A DNA stretch of 64,000 nucleotides from Pseudomonas putida (GTDB lineage: Bacteria; Pseudomonadota; Gammaproteobacteria; Pseudomonadales; Pseudomonadaceae): the NCBI RefSeq assembly GCF_028682455.1, contig NZ_JANHLD010000001.1, forward strand, positions 1,364,001 through 1,428,000, read 5' to 3'. Every line of letters starts with the position of its first letter. Within the stretch, counting starts at the first letter, position 1. Below are positions 1 to 64,000 of the stretch, one piece after another. The notes beneath the pieces were generated by a model that saw only the letters and a list, made by a program, of their open reading frames with translations, had not been told where the DNA came from and searched no databases. A program made the position numbers and the translations under genes.

Positions 1-71
1 CGTTCCTCGGTGACGGTAATACCCAGACGCCGGAATCGAAGTCGTTCTTGGTCAACGTGGAGAAAATCTGA
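1..71 (+). CDS. fdoG: Formate dehydrogenase-O alpha subunit, C-terminal end only
   Basis: Only the last 22 codons or so are inside the window, read in frame 3 and ending ...SFLVNVEKI at a TGA that overlaps the ATG of the beta subunit (TGATG). The assignment comes from the four-base coupling to fdoH and the operon order. The catalytic molybdenum/selenocysteine centre lies upstream, outside the window. The downstream selA-selB-tRNA-Sec set suggests that this subunit is a selenoprotein, which cannot be checked here. Confidence 0.75.
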
Positions 72-1021
72 TGGCCAGCCAAGACATCATTGCCCGTTCG
101 GCCACCACCACACCGCCGCCGTCGATCCGCCAGCAGGAGGAAGTGGCCAAGCTGATCGACACCACCAAGTGCATCGGCTGCAAGGCCTGCCAGGTGGCGT
201 GCTCGGAGTGGAACGAGCTGCGCGACGAGGTAGGTCACAGCTATGGCACCTACGACAACCCCCACGACCTGAGCGCTGAAACCTGGACCTTGATGCGCTT
301 CACCGAGCATGAAAACACCGACGGTAACCTGGAGTGGTTGATCCGCAAGGATGGCTGCATGCACTGCGCCGATCCTGGCTGCCTGAAGGCCTGTCCCAGC
401 CCTGGGGCAATCATCAAGCACGCCAATGGCATCGTCGATTTCAACCAGGACCATTGCATCGGTTGCGGCTACTGCATCACCGGCTGCCCGTTCAACATCC
501 CGCGGATTTCGCAGAAGGACCACAAGGCCTACAAGTGCACCTTGTGCTCCGACCGCGTTGCGGTGGGGCTAGAGCCTGCGTGCGTGAAAACCTGCCCGAC
601 CGGGGCGATCGTGTTCGGCAGCAAGGAAGACATGAAGGAGCATGCTGCCGAGCGTATCGTTGACCTCAAATCGCGTGGTTTCGACAACGCCGGTCTGTAC
701 GACCCCGATGGAGTCGGCGGCACCCATGTGATGTACGTGCTGCACCACGCCGACTCACCGAAATTGTACGCCGGTTTGCCGGACCAGCCGGTGATCAGCC
801 CGCTGGTGGGGCTGTGGAAGGGCGTGAGCAAGCCGCTGGCGCTTCTGGCGATGGGGGCGGCGGTGCTGGCCGGGTTCTTCCACTATGTACGGATCGGTCC
901 ACAGCGGGTGGAGGAGGATGAACACCCAGCCCCGCCGGATACCAGCGTGCATGTGGTCGATCCGGCGGTCCATGTGTTTGACCCGGGCCAGCCAGGTGCG
1001 CAAGGGGAGGAGCGACCATGA
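71..1021 (+). CDS. fdoH: Formate dehydrogenase-O beta (iron-sulfur) subunit
   Basis: This 316-aa electron-transfer subunit carries electrons from the formate-oxidising alpha subunit to the membrane cytochrome b. Four ferredoxin-type cysteine clusters are visible: [11 protein letters not shown] near residue 34, the CMHCADPGC region near 96, [11 protein letters not shown] near 136 and CTLCSDR with a later CVKTC near 158-175. A single C-terminal membrane anchor ([16 protein letters not shown], about residue 255-275) is typical of FdnH/FdoH. The start ATG overlaps the alpha stop and the stop overlaps the gamma start (ATGA), so the three subunits are translationally coupled. Confidence 0.95.
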
Positions 1022-1671
1022 ACGACAAACCCATCCTGCGCTACAACGCCAACGAACGGACCAATCACTGGATCGTGGCGATCCTGTTCATCTTTGCCGG
1101 GTTGTCGGGGCTGGCGCTGTTTCATCCGGCGTTGTTCTGGCTCAGTCACTTGTTCGGCGGCGGGCCCTGGACGCGAATCCTGCACCCGTTCCTGGGTGTG
1201 GCCATGTTCGTGTTTTTCCTCGGCCTGGTGTTTCGCTTCTGGCGCGCCAACTTCATCAGCGGCAACGACCGCTTGTGGTTGCGGCGCATTGACCGGGTGA
1301 TGCGTAACGAAGAGGAGGGTGTGCCGCCAATCGGCAAGTACAACCCGGGGCAGAAGCTGCTGTTCTGGACCTTGCTGATCTGCATGTTGATTCTGTTGTT
1401 GAGCGGTATCGTGATCTGGCGCGCCTGGTTCAGCCAGTACTTCGATATCGGTGCGATTCGTCTGGCGACCCTGCTGCATGCACTGGCGGCGTTCGTGCTG
1501 GTGCTGAGCATCATCGTGCATATCTATGCCGGGATCTGGATCAAGGGTTCGGTCAGCGCGATGTTGCATGGTTGGGTCAGCCGTGCCTGGGCGAAAAAAC
1601 ACCATGAACTCTGGTATCGGGAAGTGACCCGCGAGGATCCGCCGGGCCCGCGGACCAGCAAAAAAGGATGA
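1018..1671 (+). CDS. fdoI: Formate dehydrogenase-O gamma subunit (cytochrome b556)
   Basis: This 217-aa membrane protein has four hydrophobic segments (about residues 18-38, 55-78, 113-135 and 150-175), matching the FdnI/FdoI di-haem cytochrome b that passes electrons to quinone. Candidate haem ligands include the His in NERTNHW near residue 17 and those in [14 protein letters not shown] and IIVHIYAG. It overlaps fdoH by four bases and is followed after 4 bp by fdhE. Length and topology agree with the family. Confidence 0.93.
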
Positions 1672-1675
1672 CCTC

Positions 1676-2602
1676 TTGAGCACTATTCTGGAACCTGGGC
1701 AAATCGAAGCGGCGGCCAGCGCGCCGCCGTTTCTCTACCTGCCCCCCGCAAACCTGTTCGCGTTGCGCGCCGAGCGCCTGGAGGCCCTGGCCCAGGGCAA
1801 TGCGCTGGGCGACTACCTGCAGCTGATCGCCAGCCTTTGCCGCGTTCAGCAAGGCCTGCTCGACGATCCCCCGTTGCCGGCACCGGAACACAGCGAACGC
1901 CAGCGCTTATGCCTGGAGCACGGCCTGCCGCCGCTGGCAGCCGACAGCCTGGTTCGCGAAGGACATTGGCTGGCGTATCTGAGCGCCTTGCTCGAACGCT
2001 ACCCCATGCCGGCGGCCGCCGAATTGGCGGCTGCCGTCAACAGCCTGCGCGACGCCCGTGACGAGCAACGCAAACTCTGGGGTATCGCCTTGCTGACAGG
2101 ACAGTACAGCGTTGTTCCGCCAGCACTGGTGCCGTTTCTTGGCGCGGCACTGCAAGCGGCCTGGAGCCACTGGCTGTTGAACCTGCCAGGCGCCGAGCTC
2201 AAGGCGGGCGACAGCCTCTGCCAGTGCCCGGGCTGTGGCTCGCCGGCCATGGCCGGGGTCATCCGCCACCGGGGCAAGCACAATGGGCTTCGCTACCTGG
2301 TGTGTTCGCTCTGTGCCTGCGAGTGGCATGTGGTGCGGGTCAAGTGCGTGTATTGCGAGCAGAGCAAGGGGCTGGAGTACTTCAACCTGGAGGATGATCG
2401 CTACGCTGCCGGCAAGGCGCCCTTGCGTGCCGAGTGTTGTCCAGGCTGCAAGTGCTACCTCAAGCAGATCTACCTGGAGAACGACGCCGGGGCAGAAGCG
2501 TTGTCGGCGGACCTCGCCAGCCTGGCCCTGGACATACGCCTGGACGAGGAGGGTTATCAACGCATGGCTCCGAACCTGATGCTGGCGCCAGGAGGGGAGT
2601 GA
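1676..2602 (+). CDS. fdhE: FdhE, formate dehydrogenase maturation factor
   Basis: This 308-aa cytoplasmic accessory protein is needed for activity of respiratory formate dehydrogenases. Four CXXC pairs in the C-terminal half (CQCPGCG, CSLCACEW, CVYCEQ and CCPGCKCYL, about residues 183-265) are the rubredoxin-like iron-binding motifs of FdhE. The start appears to be TTG at 1676, four bases after the fdoI stop; the reading frame from there gives a normal FdhE length. A REP pair follows the gene. Confidence 0.93.
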   Translation: MSTILEPGQIEAAASAPPFLYLPPANLFALRAERLEALAQGNALGDYLQLIASLCRVQQGLLDDPPLPAPEHSERQRLCLEHGLPPLAADSLVREGHWLAYLSALLERYPMPAAAELAAAVNSLRDARDEQRKLWGIALLTGQYSVVPPALVPFLGAALQAAWSHWLLNLPGAELKAGDSLCQCPGCGSPAMAGVIRHRGKHNGLRYLVCSLCACEWHVVRVKCVYCEQSKGLEYFNLEDDRYAAGKAPLRAECCPGCKCYLKQIYLENDAGAEALSADLASLALDIRLDEEGYQRMAPNLMLAPGGE

Positions 2603-2619
2603 GGCCAGCGTCTACACTC

Positions 2620-2668
2620 ATCGCGGGGCAAGCCCGTTCCAGCGGTATGGGCGGGCTTGCCCCGCGAT
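2620..2668. repeat. REP inverted pair between fdhE and selA
   Basis: An ATCGCGGGGCAAGCCCG arm is followed by a short spacer and the inverse CGGGCTTGCCCCGCGAT. This is the REP palindrome family found at five other full or near-full sites in the window. It fills most of the fdhE-selA gap and could stabilise or terminate the fdhE transcript. Confidence 0.9.
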
Positions 2669-2712
2669 AGCCGCTCCCCAGCCAAAGAAAATTGTTGAAG
2701 GTAGTCCCCCGA

Positions 2713-4143
2713 ATGCCCTCCAATCTTGCCAAGCTTCCCGCCCGCTTACCCTCCATCGACACCTTGCTACGCCACCCCGCCTGCCAGCCTCTGCTGGATC
2801 GCTACGGCCGCGATGCCGTGCTGGCTACACTTCGCCAACTGCTCGATGACCTGCGTGAGCCCGCCCGGCAGGGGCAGCTGGAAGCCGCCGAGCTGGCCAT
2901 GCCGGTGCTGGCAGGACGTGCCGGCGAACGCCTGGCCACCCAGCACCGCAGCCAGGTGCGCAGGGTGTTCAACCTTACCGGTACGGTCTTGCACACCAAC
3001 CTGGGCCGGGCGCTGCTGCCCGATGAAGCCATCGAGGCCGTGCGGATGGCCGCGCGTTATCCGCTGAACCTCGAGTTCGACCTGAACACCGGCAAGCGGG
3101 GCGACCGCGACGATCTCATCGAGGGCCTGATTCGCGAAATGACCGGCGCCGAGGCCGTCACTGTGGTCAACAACAACGCGGCAGCCGTACTGCTGGCGCT
3201 CAACAGCCTGGGCGCCCGCAAGGAGGGCATCATTTCTCGCGGGGAGCTGATCGAGATCGGTGGCGCCTTCCGCATTCCCGACATCATGGCCCGGGCCGGG
3301 GTAAAGCTGCACGAGGTCGGTACCACCAACCGCACCCATGCCCGTGACTATGAAGCGGCCATTGGCCCACGCAGCGGCCTGTTGATGCGGGTGCACTGCA
3401 GCAACTACAGCATCCAGGGTTTTACCACCCAGGTGCCGACCGCCACGCTTGCCCAGTTGGCTCATCAGCACGAATTGCCGTTGCTCGAAGACCTGGGCAG
3501 TGGCAGCCTGCTCGACCTGACCCGTTGGGGATTGCCTGCCGAACCCACGGTTCGCCAGGCCCTGGCCGACGGGGCGGATATCGTCACCTTCAGCGGTGAC
3601 AAACTGCTCGGTGGGCCCCAGGCCGGGATCATCGTGGGCAGCAAGGCACTGATCGCCCGCATCAAGAAGAACCCGCTCAAGCGTGCCCTGCGCGTCGACA
3701 AGATGACCCTGGCTGCCCTGGAGGCGGTGCTGGGCTTGTACCGCAACCCTGATCTATTGGCCCAACGACTGCCCAGCCTGCGCTTGCTGACACGTCCCCA
3801 GAACGAAATCCTCGCCCAGGCCGAGCGCCTGGCGCCGGTGCTGGCGCAGCAGCTGGGCGAGCAATGGCAGGTCATGGCTGTGCCGGCCCTGAGCATGATC
3901 GGTAGCGGCAGCCAGCCGGTCGCACGCCTGCCCAGCGCCGCCCTGTGCCTGCGCCCGCAGGTGTCCAGGCGCTTGCGCGGTCGTTGCCTGCAGGGCCTGG
4001 AGCAAGCCCTGCGCCTGCTGTCGATCCCGGTGCTCGGACGCATCGATGACGATGCGCTGTGGCTCGACCTGCGCCAGCTCGACGATGAGGCGGGTTGGCT
4101 GGCGCAGTTGCCCACGTTGCAATGGTCGGAGGTCTGCGGGTGA
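2713..4143 (+). CDS. selA: L-seryl-tRNA(Sec) selenium transferase SelA
   Basis: SelA is a PLP-dependent enzyme that converts Ser-tRNA(Sec) to Sec-tRNA(Sec) using selenophosphate. The 476-aa product starting at ATG 2713 opens [21 protein letters not shown], the usual SelA N-terminus; an upstream in-frame TTG (2692) would add seven residues. The core has [16 protein letters not shown], the [12 protein letters not shown] substrate region and the PLP-lysine motif [14 protein letters not shown] (nt about 3588-3630). Its stop overlaps the selB start by 4 bp. Confidence 0.96.
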
Positions 4144-6059
4144 TCGTGGGTACCGCCGGGCACATCGACCACGGCAAGACATCCTTGCTCGAAGCCCTGA
4201 CCGGGGAGGCAGGCGACCACCGTCGAGAAGAGCGCGAGCGGGGCATGACCATCGACCTGGGCTACCGCTACGCGTCGCTCGAGCCCGGGGCACCGTTGAC
4301 CGGCTTTATCGATGTGCCGGGCCATGAGCGATTTATCCACAACATGCTGGCGGGCGCCCAAGGCATCGACCTGGTGCTGCTGGTGGTGGCCGCCGATGAC
4401 GGCGTGATGCCGCAGACACGCGAGCACCTGGCCATTGTCGAGCTGCTGGGCATACCCAGGGCGCTGGTCGCGATCAGCAAGTGCGACCGGGTCGAGCCGC
4501 AGCGGGTCAAGGAGGTCCAGGCGCAAGTCGCTGTCCTGCTCGCAGCCGGGCCGTATGCGGGTGCTGCACAGTTTGCGTTGTCCAGCGTGACCGGTGATGG
4601 CGTCGATGCCTTGCGTCTGGCGTTGCTCAGGGCCCAGGGAGAGGTACGTGAGCGCGGTCGACGGGGCGGTTTTCGCTTGGCCATCGACCGCGCTTTTGCC
4701 GTGTCCGGGGCTGGCATCGTAGTCACCGGCACGGCGCTGGCGGGCCAGGTGCAATTGGGCGATACCCTGGCGCTGGGCAAGGCCGGCAAACCGGTTCGGG
4801 TTCGTGGGCTGCATGCCCAGAACCAGGCGGTGAGCGAGGCCTGGGCCGGGCAACGGGTGGCGCTCAACATCAGCGCCGAACGCCTGGAACTCGAGCATAT
4901 CCACCGGGGTGACTGGTTGCTTGCACAATGGCTGCACGGGCCGACCCAGCGGGTGGACATCGAGATGCAGTTGCTACCCGGTGAAATCCGCAACTTCACG
5001 CACTTCAGCCCGGTGCATGTGCACCTGGGCACCCAGGACGTCACGGCCCGGGTAGCCCTGTTGCAAGGCGAACTGTTGCTGCCCGGTGGGCGCATGTTTG
5101 CCCAGTTGCAGCTCAATGCACCATTGCAGGCGGTGCATGGTGATCGCCTGGTGCTGCGCGACCACAGTGCACAACGTACCCTTGGCGGTGGCAAGGTGCT
5201 TGACCCCTTCGCCCCGGCGCGCCAGCGTCGTAGCGAGGCACGCCTGGCGCAGTTGCAGGCGCTGGCTGGCGTCGATGGCCTGGAGCAGGCCTTGCCGGCG
5301 CTGCTTGCCAACGACGAGACAGGGCTTGACCCGCAGCACCTGGAACGGCAGTTCAACCGCCTGCGCAGTAGCTGGAAATTGCCGGCGCAGGTGCAGGTCA
5401 TCGCCACCCGCCAGGGGCCGTTGCTGTTCACCACGGTGCGCTGGCAATGCCTAAAGCGCACGGTACTGGAACAACTGGCGCGGTTTCATGAGCAGGAGCC
5501 GGACCAGCTCGGCCCTGACCGTGATCGTCTACGCCGCTTTGCCGCACTCCCCTTGGAGCGTCCGGCCTTCATCAGCCTGCTCGACGAATTGCTCGCCAGT
5601 GGGTCAATGGTCGGCAACGGGCCCTGGCTGCACCTGCCCGAGCACCAGGTGCGCCTGAGCGACACCGACACGGCACTGTGGCAACAGCTGCAGCCGCTGC
5701 TCGAGCAGGGCCAATTCAACCCACCCTGGGTGCGGGACCTGGCCAAGGCCGTGTCGGTGGATGAGGCCGAGGTTCGTTTATTGCTGCGAAAACTGGCGCG
5801 TTTGGGGCAGGTGCACCAGGTGGTGCGCGATCTGTTCTATCCTGAGGCCACTATCCGACAAATGGCGTCTATGCTCTTGCAGCTGGCCAGCGACGATCCG
5901 GTAGTGCAGGTGACGGCCTTTCGTGATGTGCTGGGAATCGGCCGCAAACGCAGCATTCAGGTGCTGGAGTACTTTGATCGTATCGGCCTGACGCGGCGGA
6001 TGGGTGATCGGCGTCAGATTCGTGCAGACAACGCCCTGGCACAATCGCCAGGGCCCTGA
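4140..6059 (+). CDS. selB: Selenocysteine-specific elongation factor SelB
   Basis: SelB is the GTPase that delivers Sec-tRNA(Sec) to UGA codons followed by a SECIS hairpin. The GTG start at 4140 overlaps the selA stop and places the P-loop motif [13 protein letters not shown] at the very N-terminus, as in E. coli. Switch and G motifs follow: DVPGHE (about residue 56-61) and SKCD (about 113-116). EF-Tu-like beta-barrels come next, then C-terminal winged helices (about residues 380-639) that bind the SECIS element. The 639-aa length fits the family. Confidence 0.96.
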
Positions 6060-6065
6060 GTTCAA

Positions 6066-6161
6066 GGAAGGCAATCGCGCCCGGTGGCGCGGCCGGGCTT
6101 CAAACCCGGTTGGGGACGGCAACCGTTCCCGGGCAGGTTCGACTCCCGCTGCCTTCCGCCA
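6066..6161 (+). tRNA. selC: tRNA-Sec (anticodon UCA)
   Basis: This 96-nt tRNA has an eight-base acceptor stem (GGAAGGCA... with ...TGCCTTCC), discriminator G and encoded CCA (6159-6161). The anticodon stem CCGGG/CCCGG (6093-6097/6105-6109) encloses CTTCAAA, giving anticodon TCA at 6100-6102. The long variable arm (about 6110-6132) and GGTTCGACTCC T-loop region are typical of bacterial selenocysteine tRNA. It starts 7 bp after selB, completing a selA-selB-selC unit. Confidence 0.97.
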
Positions 6162-6193
6162 TATTCCCCTGAGCATCCGCCTGAATCGAGTGA

Positions 6194-7039
6194 TCACCTT
6201 CCGTCGAGGACGAACTCTGCGACCGTTTGTGCCACCTGATCCGCCACCCCAGGCGTTTCACGCAAGTGGGCGGCGATGCCGTGATCGCAGTCCGAAAGCA
6301 ACAAACACTCCAGGTGCGGCGGAGGTACCGAGGCGAGCAACGCGCGGGTGACCTCTTCGGGGATGGGGCTGTAGCGCTGGGCGCCCGCCAGCCAGAGCGT
6401 ACCGGCCGACGTGCCGGCACCTTGCCCGTAGGCTTGGGAATTAAGCCCGTCGAACTCGCCCATCACCAACAACACACGGCCGGGAAACTTGCGCAGGAAC
6501 TCGAAGCTGTCGCAGTCCAGAAAGCCGTAGGGCTTGCTGATCGCTGCCTTGAAGGCCGGCCCGAAGGGGGCATCGTGAGCGTTGTCCGGATACACGGCAG
6601 GACAGATGAGAATCAACTTGTCCACAGCCGGCTGCCGGGCCGCCAGTTTCAGGGCAATTGACGCGCCCAGGCTGTGGCCGACCAGGGTCCGGCAGCGCGG
6701 TGCGATGTGCCGCTGAAAGCGCAAGGCTTCTTCACGGTTGGTGGTGAGCGAAGGCGCGATCGCACCTGGTTCGCTGGCAAGGCTGTGTCCCGACAGATTG
6801 GCCGTCAGCGAGCCAATGCCCAGCGCCTGCAGCCTATAGAGCAGGGGGTTGAGACGGGTGAAGTCCGAGCGAGCCCCGCCCACCACGAACAAGGGCGGCG
6901 CCCGTTCCGCGTCGGGCACCAGCAGCCGGGCCTGCTGTTGATAAGTGTCGAAGGTTTCGGTGATGAAGTGTTCTACTCCGGGGCTGGGTTCATCGTATTG
7001 CCAGGTGGAGCGTATGGTTGACATCGTGTCGAGTTGCAT
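6194..7039 (-). CDS. Alpha/beta-hydrolase fold protein
   Basis: The 281-aa product has the alpha/beta-hydrolase nucleophile elbow GHSLGA (about residue 120) and a late His in DCDHGIAAH that could be the catalytic base; Asp candidates lie in GEFDGL. No signal peptide is seen, so it is probably cytoplasmic. Substrate is not predictable; esterase, thioesterase or lysophospholipase are all possible. Start choice is uncertain: GTG 7045, ATG 7039 (preferred, with AGGCGG just upstream) or ATG 7024. It converges on the tRNA-Sec gene. Confidence 0.7.
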   Translation of the reverse strand: MQLDTMSTIRSTWQYDEPSPGVEHFITETFDTYQQQARLLVPDAERAPPLFVVGGARSDFTRLNPLLYRLQALGIGSLTANLSGHSLASEPGAIAPSLTTNREEALRFQRHIAPRCRTLVGHSLGASIALKLAARQPAVDKLILICPAVYPDNAHDAPFGPAFKAAISKPYGFLDCDSFEFLRKFPGRVLLVMGEFDGLNSQAYGQGAGTSAGTLWLAGAQRYSPIPEEVTRALLASVPPPHLECLLLSDCDHGIAAHLRETPGVADQVAQTVAEFVLDGR

Positions 7040-7258
7040 GGGCACCGCCTAGTTGACCTGAAGATGCAGCCATTCACCCCCGCAGGTTGCCGGCAGGGAA
7101 CGATGGCCTGATCAGTCTAGGACCGAAATGCACCGCATACCGAATGCTTGATCTTTATCCACAACGCAGCGCCGTGACGGGCCAGCGTTAGACTTTCCCT
7201 GCCGGAAAACGCAAAATGTGCCATTCACCTCATTTATCTGATCGGACCTGCTGACTCT

Positions 7259-8143
7259 ATGCGAATGCGCCTGATGCTGTTGGGTGGTGGAAATGCCCTC
7301 GGGCAAGCGCTGATTCGACTCGGGGCCGAGGAAGATATCGGCTTTCTGGCACCGCGCCCGCCCGACCAGGGCTGGGACCCGGCCAGCCTGACCCAGCTGC
7401 TGGACGACACACGCCCCGACGCCCTGGTGAACCTGGCCTACTACTTCGACTGGTTCCAGGCAGAGTCGGTCAGCGAACAGCGCCTGGCCCAGCAGGAGCG
7501 CTCGGTGGAACGCCTGGCCGAGCTGTGTCAGCACCACAACATCATTCTGGTGCAGCCATCGAGCTACCGGGTGTTCGATGGCTCGCGCGCCACCGCCTAC
7601 AGCGAAAAAGACGAACCGATACCCCTGGGCCAGCGTGGCCAGGCGCTGTGGCGGATCGAGCAGAGCGTGCGTGCGACCTGTCCGCAGCATGTGCTGCTGC
7701 GCTTCGGCTGGCTGCTCGACGAGAGTATCGATGGTGTGCTCGGGCGCTTCCTGACTCGCGCCGAGCAGCCCCAGGAGCTGCTGTTGGCCGACGACCGTCG
7801 CGGCAACCCGACCCCGGTGGACGACGCTGCGCGGGTGATCCTTTCGGTGCTCAAGCAGCTCGATTGTGCCGCGCCGCTGTGGGGCACCTACCATTACGCC
7901 GGCAACGAGGCCACCACGCCGCTGGCGCTGGGGCAGGCAATCCTCAGCGAGGCGTCGTTGCTGCACAAGCTGGCCGTCACCGAGCCGACCGCGCAGGCCC
8001 ATGCCGCGCGCCCCGATGCCAGCGAAGAACCGCAGCATGCAGTGCTGGCCTGCAAGAAAATCCTGCACACTTTCGGTATCAAGCCCCGCGCCTGGCGCGC
8101 CGGCTTGCCGCCCTTACTGGACCGTTTCTACCGTCATGGCTGA
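7259..8143 (+). CDS. RmlD-like sugar nucleotide-binding reductase
   Basis: This 294-aa Rossmann-fold protein begins MRMRLMLLGGGNALGQAL, a slightly unusual NAD(P)-binding glycine pattern. It has the RmlD-family VQPSSYRVFDG segment (normally S-T-D-Y-V-F-D-G) near residue 100. The usual catalytic YxxxK is not obvious, so activity as a dTDP-4-dehydrorhamnose reductase is doubtful. It overlaps the next epimerase gene by 8 bp and probably acts with it on surface-polysaccharide sugars. Confidence 0.75.
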   Translation: MRMRLMLLGGGNALGQALIRLGAEEDIGFLAPRPPDQGWDPASLTQLLDDTRPDALVNLAYYFDWFQAESVSEQRLAQQERSVERLAELCQHHNIILVQPSSYRVFDGSRATAYSEKDEPIPLGQRGQALWRIEQSVRATCPQHVLLRFGWLLDESIDGVLGRFLTRAEQPQELLLADDRRGNPTPVDDAARVILSVLKQLDCAAPLWGTYHYAGNEATTPLALGQAILSEASLLHKLAVTEPTAQAHAARPDASEEPQHAVLACKKILHTFGIKPRAWRAGLPPLLDRFYRHG

Positions 8144-9065
8144 TGCCCCCATTCTGATCACCGGTGGCGCCGGTTTTATCGGCTCCCACCTGAGCGACGC
8201 GTTGCTGGAAAAAGGTTACGCGGTGCGAATCCTCGATGATCTGTCCACCGGCAAGCCGGCCAACCTGCAAATGGATCACTCCCAGCTTGAGCTGATCGAA
8301 GGCGATGTGGCCGATGCCGAACTGGTCAAGCGCGTGGCGGCGGGTTGCCAGGCAGTGGTTCACCTGGCGGCGGTGGCATCGGTGCAAGCCTCGGTCGATG
8401 ACCCGGTCAAAACCCACCAGAGCAATTTCATTGGCACCCTGAATGTCTGCGAGGCCATGCGCATCAATGGCATCAAGCGGGTGCTGTTTGCCTCCAGTGC
8501 AGCCGTGTATGGCAACAATGGCGAAGGCCTGGCGATTGATGAAGACACGCCCAAGGCCCCGCTGACGCCCTATGCCGTCGACAAGCTGGCCAGCGAGCAA
8601 TACCTGGACTTCTACCGCCGCCAGCATGGCCTGGAGCCGGTGGTGTTTCGCTTTTTCAACATCTTCGGTCCACGCCAGGATCCGTCTTCACCGTACTCGG
8701 GGGTGATCAGCATCTTCTGCGAGCGCGCCCTGGGCGGGCAGCCGATCACCCTGTTCGGAGATGGCGAGCAGACCCGCGACTTTGTCTATGTCGGTGACCT
8801 GGTCAACGTGATGGTCCAGGCGCTGGAACTGGCGCAGGTCGAAGAAGGGGCGGTGAATATCGGCCTGAGCCAGGCCACTTCGCTGAACCAACTGCTGGCA
8901 GCATTGAAGTCGGTACTGGGCGACCTGCCGGCGATCAGCCACGGGCCGGCGCGCTCGGGGGATATCCGTCATTCGCGGGCGAACAATCAGCGCCTGCTGG
9001 CGCGATTCGAGTTTGCCGAGCCGACACCCTTTGTCCAAGGGCTGGCGCGCTTGTTGGAGCGTTGA
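8136..9065 (+). CDS. NAD-dependent epimerase/dehydratase (UDP-glucose 4-epimerase type)
   Basis: This 309-aa extended short-chain dehydrogenase starts ADAPILITGGAGFIGSHL (NAD-binding GxxGxxG) and has SSAAVYG followed by catalytic TPYAVDKLASE (YxxxK, about residue 148-152). These are hallmarks of GalE/WbpP-like epimerases. ATG 8136 lies inside the end of the upstream gene, indicating coupling. The synteny with P. aeruginosa oprG neighbours suggests a conserved two-gene nucleotide-sugar unit. The exact sugar is unknown. Confidence 0.82.
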   Translation: MADAPILITGGAGFIGSHLSDALLEKGYAVRILDDLSTGKPANLQMDHSQLELIEGDVADAELVKRVAAGCQAVVHLAAVASVQASVDDPVKTHQSNFIGTLNVCEAMRINGIKRVLFASSAAVYGNNGEGLAIDEDTPKAPLTPYAVDKLASEQYLDFYRRQHGLEPVVFRFFNIFGPRQDPSSPYSGVISIFCERALGGQPITLFGDGEQTRDFVYVGDLVNVMVQALELAQVEEGAVNIGLSQATSLNQLLAALKSVLGDLPAISHGPARSGDIRHSRANNQRLLARFEFAEPTPFVQGLARLLER

Positions 9066-9069
9066 ATGC

Positions 9070-9124
9070 ATCGCGGGGCAAGCCCGCTCCTACCTGTCCG
9101 GTAGGAGCGGGCTTGCCCCGCGAT
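9070..9124. repeat. REP inverted pair
   Basis: Near-perfect inverted pair, with ATCGCGGGGCAAGCCCGC and its complement around a short loop. It sits in the 75-bp gap between the convergent epimerase gene and oprG, where it can act as a bidirectional terminator. Confidence 0.93.
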
Positions 9125-9140
9125 TTACATTAGCGCTGAC

Positions 9141-9824
9141 TCAGAACTTGTAACCCACACCCACCATATAGACCCACGGATCGACATCCACGTCGACCTT
9201 GGTCTTGCCCACGCCCAGGGCGCTCGGGCCGTCGATGCTGGCCTTGGTGTCGATGTCGATGTACCAGACCGCAGCGTTGACCAGGATGTTGTCGGTGATC
9301 ATGTAGTCCATGCCCAGTTGACCGGCCAGGCCAACCGAATCCTTGAGCTTCATGTTGCTGAAGCCCTGGGCCTTGCGGTTGCTGCTCAGGTCTTCGTCGA
9401 AGAACATGGTGTAGTTCAGACCGATACCGGCGTATGGCTGGAACTTGGAGGTTGGCTCCAGTGGGTAGTACTGCAGCGACAGGGTCGGTGGCAGTTGTTT
9501 GATGTCACCCAGCTTGCCGTCCAGGCCTGCGCCCAGGCCCTTGACGCCAACCGTGTGCTGGAACGGCGTGGCCGCCAGCAGCTCCAGGCCGATGTGGTCG
9601 GTCAGCATGTAGGCGAATGCCAGGCCCAGTTGGGTGTCGCTGTCCAGGGTTGCCTTGGTGCCGGACATCTTGGTGCCGTCGAGCTTGATATCACCGCTGT
9701 TCTCGTTGGGAGCGGTGGTGATGGCGCCGGCACGCAGGATGAAGTCGCCAGCCTGGTGGGCGTGGGCAACAGGGGCTGCGAGCGCCAGGGCAATGAGCGA
9801 GGCGCTGAGCAAGGACTTGTTCAT
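9141..9824 (-). CDS. oprG: OmpW-family outer membrane porin OprG
   Basis: The 227-aa precursor has a signal peptide (MNKSLLSASLIALALAAPVAHA) and an OmpW beta-barrel pattern ending in the outer-membrane signature VGVGYKF (terminal Phe). Start ATG 9824 follows an AGGAGCTTCC-like ribosome site; the upstream in-frame codons lie in the promoter. OmpW/OprG proteins are eight-stranded barrels for small hydrophobic or amino-acid solutes. In P. aeruginosa oprG also lies next to the PA4063-PA4066 zinc genes. An FNR/ANR box lies upstream (see 9890-9903). Confidence 0.9.
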   Translation of the reverse strand: MNKSLLSASLIALALAAPVAHAHQAGDFILRAGAITTAPNENSGDIKLDGTKMSGTKATLDSDTQLGLAFAYMLTDHIGLELLAATPFQHTVGVKGLGAGLDGKLGDIKQLPPTLSLQYYPLEPTSKFQPYAGIGLNYTMFFDEDLSSNRKAQGFSNMKLKDSVGLAGQLGMDYMITDNILVNAAVWYIDIDTKASIDGPSALGVGKTKVDVDVDPWVYMVGVGYKF

Positions 9825-9862
9825 GGAAGCTCCCAAAGGACGTTTAGAATTGAATGCGTCCA

Positions 9863-9868
9863 ATGGTA
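9863..9868 (-). promoter_or_regulatory. Probable -10 hexamer of oprG
   Basis: On the minus strand TACCAT lies 31 bp downstream (centre to centre) of the ANR-like palindrome at 9890-9903. This is the spacing expected for a class II ANR-activated promoter. No good -35 is needed or seen. The transcription start would fall near 9855. Confidence 0.5.
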
Positions 9869-9889
9869 AAGGCCCGCAGGAACGGCGAT

Positions 9890-9903
9890 TTGACGTAGCT
9901 CAA
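9890..9903 (-). promoter_or_regulatory. ANR/FNR box upstream of oprG
   Basis: TTGACGTAGCTCAA keeps both half-sites of the FNR/ANR consensus TTGA-N6-TCAA. Its centre is 31 bp from the candidate -10 element, giving the -41.5 position used for activation under low oxygen. oprG is known to be ANR-dependent in P. aeruginosa, so the site is expected. Confidence 0.75.
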
Positions 9904-9933
9904 TGAAAGCGTCAACGCCGTGCTACAGAGCAC

Positions 9934-10461
9934 TCACTCCAGTTCATACGCGTAGATTTTCTCGGCATCCATCTGGTAGCCGGCATCGGCCAGTTCGCTG
10001 CTGGTGTTCTTCACCTGCAACTGCCCTTCGATCCAGTAGGGTTGATACAGGTCCTCGACCCTGACCCCCATTTCGCTGACGATATGCACGATCTGGTTCG
10101 ACGGTGGTGGCGGCACATGGATGCAGGCGCCGTAGTAGGGCACCAGCAGGAACTCGGTGGTGCGCCCCTCTTCACTGACTTCCAGGGGCACGATGTAGCC
10201 CGGCAACTTCACGTGTTGGCCATCCAGGGCCTTGACCACAGGGGCGTTCGGCACTTGCTGCTGAGCCGCTGGCGCTGACTCCGAGGCCAACGCGTCGCTC
10301 AGTTGCGCGAGGTCATGCATCGGCGCCAACTGCGCCTGGATTACCGGCGCGCCACTGGGAATCAGTTGCGACCATTCCAACGTACGTGGCTCGCCCGCCC
10401 ATGAAGAAGTGGCCACCAGCAGCAGGATCAACGGCAAAAGGCGCGGCATCGAAATTCTCAC
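9934..10461 (-). CDS. DUF3299 periplasmic protein of zinc operon
   Basis: This 175-aa protein has an N-terminal signal peptide (LLPLILLLVATSSWA) and the DUF3299 core: KLPGYIVPLE, then FLLVPYYGACIHVPPPPSNQIV. The GTG at 10461 overlaps the permease stop by 4 bp; an ATG at 10449 (MPRLL) gives a cleaner signal peptide and may be the true start. It is the last gene of the DUF2796-ABC-permease set, equivalent to PA4066. A function in zinc or metal delivery is inferred from context only. Confidence 0.8.
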   Translation of the reverse strand: MRISMPRLLPLILLLVATSSWAGEPRTLEWSQLIPSGAPVIQAQLAPMHDLAQLSDALASESAPAAQQQVPNAPVVKALDGQHVKLPGYIVPLEVSEEGRTTEFLLVPYYGACIHVPPPPSNQIVHIVSEMGVRVEDLYQPYWIEGQLQVKNTSSELADAGYQMDAEKIYAYELE

Positions 10462-11723
10462 AGGTGTATGGACAGGCCATCGGCCAAGGATTGCCGGTAG
10501 GCACGCCAGGCCGGCACGCTACCCATCAGCAGCGCGGCGCCCAGAATAATCGCCAACAGGCTCCATTCGTGCGCGCTGGGCCAGGCCAGCGGCAGGAACA
10601 GTCCGTAGTTGGCTTGTACATAGCCTTGGGCCAGGGCGATGCCCAGGTACAGCAGGCCCAGGCCAGCGGCGATACCGGCCAGGGCCAGGGCCAGCGCCTC
10701 GAGCACCAGCAGCCCGGCAATGTGCCACGGGCGAGCGCCGACCGAGCGCAGGATGGCCATCTCTCGTCGCCGCTCGTTCAGGCTGGTGAGAATGGCCGTG
10801 AGCATGCCGATCAGGCCGGTCAGCACCACAAACAACGAAACCACGAACAAGGCCTGCTCGGCCGTGCCCATCAGGCTCCACAACTCCTGCAGGGCGACGC
10901 CTGGGAGAATCGCCAATAACGGTTCGCCACGAAACTCATTGATCTCGCGCTGTAGGCTGAAGGTGGCGATCTTGTTGTTCAGGCCCAGCATGAACGCGGT
11001 GATGGCCGCAGGTGCAAGGTCCATGTTGCGCGCCTGCTCGGCGCTGACCTTGCCGGCACCACGAGCGGGAACGCCGTTGTGCCAGTCGATGTGGATCGCC
11101 TCCATGCCGCCCAGGCTGATATGCAGGGTGCGGTCCACCGGCGTGCCGGTACGTTGCAGCACACCGACCACGGTGAAGGGCTTATCGTCGTGCTTGACCA
11201 GGCTGATGGCGGCCACGCCGTGGGCCAGTACCAGTTTGTCGCCCAGCTTGTAGTGCAAGGCATCGGCGACTTCGGCACCCAATACCACTTCGAACGGATC
11301 GGTGGCGAAAGGTCGGCCCTGGGCCAGTTGCAAATTCTGTTTGCGACCGTACTGGTAATGCTCGAAGTAACTGGCGGTGGTACCCATCACCCGATAGCCG
11401 CGATGGGAATCACCGAGCGAGATGGGAATGGCCCATTTCACGCGTTTGTCATTGGCGTAGTGCTCATAGCTGTCCCAACGAATGTTGTTGGTGGCATTGC
11501 CGATACGGAACACCGAATACAGCAGCAGATTCACCGAGCCGGAACGGGCGCCGACAATCAGGTCGGTGCCGCTGATGGTGCTGGCAAAGCTGGCGCGGGC
11601 TTCGGTACGCACGCGTTCCACGGCCAGCAGCAGGCACACCGAGAGGGCGATGGCGAAGGCGGTCAGGAAGGCGGTAAAGCGGCGATTGGCGAGGCTCGCC
11701 AGGGCAAGACGAAGCAGGTACAT
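10458..11723 (-). CDS. ABC transporter permease, FtsX/MacB type
   Basis: The 421-aa product has the MacB/FtsX topology: one N-terminal membrane helix (FTAFLTAFAIALSVCLLLAV), a periplasmic domain of about 240 residues, then three C-terminal helices (ALFVVSLFVVLTGLIGMLTAIL, the region around LLVLEALALALAGIAAGLGLLY, and LLAIILGAALLMGSVPAW). ERRREMAILRSVGARPWHI is the conserved coupling segment. It overlaps the ATPase and DUF3299 genes. Such proteins are mechanotransmission or lipoprotein/peptide exporters; a role in zinc homeostasis is inferred from the operon. Confidence 0.88.
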   Translation of the reverse strand: MYLLRLALASLANRRFTAFLTAFAIALSVCLLLAVERVRTEARASFASTISGTDLIVGARSGSVNLLLYSVFRIGNATNNIRWDSYEHYANDKRVKWAIPISLGDSHRGYRVMGTTASYFEHYQYGRKQNLQLAQGRPFATDPFEVVLGAEVADALHYKLGDKLVLAHGVAAISLVKHDDKPFTVVGVLQRTGTPVDRTLHISLGGMEAIHIDWHNGVPARGAGKVSAEQARNMDLAPAAITAFMLGLNNKIATFSLQREINEFRGEPLLAILPGVALQELWSLMGTAEQALFVVSLFVVLTGLIGMLTAILTSLNERRREMAILRSVGARPWHIAGLLVLEALALALAGIAAGLGLLYLGIALAQGYVQANYGLFLPLAWPSAHEWSLLAIILGAALLMGSVPAWRAYRQSLADGLSIHL

Positions 11724-12442
11724 CAGGCCTCCAGGTCATTGGCCGCAACGGCCGCGCGGTTGAGTTCGGCCAGTGACAGCTGGCGATCGAACAGCGGGGC
11801 CAGGCTCTGATCGTGACTGACGAACAACAGGCTGGAGCCGGCGTCCCGGCATTCGGCGAACAACAGGCGAATGAAGGCTTCGCGGGTGTCGGCATCGAGG
11901 GCCGAAGTAGGCTCGTCGGCGATCACCAGCTCCGGCTGGCCGATCAGCGCACGAGCGGCGGCAACGCGCTGCTGCTGGCCGATAGACAAACTGTCGGCGC
12001 GGCGAGCGAGCAGGGCCGGGTCTTTCAGGCCCAGGTGGGCAAGGAGTGTGGCGGCGGCCTGGTCGATGCTGCCATGGCGTTCGCATGCGCGGTGCGCGCG
12101 GCTGCGTGAGAAGCGGCAGGGCAATTCGACGTTTTCTCGTACCGAGAGAAACGGCAGCAGGTTGAACTGCTGGAAGATGTAGCCGGTGTGGTCGACCCGA
12201 AAGCGATCGCGGGCGGCCAGTTTCAACTCGCTCAGGTCCTGGCCGAGCAGGCGGACGCTGCCGCGGTCGGGTTTTTGAACCCCGCCCAGCAGACCGAGCA
12301 GGGTGGTCTTGCCGCTGCCGCTGGGACCTTTGAGAAACAGTGATTCACCGGCCTCAAGGCGCAAGGTGGGGATATCCAGCAAGGGGGCTTGGCCCGGCCA
12401 GGCAAAGCCCAGGTCGGTCAGTTCAATCAGTGCCTGGCTCAT
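11723..12442 (-). CDS. ABC transporter ATP-binding protein, LolD/MacB type
   Basis: This 239-aa nucleotide-binding subunit has Walker A GPSGSGKTTL (about residue 39-48), signature LSIGQQQRVAAARAL (about 150), Walker B LVIADEPTSALD (about 172-183) and the H-loop FVSHDQ. Its stop overlaps the permease start by one base, so the pair form one transporter. It lies downstream of a DUF2796 gene with a Zur-like box, matching PA4064 of the P. aeruginosa zinc-starvation locus. Confidence 0.93.
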   Translation of the reverse strand: MSQALIELTDLGFAWPGQAPLLDIPTLRLEAGESLFLKGPSGSGKTTLLGLLGGVQKPDRGSVRLLGQDLSELKLAARDRFRVDHTGYIFQQFNLLPFLSVRENVELPCRFSRSRAHRACERHGSIDQAAATLLAHLGLKDPALLARRADSLSIGQQQRVAAARALIGQPELVIADEPTSALDADTREAFIRLLFAECRDAGSSLLFVSHDQSLAPLFDRQLSLAELNRAAVAANDLEA

Positions 12443-12450
12443 AAATGAAC

Positions 12451-12468
12451 GCCCGGGTTACCCCGGGC
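12451..12468 (-). terminator. GC-rich hairpin between DUF2796 and ABC genes
   Basis: GCCCGGG and CCCGGGC flank a four-base loop in the 46-bp gap between the first and second genes of the zinc operon. No strong T-tract follows, so it may be an attenuator or RNA-processing stem that keeps the first gene more highly expressed. Confidence 0.45.
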
Positions 12469-12488
12469 GCTTCGCTGCAAAAGGGCGG

Positions 12489-13064
12489 TCAGAAGGTGAT
12501 CGAGGCGTTGGCCGGGGTCGCTTCGACACCCTGCTGGCCATTGGGCCCGATCAGTTGTAGCTGAATTTTCTGGGTAGCGGGAAAGGCTTTGAACAGTGGG
12601 CCCAGGTCCAGGGTGGTGAGATGCTCGGGCTTCGCGCAGACGAGCCGGTAATGCGCATGGACCTCGCTGTGGCCGGCTTCGTGTGCATGGCCGTCGTCAT
12701 CGGCTGCCGGCTTGTCACCAAACAGCGGGCTTTCAAGCGCCTGGTCAGACTCGCTGCAGTTGGCCGCCTTGGCCAGGGCGAACAGGGCCAGGGGCTTTTC
12801 CAGCTGGGCGCGTGCGGCGGCGACCTTGGCCTTGTCGGCATCGCTGCTGGCGGTGTGCTCGAAGCCAACCAGGTTCATCGCCGGGCTTTCCAGCTCCAGT
12901 TCCAACGCCTTGCCATCGAGGGCTACATTGAGACGGGCAACCCCGTGCTCATGTGCGGCGAGGCTGCCGTGGGCATGATCGTGGTCATGGTCGTGATCTT
13001 CATGGGCATGAGCGATGGCCAGGGGTAACAACGCGAACGGCAAGGCAAGCAGCAGACGACGCAT
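12489..13064 (-). CDS. DUF2796 histidine-rich periplasmic zinc-binding protein
   Basis: This 191-aa protein has a signal peptide (MRRLLLALPFALLPLAIAHA) followed at once by a metal-binding run in which HEDHDHDHDHAHG alternates His and Asp; a second His-rich stretch (DDDGHAHEAGHSEVHAHY) lies mid-protein. It matches DUF2796 proteins such as PA4063. ATG 13064 with TGGAG upstream is preferred over the GTG at 13085. It leads the ABC operon and is preceded by a Zur-like palindrome, so zinc capture in the periplasm is the likely role. Confidence 0.88.
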   Translation of the reverse strand: MRRLLLALPFALLPLAIAHAHEDHDHDHDHAHGSLAAHEHGVARLNVALDGKALELELESPAMNLVGFEHTASSDADKAKVAAARAQLEKPLALFALAKAANCSESDQALESPLFGDKPAADDDGHAHEAGHSEVHAHYRLVCAKPEHLTTLDLGPLFKAFPATQKIQLQLIGPNGQQGVEATPANASITF

Positions 13065-13101
13065 GGGCAAACTCCACGAGGGCACGAGTATGATTTTGTG
13101 A

Positions 13102-13111
13102 TGTTATAACA
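13102..13111 (-). promoter_or_regulatory. Zur-type operator
   Basis: TGTTATAACA is a perfect ten-base palindrome inside an AT-rich 30-bp patch in otherwise GC-rich DNA, about 40 bp upstream of the DUF2796 start. It fits the proteobacterial Zur core (GTTATAAC). It lies between divergent genes but is much closer to the zinc operon. Confidence 0.75.
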
Positions 13112-13195
13112 ACTTGTTCCGTGCATGCCAGCGTGCTTGGCGGCAGATCGTCAGCGTGGGAGCATGGAGCCCGTCACTGAGCAGAGGAAAAGACC

Positions 13196-13543
13196 GTGCG
13201 AATTCGTGGACATATCGGCGACTGGCCGGTGGACCTGACCCTGGAACTGGACCCCGCGGAATGGGCGCAACTGGGTGGCCAACTCACGGCTGTGGCGCCG
13301 GTTGCCACTGCCGCTGCAGCCGCGTCATTACCCAACACGCGCCCGGACGATGCGCTGTGGCAGGCCGCACGGGACGTGCTGCGCAAGGCGGGGCAGCTCA
13401 ATGGCCCCGCGTTGCTTGAACAGCTGGAAGGGCTGGCAGGTAACACCGCGGCGGGCAAGCGCCTGCTGGTGCGCTTGCGCCACAGTGCCGAAGTGAAGGT
13501 GGAAAGCGGCGCAGATGCGCCGGTATATCACTGGGTGGGGTGA
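13196..13543 (+). CDS. Conserved hypothetical protein
   Basis: This 115-aa soluble protein starts at GTG 13196 after AGAGGAAAAG. The N-terminus reads as a beta-strand repeat (RIRGHIGDWPVDLTLELD), followed by an Ala-rich linker and a helical half. No catalytic motif is recognised. It is probably the counterpart of a small conserved gene between the zinc locus and the thioredoxin gene in other pseudomonads (as PA4062). Function unknown. Confidence 0.65.
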   Translation: MRIRGHIGDWPVDLTLELDPAEWAQLGGQLTAVAPVATAAAAASLPNTRPDDALWQAARDVLRKAGQLNGPALLEQLEGLAGNTAAGKRLLVRLRHSAEVKVESGADAPVYHWVG

Positions 13544-13549
13544 CCCGTC

Positions 13550-13583
13550 ATCGCGGGGTGTAGGAGCGGGCTCGCCCCGCGAT
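13550..13583. repeat. Single or collapsed REP unit
   Basis: ATCGCGGGG is followed directly by TGTAGGAGCGGGCTCGCCCCGCGAT. One arm has lost its central part, so this is a degraded REP pair between convergent genes. Confidence 0.8.
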
Positions 13584-13595
13584 GCGCCTGCAGAA

Positions 13596-14468
13596 TCAAT
13601 ACAAGGCAGCAAACAACTTGCGGCGGTACGTCCCCACCAGCGGATGATCGTTGCCCAACAGCTCGAACACCTGCAGCAGTGTCTTGTGCGGCAGTCCGCC
13701 CTCGTAGCCCCGGTTACGGCTGAACAGCTTCAGCAAGCCGTCCAGCGCCGCTTCGTACTGCTGACGCGACAGCTGCTTGATGCACAGCTGATAAGCTGCT
13801 TCATCGTCTTCGCCGTTCTGCGCCAGACGCGCCTTCAAGTCAGCGACTTCCGGCAGATTGGCAGCCTGGCGCAGGAAGGTCAGCTGGGCCTTGGCACCTG
13901 CAAGGGCGGCCTTGTGCTCATCACTCTTGACCGCGTCCAGTACGGTCTGCGCTTCACCCAGTTCGCCGCGTTCGGCCAGGCAACGGGCATACAGGATCAG
14001 CGCGCCGGCGTTGCTGTTGTCTTCACCGAGCAAGGCCTTGAGGGTGGCTTCGGCTTCGCTGAATCGACCATCGGCGAACAGTCCCTGGGCCAGCTCCAGA
14101 GGGTCGGCAGCGGCAGGCGGGGGCATTTGCACATGGGGCTCGAGCAGGGCGCGGATGGCCGACTCAGGCTGGGCGCCGGCAAAGCCGTCCACCGGCTGGC
14201 CATCCTTGAACAGCACCACGGTGGGCAGGCTGCGGATGCCAAAGCGGGCGACGATGTCCTGCTCGATGTCGCAGTTGACCTTGGCCAGCAACAGCTCGCC
14301 CTGGTAGCTCTCGGTGATCTGCGCAAGCAGCGGCATCAGCGCTTTGCACGGCGCGCACCACTCGGCCCAGAAATCCACCAGTACCGGTTTGTGGTGGGAG
14401 TTGGCGATCACCAACTGATCGAAATCGGCAACGGTGGTATCGAAAACGTAGGGGGTGTCTTGGCTCAT
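13596..14468 (-). CDS. cnoX: Thioredoxin-TPR chaperedoxin CnoX (YbbN-like)
   Basis: The 290-aa protein has an N-terminal thioredoxin domain with WAEWCAPCKAL (active-site-like CAPC about residue 37-40), then TPR-like helices (GLFADGRFSEAEATL..., about 125-280). This architecture is that of YbbN/CnoX, a co-chaperone that protects substrates under chlorine stress and hands them to GroEL. The retained CxxC differs from E. coli SQHC and suggests real redox activity. ATG 14468 is preferred over GTG 14471. Confidence 0.85.
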   Translation of the reverse strand: MSQDTPYVFDTTVADFDQLVIANSHHKPVLVDFWAEWCAPCKALMPLLAQITESYQGELLLAKVNCDIEQDIVARFGIRSLPTVVLFKDGQPVDGFAGAQPESAIRALLEPHVQMPPPAAADPLELAQGLFADGRFSEAEATLKALLGEDNSNAGALILYARCLAERGELGEAQTVLDAVKSDEHKAALAGAKAQLTFLRQAANLPEVADLKARLAQNGEDDEAAYQLCIKQLSRQQYEAALDGLLKLFSRNRGYEGGLPHKTLLQVFELLGNDHPLVGTYRRKLFAALY

Positions 14469-14508
14469 CACAACTCTCGAAAATCGGTGAATGGCATCAC
14501 TATAAAGC

Positions 14509-15162
14509 TCAGCGGCTGGCGTGGTACAGGCTGACCCGGCGGAATTCGTGGGGCTCGGCCAGGTCTGGCAAGGTCAGGGCTTCAAGCACGCCCAGCGGCT
14601 GGTACAACGGGTGACTGAAGTCCCGGACGCGCGAGTCGGCCACCAGTGCCTGGCGGCCTCGGCTGAGGAACGCATCGAGCAGCGGCAGGTTGGCCCGGTC
14701 ATACAGCACATCCGCCACCAGAATCAGGTCGAAGCGGTCGGCCTCCTGAAAAAAGTCGCTGGAGTAGCTCAGCTCCACGCCATTGAGTGCAGCGTTGGCC
14801 CGGCAGGCATCCAGCGCCAGCGGGTCCAGGTCGCAGGCCACTACCTCCAGCGCGCCGGCCCGTGCGGCGGCAATGCCGGCGATGCCGGAGCCCGCGCCAA
14901 AATCCAGCACCCGCTTACCGGCCACCCACTCGGGGTGCTTGGCCAGGTAGCGCGCCATCGCCAGGCCGCTGGCCCAGCAAAAACTCCAGTAAGGTGGCTC
15001 GTGGAGGATGCGCCGGGTTTCTTCGGGGCTGAACTCGCGGTCCATGTTCTGCGCGTCGATCAGCCACAGTTTGAGCGCGCACTCAGGCAGCTCGCTGACC
15101 ACCAGGCGGGCGTCGCCGAGCAGCTCGCCAAGGGCTAGTTGCAGGGGGGCAGGGGCCATCAT
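14509..15162 (-). CDS. Class I SAM-dependent methyltransferase
   Basis: The 217-aa protein has the SAM-binding motif VLDFGAGSGIAGIAAARAG (about residue 85) and a DxVLADVLYD-type motif IV (LILVADVLYD, about 148). It resembles small lysine methyltransferases of the ETFB-KMT/METTL20 group and is often annotated as a ribosomal-protein or nicotinamide N-methyltransferase. Its ATG overlaps the stop of the preceding lipoprotein gene. Substrate unknown. Confidence 0.78.
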   Translation of the reverse strand: MMAPAPLQLALGELLGDARLVVSELPECALKLWLIDAQNMDREFSPEETRRILHEPPYWSFCWASGLAMARYLAKHPEWVAGKRVLDFGAGSGIAGIAAARAGALEVVACDLDPLALDACRANAALNGVELSYSSDFFQEADRFDLILVADVLYDRANLPLLDAFLSRGRQALVADSRVRDFSHPLYQPLGVLEALTLPDLAEPHEFRRVSLYHASR

Positions 15163-15602
15163 GGCGCCTTTTCAAAGCGCAGCGGGCCGGTGGCCTGGGA
15201 CTGGGCCTGGGAGATACGTACCGGCGGCAGGTGCAGGATCAGTTGCCCGGATTTGCTGGCGCGGCCACGCAACTCGACCCGGGCGCCGGCGGGAAAGGCC
15301 TCGGGGTTGAAGCGCAATTGATAGGGCAGGTCCAGGCCGTTGCCGTTCAGCGTGCTATTGGCGAGCAGGCGTTGTGGCCGACCGCGGTCATCGATGACCA
15401 GCAGGGCCAGTTCGACTTCGGCGCCAGCAGGGATGTTGAGCAGGGTGCCGCTCAGTTCGCGCTGATAGGCAGGCAAGGGGCCCAGCTCCTTGGTCTTGCT
15501 GGCGACCGGGGCTTTCGGTGCGGGTGCAGGTTGGGATTTGTCACTGCTGCAGGCCACCAGCAAGGCGGCACAACTGAGCACAACGAGCGCTCGAAATGGC
15601 AT
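15159..15602 (-). CDS. YbaY-family lipoprotein
   Basis: This 147-aa protein has a lipoprotein signal [20 protein letters not shown] with lipobox LVAC (Cys about residue 18). A Pro/Ala linker precedes a beta-rich domain with [23 protein letters not shown], typical of YbaY/HslJ-like lipoproteins. The start is ATG 15602 with GGAATTCC upstream. Function unknown; likely periplasmic, anchored in a membrane. It is coupled to the methyltransferase gene. Confidence 0.78.
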
Positions 15603-15709
15603 GGGGAATTCCTTCGCGGTGTATTTCCTCAGTGGATGGTAACCCCTTTGGCTTGTCTTGCCAGTGGGATGCGCTACCATGGCCCTCCCTTTTTTTGTTG
15701 CCTGCCACC

Positions 15710-16174
15710 ATGCACTGTCCCTTCTGCGGTGCCAACGACACCAAGGTCATCGACTCGCGACTGGTCGCCGAGGGCGAGCAAGTGCGCCGTCGGCGCGAAT
15801 GCGTAGCCTGCGGTGAGCGCTTCACCACCTTCGAGACCGCCGAACTGGTGCTGCCCCGTCTGATCAAGCAAGACGGCAGCCGCCAGCCCTTCGACGAAGA
15901 AAAGCTGCGCGCCGGAATGCAGCGCGCCCTGGAAAAACGTCCGGTCAGCGTCGAGCGCCTGGAAGCGGCGCTGGCGCACATCAAGCACAAGCTGCGAGCC
16001 ACTGGCGAGCGCGAGATCAAGTCGCTGGTTGTCGGTGAGTTGGTCATGGCCGAGCTGCAAAAGCTCGATGAAGTGGCCTATATCCGCTTTGCCTCTGTCT
16101 ACCGGCGCTTCCAGGACCTCAACGAGTTCCGTGAAGAAATCGACCGCCTGGCCCGTGTGCCGGCTAAAGAGTGA
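15710..16174 (+). CDS. nrdR: Transcriptional repressor NrdR
   Basis: This 154-aa regulator represses ribonucleotide reductase genes in response to ATP/dATP. The zinc ribbon has MHCPFCG (Cys 3, 6) and [12 protein letters not shown] (Cys 31, 34), followed by the ATP-cone domain ([21 protein letters not shown]..., about 46-136). ATG 15710 gives the standard N-terminus. The stop is just before ribD. Confidence 0.96.
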
Positions 16175-16176
16175 GC

Positions 16177-17307
16177 ATGTCCAGCGAACGCGCGGTACTC
16201 GACGCCTACTATATGTCCCGGGCCCTGGAGTTGGCCCGCAAGGGCCTGTACTCGACTCACCCGAATCCGCGCGTAGGCTGCGTGATTGCCCGCGACGGCC
16301 AGATCGTCGGCGAAGGCTGGCATGTGCGCGCTGGCGAACCCCATGCCGAAGTCCATGCCCTGCGCCAGGCCGGTGAACTGGCCCGCGGCGCCTGCGCCTA
16401 CGTGACCCTTGAACCCTGCAGCCACCACGGGCGCACGCCGCCTTGTGCCGAGGCGCTGGTCAAGGCCGGTGTGGCGCGGGTGGTTGCCGCCATGCAGGAC
16501 CCCAACCCGCAAGTGGCGGGGCAGGGGCTCAAGCGTCTGGCCGAAGTGGGTATCGAGGTGGCCAGCGGTGTGCTGGAAGCCGAGGCGCGGGCGCTGAACC
16601 CGGGCTTTCTGAAGCGTATGGAGTTCGGCCTGCCATTTGTTCGCGCCAAGCTGGCGATGAGCCTGGATGGTCGTACGGCCATGGCCAATGGCGAGAGCCA
16701 GTGGATCACCGGGCCTGCTGCCCGCTCTGCAGTCCAGCGCCTGCGTGCCCGCTCGAGCGTGGTGCTGACCAGTGCCCAAAGCGTGCTGGCCGACAACGCA
16801 CGGATGACCGTGCGCGGCGATGAGCTGGGCCTGGATGAACAGACCACCGCCCTGGCCCTGGCGCGCCCGCCGTTGCGCGTACTGATCGACGGGCGCCTGC
16901 GCCTGCCGCTGGATGCACCCTTCTTCAAGGCAGGCCCTGCGCTGGTGGTGACGGCATGTGCCGTCGATCCGCGCTACGCCGATGCCGGCCACGAGCTGCT
17001 GAGCCTGCCGGGCGAGGGCGGCAAGGTCGATCTGCCTGCGCTGCTGCATGAGCTGGCCGGCCGGGGCGTCAATGAAGTGTTGCTTGAGGCCGGTGCCGGC
17101 CTGGTCGGGGCTTTTGCCCAGCGCGGCCTGATCGATCAATACCAGATTTTTGTCGCCGCCAAGTTCCTGGGCTCCAGTGCCCGGCCTTTGCTGGACTTGC
17201 CGCTGAACCACATGAACGAAGCAGTACCCTTGAAAATTACCGAAATGCGCGCAGTAGGCGATGACTGGCGAGTCACTGCAGTGCCGAACCCCGCGGCCGG
17301 CGTATAA
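16177..17307 (+). CDS. ribD: Bifunctional riboflavin deaminase/reductase RibD
   Basis: This 376-aa enzyme catalyses deamination and reduction of the riboflavin pyrimidine precursor. The N-terminal deaminase has zinc motif HAEVHAL (about residue 51) and ...EPCSHHGRTPPCAEAL (about 76-92). The C-terminal reductase begins near LPFVRAKLAMSLDGRTAMANGES. ATG 16177 is preferred; a GTG six bases earlier would overlap the nrdR stop. It opens the rib-nus-thi-pgp series. Confidence 0.95.
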   Translation: MSSERAVLDAYYMSRALELARKGLYSTHPNPRVGCVIARDGQIVGEGWHVRAGEPHAEVHALRQAGELARGACAYVTLEPCSHHGRTPPCAEALVKAGVARVVAAMQDPNPQVAGQGLKRLAEVGIEVASGVLEAEARALNPGFLKRMEFGLPFVRAKLAMSLDGRTAMANGESQWITGPAARSAVQRLRARSSVVLTSAQSVLADNARMTVRGDELGLDEQTTALALARPPLRVLIDGRLRLPLDAPFFKAGPALVVTACAVDPRYADAGHELLSLPGEGGKVDLPALLHELAGRGVNEVLLEAGAGLVGAFAQRGLIDQYQIFVAAKFLGSSARPLLDLPLNHMNEAVPLKITEMRAVGDDWRVTAVPNPAAGV

Positions 17308-17352
17308 TTTGCGGCTAGCGCCCTGCGCAGCCCCGTTCCCCAGGAGGACTTC

Positions 17353-18015
17353 ATGTTCACCGGCATCATCGAATCGATTGGCAGCATCCGTTCGCTCACC
17401 CCCAAAGGCGGTGATGTGCGGGTGTATGTCGAAACCGGCAAGCTCGATCTGGGCGACGTCAAACTTGGCGACAGCATCGCCGTCAACGGTGTCTGCCTGA
17501 CCGCGGTCGAGCTGCCAGGCGATGGCTTCTGGGCTGACGTCAGCCGCGAAACGCTGGATTGCACCGCGTTCGACGACCTGAAAAGCGGCAGCCGGGTCAA
17601 CCTGGAAAAAGCCCTGACACCGACCACCCGCCTGGGTGGGCACCTGGTCAGCGGTCACGTCGACGGCGTCGGCGAAGTGGTTTCGCGCAGCGATAACGCC
17701 CGCGCCATCCAGTTCCGCATTCGAGCCCCCAAGGAACTGGCCAAGTACATCGCCCACAAGGGCTCGATCACGGTCGATGGCACCAGCCTGACCGTCAACG
17801 TTGTCGATGGCGCCGAGTTCGAACTGACCATCGTCCCGCACACCCTGGCCGAAACCATCATGGCCGACTACCGTCCAGGTCGTCGGGTAAACCTTGAGGT
17901 CGACCTGCTGGCCCGTTACCTGGAGCGCTTGCTGCTGGGTGACAAGGCCGCCGAGCCGAGCACCGGCGGCATCACCGAAAGTTTCCTGGCCGCCAACGGC
18001 TACCTGAAATCCTGA
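17353..18015 (+). CDS. ribE: Riboflavin synthase alpha chain
   Basis: This 220-aa protein converts two lumazines to riboflavin and has two internally similar lumazine-binding halves. The N-terminus is the signature MFTGIIESIGSI, with MFTGI essential for activity; each half has an NGVCLT / DGTSLTVN-type motif (about residues 47 and 144). A strong CAGGAGGA ribosome site lies 6 bp before ATG. Confidence 0.95.
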   Translation: MFTGIIESIGSIRSLTPKGGDVRVYVETGKLDLGDVKLGDSIAVNGVCLTAVELPGDGFWADVSRETLDCTAFDDLKSGSRVNLEKALTPTTRLGGHLVSGHVDGVGEVVSRSDNARAIQFRIRAPKELAKYIAHKGSITVDGTSLTVNVVDGAEFELTIVPHTLAETIMADYRPGRRVNLEVDLLARYLERLLLGDKAAEPSTGGITESFLAANGYLKS

Positions 18016-18033
18016 TTTGAAAGGGGGTGCCGC

Positions 18034-19125
18034 GTGGCGCTCAACAGCATCGAAGAACTGGTAGAAGACATCCGCCAGGGCAAAATGGTCATCCTCATGG
18101 ATGACGAAGACCGCGAGAACGAAGGCGACCTGATCATGGCCGCCGAGTGCTGCAAGGCCGAGCACATCAACTTCATGGCCAAGCACGCCCGTGGCCTGAT
18201 CTGCATGCCGATGTCGCGCGAGCGTTGCGAAACGCTCAAGCTGCCGCTGATGGCACCGCGTAACGGATCGGGCTTCGGCACCAAGTTCACCGTCTCGATC
18301 GAAGCCGCCGAAGGCGTGACCACCGGCATCTCCGCCGCTGACCGCGCGCGCACCGTGCAAGCGGCCGCTGCGCGCGATGCCAAGGCCGAAGACATCGTCA
18401 GCCCTGGCCACATCTTCCCGCTGATGGCCCAGCCTGGCGGTACCCTGGCCCGCGCCGGCCACACCGAAGCGGCCTGCGACCTGGCGCGCATGGCCGGCTT
18501 TGAGCCGAGCGGGGTGATCTGCGAGGTGATGAACGACGACGGCACCATGTCCCGTCGCCCGGAACTCGAAGCCTTCGCCGCCGAGCACAACATCAAGATC
18601 GGCACCATTGCCGACCTGATCCACTACCGGATGATCCACGAACGTACCGTTCAGCGGGTTTCCGAGCAGCCGCTGGACAGCGAGCTGGGTCATTTCAACC
18701 TGGTCACCTACCGTGACTCGGTCGAAGGCGACGTGCACATGGCCCTGACCCTGGGCGACATCTGCGCCGAAGAACCGACCCTGGTACGGGTTCACAACAT
18801 GGACCCGCTGCGCGACCTGCTGATGGTCAAGCAACCGGGGCGCTGGAGCCTGCGCGCCGCCATGAGCGCGGTTGCAGAGGCCGGCAGCGGTGTCGTGCTG
18901 CTGCTCGGTCATCCGCTCGACGGCGATGTGCTGCTGGCGCATATCCGGGAAAGCGCCGAGGCTTCCCAGGCCAAAACCCCGACCACCTACAGCACTGTCG
19001 GTGCCGGTTCGCAGATTCTGCGCGACCTGGGCGTACGCAAAATGCGCCTGATGAGTTCGCCAATGAAGTTCAATGCGATATCCGGATTCGATCTGGAAGT
19101 TGTAGAATACGTGCCCTCCGAATAA
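18034..19125 (+). CDS. ribB: DHBP synthase RibB with degenerate GTP cyclohydrolase II domain
   Basis: The 363-aa product has a full RibB domain (VILMDDEDRENEGDL, about residue 20; FGTKFTVSIEAAEGVTTGISAADRA, about 83) that makes 3,4-dihydroxy-2-butanone-4-phosphate. The C-terminal third is GCHII-shaped but lacks the zinc motif CxTGDxF...CDCG; the equivalent region reads TLVRVHNMDPLRDLLMV. So it is not a working RibBA, and the separate ribA at 22550 supplies the cyclohydrolase. GTG start 18034 follows AAAGGGGGTG. Confidence 0.92.
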   Translation: MALNSIEELVEDIRQGKMVILMDDEDRENEGDLIMAAECCKAEHINFMAKHARGLICMPMSRERCETLKLPLMAPRNGSGFGTKFTVSIEAAEGVTTGISAADRARTVQAAAARDAKAEDIVSPGHIFPLMAQPGGTLARAGHTEAACDLARMAGFEPSGVICEVMNDDGTMSRRPELEAFAAEHNIKIGTIADLIHYRMIHERTVQRVSEQPLDSELGHFNLVTYRDSVEGDVHMALTLGDICAEEPTLVRVHNMDPLRDLLMVKQPGRWSLRAAMSAVAEAGSGVVLLLGHPLDGDVLLAHIRESAEASQAKTPTTYSTVGAGSQILRDLGVRKMRLMSSPMKFNAISGFDLEVVEYVPSE

Positions 19126-19169
19126 AGCAGGCGGTTTGTCGCGCTGCCATTCGTGTCCCAAACCCTCAC

Positions 19170-19189
19170 AGGCCGCCTATTTGCGGCCT
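19170..19189 (+). terminator. Hairpin between ribB and ribH
   Basis: AGGCCGC and GCGGCCT flank a six-base loop, followed by GGCTCTTTAAG. It lies in the 89-bp ribB-ribH gap. The weak T-run suggests partial termination or attenuation, not a full stop. Confidence 0.45.
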
Positions 19190-19214
19190 GGCTCTTTAAG
19201 ATGAGAACTCCGCA

Positions 19215-19691
19215 ATGACCCTGAAGACCATCGAAGGTACCTTCATTGCCCCCAAAGGTCGCTATGCTTTGGTGGTTGGCCGCTTCAACAGCTTCGTCGT
19301 CGAAAGCCTGGTGAGCGGTGCAGTTGACGCCCTGGTTCGCCACGGTGTCAGCGAAAGCGACATCACCATCATCCGTGCCCCGGGTGCCTTTGAAATCCCG
19401 CTGGTGGCACAGAAAGTCGCCCAGCAAAGCGAATACGCCGCGATCATCGCCCTGGGCGCCGTGATCCGTGGCGGTACCCCGCATTTCGAATACGTGGCGG
19501 GCGAGTGCACCAAGGGCCTGGCCCAGGTGTCCATGGAGTTCGGCGTACCGGTTGCCTTCGGTGTCCTGACAGTCGACTCGATCGAACAGGCCATTGAGCG
19601 TTCCGGCACCAAAGCCGGCAACAAAGGCGCCGAAGCTGCCCTGTCCGCTCTGGAAATGGTCAGCCTGCTGGCGCAGTTGGAGGCCAAGTGA
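19215..19691 (+). CDS. ribH: 6,7-dimethyl-8-ribityllumazine synthase
   Basis: This 158-aa enzyme condenses DHBP with the pyrimidine to give lumazine. Typical motifs are VVGRFNSFV (about residue 18), APGAFEIPL (about 56) and [16 protein letters not shown] (about 80-95, with catalytic His). Its stop overlaps the GTG of nusB. Confidence 0.96.
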
Positions 19692-20188
19692 TTAGCGACG
19701 AAAGCGATCGTTTCAACCCGCGCGATCCAAAACCTGCGGATGCTGGCAAACCATCGAAGAGCGCCAAGCGTCGCGAAGCCCGTCAGCTCGCGACTCAGGC
19801 CCTGTATCAGTGGCACATGGCCAAGCAGTCGCTGAACGAGATCGAAGCGCAGTTCCGGGTCGATAACGATTTCACCGATGTCGACGGTGCCTACTTCCGC
19901 GAAATCCTTCATGGGGTTCCGGTGAAAAAGGCGGAGATCGACGAAGCGCTCAAGCCGTGCCTGGACCTGGCGCTCGAAGAGCTCGACCCGGTTGAACTGG
20001 CGGTTCTGCGCCTGTCCACCTGGGAGTTCATGATGCGCGCCGATGTACCGTATCGCGTCGTTATCAACGAAGGCGTCGAGCTGGCCAAGGTGTTCGGTGC
20101 CACTGACGGACACAAGTTCGTCAACGGTGTGCTCGACAAGCTGGCTCCACGGCTTCGTGAAGCCGAAGTCAAGGCGTTCAAGCGCTGA
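19688..20188 (+). CDS. nusB: Transcription antitermination factor NusB
   Basis: This 166-aa all-helical protein has [15 protein letters not shown] (boxA RNA-binding region, about residue 30-44) and the conserved C-terminal VNGVLDKLA. NusB with NusE promotes antitermination in rRNA operons. GTG 19688 overlaps the ribH stop, and ribH-nusB linkage is conserved across proteobacteria. Confidence 0.95.
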
Positions 20189-20206
20189 TCCTGGCGCTTG
20201 CTGCTG

Positions 20207-21172
20207 ATGGGTGAGTTCGAGCTGATTCGCCACTACTTCGCTGCCGCGCCCTGTGCGCAAGGCGGCGAAGCGGTCGCACTGGGCATTGGCGACGATTGCG
20301 CCTTGCTCAGCCTGCCGCCTGGCGAACAGGTGGCGATCTCCACCGACACGCTGGTGGCCGGGGTGCATTTCCCGGCTGTCTGCGATCCTTTTCTGCTCGG
20401 TCAGCGTTCGCTGGCTGTAGCCGCCAGTGACCTGGCTGCCATGGGGGCCACCCCAATCGGCTTTACCCTTGCCCTGACCCTGCCAGAGGTGCGCGCCGAC
20501 TGGCTGCAAGCCTATGCCCGGGGCTTGAACCAGATGGCCCAGGCCTGCCGGCTCAGCCTGATCGGGGGCGACACTACCCGTGGCCCCTTGAGCCTGACCA
20601 TGACCGTGTTCGGCCGGGTGCCGGCAGGCCAGGCCCTGACCCGCGGCGCTGCTCGTGCCGGTGACCTGCTGTGTGTCGGCGGCGAGCTGGGCAATGCCGC
20701 CGGAGCCTTGCCGCTGGTGTTGGGTGAGCGTCAGGCCGATGCAGCCATTGCCGACCCGCTGCTCGCCCATTACTGGTCGCCCAAGCCTCAGTTCGCGCTG
20801 GGGCAGGCGCTGCGCGGCAAGGCGACAGCGGCGCTGGATATCTCCGATGGCCTGCTGGCCGATTGCGGGCATATCGCCAAGGCGTCGCAACTGGCCCTGC
20901 AGGTCGAGCTGGATCGACTACCGTTGTCTGCTGCGTTGCAGGCGCTGTTGGGGCGTGAAGGTGCCCAGCATGCCGCGCTGACCGGTGGCGACGACTACGT
21001 CCTGGCCTTCACCCTGCCCGAAGCCGAGCTTGCACCTTTGCTGGCGGCTGGCTGGTCGATCCGGGTGGTGGGCCGTGCAATCACTGGTTCTGGCGTCAGC
21101 CTGGTGGATGGCCAAGGGCAAGACATCACCCCTACAACACGGGGTTATCAACATTTTAGGGAGCAACTGTGA
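20207..21172 (+). CDS. thiL: Thiamine-monophosphate kinase ThiL
   Basis: This 321-aa enzyme phosphorylates thiamine monophosphate to the pyrophosphate cofactor. MGEFELIRHYF and GIGDDCALL near the N-terminus, then STDTLVAGVHF, AASDLAAMGA and LIGGDTTRG, are the AIR-synthase-related ATP and magnesium motifs. ALDISDGLLADCGHIA (about residue 206) completes the set. ATG 20207 is chosen over an in-frame TTG three codons upstream. Confidence 0.95.
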   Translation: MGEFELIRHYFAAAPCAQGGEAVALGIGDDCALLSLPPGEQVAISTDTLVAGVHFPAVCDPFLLGQRSLAVAASDLAAMGATPIGFTLALTLPEVRADWLQAYARGLNQMAQACRLSLIGGDTTRGPLSLTMTVFGRVPAGQALTRGAARAGDLLCVGGELGNAAGALPLVLGERQADAAIADPLLAHYWSPKPQFALGQALRGKATAALDISDGLLADCGHIAKASQLALQVELDRLPLSAALQALLGREGAQHAALTGGDDYVLAFTLPEAELAPLLAAGWSIRVVGRAITGSGVSLVDGQGQDITPTTRGYQHFREQL

Positions 21173-21672
21173 CCGATCACCCCAATCAGGTGCCTGCGGA
21201 GAACGTTCCGCCGTCGGTCTGGCGTAATCCGTGGCATTTTCTGGCCTTTGGCTTCGGCTCCGGGACCTTGCCCAAGGCACCGGGAACCTGGGGTTCACTG
21301 GTCGCTCTACCCTTCATCCCGTTGTGGCAGATGTTGCCCGACTGGGGCTATTGGCTGATGCTCGGCCTGACCATGCTGTTCGGCTTCTGGCTGTGCGGCA
21401 AGGTTGCCGATGACTTGCGTGTGCATGACCACGAAGGCATTGTCTGGGACGAGATGGTCGGCATGTGGATCACCCTGTGGCTGGTGCCCGAAGGGTGGCA
21501 ATGGTTGTTGGCGGGCTTTTTGATGTTCCGTTTCTTCGACATCCTCAAGCCCTGGCCGATTCGCTGGGTTGACCGGCATGTGCATGGCGGCGTCGGTATC
21601 ATGCTCGACGATGTGCTGGCGGGGGTGTTCGCCTGGTTGGGCATGCAAGTTCTGGTATGGAGTTTTACTTAA
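21169..21672 (+). CDS. pgpA: Phosphatidylglycerophosphatase A
   Basis: This 167-aa inner-membrane phosphatase makes phosphatidylglycerol. The motif FGSGTLPKAPGTWGSLVALP (about residue 29-48) and the acidic VWDEMVGMW (about 92) are PgpA hallmarks, with membrane segments around them. GTG 21169 overlaps the thiL stop by 4 bp. Confidence 0.95.
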   Translation: MTDHPNQVPAENVPPSVWRNPWHFLAFGFGSGTLPKAPGTWGSLVALPFIPLWQMLPDWGYWLMLGLTMLFGFWLCGKVADDLRVHDHEGIVWDEMVGMWITLWLVPEGWQWLLAGFLMFRFFDILKPWPIRWVDRHVHGGVGIMLDDVLAGVFAWLGMQVLVWSFT

Positions 21673-21684
21673 GGGAGTAAGGCG

Positions 21685-22437
21685 ATGACTGGATGGCGAT
21701 TGGGGCTGTTGCTGTTGGTCCTGGTGGCAGGCGTGGTGCGGGCGGCGGAGTCGTCACCTGCGACACCTGCACAGATCCATCTGGTCAGCGAGGAGTGGCT
21801 CGACTACACCAACGCCGATGGCTCGGGCCTGGCCTGGGACGTCCTGCGCAAGGTGTTCGAGCCTGCGGGTGTCAGCGTCCGTATCCAGAGCGTTCCCTAT
21901 AGTCGAGCGGTCGGCCTGGTCAAGCGTGGCGAGGCCGATGCCTGGGTCGGTTCCTATAAAGAGGAAGAGCCTGAAAACCTCTACCCGCGCTGGCACTTCG
22001 ACCTGGATCACATCTATGCCCTGGGGCTGGCGAGCAAACCGCTACCCACCTTGAGCAACCTTGGCCAGTATCGCCTGGCCTGGGTGCGGGGCTATGACTA
22101 TCAGAACTACCTGCCCAACGTCGATCATTTCCGTGAAATCCAGCGCCGCGAAGGCATCCTGCCGATGCTTGAGCATGACCGGGTGGACTTCTACATCGAT
22201 GCCCTGACCGAAGTCGACTATGTGCTCAACCAGGCGAGCGAGCCCGGGGAGTTTCGCCGTACGCACCTGGTCGAGCTGCCGTTGTTCCTGGCTTTTTCGC
22301 ACACCGGCAAAGGCGAAGCGCTGCGCGCCTTGTTCGACCAGCGCATGGACAAACTGGTGGCCAGTGGCGAGTTGCGGGCGATCTTCAAACACTGGCAGCA
22401 ACCCTATCCGTTCGATGAGGCCAGTACCTCACGGTAG
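21685..22437 (+). CDS. Periplasmic solute-binding protein (SBP_bac_3-like)
   Basis: This 250-aa protein has a signal peptide ([15 protein letters not shown]) and a type 2 periplasmic-binding fold: [28 protein letters not shown], then [14 protein letters not shown] and a C-terminal [16 protein letters not shown] segment. It has no ABC permease beside it, so it may be a free-standing sensor or binding protein. Ligand unknown. It lies 12 bp after pgpA. Confidence 0.78.
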
Positions 22438-22549
22438 GTGTTATCAAACTTCTGGATCGGTATGGCCAATAATTCAGCCTAAGCAGCACGGCGGCGCTGC
22501 TGATACAATCGCCCACGTCAATTTTCAAGTTACTGATCAGGAGCACAAC

Positions 22550-23167
22550 GTGCCCGTCGTCTTTGTTGCCGCTTCCAAGCTGCCTACCCCCTTTGCGACT
22601 TTCACCATGCACGGTTTTCTCGATGAAGCCACCGGCCGCGAGCACGTTGTGCTCAGCCTGGGTGATGTGGCCGACGGGCAACCGGTACTGGGGCGCCTGC
22701 ATTCCGAATGCCTGACCGGCGATGCCTTGTTCAGCCAGCGTTGCGACTGTGGCTCCCAGCTTGAAGCCGCCCTGCAGGCCATCGCCCGCGAAGGCCGTGG
22801 CGTGCTGTTGTACCTGCGCCAGGAAGGTCGTGGCATCGGCCTTTTGAACAAGATCCGTGCCTATGAGCTGCAAGATGGCGGCGCCGATACCGTCGAGGCC
22901 AACGAGCGCCTGGGCTTTGCTGCCGACCAGCGCGACTATGGCATGTGCCAGCCGATGCTCGAGCACCTGGGCGTCAAGTCGCTGCGACTGATGACCAACA
23001 ATCCGCGCAAGGTCAAGGCGCTGACCGGTATGGGCATCCCGGTGGCCGAGCGTGTGCCACTGCACACCGGCCATAACCCGCACAACAAGCACTACCTGGC
23101 CACCAAGGCCGGCAAGCTCGGCCACATGATGGGCAACGAGCACCAGGGTGAGGCCGGTCGGGCGTGA
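22550..23167 (+). CDS. ribA: GTP cyclohydrolase II
   Basis: This 205-aa enzyme does the first step of riboflavin synthesis. The zinc motif is complete: [15 protein letters not shown] (Cys about residue 55, 66, 68), followed by [15 protein letters not shown] and [12 protein letters not shown] 22550 after CAGGAGCACAAC gives the normal length. It complements the zinc-less domain of ribB at 18034. The next gene overlaps by 4 bp. Confidence 0.95.
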
Positions 23168-23583
23168 CCCGGGGGCAGGTTAAACGCCGTCTGGAACTGG
23201 CCTGGTGGCAGTACCTGGTAGTGGCGCTGGCACCTTTGCTGGTGTTTGCCTGGGCTTTCGGTGGCATCCAGGCGCTGATCCCTATCCTGGCCATGCCGGT
23301 GTTCATCGCCGGTGTGGCTTCGATGTTTCTGAGCCTGCCTCGTTTCGGTGCCTACAAGCGGGCGCTGATCGCCACCCAGAAAGCCCTCAATAGCCCTGAA
23401 GAACCGGCGGCCTGGGTCGAACTGGCCCGTGTCCGGCGCCTGAGCATGCTGTTCGCCTGCCTGCCGGCCTGGGTCTCGGCCCTGTCGGTATTCGTCGGCC
23501 TGGAAGCTGTGCCGCAGATCCTCCTGGCCATTTCCAGCGCGGTGCTGCTGTACCTCTACCGTATCCCGCGTCAGCTCGGCTGA
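23164..23583 (+). CDS. Small inner-membrane protein of unknown function
   Basis: This 139-aa protein has about three to four hydrophobic segments: [50 protein letters not shown] and [14 protein letters not shown]. It starts with GTG overlapping the ribA stop and its TGA overlaps the btuF ATG, so it is co-translated with both. It is sometimes labelled a transporter, but it is too short for an MFS protein. Function unknown. Confidence 0.65.
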
Positions 23584-24392
23584 TGCGCGGCGCTCTGCTG
23601 CTGGCATTGCTGGCACTGGCCCTGCCGCTGGCGGCCGCCCCTCGGGTGGTCAGCCTGGCCCCCTCCCTGTCGGAAATCGTTGTCGAGCTGCATGCCACGG
23701 ATCTGCTGGTGGGTGTGCTCGACGGCGGCGAGCGCCCGGCCGCCCTGGCAGCGCTGCCGTCGGTGGGGCGCTATGGCCAGATCGACATGGAGCGTCTGCT
23801 CAGCCTCAAGCCGGACCTGTTGCTGCTCTGGCCCGACAGCGTGCCAGCGGCCCAGCGTGACCAGCTCAAGCGCCTGGGCATCGCCACCTATAGCGCCGAG
23901 CCCCATGGCATCGATGAATTGATCGAGCAGATCGAGGCGATTGGCGCGCAGCTCGGAAGGGCTGAGCAGGGACAAAGGCGTGCGCAGCAGCTGCGTGAAC
24001 AGGTGCAGGGATTGCGCGAGCGTTATCACCGCGAGCAGCCGTTGCGGGTGTTCTATCAGGTCTGGGACAAACCGTTGTACACCGTCGGTGGCGGGCAGAT
24101 CGTCAGCGACGCATTGGCGGTGTGCGGCGCTCGCAATGTGTTCGCCGAGCAGACGCTGCCTGCGCCACAGGTCAGTGTGGAGTCAGTTTTGTTGCAAGAT
24201 CCGCAGGTGATTCTGGCCGGCGACCAGGCCCAGCTCGACGCCTGGAAGGCCTGGCCGCAGGTCGATGCCGTGCGCAACGGGCGCCTGTTGCAAGTGCCGG
24301 ACAAGGGCCTGGAGCGACCCAGCGGGCAGATGATCGAAGCGACGGCGCGATTGTGTCAGTTGATCGCGACTAAAGCGCCGGTGTCCAGGTAA
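23583..24392 (+). CDS. btuF: Periplasmic cobalamin-binding protein BtuF-like
   Basis: This 269-aa protein has a signal peptide ([19 protein letters not shown]) and the BtuF/FepB-like fold: RVVSLAPSLSEIVVELHATDLLVGV, then GRYGQIDMERLLSLKPDLLLLW. Class III binding proteins of this type pass vitamin B12 or siderophores to an ABC importer. Convergence with btuB, with overlapping 3' ends (24370-24392), supports B12. No btuCD is in the window. Confidence 0.82.
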   Translation: MRGALLLALLALALPLAAAPRVVSLAPSLSEIVVELHATDLLVGVLDGGERPAALAALPSVGRYGQIDMERLLSLKPDLLLLWPDSVPAAQRDQLKRLGIATYSAEPHGIDELIEQIEAIGAQLGRAEQGQRRAQQLREQVQGLRERYHREQPLRVFYQVWDKPLYTVGGGQIVSDALAVCGARNVFAEQTLPAPQVSVESVLLQDPQVILAGDQAQLDAWKAWPQVDAVRNGRLLQVPDKGLERPSGQMIEATARLCQLIATKAPVSR

Positions 24393-26247
24393 CGCCGAGC
24401 AGCCAGGTGCGGCCTTCTTCGCGGTAGCCATACTGCGTGCCTTCATAGCTATACAACGCGCGCGAATAGGCCTTGTCCAACAGATTGTCGACCTTGAGCT
24501 CCAGCTTTACCTCAGGATTCAGCGCCCAACTGCTGCGCAGGCCGAGCAGGCCGTAACCGCCAATCCTGTTGCGATTGGCTTCGTCGTCAAAACTGCTGCT
24601 GACCGCTTGCCAGCTGGCACCGAGGCCGAACTGGTCATACTGGCGGTCCAGATCAAGGCTCAAGGTGCGGCGGGCGCGACGGGCCAGGGTATGGCCACTG
24701 TCGCGGTCGCGGGGATCGATCAGTGCCAGGCCGAGGTTGCTCTGCCAACCCAACCAGGTTTGATGCAAGGCTGCTTCGAAGCCATTGACCCGGGCCGACG
24801 CCACATTGCGGGGAATCGAGTCGGCGCCGAAGATGATCGCGTCACGCAGGTCGGTGCGGTAGATCGAGGCTTCAAGGCGGCTTTCTTCAGTCAGCTGGCT
24901 GCGCCATTGCAACTCGTAGCTTTTCGAGCGTTCGGGCTTGAGGTTCGGATTGCTGTACTGGGGATAGTAAAGGTCGTTGAAGGTCGGGGCGCGGAACCCT
25001 TCGCTGTAGGACATCAGCAGGTCGTTGTCCGCATCGAGCGGCAGGGTCAGGCTGCCGCTCCAGGTGTTCTGTCCGCCGAACTGCTGGTTCTGGTCGCGGC
25101 GCAAGCCAAGCTCTGTGGAGAACCACTCGCCCTTGAAACGGTGCTGGACGAAGGCCGCCCGGTTCCAGCGGCTGTCTTCATCAAAATCGGTACTGCCGTG
25201 GACGCGGTCCTGATACCAGTCGGCACCGATCATCAGGCTGTTCTGCTCGTCGAACGTCAGGTCGTTCTGCCAACTGGCCGAGTCACGGTAGGTATTGAAC
25301 TCGCTGGCGTCGTTGCTGAGTTTGTCGCGCTTTTTATCGCGGTTCTCGCTGTGGCCCAGTTCCAGGCGCGAGTACCAGTGTTCGTTGAGCTGGGCACCGA
25401 GGTAGGTACCCAGGCTGCTGACGGTGTAGTCGGTATAGGGGGCCTGGCCAAAGCTCTGGAATGTGTCCATGTCGAAGCGGCCGTACGGGTTGTCGTATTC
25501 ACTGCGGCCACGGCTGTCGAGCAGGTTCAGGCCGGCCTCGACGTTGTCGTTGAAACTGTGGCTCAGGCTCAGGTTGAACGACTTGTTGCGGTACGCATCA
25601 TGGTCGCCATCGCTAGGGTAGGAGGTGTGGCTCCAGTCAATACCGGCGCTTTCATCCACACTGGCGCCGAGGTTGAAGCGGGTGTTCCGATCGCCACCGG
25701 AAAGCCCCAGGCCGCGCTCCCAGCTCTGGTTGCTGCCGGCGGCCAAGCGCAGGCGCGGTTGTAGACCTTGCTGGGCACTACGCCGGGTGAAGATCTGGAT
25801 CACCCCGCCAATGGCGTCGCTGCCATAGACCGCCGAACGAGAACCACGCAGTACTTCCACCCGCTCTATCTGGTCGACGTTGAGAAACTGCAGGCCGCTA
25901 TCGCCGGAGGTGGCATTGGCGATGCGTACGCCGTCCACCAACACCAGGCTTTGGGCCGTCTTGCTGCCACGGATGTAGATGCCCGGTACGCTGCCGCGTC
26001 CGCCTGTTGGCGCGACCTGTACACCCGGCACCCGGCTCAGCAGATCAGTGACGCTGGAGGGTTGCAGGCGGTCGATGTCGTCGCGGGTGAATACCGTGTT
26101 GGCGGCACTGGTTTGCGTGCGGTCCTCGACCTGGCGGTTGGCGCTGATCAGTGTGTTGGGCAGCTTCAGGGCGCTGTCGCGGTCGATGGGGTCTGCCAGG
26201 AGGGGGGGGGGCAGGCACAGCAGGAGAGAAAGGCGAAGGAGCTTCAT
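24370..26247 (-). CDS. btuB: TonB-dependent vitamin B12 receptor BtuB-like
   Basis: The 625-aa precursor has a signal peptide (MKLLRLSLLLCLPPPLLA), a TonB box-like stretch, and the plug domain: TVFTRDDIDRLQPSSVTDLLSRVPGVQV then GIYIRGSKTAQSLVLVDGVRI. A C-terminal 22-strand barrel ends in LGVTWTPAL. ATG 26247 is the real start; in-frame upstream codons only translate the REP element. No cobalamin riboswitch fits in the 77-bp gap to dxs. Confidence 0.85.
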   Translation of the reverse strand: MKLLRLSLLLCLPPPLLADPIDRDSALKLPNTLISANRQVEDRTQTSAANTVFTRDDIDRLQPSSVTDLLSRVPGVQVAPTGGRGSVPGIYIRGSKTAQSLVLVDGVRIANATSGDSGLQFLNVDQIERVEVLRGSRSAVYGSDAIGGVIQIFTRRSAQQGLQPRLRLAAGSNQSWERGLGLSGGDRNTRFNLGASVDESAGIDWSHTSYPSDGDHDAYRNKSFNLSLSHSFNDNVEAGLNLLDSRGRSEYDNPYGRFDMDTFQSFGQAPYTDYTVSSLGTYLGAQLNEHWYSRLELGHSENRDKKRDKLSNDASEFNTYRDSASWQNDLTFDEQNSLMIGADWYQDRVHGSTDFDEDSRWNRAAFVQHRFKGEWFSTELGLRRDQNQQFGGQNTWSGSLTLPLDADNDLLMSYSEGFRAPTFNDLYYPQYSNPNLKPERSKSYELQWRSQLTEESRLEASIYRTDLRDAIIFGADSIPRNVASARVNGFEAALHQTWLGWQSNLGLALIDPRDRDSGHTLARRARRTLSLDLDRQYDQFGLGASWQAVSSSFDDEANRNRIGGYGLLGLRSSWALNPEVKLELKVDNLLDKAYSRALYSYEGTQYGYREEGRTWLLGVTWTPAL

Positions 26248-26262
26248 GGCAGTTCCAAAACT

Positions 26263-26318
26263 ATCGCGGGGCAAGCCCGCTCCTACATTCTGCCGTAGGA
26301 GCGGGCTTGCCCCGCGAT
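26263..26318. repeat. REP inverted pair between dxs and btuB
   Basis: ATCGCGGGGCAAGCCCGCTC and its inverse surround a short loop. It occupies nearly the entire dxs-btuB gap on the same transcript strand and may terminate dxs transcription before btuB. Confidence 0.93.
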
Positions 26319-26324
26319 CAGGTC

Positions 26325-28223
26325 TCAAAGACCAAGCAGTTGCATACGCTCGCGTACCGCGGCGTCGATACCGGCTACATCCAGCCCGCATTCGGCCAGC
26401 ATCTGCGCAGGCTTGGCGTGCTCGACATACACGTCCGGCAAGCCCAGGTGAAGCACCGGCTTGAGCACGGCTTCGCGGGCGAGGAACTCGCTGACCGCAG
26501 CGCCGGCGCCACCCATGATGGCGTTCTCTTCGATGGTCACCAGCAGCTCATGGCTGGCGGCGATTTCACGTACCAGGGCTTCATCCAGCGGTTTGACGAA
26601 GCGCATGTCGACCACGGTGGCGTCCAGGCCTTCGGCCACTTTCAGCGCCTCTGCCAGCTGTACACCGAAGACCAGCAAGGCAACCTTGCTGCCTTGGCGG
26701 CGTAACACACCCTTGCCGATTTCCAGCGGCTCGAGGTTGCTCTCGATGGCCGCGTTCGGGCCGGTGCCGCGCGGGTAGCGAACGGCCGCCGGGCCGTTGT
26801 ACAGGTGGCCGGTGCTGAGCATCTTGCGCAGTTCGTTCTCGTCGCTTGGGGTCATCACCAGCATGCCGGGGATGCAGCGCAGGAACGACAAATCGAAGCT
26901 GCCCGCATGGGTCGGGCCGTCTTCGCCCACCAGGCCGGCACGGTCGATGGCGAACAGTACGTCGAGGTTCTGTACGGCAACGTCATGGATCAATTGATCG
27001 TAGGCGCGCTGCAGGAAGGTCGAGTAGATCGCCACCACCGGCTTGGCACCTTCGCAGGCCATGCCGGCTGCCAGGGTCACGGCGTGCTGCTCGGCAATGG
27101 CGACGTCGAAGTAGCGGTCCGGGTAGCGTTCGCTGAAGGCGACCAGGTCCGAGCCTTCCTTCATGGCGGGGGTGATGCCGACCAGGCGCTCATCGGCTGC
27201 GGCCATGTCACACAGCCACTGGCCGAACACCGCGGAATACTTTGGACCAGCGGATTTTTTCGGTGCCGCCGCCGGTGCATCCACAGGCTCGAGCTTGGTG
27301 ATGGCGTGATAGCCGATCGGATCGACTTCGGCCGGGGCGAAACCCTTGCCCTTCTTGGTCACCACGTGCAGGAACTGCGGCCCCTTGAGGTCGCGCATGT
27401 TGCGCAGGGTGGTGATCAGGGTTGGCAGGTCGTGGCCGTCGATTGGGCCGATGTAGTTCCAGCCCAGCTCTTCGAACAGGGTGCCAGGGACCAGCATGCC
27501 CTTGGCGTACTCTTCGGTGCGGCGGGCAATTTCCCAGGCGCCGGGCAGGCGCGAGAGCACCTTCTTGCTGCCTTCGCGCATGCTCGAATAAGTACGGCTG
27601 GAAAGGATCTTGGCCAGGTAGTTGGACAGGCCACCGACATTGCGTGAGATCGACATGTCGTTGTCGTTGAGGATCACCAGCATGTCGGCGTCGACTTCCT
27701 GGGCGTGGTTCAACGCCTCGAACGCCATGCCCGCGGTCAGCGCACCGTCACCGATCACAGCAATGGACTTGCGCGGATCATTCTGCAGGCGGGCGGCTAT
27801 GGCCATGCCCAGCGCTGCACTGATCGAGGTGCTGGAGTGACCGACGCCAAAGGTGTCGTACTCGCTTTCGGCGCGGCGCGGGAAGGCGGCCAGGCCGTCC
27901 TTCTGGCGCAGGGTGTTCATGCGCTGGCGGCGACCGGTGAGGATCTTGTGCGGGTATGCCTGATGGCCGACGTCCCACACCAGGCGGTCGTCCGGGGTAT
28001 CGAAGACGTAGTGCAGGGCAATCGTCAGCTCGATGACGCCCAGGCCGGCACCGAAATGCCCGCCGGTCTGACCAACGGTATAGAGCAGTTCCTGGCGCAG
28101 TTCGTCGGCCAGGCTCTCCAGATCGGCTTCGGCCAGACGGCGCAGGCCGGCGGGCGTATCGGCACGGTCAAGCAGCGGCGTGACCGGGCGTTCGCGGGGG
28201 ATCTCTTGAAACGTCGTGGGCAT
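26325..28223 (-). CDS. dxs: 1-deoxy-D-xylulose-5-phosphate synthase
   Basis: This 632-aa thiamine-dependent enzyme opens the MEP isoprenoid pathway. Visible motifs are [13 protein letters not shown], the TPP/Mg motif [17 protein letters not shown]...ILNDN (about residue 155-185), and the transketolase central region [20 protein letters not shown] (about 365). [15 protein letters not shown] is also conserved. It is followed upstream by ispA and xseB, the usual xseB-ispA-dxs order. Confidence 0.97.
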
Positions 28224-28293
28224 CAGGCGAATCGTTATAGGTGTGAAGAGGCGGCAGTTTACCTTATTGCGGTAATGGCTGCCCGTTTGGGCG

Positions 28294-28349
28294 CTTCGCG
28301 GGGCAAGCCCGCTCCTACAGAGTGTGTGGGGGCGAGCTTGCCGCGCAAC
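28294..28349. repeat. Degenerate REP pair between ispA and dxs
   Basis: The left arm TTCGCGGGGCAAGCCCGCTC is intact while the right arm (GGGGGCGAGCTTGCCGCGC) has several changes. It shows that this unit is older or under weaker selection than the near-perfect copies at 9070, 26263 and 60720. Confidence 0.75.
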
Positions 28350-28354
28350 AGGCC

Positions 28355-29242
28355 TTAATTACGGCGCTCGACGATATACCGCGCCAATTCGCGCAGCGGT
28401 TCAGCTGCCGCGTCAAATGGCCGCAGGGCATGCAAGGCCTGGTCGCGCAATTCCAGGGCGTAGGCCTTGGCGGCGTCCAGCCCGAGCAGCGCGGGGTAGG
28501 TCGGCTTGTCCCGGGCGATATCGGCGCCCTGGCGTTTGCCCAGGGTTTCGGTATCGCTTTCGACATCGAGAATATCGTCCTGCACCTGGAAGGCCAGGCC
28601 GATGGCCCGGGCGTAGGTCTGCAGGGCTTGCAACTGGAGCTGGTCGGCGCGGGCACTGGCCAGGGCGCCGAGACGGACGCTGGCCTCGATCAGAGCGCCG
28701 GTCTTGTGCCGGTGCATGAACTCAAGGGCGGTCTGGTCAAGCTTGAGCCCTACAGAGCCGAGGTCGATGGCCTGGCCGCCGACCATGCCGGCCGGGCCTG
28801 CGGCCAGGGCCAGGGTCTGGACCATGGCCAGGCGGATCGTGTCGGTTTGCGGGCTCAACTGCGGGTCGAGCAAGGCATGGAAGGCCAGGCTCTGCAGGCC
28901 GTCACCGGCGAGGATCGCGCAGGCTTCGTCGAAGGCTTTGTGGGTGGTTGGCTGGCCGCGGCGCAAGTCGTCATCGTCCATGGCCGGCAGGTCGTCATGT
29001 ACCAGCGAGTAGGCGTGAATCAGCTCCACGGCGCAGGCGGCGCCGTTGGCGTGCTCAGGCGCTATGCCAAGGGCCTCGCAGGCGGCGTAGGCAAGCAGCG
29101 GGCGCACCCGCTTGCCGCCGTTCATGACGCTGTAGCGCATGGCCGCGTACAGGCGATCCAGTTCGGGCGAGGGTGCCACGAACAGTTGTTCGAGTGCCGC
29201 GTCGACGCGGGCCTGGCTGTTGGCCTGGTACTGAGCAATCAT
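28355..29242 (-). CDS. ispA: Farnesyl diphosphate synthase (polyprenyl synthetase)
   Basis: This 295-aa enzyme condenses IPP with DMAPP/GPP. The first aspartate-rich motif is [16 protein letters not shown] (about residue 82-97) and the second is [24 protein letters not shown] (about 225-245). [15 protein letters not shown] is also typical. ATG 29242 overlaps the xseB stop by 4 bp. Confidence 0.95.
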
Positions 29243-29481
29243 TCTGCCTGGTCCGCATCGAAAGGTTCTGCAGCCAGTTCACCATCGCGCTCCAGCAGCA
29301 CCTGGACCTTCTGCTCGGCCTGGGCCAGTGCACTCTGGCAATCGCGGGTCAGGCTGATTCCTTGCTCGAACGCGGCCAGCGAATCTTCCAGCGACAGCTC
29401 ACCGTTCTCCAGGCGCTCGACCAGGGTTTGCAGATCGGCGAGGGATTGCTCGAAATCAATAGAGGCTTTTTTTCGGGCCAT
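29239..29481 (-). CDS. xseB: Exodeoxyribonuclease VII small subunit
   Basis: This 80-aa protein has the XseB pattern [37 protein letters not shown] followed by a charged coil. It pairs with XseA (elsewhere) to form ExoVII. It is translationally coupled to ispA, as in E. coli. Confidence 0.95.
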
Positions 29482-29807
29482 GGCGGCTGTCTCGGTGGCG
29501 GTATAAACGGCGCGACACTAGCAGAGCAGGGCGGGGGGAGCAAATCGACAGGGGAAAAGGAGAGGCGGGGACGACTCCGGGTTGGCTTGCGGCGCCCCAT
29601 GGAGTCGTCATCCCGGCCCTCGAAAAGAGGCAAATCCAGATGCCGGAAGGCACCTGCTCAGCATGTGCCGGCTGGCGTTTTGCCAGCCGCGATTCGGTCC
29701 TCTGAAATACACCTTAGACGCTGTCTGTTGTACTGTAAATTTTTTGCAACGCAATCCGTTCAACCGAGGTAGCGAGCGTGTCTTCGGGACGAGCTCAGGG
29801 GTATGAC
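29482..29807. other. Intergenic stretch between xseB and rtcB
   Basis: This 326-bp gap holds divergent promoters. A strong eight-base-pair hairpin, CGGCTGGC/GCCAGCCG around GTTTT, lies at 29669-29689. From about 29700 the sequence becomes AT-rich (CTGTAAATTTTTTGC), a plausible rtcB promoter. No convincing ORF is visible. The hairpin could be a terminator for an unseen short RNA or part of a 5' leader. Confidence 0.4.
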
Positions 29808-31013
29808 ATGAACCTGCTGGAAGTGGCTGACGGCAAACCGATCAAGCTCTGGACCCAAGGCGTGCCGGTGGAAGCCGAAGCCCGCCAGCAACTGTTCAAC
29901 ACCGCCAGAATGCCGTTTATCTTCAAGCATCTGGCGGTGATGCCCGATGTGCATCTGGGCAAAGGCTCGACCATCGGCAGTGTGATCCCCACCCTGGGCG
30001 CGATCATCCCTGCGGCCGTGGGTGTGGACATCGGCTGCGGCATGATCGCCGCGTGCACCTCGCTGCATGCCCGCGACTTGCCAGACAACCTGCACCGCTT
30101 GCGCAGCGCCATCGAGCAGGCCGTCCCCCACGGCAAGACCTTCGGCCGCCGCGACCAGGGTGCCTGGGACAAGGTGCCGGCGCACGCCGATCGTGCCTGG
30201 CAGGATCTCGCCACGCGCTTCAAGTCCATTACCGACAAATACCCCACGCTGGAACGCACCAACAACCGTGCGCACCTGGGCACCCTGGGCGGCGGCAATC
30301 ACTTCATCGAGGTCTGCCTGGATGAAGCCGAGCGCGTCTGGTTCATGCTCCACAGTGGCTCGCGCGGCGTGGGCAATGCCATTGGCAACCTGTTTATCCA
30401 ACTGGCCCAGGCCGACATGCGCCAGCACATCGCCAATCTCCCGGATAAAGACCTGGCCTACTTCAAAGAAGGCAGCCGGCATTTTGCCGACTATGTCGAA
30501 GCCGTCGAATGGGCCCAGGACTTTGCCCGCCAGAACCGCGCCCTGATGATGCACGCGGTGATCGGTGCCGCGCGCCAGGTACTGGGCAAACCTTTTGATG
30601 CCAGCCTTGAGGCGGTGAACTGCCATCACAACTATGTGCAGCGCGAACGGCACTTCGGCGAGGACATCCTGGTGACCCGCAAGGGCGCGGTGTCAGCGCA
30701 AAAGGGGCAGATGGGCATCATTCCAGGCTCGATGGGCGCGAAAAGCTTCATCGTTCGCGGCCTGGGCAATCCGGAATCGTTCTGTTCCTGCAGCCATGGG
30801 GCGGGGCGCGTGATGAGCCGCACCAGGGCCAGGCAGCAGTTCACGGTGCAGGATCAGGTGCGCGCCACTGCTCACGTCGAGTGTCGGAAAGACAAGGACG
30901 TGATCGATGAGATTCCCATGGCCTACAAGGATATTGATGCGGTGATGCAGGCGCAGCGTGATCTGGTGGAGGTGGTGCATACGTTGCGGCAGGTGGTGTG
31001 CGTCAAGGGTTAG
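29808..31013 (+). CDS. rtcB: RNA-splicing ligase RtcB
   Basis: This 401-aa GTP/Mn-dependent ligase joins 2',3'-cyclic phosphate to 5'-OH RNA ends. Conserved motifs: FKHLAVMPDVHLGKGSTIGSV, GVDIGCGM (metal ligands), LGGGNHFIEV, LHSGSRGVG, VNCHHNYV and CSHGAGRVMSR with the guanylated His near residue 330. ATG 29808 aligns with the E. coli start (MNxxLL...). No RtcA or RtcR is beside it, so it is an orphan copy. Confidence 0.96.
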   Translation: MNLLEVADGKPIKLWTQGVPVEAEARQQLFNTARMPFIFKHLAVMPDVHLGKGSTIGSVIPTLGAIIPAAVGVDIGCGMIAACTSLHARDLPDNLHRLRSAIEQAVPHGKTFGRRDQGAWDKVPAHADRAWQDLATRFKSITDKYPTLERTNNRAHLGTLGGGNHFIEVCLDEAERVWFMLHSGSRGVGNAIGNLFIQLAQADMRQHIANLPDKDLAYFKEGSRHFADYVEAVEWAQDFARQNRALMMHAVIGAARQVLGKPFDASLEAVNCHHNYVQRERHFGEDILVTRKGAVSAQKGQMGIIPGSMGAKSFIVRGLGNPESFCSCSHGAGRVMSRTRARQQFTVQDQVRATAHVECRKDKDVIDEIPMAYKDIDAVMQAQRDLVEVVHTLRQVVCVKG

Positions 31014-31068
31014 GCAATGAGGGCAGCGCTGGAGCTGCCCTCGTTCAATGCCCGTTCAGCCGTGGCCG

Positions 31069-32160
31069 TCAAGGCAACTTGCCTTCGGCGCACCATTGTT
31101 CCCATTCACCAAGTTGCTCGTTGTTGATCATCGCGTCTTCACCGACTTCCGCGCGATAAGCGCTCATCCAGGCATCCTGGCAGGTCTCGGTAGAGACCGC
31201 TGCAACCGTGGCGAGCCCAGGCGATGCGGTCTCCTTCACGCCATTGACCCAGCGTTCGTCGCCTTCAAGCTGGCCGGTTTGCGGGCTGTACGACTGGATG
31301 TGCCCGTCAGGAACGAGGTTGCCCGGATAATCGCTGTAGAAGTCCTCATCCTCGGCTTGCTCGGTACGCACGAGCTTTATTTCCTGGAGCAACGTTCCAT
31401 CCAGCGGACTGAACTGCCTGACCCATCCAGAAACAGCGGTACCATTTTCGTAGACTACTTCGGAGGCCTGCTGGACAAGTTCGGTGTGCAGCGTGTTTTT
31501 ATAAGCCTTCTGTACACCATCCAGCTGGCCGTCTTTGTAGTTCTGTTCTGCTTCTACGTAGGTCTTCAGGCTGCCGACAAAGTAGCCGTATTTAATCTGT
31601 GCGCCGTGCAGTTGGCCGTTGGCGTAGCTGTGCTTGCCTCCTGAGTCGGTCTCGTAGCCGCTGAATTTCTTGCCATCGTTCCAGCTGAGTTCGGTAAGCA
31701 CCTTGCTTCCATCGGTGCTCCAGCGGGTTTCCTTGCCATCAGGCTTGCCCTCTGCGAACGTTTGTTGATGCGTCATTACGCCGTTCTGGTACTCCTCGGC
31801 AACGCCGTCCTGGCGACCGTTCTTCCAGTTCTTGACCGATAGTCTGGTACCTGACTTGGCGTCGTAGACAGTTTCCGTGCCGTTCTTATTGCCTGCCGCG
31901 TACTCGACTTCGTAAACCTTCTGAGCGTTATAGAAACATTCGCTTTTGCCGCTGTAGCGTCCCTTTTCTATTTGAGTGTTACAGAGGGCTGGAATGCCTG
32001 GCAGGCCGATTGGCATATTGATGACTCGGCCACTGAAGGGATCAGTGTCTGCGTACTTGTAGATCAGGCCGTTTCTGGTCATCACTTCGGCGTTGTCGAT
32101 TTCGGCAGTACAGCCAGTGAGCACAACGGCACTTAAAGCGGCTACAAGTAGATTTCTCAT
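31069..32160 (-). CDS. YwqK/MORN-like repeat lipoprotein
   Basis: This 363-aa protein starts MRNLLVAALSAVVLTGCTA, a clear lipobox (LTGC, Cys about residue 17). The body has repeated E-x-Y-K/QNG-x-x-x-G-x-x-x-x-Y units (KNGRQDGVAEEYQNG, EGKPDGKETRW, KDGQLDGVQKAYKN), as in YwqK-type antitoxin-like proteins. No toxin gene adjoins, so antitoxin function is doubtful. ATG 32160 follows GGAATACAAC. Confidence 0.75.
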   Translation of the reverse strand: MRNLLVAALSAVVLTGCTAEIDNAEVMTRNGLIYKYADTDPFSGRVINMPIGLPGIPALCNTQIEKGRYSGKSECFYNAQKVYEVEYAAGNKNGTETVYDAKSGTRLSVKNWKNGRQDGVAEEYQNGVMTHQQTFAEGKPDGKETRWSTDGSKVLTELSWNDGKKFSGYETDSGGKHSYANGQLHGAQIKYGYFVGSLKTYVEAEQNYKDGQLDGVQKAYKNTLHTELVQQASEVVYENGTAVSGWVRQFSPLDGTLLQEIKLVRTEQAEDEDFYSDYPGNLVPDGHIQSYSPQTGQLEGDERWVNGVKETASPGLATVAAVSTETCQDAWMSAYRAEVGEDAMINNEQLGEWEQWCAEGKLP

Positions 32161-32253
32161 GTTGTATTCCATATCGATGAGCATCTTGAGGAGCCGGGAA
32201 GTTTCGAGGCTACGACGAGTGATGTCAATGTAATGGCGCCTGTAACCGGTCAT

Positions 32254-33195
32254 TCAGCTCGGAGTGAGTGAGCCGCGCTGTAGCTCCTGGGTGGTATCGA
32301 TGATGAAGCTGCGTAGCCAGCGGTTGTGCGGGTCGTCATTGTGTTCCACGTCCCAGACCATGAACACCCGGAACGCCGGGACGAAAATGGGTACCGGGCT
32401 TACGGTCAAGCGTGCGATTCGCGCATAAGACAGCGCCGCGAAGGTAGGCAGGGTGGCGATCACGTCACTGTGCACCAGGGTTGCCAAGGCACCACTGAAA
32501 TGGGTGAACGACGCCGATACGCGGCGGGCGACGCCTTCGCTTTCCAGTAGGTCGTCCACGAAGCCGCGGCGGCCATCGAAGGAAATCCTCACATGCTCGT
32601 GCATGAGGTATTCATCCCGGGTGAGCGGGCTTTTCAAGTTGAGCCGGGGGCCGTCGTACAAGCAGGAATAGGACGACGAGAACAATACCTGCGAGCTGTA
32701 GTGCGAGGTGAGTTCCTTGGGTTCGGAGCACAGCACCAGGTCGATGTCCGGGTCTGCCAGCGATGCTTTCCACAGCGAGCTGTTGCTTTGGTGAAAGGCG
32801 AATTTCACCGAGAGCCCGCGGGCCTTTGCTTCATTGACCAGCCTGGGTGACAGGTAGCTTTCAATGTCATCCGACAGTGCGATGTTGAACACCCGCGTGG
32901 ACGATTCGGCAGAAAACTGCGGGCGTTTGTCCACGATGGCGGCCACCGCAGTCAGCGCTTCGGTCACTTTCGGGGCGATCTCCAACGCCCTTCGCGTGGG
33001 CACCATGCCGGCCCCGGTTCGGATGAACAGCTCATCGTGAAACTGCTCGCGCAGGCGCTTCAGCGAGGAGCTTACAGCCCCTTGGGTGACATGCAGCACC
33101 GCCGCCGTTCGGGTCACGCTGCGCTCGTTCATCAGGCACTGAAAAACGATAAGCAGGTTGAGGTCGATCCTGCTGATATTAGCAACACTAATCAT
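32254..33195 (-). CDS. LysR-family transcriptional regulator
   Basis: The 313-aa protein has an N-terminal winged HTH (RIDLNLLIVFQCLMNERSVTRTAAVLHVTQGAVSSSLKRLREQF, about residue 9-52) and a NodD/NahR-type effector domain. It diverges from the MFS and nitrilase genes with an 87-bp gap that holds a GATTAA/TTAATC inverted repeat, so it probably controls them. Confidence 0.9.
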   Translation of the reverse strand: MISVANISRIDLNLLIVFQCLMNERSVTRTAAVLHVTQGAVSSSLKRLREQFHDELFIRTGAGMVPTRRALEIAPKVTEALTAVAAIVDKRPQFSAESSTRVFNIALSDDIESYLSPRLVNEAKARGLSVKFAFHQSNSSLWKASLADPDIDLVLCSEPKELTSHYSSQVLFSSSYSCLYDGPRLNLKSPLTRDEYLMHEHVRISFDGRRGFVDDLLESEGVARRVSASFTHFSGALATLVHSDVIATLPTFAALSYARIARLTVSPVPIFVPAFRVFMVWDVEHNDDPHNRWLRSFIIDTTQELQRGSLTPS

Positions 33196-33216
33196 GGCTA
33201 TCTCTAGTATTCGTTT

Positions 33217-33243
33217 GATTAATTTGCCTGCGCATTCTTAATC
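33217..33243. promoter_or_regulatory. Candidate LysR operator
   Basis: GATTAA and TTAATC form an inverted repeat with a 15-bp spacer in the divergent gap between the LysR gene and the MFS gene. This matches the usual location of LysR recognition boxes. The inducer is unknown. Confidence 0.4.
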
Positions 33244-33282
33244 TCAAGCTGCGTAAACACAACAATAAACAGGTGGCTCGGG

Positions 33283-34608
33283 ATGCAAGATTCAATAGTG
33301 CAATCGGTAAAAGGTGAGCGCGCCGTCTCATCAAGCGACGCAGCAGAGCTGCGCAAGCGGGCCATTGCCGTTGGCATTGGCAACTTCATGGAATGGTTCG
33401 ACTTTGCCATTTACGGCTACTTTGCCGCCGTGATCGGGCAGTTGTTCTTTCCTTCCACGGCACCGGGTGTCTCCTTGCTGTCCTCCCTGGCGGTTTTCGC
33501 CGTGGGTTTCCTCTCACGCCCCTTGGGCGCCGTTGTGCTCGGACCGATAGGTGACAAGCTGGGGCGTCGCGCCGTGTTGATCATCACCGTGTTCGGCATG
33601 GGGCTGGCCACCACCCTGATCGGCCTGCTGCCCGACTACGCGAGCATTGGTATCGCCGCACCGATCCTGTTGGTGGCCTTGCGCTTCTTGCAGGGGATGA
33701 TGGTGGGGGGCGAGTGGTCCAGCGCCGGGATCTACATCGTAGAAAGCGCCCCGGCCAATCGCCGTGCCACGGCTGCGAGCGTGATCACGGGCACCGCAGG
33801 GGCTGCATTTTTGTGTGGTACGGCTATCGCCGCGATCATCACGGCGAGCCTGTCGGATGCCGACCTGATGGCGTGGGGCTGGCGCGTGCCTTTTGTCGCC
33901 TCCATTGTCATGGCCGGTGTGGCCATGTACATCCGCCGCAAGCTGGGCGACACGCCGGTGTATGAAGCGCTCGAGCACAAGCGTGCCACCAACGCCCTCG
34001 AGCCGGTGTCGCGTCAGGCCAAGCAGCGAGCCTTCGTGATTTCTTTCGCCTTCTCGGCGCTGTTCGGCGTGTCGCTGTACTACTTCATCACCTACGCCAA
34101 CACCCACCTGACCCAAACCGTAGGCCTGGGCAAGTCCACCGCCCTGTGGTTGTGCAGTGTGGCGCTGGTGCTCTACACCCTGTTCAACCCCATCGTGGGG
34201 CGCCTGAGTGATCGTTTTGGCCGTCGCCCGTTCGTGCTGGCATCGGCGGCGGGGCTGACGCTACTGGCCTATCCGGTATTCCTGCTGATGAACACCGGCA
34301 GTTTCGCCGCGATCCTGCTCGGGCTGGTGATCATGGCCGTGCTGGTGGCCATTACCGCAGTGATGGATGTGGTGCTGCTGGTGGAAGTGTTCCCGGCTTC
34401 GATTCGCTCTACTGGCGCCGCGGTGGGGCACAACGTCGCGCTGGCGCTGCTCGCCGGGCCAGGACCGTTCATTGCCGTGGCTCTTATCCAGGCTACCCAC
34501 AACCCGAACATCCCCGCTGCGTATCTGGCCGGCGTCTCGCTGATCTGCTTCATCGTGTTGTGGTTCCTGTTGCCGGAAACCAAGGACCGCGACATCACGC
34601 GCGGTTGA
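33283..34608 (+). CDS. MFS metabolite:H+ symporter (MHS family)
   Basis: This 441-aa membrane protein has about 12 transmembrane segments. The N-terminal NFMEWFDFAIYGYFAAVIGQLFFP and GPIGDKLGRRAVLI, and the later GRLSDRFGRRP loop, are features of the MHS subfamily (ProP, KgtP, ShiA). It lies between a LysR regulator and a nitrilase, so a nitrile or its carboxylate product is a reasonable substrate. Confidence 0.88.
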   Translation: MQDSIVQSVKGERAVSSSDAAELRKRAIAVGIGNFMEWFDFAIYGYFAAVIGQLFFPSTAPGVSLLSSLAVFAVGFLSRPLGAVVLGPIGDKLGRRAVLIITVFGMGLATTLIGLLPDYASIGIAAPILLVALRFLQGMMVGGEWSSAGIYIVESAPANRRATAASVITGTAGAAFLCGTAIAAIITASLSDADLMAWGWRVPFVASIVMAGVAMYIRRKLGDTPVYEALEHKRATNALEPVSRQAKQRAFVISFAFSALFGVSLYYFITYANTHLTQTVGLGKSTALWLCSVALVLYTLFNPIVGRLSDRFGRRPFVLASAAGLTLLAYPVFLLMNTGSFAAILLGLVIMAVLVAITAVMDVVLLVEVFPASIRSTGAAVGHNVALALLAGPGPFIAVALIQATHNPNIPAAYLAGVSLICFIVLWFLLPETKDRDITRG

Positions 34609-34641
34609 TGCCGACTCTCATTACCCTTCAAGGAAAGACCC

Positions 34642-35574
34642 ATGACCAAGGTTGCTGTTGTTCAAGCTTCATCCATTCCGTTCGAACCCCAACTGAGTGC
34701 CGAGAAAGCTGCGGGGCTGATACGCGAGTCTGCAGCGCAAGGCGTCGAACTTGCCGTGTTTCCCGAGGCGTTTCTCGGCGGATACCCCAAGGGCGCGGCG
34801 TTCGGCACAGTGGTTGGCAGCCGCAGCGATGTAGGCCGGGCCCAGTACCTGCGTTATGTACAGGGCGCCGTCAACCTGGACGGCCCCGAACTGGCCGGAC
34901 TCTGCGATGTAGTCAATGAAACCGGTGTGCACGTGGTGATGGGCATCATCGAACGCCTGGGGCGCACCTTGTATTGCACCGCGGTAACCCTGGCACCGGG
35001 CAAGGGCGTTGCGGGCTATCACCGCAAACTCATGCCCACCGGCCAGGAACGCATCATCTGGGGTTTCGGCGATGGTTCAAGCATTGCCCCGGTGGATACC
35101 CCGTTTGGCCGGTTGGGCACTGTCATCTGCTGGGAAAACTACATGCCGGCCTTGCGCCAGGCGATGTACGCCCAGGGCACCGAGATCTACTGCGCCCCCA
35201 CGGCAGATGACCGCCCCACCTGGGCTTCATCCATGGTCCACATCGCGCTCGAAGGACGCGTACCGGTGCTGTCAGCCTGCCAGGCGATCACCCTGGGCGA
35301 GTACCCGGCAGCCTATCGGGAAGACTTCGGCCTTACAGCCGGGGAAGGGGACTACATCATGCACGGCGGCAGCATGATCGTCAGTGCCACTGGACAGGTG
35401 CTGGCGGGGCCGGTGTTTGATCAGGAAGCCATTCTGTACGCCGAGATCGACCTGACCGTGGGGCAGGCCAGCAACCTTGATTTTGATGTGTGTGGGCACT
35501 ATGCACGGCCGGATGTGTTCACGCTGAAGGTGAATACGGCGGCGATGAAGGCGGTGGTGTTCGAGGGGGATTGA
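34642..35574 (+). CDS. Nitrilase (aliphatic/aryl-acetonitrilase type)
   Basis: This 310-aa carbon-nitrogen hydrolase has the catalytic triad: Glu in VFPEAFLGGYPKG (about residue 42), Lys in YHRKLMPTGQERIIWG (about 128) and Cys in VICWENYMP (about 163). Trp-Glu after the Cys is typical of true nitrilases as opposed to amidases. It follows the MFS gene by 33 bp with AAGGAAAGACCC before ATG. Its terminator is the left island repeat. Confidence 0.92.
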   Translation: MTKVAVVQASSIPFEPQLSAEKAAGLIRESAAQGVELAVFPEAFLGGYPKGAAFGTVVGSRSDVGRAQYLRYVQGAVNLDGPELAGLCDVVNETGVHVVMGIIERLGRTLYCTAVTLAPGKGVAGYHRKLMPTGQERIIWGFGDGSSIAPVDTPFGRLGTVICWENYMPALRQAMYAQGTEIYCAPTADDRPTWASSMVHIALEGRVPVLSACQAITLGEYPAAYREDFGLTAGEGDYIMHGGSMIVSATGQVLAGPVFDQEAILYAEIDLTVGQASNLDFDVCGHYARPDVFTLKVNTAAMKAVVFEGD

Positions 35575-35586
35575 AAACAGGCGGGC

Positions 35587-35613
35587 ATTAAAAAGCCGGC
35601 TTGTGGCCGGCTT
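35587..35613. repeat. Left island direct repeat (attL), also nitrilase terminator
   Basis: This 27-bp sequence contains the hairpin AAGCCGGC/GCCGGCTT and is followed by TTTAT, so it doubles as a Rho-independent terminator for the nitrilase gene. An identical copy lies at 46886-46912. Duplication of a terminator stem is a common outcome of site-specific integration at the 3' end of a transcription unit. Confidence 0.8.
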
Positions 35614-35864
35614 TATCATTTATTTAAAATATTGATTTATAAAGATATTTTATAATTTACTATTTTTGTCCCCCCATTTATCCCCCACACTGACATTGCG
35701 TAAGGAACTGCGCATGGAAGGACGAAGCTTGGATGCGGATTGGACTGAACGTCCGCGTCCCTCGTCGATAGCCGGTTAGGTCTCGGTATCGAGTAGGGTG
35801 TCTATTCCCAGATGACATACAGATTTCTGGAAGACTGCGATATACAATCTCGCTTCAAATTCAG

Positions 35865-36263
35865 TTGATAAGCAATTTGCTCATTACAAGCTTTCTGCAA
35901 TGGATTGACGATAAAACGAACGGGGAATGGTGGGTCTACGCCAAACGACTATCGGCCAACGACACTGGGCTTACAGGGGGCAACGGGGTTGGCATTTATG
36001 TGCCCCAGACTGTCGCAACCGCTGCTTTACCCTCAATCGCGCGTCCTGCGTCCAAGAATCCTAGCTGCCTGCTGAAAGCACAGGTCACCTCGCATGGGTT
36101 CTCACTCCCCGTTATTGCTTGCTGGTGTCAGCGCTTTCAAACTCAGCGGCTGGACGGTTTACTCAATAAGCCAGGTCGGGGCCGTAAACCGTTTCTGCCC
36201 CTTGAAGCTGTGCGTCGCGTCCTTGAACAAGTCACTCGCAGTGGAGCACTTCTCCAAGCCTAA
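35865..36263 (+). pseudogene. Chimeric remnant: EcoRII N-domain fused to IS630-type transposase fragment
   Basis: The 132-codon ORF starts with a segment resembling the effector-binding (B3-like) domain of EcoRII-type restriction enzymes: WWVYAKRLSANDTGLTGG then VGIYVPQTV (about residue 22-48). From about residue 82 it switches to an IS630-family helix-turn-helix: WCQRFQTQRLDGLLNKPGRGRKP. Neither part is complete: no EcoRII catalytic domain and no transposase DDE. It looks like a deletion fusion. Confidence 0.65.
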
Positions 36264-36333
36264 AACTCGAGAGGTGTTGCGTCTCAAATTCAAGATGGGT
36301 GCTGTCTGCGCGACAGGTCGCCACCAGTTCACT

Positions 36334-37206
36334 TCAGTTGTACAGCCAGGGCTCCAACTCACCCAGGTTCTTCACCACAATTTGCTGCGCTTCTGGCCGG
36401 GGCTCCATTTTTGTTGGGTCGATCTGATAACGCTGCAATACATATTTCACCAGCGCCCTGCGAGTAGGTATCAGTAATTGGCCATTCAGCATGCCGAAAT
36501 CGGCTTCAATGATCGCCTTCTGCTCATCTGTTAGTCGCGAATCGGGCTCGATGACCAATGTTACTTCGGCATTCCAGGCCTCATCCTCTTCAATCACATT
36601 CTTGGATTTTCCTTCCAGGATGGGGGCTCCGCGCAATCGACTAAGTACAAAGTCGCGATACTGGCCGTTCTTCTCGCAATAGGCGCGTGCATGCCAACGC
36701 ATACCGGTATAGACCAAGGTGTGTGGTGCGATGAGCCGGCCTTCTGGGGCGGGGTTGTTTAGTGACACATAGTCGATATCCAGGCGTAGGTGGTCGCGGC
36801 AAGCCTTGAGCAGCGGTCTAAGAATCTCCGGCTTGATTGAGCGATCTGGCACCTCCAGCACCTTGGTGTGGGCATAGGCCAGCGCCAGGCCTTCGATGTG
36901 CGGGGCTCGCTCGTTGTTCTGATAAAGCAGGTGCAGATAGGCACTGGCGCTGTCGTCGATGAACAGCGGCTTGAACTGCGTGCTCGGGACGTAGCCCTTG
37001 AGCTGCTTGTCATATGTCAAGTTTCGGGGCGCATGTTCGGTGATGTAGGTATTGATGTCTTTCGACGCCTGCTGGCGGCTGATGCCGAAGCTCTGGATCA
37101 AGTGTCCCGTGGTCAGCCGGCCCTCCCACCAGGCAACGGTCTCAATCAAACGATAGCGAAGTGCCAGATCCCAGCGGACTTGTTCGATCGACTGCTTGCG
37201 TTTCAT
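36334..37206 (-). CDS. WYL-domain transcriptional regulator (BrxR/CapW-like)
   Basis: This 290-aa protein has an N-terminal winged helix (WWEGRLTTGHLIQSFGISRQQASKDINTY, about residue 26-54), a WYL domain (about 125-200, with HTLVYTGMRWHARAYCEKNGQYRDFVLSR) and a C-terminal dimerisation region. Size and layout match BrxR/CapW repressors found with BREX, CBASS and other defence genes. It diverges from a membrane-protein/ADP-ribosylglycohydrolase pair, which it probably controls. Confidence 0.82.
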   Translation of the reverse strand: MKRKQSIEQVRWDLALRYRLIETVAWWEGRLTTGHLIQSFGISRQQASKDINTYITEHAPRNLTYDKQLKGYVPSTQFKPLFIDDSASAYLHLLYQNNERAPHIEGLALAYAHTKVLEVPDRSIKPEILRPLLKACRDHLRLDIDYVSLNNPAPEGRLIAPHTLVYTGMRWHARAYCEKNGQYRDFVLSRLRGAPILEGKSKNVIEEDEAWNAEVTLVIEPDSRLTDEQKAIIEADFGMLNGQLLIPTRRALVKYVLQRYQIDPTKMEPRPEAQQIVVKNLGELEPWLYN

Positions 37207-37242
37207 AACCTCTCCATGTGCGCGAATACTTTACCTGTATAA

Positions 37243-37257
37243 GTCTACATTCTAGAC
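37243..37257. promoter_or_regulatory. Candidate WYL-regulator operator
   Basis: GTCTACATTCTAGAC is an inverted repeat with five-base perfect arms in the divergent gap between the WYL gene and the small membrane protein. ACCTGT occurs on both sides (37233 and 37256). Placement suits autorepression plus control of the divergent pair. Confidence 0.4.
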
Positions 37258-37325
37258 CTGTCGCTAATCACTACATATCGTGTGTTTGTCTTTTAGATGA
37301 ATTGAATTCACGGAAGGAGGTGGGC

Positions 37326-37583
37326 ATGAGTATGTCGGAAGCAGTTTCGACGGGTGCATTGGTGATGATGGGGGCAATCCTGCTGGTGCTTCTGCTGCAG
37401 TGCCTGAGGTTGCGTGAACTCTGGCAAATGGCTCTAGGCTTCCAAAAGGACGTGCGCTGGGCGCGGATTTGGGAAATGGAAAACCGGGAACTGCGTTCGG
37501 CGCTGCGAGCTGAGAAAGCGGACATCGAGCAGTTGCAAAGAAAGCTGGTGATTTTGCAGGAATTGATCCCAGCAGAGGGATAA
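37326..37583 (+). CDS. Small single-pass membrane protein with coiled coil
   Basis: This 85-aa protein has one membrane helix (ALVMMGAILLVLLLQCLRL, about residue 10-28) and a charged coiled coil (ENRELRSALRAEKADIEQLQRKLVILQEL, about 51-79). ATG 37326 has an excellent AAGGAGGTGGG ribosome site. It sits 10 bp before the ADP-ribosylglycohydrolase gene and is likely its membrane partner or regulator. No family recognised. Confidence 0.72.
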   Translation: MSMSEAVSTGALVMMGAILLVLLLQCLRLRELWQMALGFQKDVRWARIWEMENRELRSALRAEKADIEQLQRKLVILQELIPAEG

Positions 37584-37593
37584 GGGAAAGGAC

Positions 37594-38646
37594 ATGAACA
37601 GACTTGAACGGATCAAAGGCTGTCTGCTGGGCGGTGCCGTCGGCGATGCGTTGGGCGCCCCGGTGGAGTTCCTCGAATGGCCTGCAATCGAAGCTAAATT
37701 CGGTCCACAAGGTATCGTTGATTTTGCCCCTGCTTTCGGTATCACCGGCGCCATCACCGACGACACGCAGATGATGCTTTTCACCGCAGAAGGCTTGCTG
37801 CGGGCTTATGTTCGCGGCAGTTCGCGAGGGATTTGCCACGTTCCCAGCATTATCCATCATGCGTTGCTGCGCTGGCTGATGACCCAGGATTACCCTGCGG
37901 CGACGCCTGTCAGCAGGGACGGGTGGCTGATCGAGCAACTGGCGCTCTGGTCTCGCCGCGCCCCTGGCACTACCTGCCTCGGTGCACTCAAGGCCAGTCC
38001 GCGGCTGGGCGCTGTTGCTGAGAACAACAGCAAAGGTTGTGGCGCCTTAATGCGCGTTGCGCCCTGCGCATTCTTTGCTAACGCCTTTGACTACGCTGCC
38101 CAGTCAGGGCGCCTGACCCACGGGCACCCTACGGGCTACCTGGCGGCTGGGCTGTTTGCCGATATTCTCCAGCGCATTGTCGATCGGCAAGACAGCCTGG
38201 AGCACGCAGTCACTCAAAGCTTGGCCAATTATGGGCAAAATCCCGGTATGGAAGAAACACGTAGTCTCATCGAGCGCGTGCTGTTCTTCTTTTACGAAGG
38301 CTACGAGCCCACCCCGCAACGCATCGGCGAACTCGGTGGCGGTTGGGTCGCCGAAGAAGCGTTGGCTATTGGCCTGTGGTGCGCCCTGGCGGCGCGCTCG
38401 TTCGAGGAGGGCGTGATTACGGCGGTGAATCACGGTGGCGACAGTGACAGCACTGGACTGATCGCCGGGCACCTGTTGGGGGCTCAGTATGGTGCTGCGG
38501 CAATTCCTGCGAGGTGGTTCGAACAATTGGAGTTACGCGAGGTGATCGTGCAAATTGCCGAGGATATTGAGCGCATTCCGCTTGAGTACTGTGGGTATGG
38601 CGGAGAGTTCGATCAACAGATCGAGCGGGTATATCCCGGTAATTGA
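37594..38646 (+). CDS. ADP-ribosylglycohydrolase family protein
   Basis: This 350-aa ARH/DraG-like hydrolase removes ADP-ribose from modified targets. Motifs: GCLLGGAVGDALGAPVEF (about residue 9-26), ITDDTQMMLF (Mg ligands, about 53-58) and NHGGDSDSTGLIAGHLLG (second Mg site, about 279-296). No ADP-ribosyltransferase lies beside it. With a WYL repressor and a membrane protein next to it, a role in counteracting phage-made ADP-ribosylation or regulating a defence effector is possible. Confidence 0.88.
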   Translation: MNRLERIKGCLLGGAVGDALGAPVEFLEWPAIEAKFGPQGIVDFAPAFGITGAITDDTQMMLFTAEGLLRAYVRGSSRGICHVPSIIHHALLRWLMTQDYPAATPVSRDGWLIEQLALWSRRAPGTTCLGALKASPRLGAVAENNSKGCGALMRVAPCAFFANAFDYAAQSGRLTHGHPTGYLAAGLFADILQRIVDRQDSLEHAVTQSLANYGQNPGMEETRSLIERVLFFFYEGYEPTPQRIGELGGGWVAEEALAIGLWCALAARSFEEGVITAVNHGGDSDSTGLIAGHLLGAQYGAAAIPARWFEQLELREVIVQIAEDIERIPLEYCGYGGEFDQQIERVYPGN

Positions 38647-38857
38647 GAGGGTTGATGCGAGGACTTCTCGGTTACACAGGAAGCCTTATCTTTAGGTGAC
38701 GTCATCGAGTTGTTCGTACCTTCATCGGAGGTTTGGCCCTGTCTTCGGTCAGTGGCTCAATGTGATAACTTTCCGATGCTGACATGACCTGTTCAGCTTC
38801 GCGCGGAGGCAGTTTATGCATGAGTTATTGTCATCAACGTATTGGTAGACGCCTTGC

Positions 38858-39169
38858 TTACGTTTTGATCGTAAGAAGGACGGCTTGCTCTTCTTGCGTC
38901 TGTAAAATCACGCAGACCTGCAGATTCAGAGTGACGTACTCGTCCCAGGTGTATTGCTGGGCGTAGCGCATGGTGTATTGTCGATCCACCCTGCAGATGT
39001 TCGGGCGCTCTGCATAAATGGTGCAGCGCTTGCGAAGTGCATCGTAATGCATGCAAGTACCGTCGCCACGATCCAGAAATTGGGTTTCGGCAGCCAGATG
39101 AACGTGCTGGCAGCACAAGCCGCATTGGGTACAGGGGAAGGCGGAGGGTGGCGTGGTATGGCTGGACAT
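38858..39169 (-). CDS. YkgJ-family cysteine cluster protein
   Basis: This 103-aa protein has the YkgJ metal-binding pattern: FPCTQCGLCCQHVHL near residue 11-25 and GTCMHYDALRKRCTIYAERPNICR near 37-60, eight cysteines in the usual spacing for a Zn or Fe-S site. Family function is unclear. It is the last gene on the minus-strand cluster started by the second WYL regulator, though a hairpin separates it from the gene upstream. Confidence 0.82.
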   Translation of the reverse strand: MSSHTTPPSAFPCTQCGLCCQHVHLAAETQFLDRGDGTCMHYDALRKRCTIYAERPNICRVDRQYTMRYAQQYTWDEYVTLNLQVCVILQTQEEQAVLLTIKT

Positions 39170-39225
39170 ATAAAAGTATCACCGCCTTGAAGCGGTGCCG
39201 GTTGCGACTGGGACATTTGAGGAAG

Positions 39226-39245
39226 GCCCGCGCGGGGGCGCGGGC
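39226..39245 (-). terminator. Short GC hairpin after the glycine-rich membrane gene
   Basis: GCCCGCG/CGCGGGC around a six-base loop follows the 342-aa gene. No T-tract follows on the minus strand, so termination may be weak. Confidence 0.35.
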
Positions 39246-39251
39246 ACTGTT

Positions 39252-40280
39252 CTATGCTGAGGGCGCGTCCAGGCCCGCTTTCTGTCCGCTAGCCACAGCT
39301 GCGACGTCTTGGATGCGCTTCTCCGTTGCCAGAACCAGATTGCCGTCTTGATCCAGGATCGCAGTGTCGATCATGGCCTTGAGTAACTGAGCAAACTTGA
39401 CCGAGCGGAAAACGACCTCCTTGCTTTCATCCGAGAAGGTCCGGTAATCCACGCCATTATTCTCGATGACTTTCTTCAACTCGCTCACGGTGCGGCGCAG
39501 TTGCGAGCTGATCTTGGAGAACGTGGCGTTCGCCAGGGAGGTAACCTGCTCAATGGCCCGCAGCTTACCGGTCATCAGCTCGGCTTGATCGTGAATGGTG
39601 CGGGCCTGTTCCTGGTTGCTGCGGGCAGTGTTCAGGGCTTCTTCGCCCTTGTTACCCAGAACGTGGCCGAAGATGGCCAACGCCGGTCCAGCGACGATGC
39701 CACCCAGCACCATCATGCCCCCGGCCATACCGTAGCCACCGGCTGCCAACGAACCGCCGCCCAACCAGGCAAGCGTGGCGTTGGTGGCTGCCACGCCGCC
39801 GAGCGAGGAGATGGCCGTACCCGTGCTGGCGGTGGCCAGCAGCATTGTGCCGTTGTAGGCACCAAAGGCCAGCGCTGCACCACCGCCCATGCCTGCGCCT
39901 AGACCGAGACCCGCGTCCTTGAGCGCCTGGTAGTCCTGCCGCAGACCAGTAAGGGTTTTGTTGGAAAAATCGCCAGCGTTCAGTTTATCCAGCTCTGGAC
40001 TCTGACTGAGTTCGATATTTTTCAGGCGCTCGAAGGTTTCGATAAATTCGGCAACCACCCCGTTGAACGCGCGCAGCTTACGCTGGCCATAATCCTCCAG
40101 TATGGCGTTAGTGGCCTTGCGTTGCTCTTCAACCTTTCGATTGGCGCTGTCGACCATGGAGCGTGCATCGTTATTGATGTCTTTGGCGTTGCTGTGGTCT
40201 ATCGCACCGCTGACGCCCTTGGCCGCACCATATATACCGGCAGCGGCTGCAACAGCACCAATGATCAGAGGAATGGGCAT
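39252..40280 (-). CDS. Glycine-rich membrane protein with coiled coils (candidate effector)
   Basis: This 342-aa protein has an N-terminal membrane segment (PLIIGAVAAAAGIYGAAKG), a coiled coil (about residue 30-115), a large glycine/alanine-rich hydrophobic region with zipper-like spacing (LGLGAGMGGGAALAFGAY through MAGGMMVLGGIVAGPALAIFG, about 120-215) and a second coil (about 215-300). Such architecture is seen in membrane-perturbing effectors and dynamin-associated proteins. It starts 11 bp after the TerB-like fragment, consistent with one ancestral operon. Confidence 0.75.
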   Translation of the reverse strand: MPIPLIIGAVAAAAGIYGAAKGVSGAIDHSNAKDINNDARSMVDSANRKVEEQRKATNAILEDYGQRKLRAFNGVVAEFIETFERLKNIELSQSPELDKLNAGDFSNKTLTGLRQDYQALKDAGLGLGAGMGGGAALAFGAYNGTMLLATASTGTAISSLGGVAATNATLAWLGGGSLAAGGYGMAGGMMVLGGIVAGPALAIFGHVLGNKGEEALNTARSNQEQARTIHDQAELMTGKLRAIEQVTSLANATFSKISSQLRRTVSELKKVIENNGVDYRTFSDESKEVVFRSVKFAQLLKAMIDTAILDQDGNLVLATEKRIQDVAAVASGQKAGLDAPSA

Positions 40281-40290
40281 GATCGTTTCC

Positions 40291-40536
40291 TTACTCGAGA
40301 ATAATCGAAATGGTTTTGCTGACTTCCTGATTCAGCGTTTCTGCACGCTCCAAGAGATCATCGAAAATGAAGTCTTCCAATTGATGGTGAAGCTGAAACT
40401 CCTTGAGGAGTGCCCATTCAACGCTGGTGATCGTGCCGTCGCGAAGGGCGACCAATAGCAGCTCGAACAGGATTACCTTGGGCGCGGTCGGCAGCTCAAA
40501 TTTCTTGTCCTTGAGTAATTCTTTCAGGGTATTCAT
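40291..40536 (-). pseudogene. C-terminal fragment of TerB-like gene split by ISL3 element
   Basis: The 81-codon ORF reads MNTLKELLKDKKFELPTAPK then ILFELLLVALRDGTITSVEWALLKEF, a helical pattern resembling the TerB/tellurite-resistance fold. Its first three codons (Met-Asn-Thr) come from the end of the insertion sequence; native sequence starts at LKELL. The 5' part is at 43042-43458 in the same frame. It may still be expressed as a truncated product because the element supplies a start codon. Confidence 0.78.
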
Positions 40537-40551
40537 AAAAGCCTGTTGATG
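40527..40551. repeat. Left terminal inverted repeat of the ISL3 element
   Basis: Reads GGGTATTCATAAAAG then CC and TGTTGATG inward. Its complement contains an ATG used by the downstream gene fragment (minus strand). Confidence 0.85.
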
Positions 40552-40561
40552 CAGGAGCTTC

Positions 40562-41932
40562 CTAACCCTCAGCCGAAGGCATCGGGTTGATGTTGATGGG
40601 AGGCTCCAGCAGGAACTCCAGCAGAGGACGAATGGGCGCCCCCATGTCGCGCATAGAGGGCGCCCGCCCTGCAAGGTTGGCATCTGTCGGGAGGCCGTAG
40701 CCCATAGTGAATGGCGATTCCCGGCGGGGCTTTTCCTTGCGCTTCATCTTGTGCTCGACCGAGAACAGAATCTTGGCGCGGAACATCTCGAAGGACATGC
40801 TGCGCGTGAGCCTATTCAGGTCTTTCATTTGCCGGTTCATCGATTCGGTGAAGGCATTGGTGTTGCGCTGCCCGTTACCGAAGTAGGCGAAGATTTCCGC
40901 CTCCCAATTGCTCATTGCTGTGGTCAGTGGTGCCCACTGCGGACGCTCCTCCGGCGTTAGGCTGGAATGCCAGCGCCGGTATTCTTCTTTGGCGTCAGAC
41001 TCATTTTCCAAATTCCAGATGTTCAGGAACTCCTCCTTGAGACGGTAGGCCGCGCCCAGCTCCGGGAATTGGTTGAGCCAGGTATCGACCACCATCCTGT
41101 TCATCGGGTTCAGGTCGTGCTCGCGCATTAGCATCAGCTTTCGGTCGCCCTTGAGCGCCCTGCGGCGATGCTGTGACAGCCCGGCCTTCAGGCTTTTCCT
41201 GATCTTCTCCATGGCTTCATTGGCCATGCGCTGAATGTGGAACTTGTCCACCACGATGGTGGCCTGTGGCATCAGTGCCTTTGTCACCTCGCGGTAGGGG
41301 TTCCACATGTCCATGCACACAATCTCAATGTCCTTGCGGTCTTTGAGACGCGACAGGTAGGCCGTCACCTGTGGCTTGGTGCGTGATTCCAGCAGGTCGA
41401 TGATGGTCTCCTCCTCGATGTTGGTAAGCACGCAGCGATAGGTGCGCTGCAGGTACAGCTCATCAATGCCCAGCACGCGGGGTGCGGTAGGCTTGTAGCG
41501 GTCTTTCTGCGCCTCGAAGTGGTCGCGGAACAAGGTACGGATGACCGACTCATTCACACCCACTTCACGGCCCACGTCACTATTGGTGCGGCCCACCGTG
41601 GCCTTGATGATGTAGTCGGCCAGCCGCCGGGTCATCCGGTTGCTCTCGGCCATCTCCGGCAGCGCCGGGCTGAACGTGGTGTTGCAGGCCCGGCACATGA
41701 AGCGGCGGCGAACCAGCCAGAGCGTGACCCACCGCCCGTGCAGCGGCAGGTCACGGAACTTCACCTGCTTCTTGCCGAATCTGACCACCTCGCCGCACGT
41801 CCCGCAGTTAGGGCAAACCTCGGGGTCGGGATATTCCACCTGGAAGCTGTATTCGTTCTCTTCCTCATGGAAGCCCACTACCGTAGCTTTGAGCGGGTGC
41901 AAAAGCGTTTGCGGGATGGCCAGATCACTCAC
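40562..41932 (-). CDS. ISL3-family transposase
   Basis: This 456-aa transposase has an N-terminal zinc ribbon (PEVCPNCGTCGEVVRFG and RRFMCRACNTTFSP), an HTH (about residue 100-130) and the DDE_Tnp_ISL3 core: GIDELYLQRTYRCVLTN, VCMDMWNPYREVTKALMPQA, VVDKFHIQRMANEAMEKIR and a late FTESMNRQMKDLNRL (catalytic Glu). All parts are intact, so it may be active. Its ATG overlaps the Bro-N stop by 4 bp. Confidence 0.94.
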   Translation of the reverse strand: MSDLAIPQTLLHPLKATVVGFHEEENEYSFQVEYPDPEVCPNCGTCGEVVRFGKKQVKFRDLPLHGRWVTLWLVRRRFMCRACNTTFSPALPEMAESNRMTRRLADYIIKATVGRTNSDVGREVGVNESVIRTLFRDHFEAQKDRYKPTAPRVLGIDELYLQRTYRCVLTNIEEETIIDLLESRTKPQVTAYLSRLKDRKDIEIVCMDMWNPYREVTKALMPQATIVVDKFHIQRMANEAMEKIRKSLKAGLSQHRRRALKGDRKLMLMREHDLNPMNRMVVDTWLNQFPELGAAYRLKEEFLNIWNLENESDAKEEYRRWHSSLTPEERPQWAPLTTAMSNWEAEIFAYFGNGQRNTNAFTESMNRQMKDLNRLTRSMSFEMFRAKILFSVEHKMKRKEKPRRESPFTMGYGLPTDANLAGRAPSMRDMGAPIRPLLEFLLEPPININPMPSAEG

Positions 41933-42705
41933 GCCAGTTTCCTCGAAGAGTCGCGGCGCAAGCGCTCGCTAAAAGCGCCAAGATGGCAGGCTACGCGCTT
42001 GTTCAGCGCATCCAACATGTCAGGCAGTCGCTCCATCGGGACATGCTGGGCAATGTCGAAGTAGTCATCCTTGGCAAAGCTCACAACAGATGCATCACCA
42101 GGAATCAGGCGGCAGTTCATTTGACCGATGGAATTGAAGGACACCAACATGCGCTGACTCATCAGCGCATGGGCCAAGATGGCCTGGAGTACTTCGGTCT
42201 GCACGCCATCAATGTGGTGGCGTGTTTTGCCTGCCTTGATCGCCTCGTAGTAGGCATTGAGGTAGTCGTCGGCTACCTCACGCATAACTTTCATGGACGG
42301 GGCGTCTGTCACGTCCAAAGCGGGCGCGGCTTCGAATTTCTGGTAACCCCCTGTCTTACGGATGGCTGGAAGAACTTCGTGGGTGATCCACCGCTTGAAC
42401 CGCTTGGCCTCTTCCTTGCGGCTGGTCAGAATCAGGCTGTACAGGCCCGATTCGCTGACGATCATCACTTCCTGTGAGCCTCCAGGGGTGTAAACATTAC
42501 TTACACCCTTTTCGTCATCATCCAGCCTTGACACTGCCATCCGTGGGTTGGTGTGTGCAAGTGCCGCGCACACATCAGCGGCAACAAACCAGATTTCGCC
42601 ATCACGGTTGACCGTGCGAACTGGCAAGTGGTCAAAGTTGAAGGTCTGGTGCGGGGTGTCGTCAGTAGCGACGCCCTGAGGGAGCAGATTGGATTGAGCA
42701 GCCAC
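41929..42705 (-). CDS. Bro-N domain antirepressor-like protein in the insertion sequence
   Basis: The 258-aa protein has an N-terminal Bro-N domain (PVRTVNRDGEIWFVAADVCAALAHTNPRMAVSRLDDDEKGV then MIVSESGLYSLILTSRKEEAKRFKRWITHEVLPAIRKTG), typical of phage antirepressors. The C-terminal half is an uncharacterised helical region. It lies inside the element's inverted repeats and is coupled to the transposase, so it is a passenger or regulator of the element. Confidence 0.88.
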   Translation of the reverse strand: MAAQSNLLPQGVATDDTPHQTFNFDHLPVRTVNRDGEIWFVAADVCAALAHTNPRMAVSRLDDDEKGVSNVYTPGGSQEVMIVSESGLYSLILTSRKEEAKRFKRWITHEVLPAIRKTGGYQKFEAAPALDVTDAPSMKVMREVADDYLNAYYEAIKAGKTRHHIDGVQTEVLQAILAHALMSQRMLVSFNSIGQMNCRLIPGDASVVSFAKDDYFDIAQHVPMERLPDMLDALNKRVACHLGAFSERLRRDSSRKLA

Positions 42706-42886
42706 GATGGCCTCCTAGAGATCGTTCAATTTCGCCTCCTGTTCAGAGAGGCGGCCGGGCGCTTGAACACCGCTCTAGGACGGCCCGCAGATTTCCCCCG
42801 AAGGGTCTTGTATAGCTGCGCGCCACCCGGCCATAAGCATGCATTGTCCCGCATTGGAAGGCAGCGCAAAACCTACGGACGTGAAA

Positions 42887-42914
42887 AAGCCGCTTTGACT
42901 TTCGGGAGCGGCTT
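42887..42914 (-). terminator. Rho-independent terminator inside the insertion sequence
   Basis: AAGCCGCT/AGCGGCTT forms an eight-base-pair stem; on the minus strand it is followed by CTTTTTCAC. It faces transcripts entering the element from the WYL-led operon and would make the insertion polar on the downstream genes. Confidence 0.7.
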
Positions 42915-43028
42915 CCGCCTAGAGAGGTGTGTTCAGCACCTGAGATGAACTCTAACGCCTTGCCCCATGACTGTCAACATCTTTTCTCGAAATCAAAAAG
43001 CAGTTGTAGCAACGGAGAGTCGGGAGAC

Positions 43029-43053
43029 CATCAACAACCTTTTATGAATACCC
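43029..43053. repeat. Right terminal inverted repeat of the ISL3 element
   Basis: Complement of the left end with two mismatches. On the minus strand its first bases add Gly-Tyr-Ser and a TAA stop to the interrupted gene. Confidence 0.85.
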
Positions 43054-43458
43054 TTTCAGAACGGTCGTGGCAGCTTGCACCCGGGTTTCAGGCCTTTCCG
43101 CTTTGGAAACTGGATACTTTTTGAGGGCTTCGATGAGTTGTGCCGCCACATCATCGGACGGCTTTCCCCCAAACATGAAAGCAGCGGGGGAAGAACGTCC
43201 AAACATGCTACTGGAGGTGGAAGCACTTCCAAACATGCTAGTGGAGAGCGATGGGCGTGTGATGGACTGCTCAAGCTCAGCGATCATTTCGCGCTCTTTT
43301 TCGCCTTCTTGAATGGAAAGCGCACTGAGATCGGTGCTGGAGGTAAATTCATCTGATGTCTTTCCGTCCCACAACAGCGGCTTGTCAGCTAGGGCCAACA
43401 GTTTTGCGAGATCAAGTAGGTGTTTTTGGTCCGGTTCGGACAAGAGTTTGAGCAGCAT
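43042..43458 (-). pseudogene. N-terminal part of TerB-like gene split by ISL3 element
   Basis: The 138-codon ORF starts MLLKLLSEPDQKHLLDLAKL with ALADKPLLWDGK, a TerB-like first helix pair, then a low-complexity SMFG-rich middle (three copies of MFG) and a second helix region ending TTVLK. The last three codons and stop come from the element's end. Joined to 40291-40526 it gives one 211-aa protein. Found 49 bp after the 521-aa membrane protein gene. Confidence 0.78.
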
Positions 43459-43507
43459 GCAGGTATCGTCCTTTATCCAGGGGTATCTTCAGGGCAAGTA
43501 AGGTTGA

Positions 43508-45073
43508 TTACAGCATCAGAGGGCTGTCGGAACTCATGAAGTCGTCGAGTTCCTCAATAGATTGGAATTGCAGTTGTTTGCCCAGCAAGGTGGCGTATTG
43601 ATTGACAGCGGCTGCCAAGGCATCAACGTTGCCGCTGCCGGCGGCATCCACAATGGCAAACAAACGTTGAGTTTCTTGCTGCAATTGGGGGATTTCACGA
43701 TGCGTGAAGTCATCCAGTTGAGCTTGTTCTTCAGCAATCTGGTCGCGGGCGGCGGCCTCGATGGCACGGATGCGCGCCAGTTGCTGACGGGAAAGCTCGA
43801 CGCCGCGGGCGGCATCCAATGCGCTTTGGTAGAAAAGCGAAGATAGGGTGTAGCCGATCATCCCACCAATAGCAGCACCGACAAAGGGCACAGGAATCGC
43901 CAATTGTCCGAGTGCAGCCATCATGCTGCTGGAAAGCATGCCGGCGCCTTTCTCACCCACTTCACTCAGCAATTGCGCCTCGCTGATCTCGCCTGTGACG
44001 TAACGTTTGACCGAGCTGCCCAGTGACAGGCAGATGTTGATCGCCAACGCCGGAGCGTTGGTGCCGGCGAGCGTGCGCAAGGTTTGGTTGCTTGATTGCT
44101 GCATGCCACCTTTGAGCGCGGAGCCAGCGAAAGCTGTGGTGTATCCAAGGGCACCGGCTTTAACTGTGTCGAGGGCCAAATCTTGGGCAGCTTCACCCAA
44201 TTGCTTTTTGTCTTGGGCGACGTTGAACGCATTGGTCAGCAGTGAAATAACGCCACCGATAACCGCGCCGTACTTTGCGCCCTCCATACCGGCCCGGTGG
44301 CTGGTACGGGCAATATCTTTCATCGTCTCGCGCAGCGGCTTTTCGGCGTAGTCGATGGCCTGCTCGGTCGTGATGCCAAGGTCAACGATGTCTTCTTTAG
44401 CAAGCTTGTCGAACCTGTCGGCGCGCTCGCGGAATTTTTCGGCGAGCTCCGGTTTTCCTTTTTGCTCTGCCTTCAGTGCGTGTTTTCTTAAATTTTCCGC
44501 ACGATTGCGGCAGTAAGTTTTTGCGTCTTCGACCTGTTCGCTGGGCAGTTCCAGCTTCTTGCCGAAATACTTGTTGTACTTGTGATCCTCATGGCTCACC
44601 TGGTTGGCAACCTTGTTTCCGCTGGCCTCCAACTTGGTCTGAGCTTCGTAAATGATCTTGCCGTTTTCATCCACGCGGACGCGATCCACCGCTTCGCGGT
44701 ACTTGGAATCGGTCTCAATGCCGTAATGCTTCAAATCATCGCTGCGAATCGTTCGCTCAGACGATTTGTTGATGATGGCTTCGGCATTGTCACGACTGGT
44801 GCCCGCCACTTCGCCCGTCCAACCCGCTCGTTGTTTGACGCCGGTTTTTTCCTGGCTGATGCCTTTCAGGCCCTTGCTGAGAATTTTGCCGGCTTCGTTG
44901 TCGATACCAGTGTAGGCTTTGATGAACTCGGCATTGGCACTGCCATAGCGGCTGACAATTTCACTCGTAGAAAGCGCTGTCGCGGTGCGGGCGATATCCC
45001 GTTCAATTTCGTCTCTGCTATTGTTTTGCACACTCGCGGTAGAAGCAGGCGCAAAGGTATCTTGGGACTTCAT
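43508..45073 (-). CDS. 521-aa membrane protein with soluble N-domain (candidate defence component)
   Basis: Residues 1-255 are soluble and charged, with a segment GWTGEVAGTSRDNAEAIINK followed by RVRVDENGKIIYEAQTKLEA (about residue 84-150) that resembles nuclease-like or toxin-like domains of other mobile-element proteins, unproven. Two glycine-rich hydrophobic regions follow: GAKYGAVIGGVISLLTNAF (about 265-285) and VPFVGAAIGGMIGYTLSSLFY (about 393-415), then a C-terminal coiled coil. ATG 45073 overlaps the WYL stop. No named family recognised. Confidence 0.75.
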   Translation of the reverse strand: MKSQDTFAPASTASVQNNSRDEIERDIARTATALSTSEIVSRYGSANAEFIKAYTGIDNEAGKILSKGLKGISQEKTGVKQRAGWTGEVAGTSRDNAEAIINKSSERTIRSDDLKHYGIETDSKYREAVDRVRVDENGKIIYEAQTKLEASGNKVANQVSHEDHKYNKYFGKKLELPSEQVEDAKTYCRNRAENLRKHALKAEQKGKPELAEKFRERADRFDKLAKEDIVDLGITTEQAIDYAEKPLRETMKDIARTSHRAGMEGAKYGAVIGGVISLLTNAFNVAQDKKQLGEAAQDLALDTVKAGALGYTTAFAGSALKGGMQQSSNQTLRTLAGTNAPALAINICLSLGSSVKRYVTGEISEAQLLSEVGEKGAGMLSSSMMAALGQLAIPVPFVGAAIGGMIGYTLSSLFYQSALDAARGVELSRQQLARIRAIEAAARDQIAEEQAQLDDFTHREIPQLQQETQRLFAIVDAAGSGNVDALAAAVNQYATLLGKQLQFQSIEELDDFMSSDSPLML

Positions 45074-46140
45074 GGAGCCTCCTGGCAGGCGTGTGCATTG
45101 GTAATGGTGGGCAAGTGGTTTGGGATGGGCTGCGTATACAGGGCTCCCATTTTGATTAGTCTCCCTTTGATTACATCCACCCAATGCTTCGGTTCATGCA
45201 GGCGGACGCTCTCTCCCAGCCCAAACACCCACCAGAGCGTTTCCTGATCGTCCGGCACCTTGGCGTGCAGGCGTTGCCAATCGCTGCCTGGCAACGGCTT
45301 CAGGCTTTGCTTGGGGCTAAGCGGGGTTTCATTCAGCAGCCAGGCGATCTGTGGGGATACGTCGGCGATCAGTTCGTGGTGTTCGATCGGGCCGGGACTG
45401 TTGAAACCGCCGCTCTGGATGTAATGATCGATCTCGAAGTCGGGTTGTTCGCGGGTCGGCGCATCGAGGCACGCTGCCTGCTGGATGCGGTGCAGGGCGA
45501 ATTGGCGAACGTCTGTGTAACCTTCGACAGTACCGATCAGGTAGCTGACGGAGTGGCGCGAGATCATGCCGGCGGGGTGTATGCGTAGGGTCTTGTACTC
45601 GCTCTTGCTGCGGCTTAGGTAGACGATCTCCAGTTGCCGCGTTTCCAACAGGGAGGTCGCCACCTGGGACCAGATGGCCGCGTCCACTTCGGCGGGTTGG
45701 AGCGCCTTGCCGTTAGGCAGGGTGCGCACGCGTCTGGCCCAGTGCGCCAGGTTGTTATGTTCCAGCCCTTGGAGTTGCCGGTGCGCCAGGTCGAAGTGGT
45801 GCGCTAGCAGGCTCAGCACACTGGGTGGTAGCAGCTTACTCAGGTGGCTTTCGGCGAGGACGAAGGCCAGTGCTGTGGGGGTGTCCAGCGCCGGAAAGTC
45901 GAATTGTGGAGTGTCCTTGGGAAAGCTCCAGAGATAGGGCCGTTGGCTTTCGTCACAGAGCAGTGGAAAGTCCAGGGCGAGGCGGCCGATGAGGTCCCGT
46001 TGCAAGGTTCGACGGTCGATGTCGAAATTCTCGGCTTTGAGTCTTTGCAGCAGTTCGGTGGTGGAAATGCTCTTGGGCGCGCGCGGGATAAGGCGCAGCA
46101 GGGCCAGGTGCCTGAACAGCCTGTCTTTGGGATCTGACAT
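45070..46140 (-). CDS. WYL-domain transcriptional regulator heading the membrane-protein operon
   Basis: This 356-aa protein has an N-terminal winged helix (RAPKSISTTELLQRLKAENFDIDRRTLQRDL, about residue 20-50), a WYL domain (about 150-230, with QLEIVYLSRSKSEYKTLRIHPAGMISRHSVSYLIGTV) and a WCX C-terminal extension (about 270-340). Its stop overlaps the start of the 521-aa membrane protein gene by 4 bp, so regulator and effector are co-made. It differs clearly from the shorter WYL protein at 36334. Confidence 0.88.
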   Translation of the reverse strand: MSDPKDRLFRHLALLRLIPRAPKSISTTELLQRLKAENFDIDRRTLQRDLIGRLALDFPLLCDESQRPYLWSFPKDTPQFDFPALDTPTALAFVLAESHLSKLLPPSVLSLLAHHFDLAHRQLQGLEHNNLAHWARRVRTLPNGKALQPAEVDAAIWSQVATSLLETRQLEIVYLSRSKSEYKTLRIHPAGMISRHSVSYLIGTVEGYTDVRQFALHRIQQAACLDAPTREQPDFEIDHYIQSGGFNSPGPIEHHELIADVSPQIAWLLNETPLSPKQSLKPLPGSDWQRLHAKVPDDQETLWWVFGLGESVRLHEPKHWVDVIKGRLIKMGALYTQPIPNHLPTITNAHACQEAP

Positions 46141-46266
46141 GAGGGAGCTGTACTCGAATCAACCTTGATGGTTCGCTGGCGTCACATATCTGGCGAACAT
46201 TCCATTTAATGGCTTTTTAACACTATTGGTTCTGCTCGCCAAGAGCGGATGGCCGTAGCCTTATGT

Positions 46267-46404
46267 CTACTCAGCCCCGCTCGAAGGTCTGCTACGGAAT
46301 TTTTCGCGGTCCAGCTCCTTCTTCAGTTCATCAATCGCCTGGCTTTTCTTCATCACCACAGCACCGACTACCAATCCAATTGCAAAGCAGATCAACTCTT
46401 TCAT
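46267..46404 (-). CDS. Micro-membrane protein (45 aa)
   Basis: Reading the minus strand from ATG 46404 gives MKELICFAIGLVVGAVVMKK (membrane helix) then a charged coil SQAIDELKKELDREKF and stop at 46267. A strong GAGGAG ribosome site lies 6 bases before ATG. It lies upstream of the WYL operon in the same direction. Its layout (one helix plus coil) resembles the 85-aa protein at 37326. Confidence 0.6.
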   Translation of the reverse strand: MKELICFAIGLVVGAVVMKKSQAIDELKKELDREKFRSRPSSGAE

Positions 46405-46494
46405 GGGGAACTCCTCGCTGGTTGACTGGGATGTTGAGGGCTATCTTCCACCAGCCATGCGACATTCTGTGTCGTTTGCTGCATGGCGCTGTAC

Positions 46495-46722
46495 CTAATC
46501 GACAGCGGCTGTGTGGCGCTCCTCTTCACTTGGTACACCTCTAGAACTCGCCACCTCCGGGAATGAGCCCAGGCCCATTTCCCTGCGACGGCCTGCCAGT
46601 TGGAAACGAAGCAGCCAAGATTTGCGCCCGGTAGGTTTGACGACCAAGCGAAGCCCATCACCATCATCATAGGTGCCGGGTTCGGTCAGGTTTTCGACTT
46701 GTTTCGGATTTAGCTTACCCAT
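46495..46722 (-). pseudogene. Truncated tyrosine recombinase (island integrase remnant)
   Basis: The N-terminus MGKLNPKQVENLTEPGTYDD then RLVVKPTGRKSWLLRFQLAGRR and MGLGSFPEV is the DUF4102 arm-binding domain of CP4-57-type island integrases. Homology stops after about 58 codons and the frame runs into unrelated residues, so the core-binding and catalytic domains are gone. It points away from the right island end, as expected for an att-proximal integrase. Confidence 0.85.
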
Positions 46723-47110
46723 TGGATTTCCCCTGTCGTCCCTTTTGTCCCCCCACTTGTCCCCCACCTCATCGTCGGATGAGGTCAGATGGCGTTGAAC
46801 ACCATCGGACAGGGGAACGCCTCAAACGCCCGTGATAGCTAGGCTATCGGCAGGATCATCGGATGGGATAGGATTATTTTGGACAATTAAAAAGCCGGCT
46901 TGTGGCCGGCTTCTCGGGGACGGCCTTGGCTAATTTTTGGTAAGCCGCAACCGCCTTCAAAACGTTGTCCGGTGCTGGGACCGGTACGGCGGACAAGCTG
47001 TGTGTCGTCTCGCCGGGCCCCTGGGCGTGCATGGCAAGCCGGGGGCGAAATGTGCGGCGTAGCATACTGGGAATGAGCCGCAATGCCCAGCAAAAAATCA
47101 ATGCGCCCGC
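46723..47110. other. Right island junction, no clear gene
   Basis: The 388-bp stretch holds the integrase leader with GTCCCCCCACTTGTCCCCCAC (46748-46768), an AT-rich patch near 46860-46890 and the right repeat. Downstream of the repeat, a minus-strand frame ending ...AAYQKLAKAVPEKP runs across the junction from about 47100, but it lacks a convincing start and may be a chance ORF or a chromosomal gene remnant cut by integration. Confidence 0.4.
46886..46912. repeat. Right island direct repeat (attR)
   Basis: Identical over 27 bp to 35587-35613, including the terminator-like stem. Flanking bases differ on both sides, which defines the repeat limits. Confidence 0.8.
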
Positions 47111-47821
47111 TCAATCCGGGCGGCTGTCGCGTAGATGCGCCCACCAGAATACCCAGCCGAGCACGGTCAGTTTCTGGCTTTTGAGCTGGGCCGGGCTGTA
47201 GGTTTCGGTGGGGTGCTCGTCGCTGTTGTGGCTGTGCAGGCGCAGGGCGCCGCTGGGTTGCTGGCTGAGGCTGTGGATGCGCACGCGGCCGTTGTGCAGC
47301 AAGGCGTAGATCTCACCCTCCACCACGTGGGTGAGGCCGCAATCGACTGCCAGGCTGGTGCCGCGAGGCAGCAAGGGGCTCATGTTGGAGCCGGGCATGC
47401 TCAGGCACAGGGCCAGGTTAGGGTCGACGCCCAGGCTGTCGAGGGCGCGTATGGGCAGGCGCAGGTAGCGGTCGGCGATAGGCTTCAGTTGTTTGGCCTG
47501 GATGCTGAAAAACGGCAGCTGGATGTCGTCGTGACTGTGGGCCGCGAGCAAGCTCGGGGGTACGGGCTCGGTATCGGCTGCGCGTGGCGCGGCATTCAAG
47601 CGGGGCAGGGGGTTGGGGTGCTTGGGACCTTCGCCGGTGCGTAGCCATCGGCTGCGTACGCAGAGCAGGTCGGCAATCTCGTCCAGGCGAGCGAAGGGGA
47701 CTCCACGTTTGAACCAGTTGTTGACGTGCTGCGGAGTCACTTTGCGCTGTGCGGCAAAGTCGGAAGGGGTCAGGTTGCACTCGTTCAGGAGCGCTTTGAG
47801 ACGATCACCGGATGTATTCAT
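47111..47821 (-). CDS. LexA/CI-like repressor, S24 fold with altered catalytic residues
   Basis: The 236-aa protein has an N-terminal HTH (TPSDFAAQRKVTPQHVNNWFKRG, about residue 17-39) and a C-terminal S24-peptidase-like domain (LALCLSMPGSNMSPLLPRGTSLAVD, about 148-172). In cleavable relatives the motif is G-D-S-M; here it reads G-S-N-M, and the usual Lys position appears as RVRIHSL. Self-cleavage is therefore doubtful. ATG 47821 gives the standard start. Likely an XRE/S24 regulator of a prophage-like or SOS-linked target. Confidence 0.78.
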   Translation of the reverse strand: MNTSGDRLKALLNECNLTPSDFAAQRKVTPQHVNNWFKRGVPFARLDEIADLLCVRSRWLRTGEGPKHPNPLPRLNAAPRAADTEPVPPSLLAAHSHDDIQLPFFSIQAKQLKPIADRYLRLPIRALDSLGVDPNLALCLSMPGSNMSPLLPRGTSLAVDCGLTHVVEGEIYALLHNGRVRIHSLSQQPSGALRLHSHNSDEHPTETYSPAQLKSQKLTVLGWVFWWAHLRDSRPD

Positions 47822-47943
47822 GGTGCCCGAGTGTAGTGGGCGTGCCTGGCTCGGGAAATAAACATGAAGTTCATTTTCGAGGCCCGAAAATGGCAGGTTT
47901 ACAGGCATTGCCTTAGGGCGCTGTAGGACTAGTTCCCAAAAAG

Positions 47944-47973
47944 CAAGAAGCCCCGCAATGGCGGGGCTTCTTG
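47944..47973 (-). terminator. Strong terminator after ppa
   Basis: A 13-bp perfect stem CAAGAAGCCCCGC/GCGGGGCTTCTTG with a four-base loop, 12 bp after the ppa stop. Being symmetrical with A/T flanks, it may work in both directions. Confidence 0.85.
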
Positions 47974-47985
47974 TTGGACGCTTGC

Positions 47986-48513
47986 TTAGCCTTTGTAGGC
48001 AGCAACCGACTTGGTGATCGCGGCGCGAGCGGCGTCAGCGCCATCCCAGCCTTCGATCTTGACCCACTTGCCCTTCTCCAGATCCTTGTAGTTGGCGAAG
48101 AAGTGCTCGATCTGCTGGATCAGCAGTGCTGGCAGGTCGGTGTACTCTTTGACGTCGACGTACAGCTGCGACAGCTTGTCGTGCGGTACGGCGATGACCT
48201 TGGCGTCGCCGCCGCCGTCGTCGGTCATGTTCAGGATGCCGACCGGACGGGCACGGATGACCGAGCCAGGAGCAACCGGGTACGGGGTCACGACCAGCAC
48301 GTCGAGGGGATCACCGTCGTCGGCCAGGGTGTTCGGGATGTAGCCGTAGTTGGCCGGGTAGAACATCGGGGTGGCCATGAAGCGGTCAACGAACAGGCAG
48401 TCGCTGTCCTTGTCGATCTCGTACTTGATCGGCGCGTGGTTGGCTGGAATCTCGATGGCGACGTAGATGTCGTTCGGCAGGTCTTTGCCAGCCGGAATCT
48501 TGCTGTAGCTCAT
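47986..48513 (-). CDS. ppa: Inorganic pyrophosphatase
   Basis: This 175-aa family I enzyme hydrolyses pyrophosphate. Signature [16 protein letters not shown] (about residue 21-36), [22 protein letters not shown] (Mg-binding aspartates, about 53-74) and the later [17 protein letters not shown] match PpaA. Codon use and a clean terminator suggest high expression. Confidence 0.97.
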
Positions 48514-48604
48514 TGGGCAGTGCCCCCATGTTTGGCCAAAAATTGGGCGCGATTATAGGCACATTCCGCCGAGCTTGCCACGTTCGCCCGGATGTCCGGC
48601 TGTG

Positions 48605-49420
48605 TCAGTCCGGCGCCAGCTGGTAGTGGAGGTGATCGCGCTGCAATAACTGCAGGCGCGCCAGTGGATCCTGGCGATAGAAACCGCGCAGCTGCTGGTA
48701 TACCGCCGGGTAGGCTGTGTTGAGCAGGTCCGGGGCGCTGAAGAAATACTCGCTGGTAACGGCGAAGAATTCGGCCGGGTTTTCTGCGGCGTAGGGGTCG
48801 ATGGCGGTCTCGACGTCAGGGTTGCGGTCGAGTTGGCGGTTGAGGTCGTCGTAGGCGTCCTGCATGGCCTGGGCCCAGTCGCTGATGCGCATGTCACTGT
48901 GCAGGGGCGGCAGGCCGTTGGCGTCGCCGTTGAGCATGTCGAGCTTGTGGGCAAGCTCGTGGATGACCAGGTTGTAGCCCTCCCAGCCGCCGCTCGCCAA
49001 CACACCCGGCCAGGCCAGAATGACCGGGCCCTGTTGCCAGGCTTCGCCGCTGTGCTCGCCGTCCCACTCGTGCTCGATGCCGCTGGCGTCGCGATGGCGC
49101 TGAGGGCTGAGGAAGTCGTCGGGGTAGAGGATGATCTCGTGAAAGCCCTGATACCAGTTCAGTTCACCCAGGTGCAGCAGCGGCAATTGCGCTTGCGCGG
49201 CGAGGAACAGGCGTTGCTCGCCGTCGAGCGCTACCCCGGGTAGGGGGCTAAGGTGCTTTTCGTCGAGGAACAGCACGCAGGCTTCAAGCAGCCAACGGTC
49301 TTCGGCGGCACTTAGGCCGTCGAGGATCGGCAGGCGCTCGCGAACCCGCTGCCAGCGCTGCGGGTCAACGGGGTGGCGAGCCAGGGTGCGGCGGCGACGC
49401 CAGGCGCTGAGAGACCACAT
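48605..49420 (-). CDS. mtfA: Zinc-dependent peptidase, MtfA family
   Basis: This 271-aa protein has the M90/MtfA zinc motif NLVIHELAHKLDMLNGDANG (HExxH-like HELAH, about residue 151-155) and a downstream Glu in PAEFFAVTSEYFF (about 210). In E. coli MtfA titrates the Mlc repressor; targets in Pseudomonas are unknown. It lies 8 bp after the DedA gene stop in the same direction. Confidence 0.9.
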   Translation of the reverse strand: MWSLSAWRRRRTLARHPVDPQRWQRVRERLPILDGLSAAEDRWLLEACVLFLDEKHLSPLPGVALDGEQRLFLAAQAQLPLLHLGELNWYQGFHEIILYPDDFLSPQRHRDASGIEHEWDGEHSGEAWQQGPVILAWPGVLASGGWEGYNLVIHELAHKLDMLNGDANGLPPLHSDMRISDWAQAMQDAYDDLNRQLDRNPDVETAIDPYAAENPAEFFAVTSEYFFSAPDLLNTAYPAVYQQLRGFYRQDPLARLQLLQRDHLHYQLAPD

Positions 49421-49428
49421 GGCCTGGC

Positions 49429-50076
49429 TTAGTTGACCTTGGCGGTGCGGTGCAGTCGGCTGCGCACCAGGCCGATGATCATCGGCACGAGGGACAGGAT
49501 GATGATGGCCACGATCATCAGCGACAGGTTCTGCTTGATGAACGGCACGTTGCCGAAGAAGTAGCCCAGGGTCACCAGGCCACCCACCCAGAGCACGGTG
49601 CCGGCCACGCTGAAACCGAGGAAGCGTGGGTAGTGCATTTTCGCGATGCCGGCGACGAACGGTGCGAAAGTGCGCAGGATGGGCAGAAAGCGCGCCAGGG
49701 TGACGGTCTTGCCGCCATGGCGCTCATAGAATTCGTGGGTCTGCTGCAGGTAGTCGCGGCGGAATATCTTCGAGTTGGGATTGCGGAACAGGCGCTCGCC
49801 CGCTGTTCGACCAATCACGTAGTTGGTGCTGTCACCGAGGATGGCCGCCGCCATCAGCAGGCCGCCGAGTAGCACGGGGTCCATGCCGCCGCCCGCCGCA
49901 ACGGCACCGGCGATGAACAGAAGGGAATCACCGGGCAGGAACGGCATGACCACAAGGCCGGTTTCGCAAAAGATCACCAGGAACAGAATGGCGTAGATCC
50001 ACCCGCCGTAGTTGTTGACCAGCAAATCGAGATAGGCGTCGAGATGCAGGATAAGGTCCAGCGGGTTGAAGTCCAT
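49429..50076 (-). CDS. DedA-family membrane protein
   Basis: This 215-aa inner-membrane protein has the DedA signature FCETGLVVMPFLPGDSLLFIAGA (about residue 37-59) and FRRDYLQQTHEFYERHGGKTVTLARFLPILRTFAPFVAG (about 100-138). DedA proteins act in membrane lipid flipping (undecaprenyl phosphate or phospholipid) and proton-dependent resistance. ATG 50076 gives MDFNPLDLIL, the natural start. Confidence 0.92.
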   Translation of the reverse strand: MDFNPLDLILHLDAYLDLLVNNYGGWIYAILFLVIFCETGLVVMPFLPGDSLLFIAGAVAAGGGMDPVLLGGLLMAAAILGDSTNYVIGRTAGERLFRNPNSKIFRRDYLQQTHEFYERHGGKTVTLARFLPILRTFAPFVAGIAKMHYPRFLGFSVAGTVLWVGGLVTLGYFFGNVPFIKQNLSLMIVAIIILSLVPMIIGLVRSRLHRTAKVN

Positions 50077-50243
50077 GTACAGCACCTGTGTTCTTGACCC
50101 GAGCGGCGGGCTGGTAATGACGGGTAATGCGTATGTGCAAGGTGGCATACCCAAGGGATGGGTAAAGTTTCACACATAATGGGGAGGCGCATTATACGGC
50201 GGCAACAAGAATGTGCCTGCGCAGTTTGTAGCGGCGGATTTCC

Positions 50244-50273
50244 AAAAAACGCTAGGCAGGCCTGGGGCCTGCC
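50244..50273 (-). terminator. Terminator after the GNAT gene
   Basis: GGCAGGCC/GGCCTGCC stem with a three-base loop, followed on the minus strand by GCGTTTTTT. It lies 12 bp after the acetyltransferase stop and insulates it from the DedA promoter region. Confidence 0.8.
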
Positions 50274-50284
50274 ATGAGGGGGCG

Positions 50285-50743
50285 TCAGTCTGTGTTGATG
50301 GGCAGGATGTAGCTCTTGAATTCGGTGTCTTCACGAAAGCCGATGGATTCGTAGGTTTTCATCGCCACTTCATTGTCGTTGCTGGTCGAGACCCGCATGC
50401 GCACGGCATTGGTGTCCTTGGCCATCTGCTTGGCCTCGCGCATCAGGTGGTCGGCCACCAACATGCGTCGGGAGTCTTCGGCCACGTAGATGTCGTTGAG
50501 GATCCACACGCGCTTGAGCGAAAGCGACGAAAAGCTCGGGTAAAGCTGGCAGAACCCCATCAACTTGTTGTCGTCATCATCCGGCAGGGCCAGATAGATC
50601 ACCGACTCGCCGCGCTCCAGGCGCTTTTTAAGGAATTTGCGCGAGGAGTCCGGGAAGGGCAGTTGCCCGTAGAACTCCCGGTATTTGACGAACAGTGGGG
50701 CAAGCAGGTCCAGATGTTCCAGGGTGGCTTTGATGATTCGCAT
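50285..50743 (-). CDS. GNAT-family N-acetyltransferase
   Basis: This 152-aa enzyme has the GNAT core: VWILNDIYVAEDSRRMLVADHLMREAKQMAKD (motif A, about residue 78-110; the usual Q/RxxGxG/A reads RRMLVA, so acetyl-CoA binding may be atypical) and NDNEVAMKTYESIGFREDTEF (motif B). Substrate unknown. Confidence 0.85.
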   Translation of the reverse strand: MRIIKATLEHLDLLAPLFVKYREFYGQLPFPDSSRKFLKKRLERGESVIYLALPDDDDNKLMGFCQLYPSFSSLSLKRVWILNDIYVAEDSRRMLVADHLMREAKQMAKDTNAVRMRVSTSNDNEVAMKTYESIGFREDTEFKSYILPINTD

Positions 50744-50846
50744 AAGCAGGCCTCAGGGTCCATGGGAGTGTGCGGCGAATCGCCGGCAGCCTTGGCAGAT
50801 GCTGCCTGAAGGCAATTAGAAAGTGCAATCTACGAACCCTGCGCTT

Positions 50847-51671
50847 TCACGTTTTGCCAAGCAGGAAGTTGCCTTTGCTGGGTGTGCCTGCTTCTGACTC
50901 GAGCGTGTGTAACTGCGCTTCGTCCTTCAGGTTCACGCCGGACAGCTGTCGCCGACACGCTTCGCGCATCAGGTACAGCAGGCGATGCGCCGCCATGCCG
51001 TAGCTCAGGCCTTCCAGGCGTACGTTTGAGATGCAGTTGCGGTAGGCGTCGGTCAGGCCGACCTTGGGGTTGTAGGTGAAATACAGCCCCAGGCTGTCGG
51101 GTGAGCTCAGGCCCGGGCGCTCGCCGATCAGGATCACGGTCATTTTCGCACCCAGCAGCTCGCCTACCTCGTCGGCTACCGCGACCCGGCCCTGTTCCAC
51201 CAGTACCACGGGCGAGGTGGACCAGCCGTCGGCAGCAGCTTGCTCTTCGAAACGTGCCAGAAACGGCATGGTGTGGCGGTGTACGGCCAGCGCCGAGAGG
51301 CCATCGGCAACCACGATGGCAAGGTCGACCCCACCCGGATTGGCCTGGGCATGCTCGCGCAGTTGCCGGGCCGAGTCCTCGTGGAGGCGTCGGCCCAGGT
51401 CGGGACGTTGCAGGTAGCTGTGGCGATCGGCGGCCGCGCTGTGCAGCAACAGGCTGTCGCGGCCGCGCTCATGCAGTTGGGCGCGCAGGCCCTGGTGATC
51501 GAAGGCCAGGTGCACGGCATCGCGTGCCTGGGCATGAGCGAACTGGAAATCCAGCTGGGCGCCGGTCGGCAGGCTGGTGCCGGTGCGTCCGAGGGCGATG
51601 CGCGCCGGGGTCAGGCGGCGCAGTTCCAGCCAGGGATTGGCGCTGTTGTCGTGTTGTGGAGTGTTGGCCAT
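50847..51671 (-). CDS. eutC: Ethanolamine ammonia-lyase small subunit
   Basis: This 274-aa subunit forms the adenosylcobalamin-dependent lyase with EutB, turning ethanolamine into acetaldehyde and ammonia. Motifs [32 protein letters not shown] (about residue 19-50), IVVADGLSA and [22 protein letters not shown] are conserved. It is 11 bp after eutB. B12 dependence fits the btuB/btuF genes elsewhere in the window. Confidence 0.97.
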
Positions 51672-51682
51672 GTTCGACTCGC

Positions 51683-53077
51683 TTATCCCAGTTGCGCCAG
51701 GGCCTGGCGGAAGGCCGGTGGCAGGTTGTCACCAAAGCGGACCCGGCCATCGGCCTGGGTGAAGATGCCCATGCGCGCGAGCCAGGCTTCGAATTCCGGC
51801 GCCGGCTTCAAGCCCAGGGTCTGGCGGGCATACAGCGCGTCGTGGAAGGAGGTGGTCTGGTAGTTGAGCATGATGTCGTCGGAGCCGGGGATGCCCATGA
51901 TGAAGTTGATACCGGCAACCCCTAGCAGGGTCAGGAGCGTGTCCATGTCGTCCTGGTCGGCCTCGGCATGGTTGGTGTAGCAGATATCGCACCCCATGGG
52001 CACGCCCAGCAGCTTGCCGCAGAAGTGGTCCTCGAGGCCGGCGCGGATGATCTGCTTGCCGTTGTACAGGTACTCCGGGCCGATGAAGCCGACCACGGTG
52101 TTCACCAGGAACGGCTTGAAATGCCGGGCTACGGCGTAGGCGCGGGTTTCGCAGGTTTGCTGGTCGACGCCATGGTGGGCGTTGGCCGACAGGGCACTGC
52201 CCTGGCCGGTCTCGAAGTACATCAGGTTCTGCCCCAGGGTGCCGCGCTTGAGGCTCAGGCCTGCCTCGTAGCCTTCCTGCAGTACATTCAGATTGATACC
52301 GAAGCTGGCGTTGGCCGCCTCGGTACCGGCAATCGACTGGAACACCAGGTCCAGCGGCACGCCGCGGTTGATCGCTTCGATCGAGGTGGTCACGTGAGTG
52401 AGCACGCAGGCCTGGGTGGGAATGTCATAGCGCTGGATGATGGCGTCGAGCATTTCCAGCAGGGCGCAGATCGAGGCGATGCTGTCGGTGGCCGGGTTGA
52501 TGCCGATCATGGCATCGCCGTTGCCGTACAACAGGCCGTCAAGGATGCTCGCGGCGATACCGGCGGGCTCATCGGTGGGGTGGTTGGGTTGCAGGCGGGT
52601 CGACAAGCGCCCGCGCAGGCCCATGGTGCCGCGAAAACGGGTGACCACGCGGATCTTCTGGGCCACCAGGACCAGGTCCTGCACACGCATGATTTTCGAT
52701 ACTGCGGCGGCCATTTCCGGGGTCAGCCCCGGAGCCAGCGTGCGCAGGCTGTCTTCGTCGGCGGCTTCGCTCAATAGCCAGTCGCGCAGGCCGCCCACGG
52801 TCAGGTGGCTGACCGGGGCGAAGGCCTGGGCGTCATGGGTGTCGATGATCAGCCGGGTGACTTCATCCTCTTCGTAGGGGATCAGCGCTTCCGTCAAAAA
52901 ATGCTTGAGGGGGATGTCGGCCAACGCCATCTGCGCCGCGACCCGCTCACCGTCATTGCTGGCGGCCACCCCGGCGAGAAAGTCGCCCGAGCGGGCGGGG
53001 CTGGCCTTGGCCATGACCTCTTTGAGGCTGTCGAAGCGGTAGGTCTGCTGACCTGCCGTGTGTACAAAACTTGCCAT
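51683..53077 (-). CDS. eutB: Ethanolamine ammonia-lyase large subunit
   Basis: This 464-aa catalytic subunit has [38 protein letters not shown] (about residue 190-205) and [42 protein letters not shown] (about 365-407). No microcompartment shell genes are present, so acetaldehyde is handled by the linked dehydrogenase. ATG 53077 (MASFVHT) is the start; the in-frame extension upstream lacks support. Confidence 0.97.
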
Positions 53078-53128
53078 ACAGAATCTCCAGAACGCCGCAG
53101 GGCGGGCCTGCGGCGGAGGTGGCATCGA

Positions 53129-54577
53129 TCAGTGCAGGGCCTCTTCGGCCTTCTGGATCGCGGCGAATTCTTCTTCCGGTGTCCCGGCTACCAGGTGGTG
53201 CCGGCTGTAGAAAGCAAAGTAGGCAATCAATACCCCATAAATCACCGCAGCGCCAATCACTACCCGTGGGTCGACCAGGAAGCCCGCGACCACCGCAATA
53301 CAGGCCAGCACCAGGGCCACACCCGAGGTAAAGATGCCGCCTGGGGTGCGATACGGCCGCTCCATTTTGGGGCGGCGAATGCGCAGGGTGATGTGCGCGG
53401 CCATCATCAGTACATAAGACAGCGTAGCGCCGAACACCGCCACCAGGATCAACAGGTCACCCTGGCCGGTCAGCGACAGGCCGAAACCGATGATCCCCGG
53501 AATCACCAGGGCCAGCACCGGGGCCTTGCTCTTGTTGGTTTGCGAGAGCTTGCGCGGCAGGTAGCCGGCACGGGACAGGGCGAAGATCTGCCGCGAGTAG
53601 GCGTAGATGATCGAGAAGAAACTGGCGATCAGGCCAGCCAGGCCCACCAGATTGACGAAGCCGCCCATCCAGGTATTGCCACCGTAGGCCTTGGCCAGCG
53701 CCTCGACCAGCGGGTTGCCGGAGGCTTTCAGGGCTTCGGCACCGGCGCCGCCCGGGCCCACCACCAGGATCAGCAAGGCAAACGCCAGCAGCACCAGCAT
53801 GGCGCCGATCAGGCCGCGTGGCAGGTCGCGCTTGGGGTTCTTGGTCTCTTCGGCGGCCAGGGGCACGCCTTCGACCGCGAGGAAAAACCAGATCGCGTAG
53901 GGGATTGCCGCCCACACGCCCACGTAGCCGAACGGCAGGAAGCTGCTGGCGCCGACGGCGTCGGTCTTGGCGATGTCGAACAGGTTGTTCACGTCGAAGT
54001 GCGGCACCATCGCCACCAGGAATACGCCCAGGGCAATGGCTGCCACGGCGGTGATGATAAACATCAGCTTGAGCGCCTCACCCACGCCGAAAATGTGGAT
54101 GCCGATAAAGATGATGTAGAAGGCGAGGTAGATCATCCAGCCGCCGATGCCGAACAACGACTGGCAGTAGGCACCGATGAACACGGCAATGGCGGCCGGG
54201 GCAATTGCGTACTCGATCAGGATCGCAGTACCGGTCAAAAACCCACCCCAGGGCCCGAACGCGCTACGGGCAAAGCCGTAGCCGCCACCGGCAGTGGGGA
54301 TCATCGAAGACAGCTCGGCCAGCGAAAAACACATGCACAGGTACATGGTGGCCATCAGCAATGTGGCCAGGAACATACCGCCCCAGCCACCCTGGGCCAG
54401 GCCGAAGTTCCAGCCGGCGTAGTCGCCGGAAATCACATAGGCGACCCCCAGCCCCACCAGAAGGACCCAGCCTGCCGCGCCCTTTTTCAGCTCACGTTGT
54501 TGGAAGTAGTCGGAGCCGACTTTCTCGAAGTCGACAGAAGAGCCTGCCGGCGCGCTGCCGGTGTGATCGCTTGGCAT
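53129..54577 (-). CDS. eat: Ethanolamine permease (APC family)
   Basis: This 482-aa transporter has about 12 membrane segments and the Eat hallmark start GSDYFQQRELKKGAAGWVLLVGLGVAYVISGDYAGWNFGL. MIPTAGGGYGFARSAFGPWGG is the APC substrate-site loop. ATG 54577 with AGGTGA upstream is preferred over GTG 54586. It lies between exaC and eutB in the ethanolamine operon. Confidence 0.95.
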   Translation of the reverse strand: MPSDHTGSAPAGSSVDFEKVGSDYFQQRELKKGAAGWVLLVGLGVAYVISGDYAGWNFGLAQGGWGGMFLATLLMATMYLCMCFSLAELSSMIPTAGGGYGFARSAFGPWGGFLTGTAILIEYAIAPAAIAVFIGAYCQSLFGIGGWMIYLAFYIIFIGIHIFGVGEALKLMFIITAVAAIALGVFLVAMVPHFDVNNLFDIAKTDAVGASSFLPFGYVGVWAAIPYAIWFFLAVEGVPLAAEETKNPKRDLPRGLIGAMLVLLAFALLILVVGPGGAGAEALKASGNPLVEALAKAYGGNTWMGGFVNLVGLAGLIASFFSIIYAYSRQIFALSRAGYLPRKLSQTNKSKAPVLALVIPGIIGFGLSLTGQGDLLILVAVFGATLSYVLMMAAHITLRIRRPKMERPYRTPGGIFTSGVALVLACIAVVAGFLVDPRVVIGAAVIYGVLIAYFAFYSRHHLVAGTPEEEFAAIQKAEEALH

Positions 54578-54652
54578 AGGGTTCACCTGTTTTTTTTATC
54601 GTCACCGGCGGATACCGGCCTGTGGTGATGGTCTTGCAGAAAGCGAGCCAGA

Positions 54653-54673
54653 GCGGTCCCGGGGAGGGACCGC
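54653..54673 (-). terminator. Intercistronic hairpin between exaC and eat
   Basis: GCGGTCCC/GGGACCGC with a five-base loop lies 12 bp after the exaC stop. There is no T-run on the minus strand. It may limit read-through so that the dehydrogenase is made in excess over the permease and lyase. Confidence 0.5.
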
Positions 54674-54685
54674 CCTGTTGCCGGG

Positions 54686-56206
54686 TTAGAAGAAGCCCAG
54701 TGGGTTGATGTCGTAGCTCACCAGCAGGTTCTTGGTTTGCTGGTAGTGATCGAGCATCATTTTGTGGGTTTCACGGCCGACGCCGGACTTCTTGTAGCCA
54801 CCGAACGCGGCATGGGCCGGGTACAGGTGGTAGCAGTTGGTCCACACGCGGCCCGCCTTGATGCCGCGGCCCATGCGGTAGGCGCGGTTGATGTCGCGGG
54901 TCCACACGCCGGCACCCAGGCCGAACTCGGTGTCGTTGGCAATGGCCAGGGCTTCGGCTTCGTCCTTGAAGGTGGTGATACTCACCACCGGGCCGAAGAT
55001 TTCTTCCTGGAACACGCGCATCTGATTGTTGCCCTTGAGCAGGGTCGGCTGGATGTAATAGCCGGTCGACAGGCTGCCTTCGAGTTTTTCCACCTTGCCG
55101 CCGGTTAGCAGTTCGGCGCCTTCCTTCTCGGCGATCTCCAGGTACGAGAGGATCTTGTCGAACTGCTGTTCGGAGGCCTGGGCACCGACCATGGTGTCGG
55201 TGTCCAGTGGGTCGCCGCGCTTGATCTGCTTGATCTTCTTCATCACCTCTTGCATGAACGCCGGGTAGATCGATTCCTGCACCAGTGCCCGCGACGGGCA
55301 GGTGCACACCTCACCCTGGTTGAAAAACGCCAGCACCAGGCCTTCGGCGGCCTTTTCGATGAACGATTGCTCGGCCTGCATGATGTCTTCGAAGAAGATG
55401 TTCGGCGATTTGCCACCCAGCTCCACGGTGGACGGGATGATGTTCTCGGCGGCGCATTTCATGATGTGCGAGCCCACCGGGGTGGAGCCGGTAAAGGCGA
55501 TCTTGGCAATGCGCTTGCTGGTGGCCAGGGCTTCACCGGCTTCGCGACCATAACCTTGCACTACGTTGAGTACGCCGGGTGGCAGTAGGTCGCCGATCAC
55601 TTCCAGCAGCACACTGATGCCCAGTGGGGTCTGCTCGGCGGGCTTGAGGACCACGCAGTTGCCGGCGGCCAGGGCCGGGGCGAGTTTCCAGGCGGCCATC
55701 AGGATCGGGAAGTTCCACGGAATGATCTGACCGACCACGCCCAGGGGTTCATGGATGTGATAGGCCACGGTGTTGCCGTCGATTTCTGCGGCACCGCCTT
55801 CCTGGGCGCGCAGGCAGCCAGCGAAGTAGCGGAAGTGGTCGGCGGCCAGCGGGATATCGGCGTTCAGGGTTTCACGGATGGCCTTGCCGTTGTCCCAGGT
55901 TTCGGTGATGGCCAGCAGTTCGAGGTTCTGCTCGATGCGGTCGGCGATCTTCAACAGAATGAGCGAGCGTGCCTGGGCCGAGGTGGTGCCCCATGCGTCA
56001 GCGGCGGCATGGGCGGCATCCAGGGCCTTTTCGATGTCTTCGGGACCGGAGCGCGGGAATTCGGCAATCAATTGGCCGTTCACTGGCGAGATGTTTTCGA
56101 AGTACTGCCCTTTCACCGGCGCAACGAACTCGCCACCAATGTAGTTCCCGTATCGGCTCTTGAAGGAAACCTTCGCGCCTTCGGTACCTGGATGTGCATA
56201 ACGCAT
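54686..56206 (-). CDS. exaC: Acetaldehyde dehydrogenase ExaC-like
   Basis: This 506-aa NAD-dependent aldehyde dehydrogenase oxidises the acetaldehyde from ethanolamine. The catalytic Cys lies in [17 protein letters not shown] (about residue 302) and the Glu in [16 protein letters not shown] (about 268). ATG 56206 after CAGGAGACACACC gives MRYAHPG, the usual ExaC N-terminus. A sigma-54 promoter lies 49 bp upstream. Confidence 0.95.
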
Positions 56207-56254
56207 GGTGTGTCTCCTGGCTATTGTGCTTGTTGGGGAGGATATGAAGCATAG

Positions 56255-56270
56255 AGCAAGGGTTGGGCCA
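56255..56270 (-). promoter_or_regulatory. Sigma-54 promoter of the ethanolamine operon
   Basis: The minus strand reads TGGCCC-AACCC-TTGCT, matching the -24/-12 consensus TGGCAC-N5-TTGCW with one change in the -24 element. It is 49 bp before the exaC ATG, and the adjacent divergent gene encodes a sigma-54 activator. Confidence 0.75.
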
Positions 56271-56472
56271 GTGTTTTGGGTGCCATGTAAATCAAGGGCT
56301 TGCGATGATTCGTGTGGCCATTGAAGAGGGCTGTGTGGCACGGTCGATACAGCCTGGGTGACACTTTGTACCGCTAATGGCACAGGCCGTGACCCAGCGG
56401 TCAAGCCGGCATTGCAATGCGTGGACGGGTGGAGGATGCTGGGCTTATCTCGTCTGCGGAGAACAATAAAAA

Positions 56473-58392
56473 GTGCAGAACAATCACCTCAGCCGGCATG
56501 CTCGGCAAGTGCTCACGGTGACCCAGGGCAGGGCGCACACGCAGGGACCCGGCAGCGATCCGTCGATTGCCCGTTCATGGCTGCGCTGCCTTGAGGACTA
56601 CCATCTTGACCCGGCCCAGAGCATGGCGCCGACCGTGCTCGAGCATGGCCGCGTGCTGGAGAGCCGCGAGCGCCTGCAGCAGGTGCTGCAGATCGCCGGC
56701 ACTGAAATGAACAGCCTTCACCAGCAGTTGTCTGGCGCCGGGCATGCGGTGCTGCTCACCGATGCCCGCGGGGTGATCCTCAATTGCGTTACCGCGCCGA
56801 CCGAGCGGCGGATTTTCGAACGCGCCGGGCTGTGGCTCGGTGCCGACTGGAGCGAGGCCCGCGAGGGCACCAATGGCATTGGTACCTGCCTGGTCGAGCG
56901 CCAGGCGCTGACCATTCACCAGGATGAACATTTCCGTGGCCGGCACACCGGTCTCACCTGCTCTGCAAGCCCGGTCTTCGATCCGCATGGCGAATTGCTG
57001 GCGGTGCTCGATGTGTCGTCGGCCCGCCCTGATATATCGCGGCAGAGCCAGTTCCACACCATGGCGCTGGTCAACCTGTCGGCGAAAATGATCGAGAGCT
57101 GTTATTTCCTGCGCTACTTCGAGAACCAATGGTTGCTGCGCTTTCACCTACAGGCCGAATCGGTCGGGCTGTTCAGTGAAGGGTTGCTGGCCTTCGATGG
57201 CGACGGTCGGATTTGCGCGGTCAACCAAAGCGCCCTGAACCTGCTCGGCTCTATCCGCGCCGGCGTGCTGGGCAAGCCGGTGGAAATGTTCTTCGATTGT
57301 GCCTTGGATGAGCTGTTCAGCCGCTCCACGGCCCAGGCCAGTACCAGTTGGCCACTGCGCACCCGTGATGGTCGCCTGTTGTTCGCCTGCCTGCGAGGCC
57401 AGGTCCGCACGCCGGCAGCACCTGTATCGCTACCCCCGATGCCTGCTGTCAAAGTGGAAAAGGCCGGCGCGATCTGCCTGCTCGATCCGTTGCTGCAGAA
57501 CGATTTCCGGCGAGCCGTGCGAGTGTTCGAGCGCGATGTGCCGTTGTTGATCAACGGCGAGACCGGCAGTGGCAAGGAGGCCTTCGCCAAGGCCGTTCAC
57601 CAGGCCAGCCAGCGTTGCGACAAAGCCTTTGTGGCCCTGAACTGTGCCTCTATCCCTGAAAGCCTGATCGAGAGCGAGCTGTTCGGTTACCGCGGCGGCA
57701 GCTTCACCGGCGCGCGCAAGGAGGGCATGCGCGGCAAGCTGCAGCAGGCTGACGGCGGCACCTTGCTGCTCGATGAGATCGGCGACATGCCGCTGGCCCT
57801 GCAGACCCGCCTGTTGCGGGTCCTGGAAGACCGCATGGTGGTGCCGATTGGGGGGGAGCCGCAGGCAGTCGACGTGCGCATCATTAGCGCCACCCACCGC
57901 AACCTGCTCGACCGCGTGGAGGATGGCAGCTTCCGGGAAGACCTTTATTACCGTCTCAATGGCCTCGAGATCGAATTGCCTGCCTTGCGTGAGCGTAGCG
58001 ACAAATCCCAGTTGCTCGATTTCATTCTGAATGAAGAGGCGGGTGGCCAGCCCGTCAGCCTCGAGCCTTCGGCACGCCTGGCCCTGTTGGCGTATACCTG
58101 GCCAGGGAACGTGCGGCAACTGCGTAATGTGCTGCGCACCTTGGTGGCGCTGTGTGATGACGGCGTCATCAGGCAGGCCGACCTGCCAGGCACCGTGACT
58201 GCGGGCGCGGGCTTGCCCCGCGATAGCGGTCTGCCGGAAACACCGCTCCTGCAGAATGCCGAGCGCGAGGCGTTGCTGGCCACCCTCGAGCAACAACGCT
58301 GGCACATGACCCATGTCGCTGCGCAGTTGGGCGTCAGTCGCAATACCTTGTATCGAAAACTTCGCAAGCACGGCATCGCCCGCAGTCTTTGA
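56473..58392 (+). CDS. eatR: Sigma-54-dependent activator of ethanolamine use (AcoR-type)
   Basis: This 639-aa regulator has a GAF-like sensor (about residue 60-210), a PAS-like segment (about 225-290), an AAA+ domain with Walker [13 protein letters not shown] (about 359), GSFTGA loop (about 409; Ser replaces the usual Ala), Walker [12 protein letters not shown] (about 428), and a Fis-type HTH ([22 protein letters not shown], about 612-635). GTG 56473 is the likely start. Residues 576-584 (AGLPRD region) are encoded by a REP core. Confidence 0.93.
58207..58224. repeat. REP core inside the eatR coding sequence
   Basis: GCGGGCTTGCCCCGCGAT, identical to the intergenic REP core, lies in frame in the linker between the AAA+ and HTH domains and encodes AGLPRD. 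No stop or frameshift results. Confidence 0.85.
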
Positions 58393-58458
58393 GCGAAACA
58401 CAGGATGCGATTTCCTGTGCGCTGGGCTACCCTGCCTCGACGTTTTGCGAGGTCGATC

Positions 58459-59808
58459 ATGCACATTCATATTCTCGGTATTTGCGGCACTTTCATGGGT
58501 TCGCTGGCAGTGCTGGCCAAAGAACTCGGTCATCGCGTCACCGGCTCCGACGCCAATGTCTATCCGCCCATGAGCACCCAGCTCCAGGCCCAGGGCATCG
58601 AGCTGACCCAAGGGTATGACGCGGCCCAGCTGGACCCGGCGCCAGACCTGGTGGTGATCGGCAACGCGCTGTCGCGCGGCAATCCTGCGGTGGAGTACGT
58701 GCTCAACAAGGGCCTGCCGTATGTGTCGGGCCCGCAGTGGCTGGCCGACCACGTGCTGCAAGGTCGCTGGGTACTGGCGGTGGCCGGTACCCACGGCAAG
58801 ACCACTACCAGCAGCATGCTGGCCTGGGTGCTGGAACATGCCGGCATGAGCCCGGGCTTCCTGATTGGCGGTGTACCACAGAACTTCTCGGTGTCGGCGC
58901 GCCTGGGCGGCACGCCATTCTTCGTGGTCGAGGCCGACGAATACGACAGCGCCTTCTTCGACAAGCGCTCGAAATTTGTCCACTACCGCCCGCGTACCGC
59001 CATCCTCAACAATCTTGAGTTCGACCACGCGGATATCTTCCCTGATCTGGCAGCGATCGAGCGCCAATTCCACCACTTGGTGCGTACTATTCCCAGCGAG
59101 GGCCTGGTTATCCATCCGACCACCGAGCTTGCGATCGAGCGGGTGATCAAGATGGGGTGCTGGACCCCGGTGCAAACCACCGGCGAAGGCGGACAGTGGC
59201 AGGTCAAGCTGCTCAGCGCCGACGGTTCGCGTTTTGAAGTCAGCTTCGAAGGTGAGACCCAAGGTGTGGTCGAGTGGGAACTGACCGGCCAGCACAACGT
59301 TGCCAACGCCTTGGCGACCCTGGCTGCGGCCCGCCATGTTGGCGTGGTACCGGCCATGGGTATTGCCGCTTTGAGCGCCTTCAAGAGCGTCAAGCGTCGC
59401 ATGGAGAAGGTTGCCGAAGTCCAGGGCGTGACCATCTATGACGACTTCGCACACCATCCGACCGCCATTGCCACCACCCTCGACGGCCTGCGCAAGCGCA
59501 TCGGCGATGCTCCCTTGATCGCTGTGATCGAGCCCCGCTCCAACTCGATGAAGCTGGGAGCTCACCGCGACGGGCTGCCGGAAAGCGTCAACGATGCCGA
59601 CCAGGTCATCTGGTATGCGCCGCCCAACCTTGGTTGGGACCTGGCCGCCACTGCCGCCGAATGCAAGGTACCTGCCGTGGTCGCCGACAGCCTTGAAGCG
59701 ATCATCGAGCGGGTCAAGAGCCAGGCCAAGCCCGGCACTCAGGTGGTGATCATGAGCAATGGCGGTTTTGGCGGGCTGCACGGCAAGCTGGCCGAGGCGC
59801 TGAAATGA
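58459..59808 (+). CDS. mpl: Murein peptide ligase Mpl
   Basis: This 450-aa Mur-family ligase recycles cell-wall tripeptide onto UDP-MurNAc. [24 protein letters not shown] motif [16 protein letters not shown] (about residue 111-126), [23 protein letters not shown] and the later [11 protein letters not shown] are typical of Mpl. ATG 58459 is the conserved start. Its stop overlaps ubiX. Confidence 0.96.
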
Positions 59809-60434
59809 GCGGGCCGGAACGCATCACCCTGGCCATGACCGGGGCTTCGGGGGCGCAGTATGGGTTGCGCCTGCTCGACTGCCTGGTGCGTGAGGATCGG
59901 GAGGTGCATTTTCTGATCTCCAAGGCCGCGCAACTGGTGATGTCGACCGAAACCGACGTGGTGCTACCGGCCAAGCCTCAGGCGATTCAAACGTTTCTCA
60001 CCGAGTACACCGGCGCCGCCGCCGGGCAGATTCGCGTGTACGGCAAGGAAGACTGGATGTCGCCGGTGGCCTCCGGTTCCGGTGCGCCTGCCGCGATGGT
60101 GGTGGTGCCGTGCTCTACCGGCACGCTGTCGGCAATCGCCACGGGTGCCTGCAACAATCTGATCGAGCGGGCTGCCGACGTCACCCTCAAGGAGCGTCGT
60201 CAGCTCATCCTGGTACCGCGCGAGGCGCCGTTCTCCACCATTCACCTGGAGAACATGCTCAAGCTGTCGAGCATGGGCGCGGTGATCCTGCCTGCGGCGC
60301 CCGGGTTCTATCACCAGCCGCAGACCATCGATGATTTGATCGACTTTGTAGTGGCGCGGATCCTCAATCTTCTGGATATCCCCCAGGACATGCTGCCGCG
60401 CTGGGGCGAGCATCATTTCGGCGCCGATGAATGA
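59805..60434 (+). CDS. ubiX: Flavin prenyltransferase UbiX
   Basis: This 209-aa enzyme makes prenylated FMN for the UbiD decarboxylase of ubiquinone synthesis. [19 protein letters not shown] (FMN/phosphate site, about residue 7-25), [29 protein letters not shown] and [34 protein letters not shown] are diagnostic. ATGA overlap with mpl. Confidence 0.96.
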
Positions 60435-60718
60435 AGGGGCTGCTCGGCGTGGTCGCGCTGTGTGTGCTGGTTAGTGGTTGTGCCAGCGTACGCACGCTCG
60501 ATGCCGCCAAGCCAGGGGCGCCGCTGGTCTATAGCGGTACGCGGCTCGACCTGTACGCAATGCAGGGTGGGTGTTGTGCGATGGATCGCTTTGGCGCCGA
60601 GGCTCCGCGGTATCCGGGGTTGGATCTGCCAGGTAGCCTGTTGCTTGATACCTTGTTGTTGCCGCTGTCGGTGTTGACGGCGCTCGGGATCGGGTTTCAG
60701 GCGACGGGAGGGTTGTAG
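60431..60718 (+). CDS. YceK/YidQ-family lipoprotein
   Basis: This 95-aa protein has a lipobox LVSGCASV (Cys about residue 17) and the YceK/YidQ core ([11 protein letters not shown]... then [18 protein letters not shown]). ATG overlaps the ubiX stop. Outer- or inner-membrane small lipoprotein of unknown role. Confidence 0.8.
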
Positions 60719-60719
60719 C

Positions 60720-60772
60720 ATCGCGGGGCAAGCCCGCTCCTACGTTGGGTAGGAGCGGGCTTGCCCCGCGAT
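60720..60772. repeat. REP inverted pair
   Basis: Perfect arms ATCGCGGGGCAAGCCCGCTC with complement around a short loop, between convergent genes. It immediately follows the lipoprotein stop. Confidence 0.93.
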
Positions 60773-60777
60773 TGGTT

Positions 60778-61419
60778 TTACTTCCCGAGCCTGCGCAACT
60801 CGTCGGACTCGACAATGCGAATCCCGTCCTGTTCTTCCAGCGCCAGGCGCCACAGCGCGCGAGCCAGTTGGCAGGCTTCGATGCCACGGTATTTACCGGG
60901 AATCAGTTTGGACAACGGCCCGGCAACCCTTTCGGCCAGCCGAGGCTCCACGCGTTCACCGAGCAACAAGGACGGGCGGACGATAGTCAGTTGCGGCCAG
61001 TCCTGGGCCTTCAGGGCTGCTTCCATTTCGCCCTTGACCCGGTTGTAGAAGATTGGGGAGCGGCGGTCGGCACCCAGCGCACTCAACACCAGCAGGTGCC
61101 GTGCACCCATTTCCCGGGCACGCTTGCCGAACGCCACCACCATGTCCAGGTCGACGGCGCGAAAGGCCGATTCGGACCCCGCCTGCTTGATGGTGGTGCC
61201 CAGGCAGCAGAACGCGATGTCGACGCGACCGGCCAGTTGCGGGAGGAAGATCGCCGGATCTCCCACCGGGTTTTCCAGGTGCGGGTGCTCGGCCAGCGGA
61301 CGGCGGGTAGGGGCCAGTACTCGACTGACGGTCGGCTCGTTGAGCAACCGATCGAGCAGATGTTCACCGGTTAGACCGGTGGCTCCGGCAAGCAGGATAT
61401 GCTGAGGCGTCAAGTACAT
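60778..61419 (-). CDS. NAD(P)H-binding oxidoreductase
   Basis: This 213-aa atypical short-chain dehydrogenase has the N-terminal nucleotide motif [20 protein letters not shown] (about residue 6-25) and [12 protein letters not shown]-like YNRVKGEME (about 130) in place of YxxxK. It resembles HTATIP2/NmrA-like proteins. Substrate unknown. Confidence 0.82.
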
Positions 61420-61445
61420 GATGTCTCTCCCTTGATACAGTCAGC

Positions 61446-63176
61446 TTAGTGGTAGCTGGCATTTTTTGCATGCCCTGTCTCATTTGTCGTTTTGCTCTGC
61501 AGGGCTTTGCGCGCCTGCTGCTGGCGCAGCCGTTGCCAATGTGCCACTACGTCCTTGGGGGCCCAGATTTGCGGCTCGGAGGCTTCGAAGCCCTCGACCG
61601 CTTCGCGCTCGGCAACGCTGGCGCTGGCGAGGTCGAAGGCTTGTTGCAGGTCGTCGGTCTGGTTCAGGGCCTGGGCGAACAGGGCGTCGCCGAAGTAGGT
61701 GAAATCGGCTTCTTCGGAACAGCCGAACGACACCCGATCCGCTCGTGAGGCGGTCATGATCAACGTCTTGTCGTCTTTGAGCGCATCAATGTAGCCCCCT
61801 GAATAACAGGCCGAGATGACAATGATCTTGTCGCGATCTTTCAATGGCGCCAGGGTACTGGCGAGGGCATCGGCGGGCAGGTCGGCCAGTTGCAGGCGTG
61901 GCTGATCGAGCACCAGTTCGTGCTCGTGGCTGCCGTGGGTGGTCAGGTAGATGAACACCAGGTCTTCGGGGCCCGTGCGTTCGGCCAGGGTGCGAGCGGC
62001 ACGGGCAAGGTTTTCCCGGGTGGCCATGGGCCGATCCGCGAGGTGGTCGCGATGATTGACCAGATTGATCTGCCCTGTCGCGCCAAAGCGGCTCTTGAGC
62101 ATGTTGCTGACGTAGTCGGCCTCGCGCAGGAATACGCTTTGCTTGCCGTCGCCGGCCAGGGTCAGGCTGTACAGTTCGATCTGCGGGGTGGATGCCGGCA
62201 CCCCGGTCAAGGCCTGCTCCAGCAGCGGTCCTTGATTGAGCAGCGCCAGCTCCAGCGGGTCGGGCAGCAGCCGGCCCTGCTCGTCGCGCACACGCAGGCC
62301 GTTGATCCAGTCGCCGCTCTGGCTGCTGCCGTCGGTGAGGGTCAGGCGGCCGCGACCATGGTAGGTGTCATTGTCAAAGCCGCCGACATACAGGCTGCCA
62401 TCGGCCAACTGCAAGCGACCGTTGCCGGAGAAGCGCCAGTCACGGAAGTTGCCCTTGTAATGGCTGCCATCGCTGCCGATCAGTTCGCCCTTGCCATTGA
62501 GGGTGCCGTCCTTGAATTGCCCGATCCAAACATCACCGTCGACGCTTTCATAGCGGCCACGACCTTCCAGGCGGTTGTCGCGAAAGGCACCGATGTACTG
62601 GTCGCCTTCGGCGCTGTTGAACGTGCCGCTGCCTTCGAGTTGGCCGTTGACGAAACGCCCGCTGAACTGGTTGCCGCTGGCATCGCTGCGAATGCCTTCG
62701 CCGTTGGGTTTGCCGCGTGCGAACAGGCCCTGGTACTGGCTGCCGTCGGCCAGCTCCAGATGACCCGCACCGTTGTACTGGTCGTCCTTGAACTGGCCGC
62801 GGTACAGAAGGCCATTTTCCTTCAGGGTACCTTCGCCATCGCGCCGGCCGAGCTTGAAGCCGCCGGTATAGCTGCTGCCTGGAGTTTTCAGGGTGCCCAG
62901 GCCATGGAACAGGCCTTGCTTGAACTGACCGCGGTAGACCTCGCCATTGCTGCCGTGCCATTCGCCCTGGCCGTGCCACTGGCCGTTGAGGAAGTTGCCG
63001 GCATACCAACTGCCGTTGGGGTAGTCGATACGTCCTTCGCCTTGCAGCAGACCCTCGACCACCTGGCCCCGGAAGCGACCACCATCGGGCAGGCGTGCAT
63101 CCGGTGGAGACAGGGGCTCGCCATCGCCACAGGCGGCGAGCAGCAAGGTCAGGGCAAGAGGAACAAGTGGGCGCAT
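61446..63176 (-). CDS. MORN-repeat lipoprotein with C13 (legumain-like) peptidase domain
   Basis: The 576-aa protein has a lipoprotein signal (MRPLVPLALTLLLAACG, Cys about 16). About ten MORN repeats follow (YxGxFxxGxxxGxGxxxxxxG, about residue 30-285). A C-terminal caspase-fold peptidase has His in VFIYLTTHGSHEHELVL (about 428) and Cys in VISACYSGGYIDAL (about 482). It is probably outer-membrane anchored; target unknown. The repeats likely give surface or lipid binding. Confidence 0.88.
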   Translation of the reverse strand: MRPLVPLALTLLLAACGDGEPLSPPDARLPDGGRFRGQVVEGLLQGEGRIDYPNGSWYAGNFLNGQWHGQGEWHGSNGEVYRGQFKQGLFHGLGTLKTPGSSYTGGFKLGRRDGEGTLKENGLLYRGQFKDDQYNGAGHLELADGSQYQGLFARGKPNGEGIRSDASGNQFSGRFVNGQLEGSGTFNSAEGDQYIGAFRDNRLEGRGRYESVDGDVWIGQFKDGTLNGKGELIGSDGSHYKGNFRDWRFSGNGRLQLADGSLYVGGFDNDTYHGRGRLTLTDGSSQSGDWINGLRVRDEQGRLLPDPLELALLNQGPLLEQALTGVPASTPQIELYSLTLAGDGKQSVFLREADYVSNMLKSRFGATGQINLVNHRDHLADRPMATRENLARAARTLAERTGPEDLVFIYLTTHGSHEHELVLDQPRLQLADLPADALASTLAPLKDRDKIIVISACYSGGYIDALKDDKTLIMTASRADRVSFGCSEEADFTYFGDALFAQALNQTDDLQQAFDLASASVAEREAVEGFEASEPQIWAPKDVVAHWQRLRQQQARKALQSKTTNETGHAKNASYH

Positions 63177-63224
63177 GACGGGGTCCAGGCGGGTGAGGCC
63201 CCGAGTATGCCGCAGAATGCGCCG

Positions 63225-63253
63225 ACTGAAACAGCCACCTGGGCTGTTTCAGT
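63225..63253 (-). terminator. Terminator after the MaoC-like gene
   Basis: ACTGAAACAGCC/GGCTGTTTCAGT, a 12-bp perfect stem with five-base loop, lies 11 bp after the stop of the MaoC-like gene. A poor T-run follows. Confidence 0.6.
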
Positions 63254-63264
63254 ACCGGGCAGGC

Positions 63265-63720
63265 TCAGACGAAGCAGAGGGTCAGGGGTTCTGCGATGTA
63301 GGCGGGCTTTTCCTGGCCTTCGATTTCCAGGGTGGCGGTGATTTTGAGCAGCCACTGGCCGGGTTTTTTCTCGGTGGCGTCGGCCAGGTCGACCTTGAGT
63401 CGGACCTTGCTGTCGACCTTGACGGGCTGGATGAAGCGCACGCTGTCGAGACCATAGTTGACGACCATTTTCAGGCCTTCCGGCAGGACCAGGATGTCTT
63501 CCATCAGCTTGGGGATCAGCGACAGGGTGAGAAAGCCATGGGCAATGGTGCTGCCAAATGGCGTTTTTGCCGCCTTCACCGGGTCTACATGGATGAACTG
63601 GAAGTCGCCTGTGGCCTCGGCGAACAGGTTGATGCGCTCTTGATCGATGGTCAGCCATTCGGAACGTCCCAGTTCCTTTCCAACGTACTGCGAAAGCTCT
63701 GCAACAGGTACAAAGGGCAT
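63265..63720 (-). CDS. MaoC-like (R)-specific enoyl-CoA hydratase
   Basis: This 151-aa hot-dog-fold protein has FAEATGDFQFIHVDPVKAAKTPFGSTIAHGFLTLSL (about residue 33-68), containing the hydratase-2 Asp/His pair (D and H in the GDxQxxH segment). It may act in fatty-acid or polyhydroxyalkanoate metabolism. ATG 63720 is the natural start (MPFVPVAELSQ). Confidence 0.9.
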   Translation of the reverse strand: MPFVPVAELSQYVGKELGRSEWLTIDQERINLFAEATGDFQFIHVDPVKAAKTPFGSTIAHGFLTLSLIPKLMEDILVLPEGLKMVVNYGLDSVRFIQPVKVDSKVRLKVDLADATEKKPGQWLLKITATLEIEGQEKPAYIAEPLTLCFV

Positions 63721-63890
63721 TGTGACTCTCCTGATTGTCTTTGGATTTCTTATGACGTAGGCAGATTCGAACGGCCTAAGATCAGCACGCCTGCAGAAAG
63801 CGGTCAAGTCGGCATGTTTTCGGCGAATATCAGGTTATAGACAGGTCGTTAGCGTGCTTATAATGGCCGCCAGGCCCGAAGGAGATACTT

Positions 63891-64000
63891 ATGCTGTTGC
63901 GTGGTTTGACCTGGCTGGTGTTGTTTCAATTGCTTGGGACGGCGATCAATCACCTGTTTGTGCCTTTTCTGCCCGGCCCGATTCTTGGATTGCTGTTCTT
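63891..64000 (+). CDS. LrgA/CidA-like holin-type membrane protein, N-terminal part
   Basis: Only 36 codons lie inside the window: MLLRGLTWLVLFQLLGTAIN then HLFVPFLPGPILGLL. The hydrophobic helix plus PxxPGPILGLL matches the LrgA/CidA family. AAGGAGATACTT precedes ATG. The gene continues beyond the window end. Confidence 0.8.
   Translation, partial: MLLRGLTWLVLFQLLGTAINHLFVPFLPGPILGLLF

What the first reader, a model, noticed from the sequence alone, without database searches (positions are those of the whole stretch)
40291..43458. Insertion sequence splits one gene; removal restores the frame exactly
On the minus strand the left ORF ends ...ACC GTT CTG AAA then IS sequence; the right ORF resumes at TGAAA GAA TTA CTC after the IS. 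TGAAA (TTTCA on plus) is duplicated. Deleting the IS plus one copy gives ...TTVLK-ELLKDKK..., a single 211-codon ORF. So two apparent hypothetical genes are halves of one.
Basis: seen in the sequence. Interest (0 to 1): 0.75.

Follow-up and report, generated by a model that had tools for sequence, protein, structure and literature searches.

The report
Jumping gene splits operon gene
A mobile DNA element has landed inside one gene of a five-gene Pseudomonas operon that may be a phage-defence system, so that one gene looks like two; this is a common kind of event, but the gene and the element's extra passenger gene are little known.

Summary
An ISL3-family insertion sequence (window 40527-43053, 2527 bp, perfect 15-bp end repeats) interrupts one minus-strand gene, here called X: 135 codons upstream, 76 downstream, 211 together, with TTTCA on both sides. 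Seven distinct intact X genes in other genomes align through the junction without a gap; P. reinekei shows the empty site, with exactly five bases duplicated. Of 398 same-genus genomes, only this one has X in halves.

Beyond the finding: all seven intact X genes found lie in the same operon, WYL-B-X-A-YkgJ. A and B match, weakly, PADLOC's candidate system PDC-M09; X reaches no family cut-off in the libraries searched. In P. reinekei a ZacABC defence system follows the operon; flanks of three other loci gave no defence match. The element carries a BRO gene overlapping its transposase by 4 bp, has four near-identical copies, and has 8-bp duplications at the other three sites, so 5 bp here is atypical. 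Its ends supply a stop for the upstream piece and a possible start for the downstream piece.

Verdict: a real, ordinary IS interruption of an undescribed gene in a candidate defence operon.

The parts
43054..43458 (-). Upstream (N-terminal) piece of gene X, 135 codons; as it stands it reads 3 codons (GYS) into the element's end and stops at TAA, 138 aa
   Evidence: intact orthologues
40291..40521 (-). Downstream (C-terminal) piece of gene X, 76 codons plus stop; faintly TerB-like (below Pfam cut-off)
40522..40526 (+). Target duplication, copy 1 (TTTCA on plus)
43054..43058 (+). Target duplication, copy 2 (TTTCA on plus)
40527..43053 (-). ISL3-family insertion sequence, 2527 bp
40527..40541 (+). 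Terminal inverted repeat next to the downstream piece; outward it holds an ATG (first base at 40536, minus strand) in frame with that piece, which would give MNTLKELL..., 81 aa
43039..43053 (-). Terminal inverted repeat next to the upstream piece; read inward it supplies the in-frame TAA stop
40562..41932 (-). ISL3-family transposase, 456 aa
   Evidence: PF01610 E 9.9e-58; NF033550 307.3 bits against cut-off 180
41929..42705 (-). BRO-family passenger gene (Bro-N domain), 258 aa, overlaps the transposase start by 4 bp
   Evidence: PF02498 86.8 bits against cut-off 25.6; coordinates
45070..46140 (-). Operon gene 1, WYL-domain protein
43508..45073 (-). Operon gene 2, protein B (PDC-M09B-like, weak)
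   Evidence: PDLC04409 E 1.6e-13, 48 bits
39252..40280 (-). Operon gene 4, protein A (PDC-M09A-like, glycine-rich segment)
   Evidence: PDLC04407 E 2.2e-29, 100.9 bits
38858..39169 (-). Operon gene 5, CxxCxxCC (YkgJ-type) protein

Best explanation
An ISL3-family insertion sequence transposed into gene X, the third gene of a WYL-B-X-A-YkgJ operon in a Pseudomonas chromosome, leaving five duplicated target bases and cutting one gene of 211 codons into an N-terminal piece and a C-terminal piece. Shown: the element, its ends, the duplication, the empty site in a relative, the conserved operon. Inferred: the event is recent; X is inactivated, because the element's end stops the upstream piece three codons after the break and the downstream piece lacks its own start; the operon is a candidate anti-phage system related to PADLOC's PDC-M09, so that the strain carries a naturally broken copy; the C-terminal piece may still be made from the ATG in the element's end, and the genes A and YkgJ downstream may still be transcribed through the co-directional element. 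The confidence given is for the insertion account; I hold the inactivation at about 0.8 and the defence role at about 0.5.
For: Element ends, inverted repeats and TTTCA at both sides; four copies in the genome, identical apart from single-base losses in two G runs; seven distinct intact X genes that run through the junction; P. reinekei flanks at 88.9% over 3279 positions and 87.9% over 1668, with five duplicated bases at the break; the same gene order in all seven intact loci; no stop inside either piece. In the downstream piece 12 of 77 codons differ from P. reinekei, 10 synonymously. Defence link: A and B match PDC-M09 models; the P. reinekei operon is followed by genes matching ZacA, ZacB and ZacC; A-type genes on four plasmids lie near genes annotated as SIR2, restriction-modification, phosphorothioation-associated or DUF3320.
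Against: The duplication is 5 bp where this element otherwise shows 8, so an unusual event or a later 3-bp loss must be assumed. The upstream piece is less clearly under constraint: 8 non-synonymous against 5 synonymous changes in its last 35 codons and 10 against 19 in its first 66. The PDC-M09 match of B is partial and far weaker (48 bits) than that of a model-like B protein (673 bits, L011). Of ten flanking proteins tested against PADLOC only the three of one locus (L046) matched; seven from L042, L043 and L050 did not, and the flanks of L047-L049 were not tested. X is absent beside A and B in L027, L044 and L045 as far as phmmer sees, so it is not a necessary part of the A-B pair. No expression data. 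Most PDC systems are described as lacking validation (PMC12988326, passages).
Confidence: 0.93

Rival explanations
1. The two ORFs are separate genes that happen to flank an insertion sequence.
For: Both are open reading frames with possible starts.
Against: Seven of seven intact relatives found are single genes through the junction; of 398 same-genus genomes only this one has the halves; five duplicated bases at the borders.
Confidence: 0.01
2. The gene is split but still works: the end repeats give the upstream piece a stop and the downstream piece a start, and the two fragments act together.
For: TAA three codons into one end and an in-frame ATG in the other, 25 nt behind the transposase stop, with AGG five bases before it; no stop inside either piece.
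Against: The end repeats are the same in all four copies, so they are not adapted to this site; lack of decay is also expected of a young insertion; no expression data.
Confidence: 0.12
3. The insertion is a reversible switch: the element leaves precisely and restores X in part of the population.
For: The borders are clean.
Against: Excision was not tested and no data on it were found; four near-identical copies at different sites fit simple spread.
Confidence: 0.05
4. Assembly artefact: a misjoined repeat placed the element here.
For: The element is present four times, the kind of repeat that can mislead assembly.
Against: Each copy has its own flanking duplication and the flanks here are collinear with P. 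reinekei.
Confidence: 0.02

Closest known systems
ISPpu12 (ISL3 family, Pseudomonas)
   Same: Same transposase family; other genes lie just upstream of and co-directional with the transposase; ISPpu12-like copies occur in this genome (identified by my reading of neighbouring translations as czcD- and lspA-like); a repeat beginning GGGTAT lies behind their transposase, as in this element's ends
   Different: Transposases about 47% identical; ISPpu12a carries tnpR and genes for a lipoprotein signal peptidase and a heavy-metal antiporter (PMC4133298 and PMC4447125, passages read), this element a BRO gene
ISL3/BRO element on P. aeruginosa plasmid pWTJH12-KPC (NZ_CP064404.1)
   Same: Transposase 88.5% identical, BRO gene in the same place with a 4-bp overlap, end repeats GGGTATTCGGAATAG and GGGTATTCGGAAAAG, 8-bp duplication
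   Different: BRO match covers only residues 1-159 of 258; the C-terminal parts differ
Tn7546 (ISL3 transposase with merA and merR)
   Same: ISL3 transposase with other genes; end repeat GGGTCTTCGGA; 8-bp duplication almost always, 7 bp once (PMC9782665, passages read)
   Different: Described from Gram-positive hosts, other cargo
PADLOC candidate system PDC-M09 (A and B)
   Same: Proteins A and B of the operon match both models
   Different: Matches weak and partial; the operon here also has WYL, X and YkgJ; no paper in the library holds the string PDC-M09
TerB-like proteins (PF05099)
   Same: Weak match in the C-terminal part (14.6 bits)
   Different: Below the Pfam cut-off of 24.4

Membership tests
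ISL3-family insertion sequence | ISL3 DDE transposase | tested here: met
   PF01610 196.2 bits against 23; NF033550 307.3 against 180
ISL3-family insertion sequence | Zinc ribbon at the transposase N-terminus | tested here: met
   PF14690 43 bits against 25.5
ISL3-family insertion sequence | Terminal inverted repeats | tested here: met
   Perfect 15 bp
ISL3-family insertion sequence | 8-bp target duplication (recalled; reported for Tn7546 in PMC9782665) | tested here: inconclusive
   5 bp at this site; 8 bp at the three other copies and on the P. aeruginosa plasmid
BRO family | Bro-N domain | tested here: met
   86.8 bits against 25.6
PDC-M09 candidate defence system | Protein A and protein B models matched by neighbouring genes | tested here: inconclusive
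   Both matched but partly, A 100.9 bits, B 48 bits; PADLOC's own thresholds and gene-distance rules were not applied; X and the element lie between them
PDC-M09 candidate defence system | Protection against phages | not testable with these tools
   Needs a plaque assay; validation described as pending for most PDCs (PMC12988326, passages read)
TerB family (gene X) | Score above the Pfam cut-off | tested here: not met
   14.6 bits against 24.4 for the downstream piece; 2 of 7 rows match even at E 1, best E 0.037

The most novel reading that the evidence does not exclude
WYL-B-X-A-YkgJ is an undescribed five-gene phage-defence operon related to PDC-M09, in which X is an essential part that the searched catalogues do not hold; this strain is a natural X knock-out, made by an ISL3 element whose BRO gene acts as its own phage- or stress-responsive transposition regulator in place of the tnpR of ISPpu12.
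Probability: 0.2. Interest if true: 0.55.

Novelty: new member of a known kind. Interest (0 to 1): 0.3.

Why it matters
For annotation, two hypothetical genes should be read as one interrupted gene. For biology, the break marks a gene that in all seven intact loci found is the third member of one conserved operon, reaches no family cut-off in the libraries searched, and may belong to an untested anti-phage system; a natural interruption and seven intact relatives make it easy to test. The element also shows that an ISL3 element of the ISPpu12 layout can carry a phage-type BRO gene.

Tried and rejected
Two separate genes: rejected by seven intact orthologues and by the lack of stand-alone halves in 398 same-genus genomes. 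Gene X as a TerB protein: rejected as a membership claim, below cut-off. Gene X among solved structures: none at E 1. Structure predictions of X and of B were poor (mean pLDDT 44.8 and 43.7), so no fold search was run. Pieces of X on plasmids: no match; intact P. reinekei X in phages: no match; X in viral contigs: 29 pattern matches, none a relative. Solved-structure matches at E up to 1 (6 sequences for B; 11 for A, the best being programmed cell death protein 10, E 0.0024, over the helical C-terminal part) are taken as chance or coiled-coil likeness, and nothing is built on them. A search for the PDC-M09A model in 369 genomes of the class matched 15 at E 0.001, nine of them only at 4.4e-5 to 9.0e-4, and it also rang in 1 of 14 control genomes (Sulfolobus acidocaldarius), so weak matches to that model mean little. 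B on plasmids: 2 records, Azospirillum and Ruminococcus; A on plasmids: 4 records. The 131-144 aa gene between A and YkgJ on three plasmids was considered as a distant X; phmmer at E 0.5 gave no match, and by eye (untested) it resembles the C-terminal end of B. Of 22 other same-genus genomes with a BRO match at E 1e-20, none has the ISL3 transposase within the roughly 1.5-kb flanks fetched. Papers on an ISL3 element with a BRO gene: searches (5 papers; 15 listed of 194; 3 papers) showed none in the listings; I opened none of these for that question, and PMC10094308, which holds Bro-N, antirepressor and ISL3 in its text, was not read. A search for Zac names listed 8 of 501 papers, all unrelated; a general search on insertion sequences in defence islands was seen as a listing only. 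PHROGs was not searched. Script 76 used a wrong offset for one piece, so its identity and codon counts for X are discarded; one search replaces them (its fragment lengths, frames and the 25-nt gap stand).

Full report
What was claimed and what is there. The minus strand holds two ORFs, 43042-43458 and 40291-40683. Between the gene parts lies an element of 2527 bp, 40527-43053, with perfect 15-bp terminal inverted repeats and TTTCA on both outer sides. The gene part of the first ORF is 43054-43458 (135 codons) and of the second 40291-40521 (76 codons plus stop), together 211.

Intact relatives. Each piece was searched on its own. In 95 genomes (the own one, 58 others of the genus, 36 of the order) only the own genome matched. 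Searching 398 same-genus genomes with protein B matched nine, own included; four neighbourhoods were fetched, and two of them, G767 (L042) and G499 (L043), hold an uninterrupted X, while G512 (L044) and G643 (L045) show A and B but no X match. A scan of the genome collection gave five more: Pseudomonas reinekei (L046), a Paucimonas MAG (L047), P. aegrilactucae (L048), P. bharatica (L049) and a Sulfuricella MAG (L050). The seven proteins differ from each other in sequence, so they are seven distinct loci. All run through the junction without a gap. A profile search of 398 same-genus genomes matched three: G499 and G767 with full-length X, and the own genome with two partial matches. Stand-alone halves were not seen in any other of the 398. 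No second genome of the same species was available.

The empty site. P. reinekei DNA aligns to the window at 88.9% (window 46532 to 43261), 88.6% (43157 to 43053) and 87.9% (40527 to 38862). The last two overlap on the P. reinekei sequence by seven positions; the outermost on each side is a chance match to the first base of the element, which leaves the five bases TGAAA. The downstream piece is 219 of 231 bases identical to P. reinekei, with 10 synonymous and 2 non-synonymous codon changes of 77. The last 35 codons of the upstream piece have 5 and 8, the first 66 have 19 and 10, and gene A has 84 and 21 of 343. Neither piece has an internal stop. With the near-identical element copies this fits a young insertion, but the upstream piece alone would not show it.

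The element. Its transposase is of the ISL3 family. The genome has four copies of the transposase at 100%, three relatives at 47% and one at 28%. The three at 47% sit beside what I read as czcD- and lspA-like genes, as in ISPpu12. The four element copies are identical apart from single-base losses in G runs at alignment columns 255 (one copy) and 703 (two copies); the latter lies in the BRO gene, whose frame is broken in two of four copies. Target duplications are 8 bp at the other three copies (CAAAAAAA, GAAGATCT, TTTTTTTT in the sense of the transposase) and 8 bp for the relative on a P. aeruginosa plasmid (AAAATCCA). The 5 bp at this site is thus unusual for this element; a 3-bp loss after an 8-bp duplication would look the same and cannot be told apart. 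For another ISL3 element, Tn7546, a paper reports 8 bp almost always and 7 bp once (PMC9782665, passages read).

The passenger. 41929-42705 encodes a Bro-N protein and overlaps the transposase start by 4 bp. In the P. aeruginosa relative the same arrangement holds, but the BRO match covers only residues 1-159. Two plasmid records, both P. aeruginosa, have a transposase match of 80-90%, and the same two have the best BRO matches, 67.7%. ISPpu12a carries a regulator gene, tnpR, besides two genes not involved in transposition (PMC4133298, passages read); a paper on TnpR control of ISL3 transposition is cited there and could not be read. That BRO might play the part of tnpR is inference.

What the ends do to the gene. 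Read from X into the element, three codons (GYS) are followed by a stop, so the upstream product is 138 aa. Read outward at the other end, an ATG lies in frame with the downstream piece and would give an 81-aa product beginning MNTLKELL; it lies 25 nt behind the transposase stop, with AGG five bases before it. The repeats that hold this stop and start are the same in all four copies. One promoter-like site lies upstream of BRO (1 found, 1.4 expected by chance), and the two terminator-like sites found (3.6 expected) are both on the plus strand.

The operon. In all seven intact loci the order is WYL, B, X, A, YkgJ; in P. aegrilactucae B is split over two frames. B and A also occur together without a detected X on an Azospirillum plasmid (L027) and in L044 and L045, and A occurs with a small protein and YkgJ on three plasmids. 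X therefore looks like an addition to an A-B core. A and B match the PADLOC candidate system PDC-M09; candidates of this series are described as found by guilt-by-embedding, with validation pending for most (PMC12988326, passages read). In P. reinekei the operon is followed by genes that match ZacA, ZacB and ZacC at 319.7, 513.6 and 940.5 bits. Seven other flanking proteins, from L042, L043 and L050, matched nothing in PADLOC at E 1e-5, one of them being a carbohydrate phosphorylase; L042 has an integrase and a TraI-like protein nearby. The window has a fragment with an integrase arm domain at 46495-46767. Together this fits a mobile island, with moderate support for a defence role.

Function of X. 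In Pfam, NCBIfam and PADLOC the pieces reach no family cut-off, nor do the intact rows in Pfam, and the P. reinekei protein has no PADLOC match. The C-terminal part resembles TerB weakly. The predicted model is too poor to use.

Verdict. The observation and its interpretation are right. As a kind of event it is ordinary. The added value is that the interrupted gene is a conserved, unnamed member of a candidate defence operon, and that the element is an ISL3 element with a BRO gene, seen here in one genome and in two plasmid records.

Noticed in passing
41929-42705; L001, L002: The BRO gene of the element is frameshifted by one base in a run of five G in two of the four genome copies; real variation or a homopolymer error.
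   Followed up: partly
L084:3375-5900: Another copy of the element lies between two pieces that I read as a polysaccharide chain-length (Wzz-type) gene; only the downstream piece was scanned, and it matches the GNVR domain just above its cut-off.
   Followed up: partly
L085:3510-6034; L086:3466-5992: The third and fourth copies lie beside a repressor-like ORF and upstream of a transporter-like ORF (my reading of translations).
   Followed up: no
43189-43246: A 30-bp repeat (1.9 copies, 89% matches) lies in the linker of X, which is longer here than in the seven intact relatives.
   Followed up: partly
L048:6201-7947: Protein B of P. aegrilactucae is split over two reading frames.
   Followed up: no
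L031:4399-5124: The BRO protein of the P. aeruginosa relative matches only over its N-terminal part; the C-terminal part has been exchanged or has diverged.
   Followed up: partly
46495-46767: Short ORF with an integrase arm DNA-binding domain, perhaps a remnant that marks an island edge.
   Followed up: no
36334-38646: A second WYL protein and an ADP-ribosylglycohydrolase lie downstream of the operon; the same pair lies upstream of the operon in P. reinekei.
   Followed up: no
43508-45073, B protein about residues 106-146: A region predicted as strands (low confidence) carries EAQTK where relatives have SQMKF, faintly like a nuclease motif (motif recalled, not tested).
   Followed up: no
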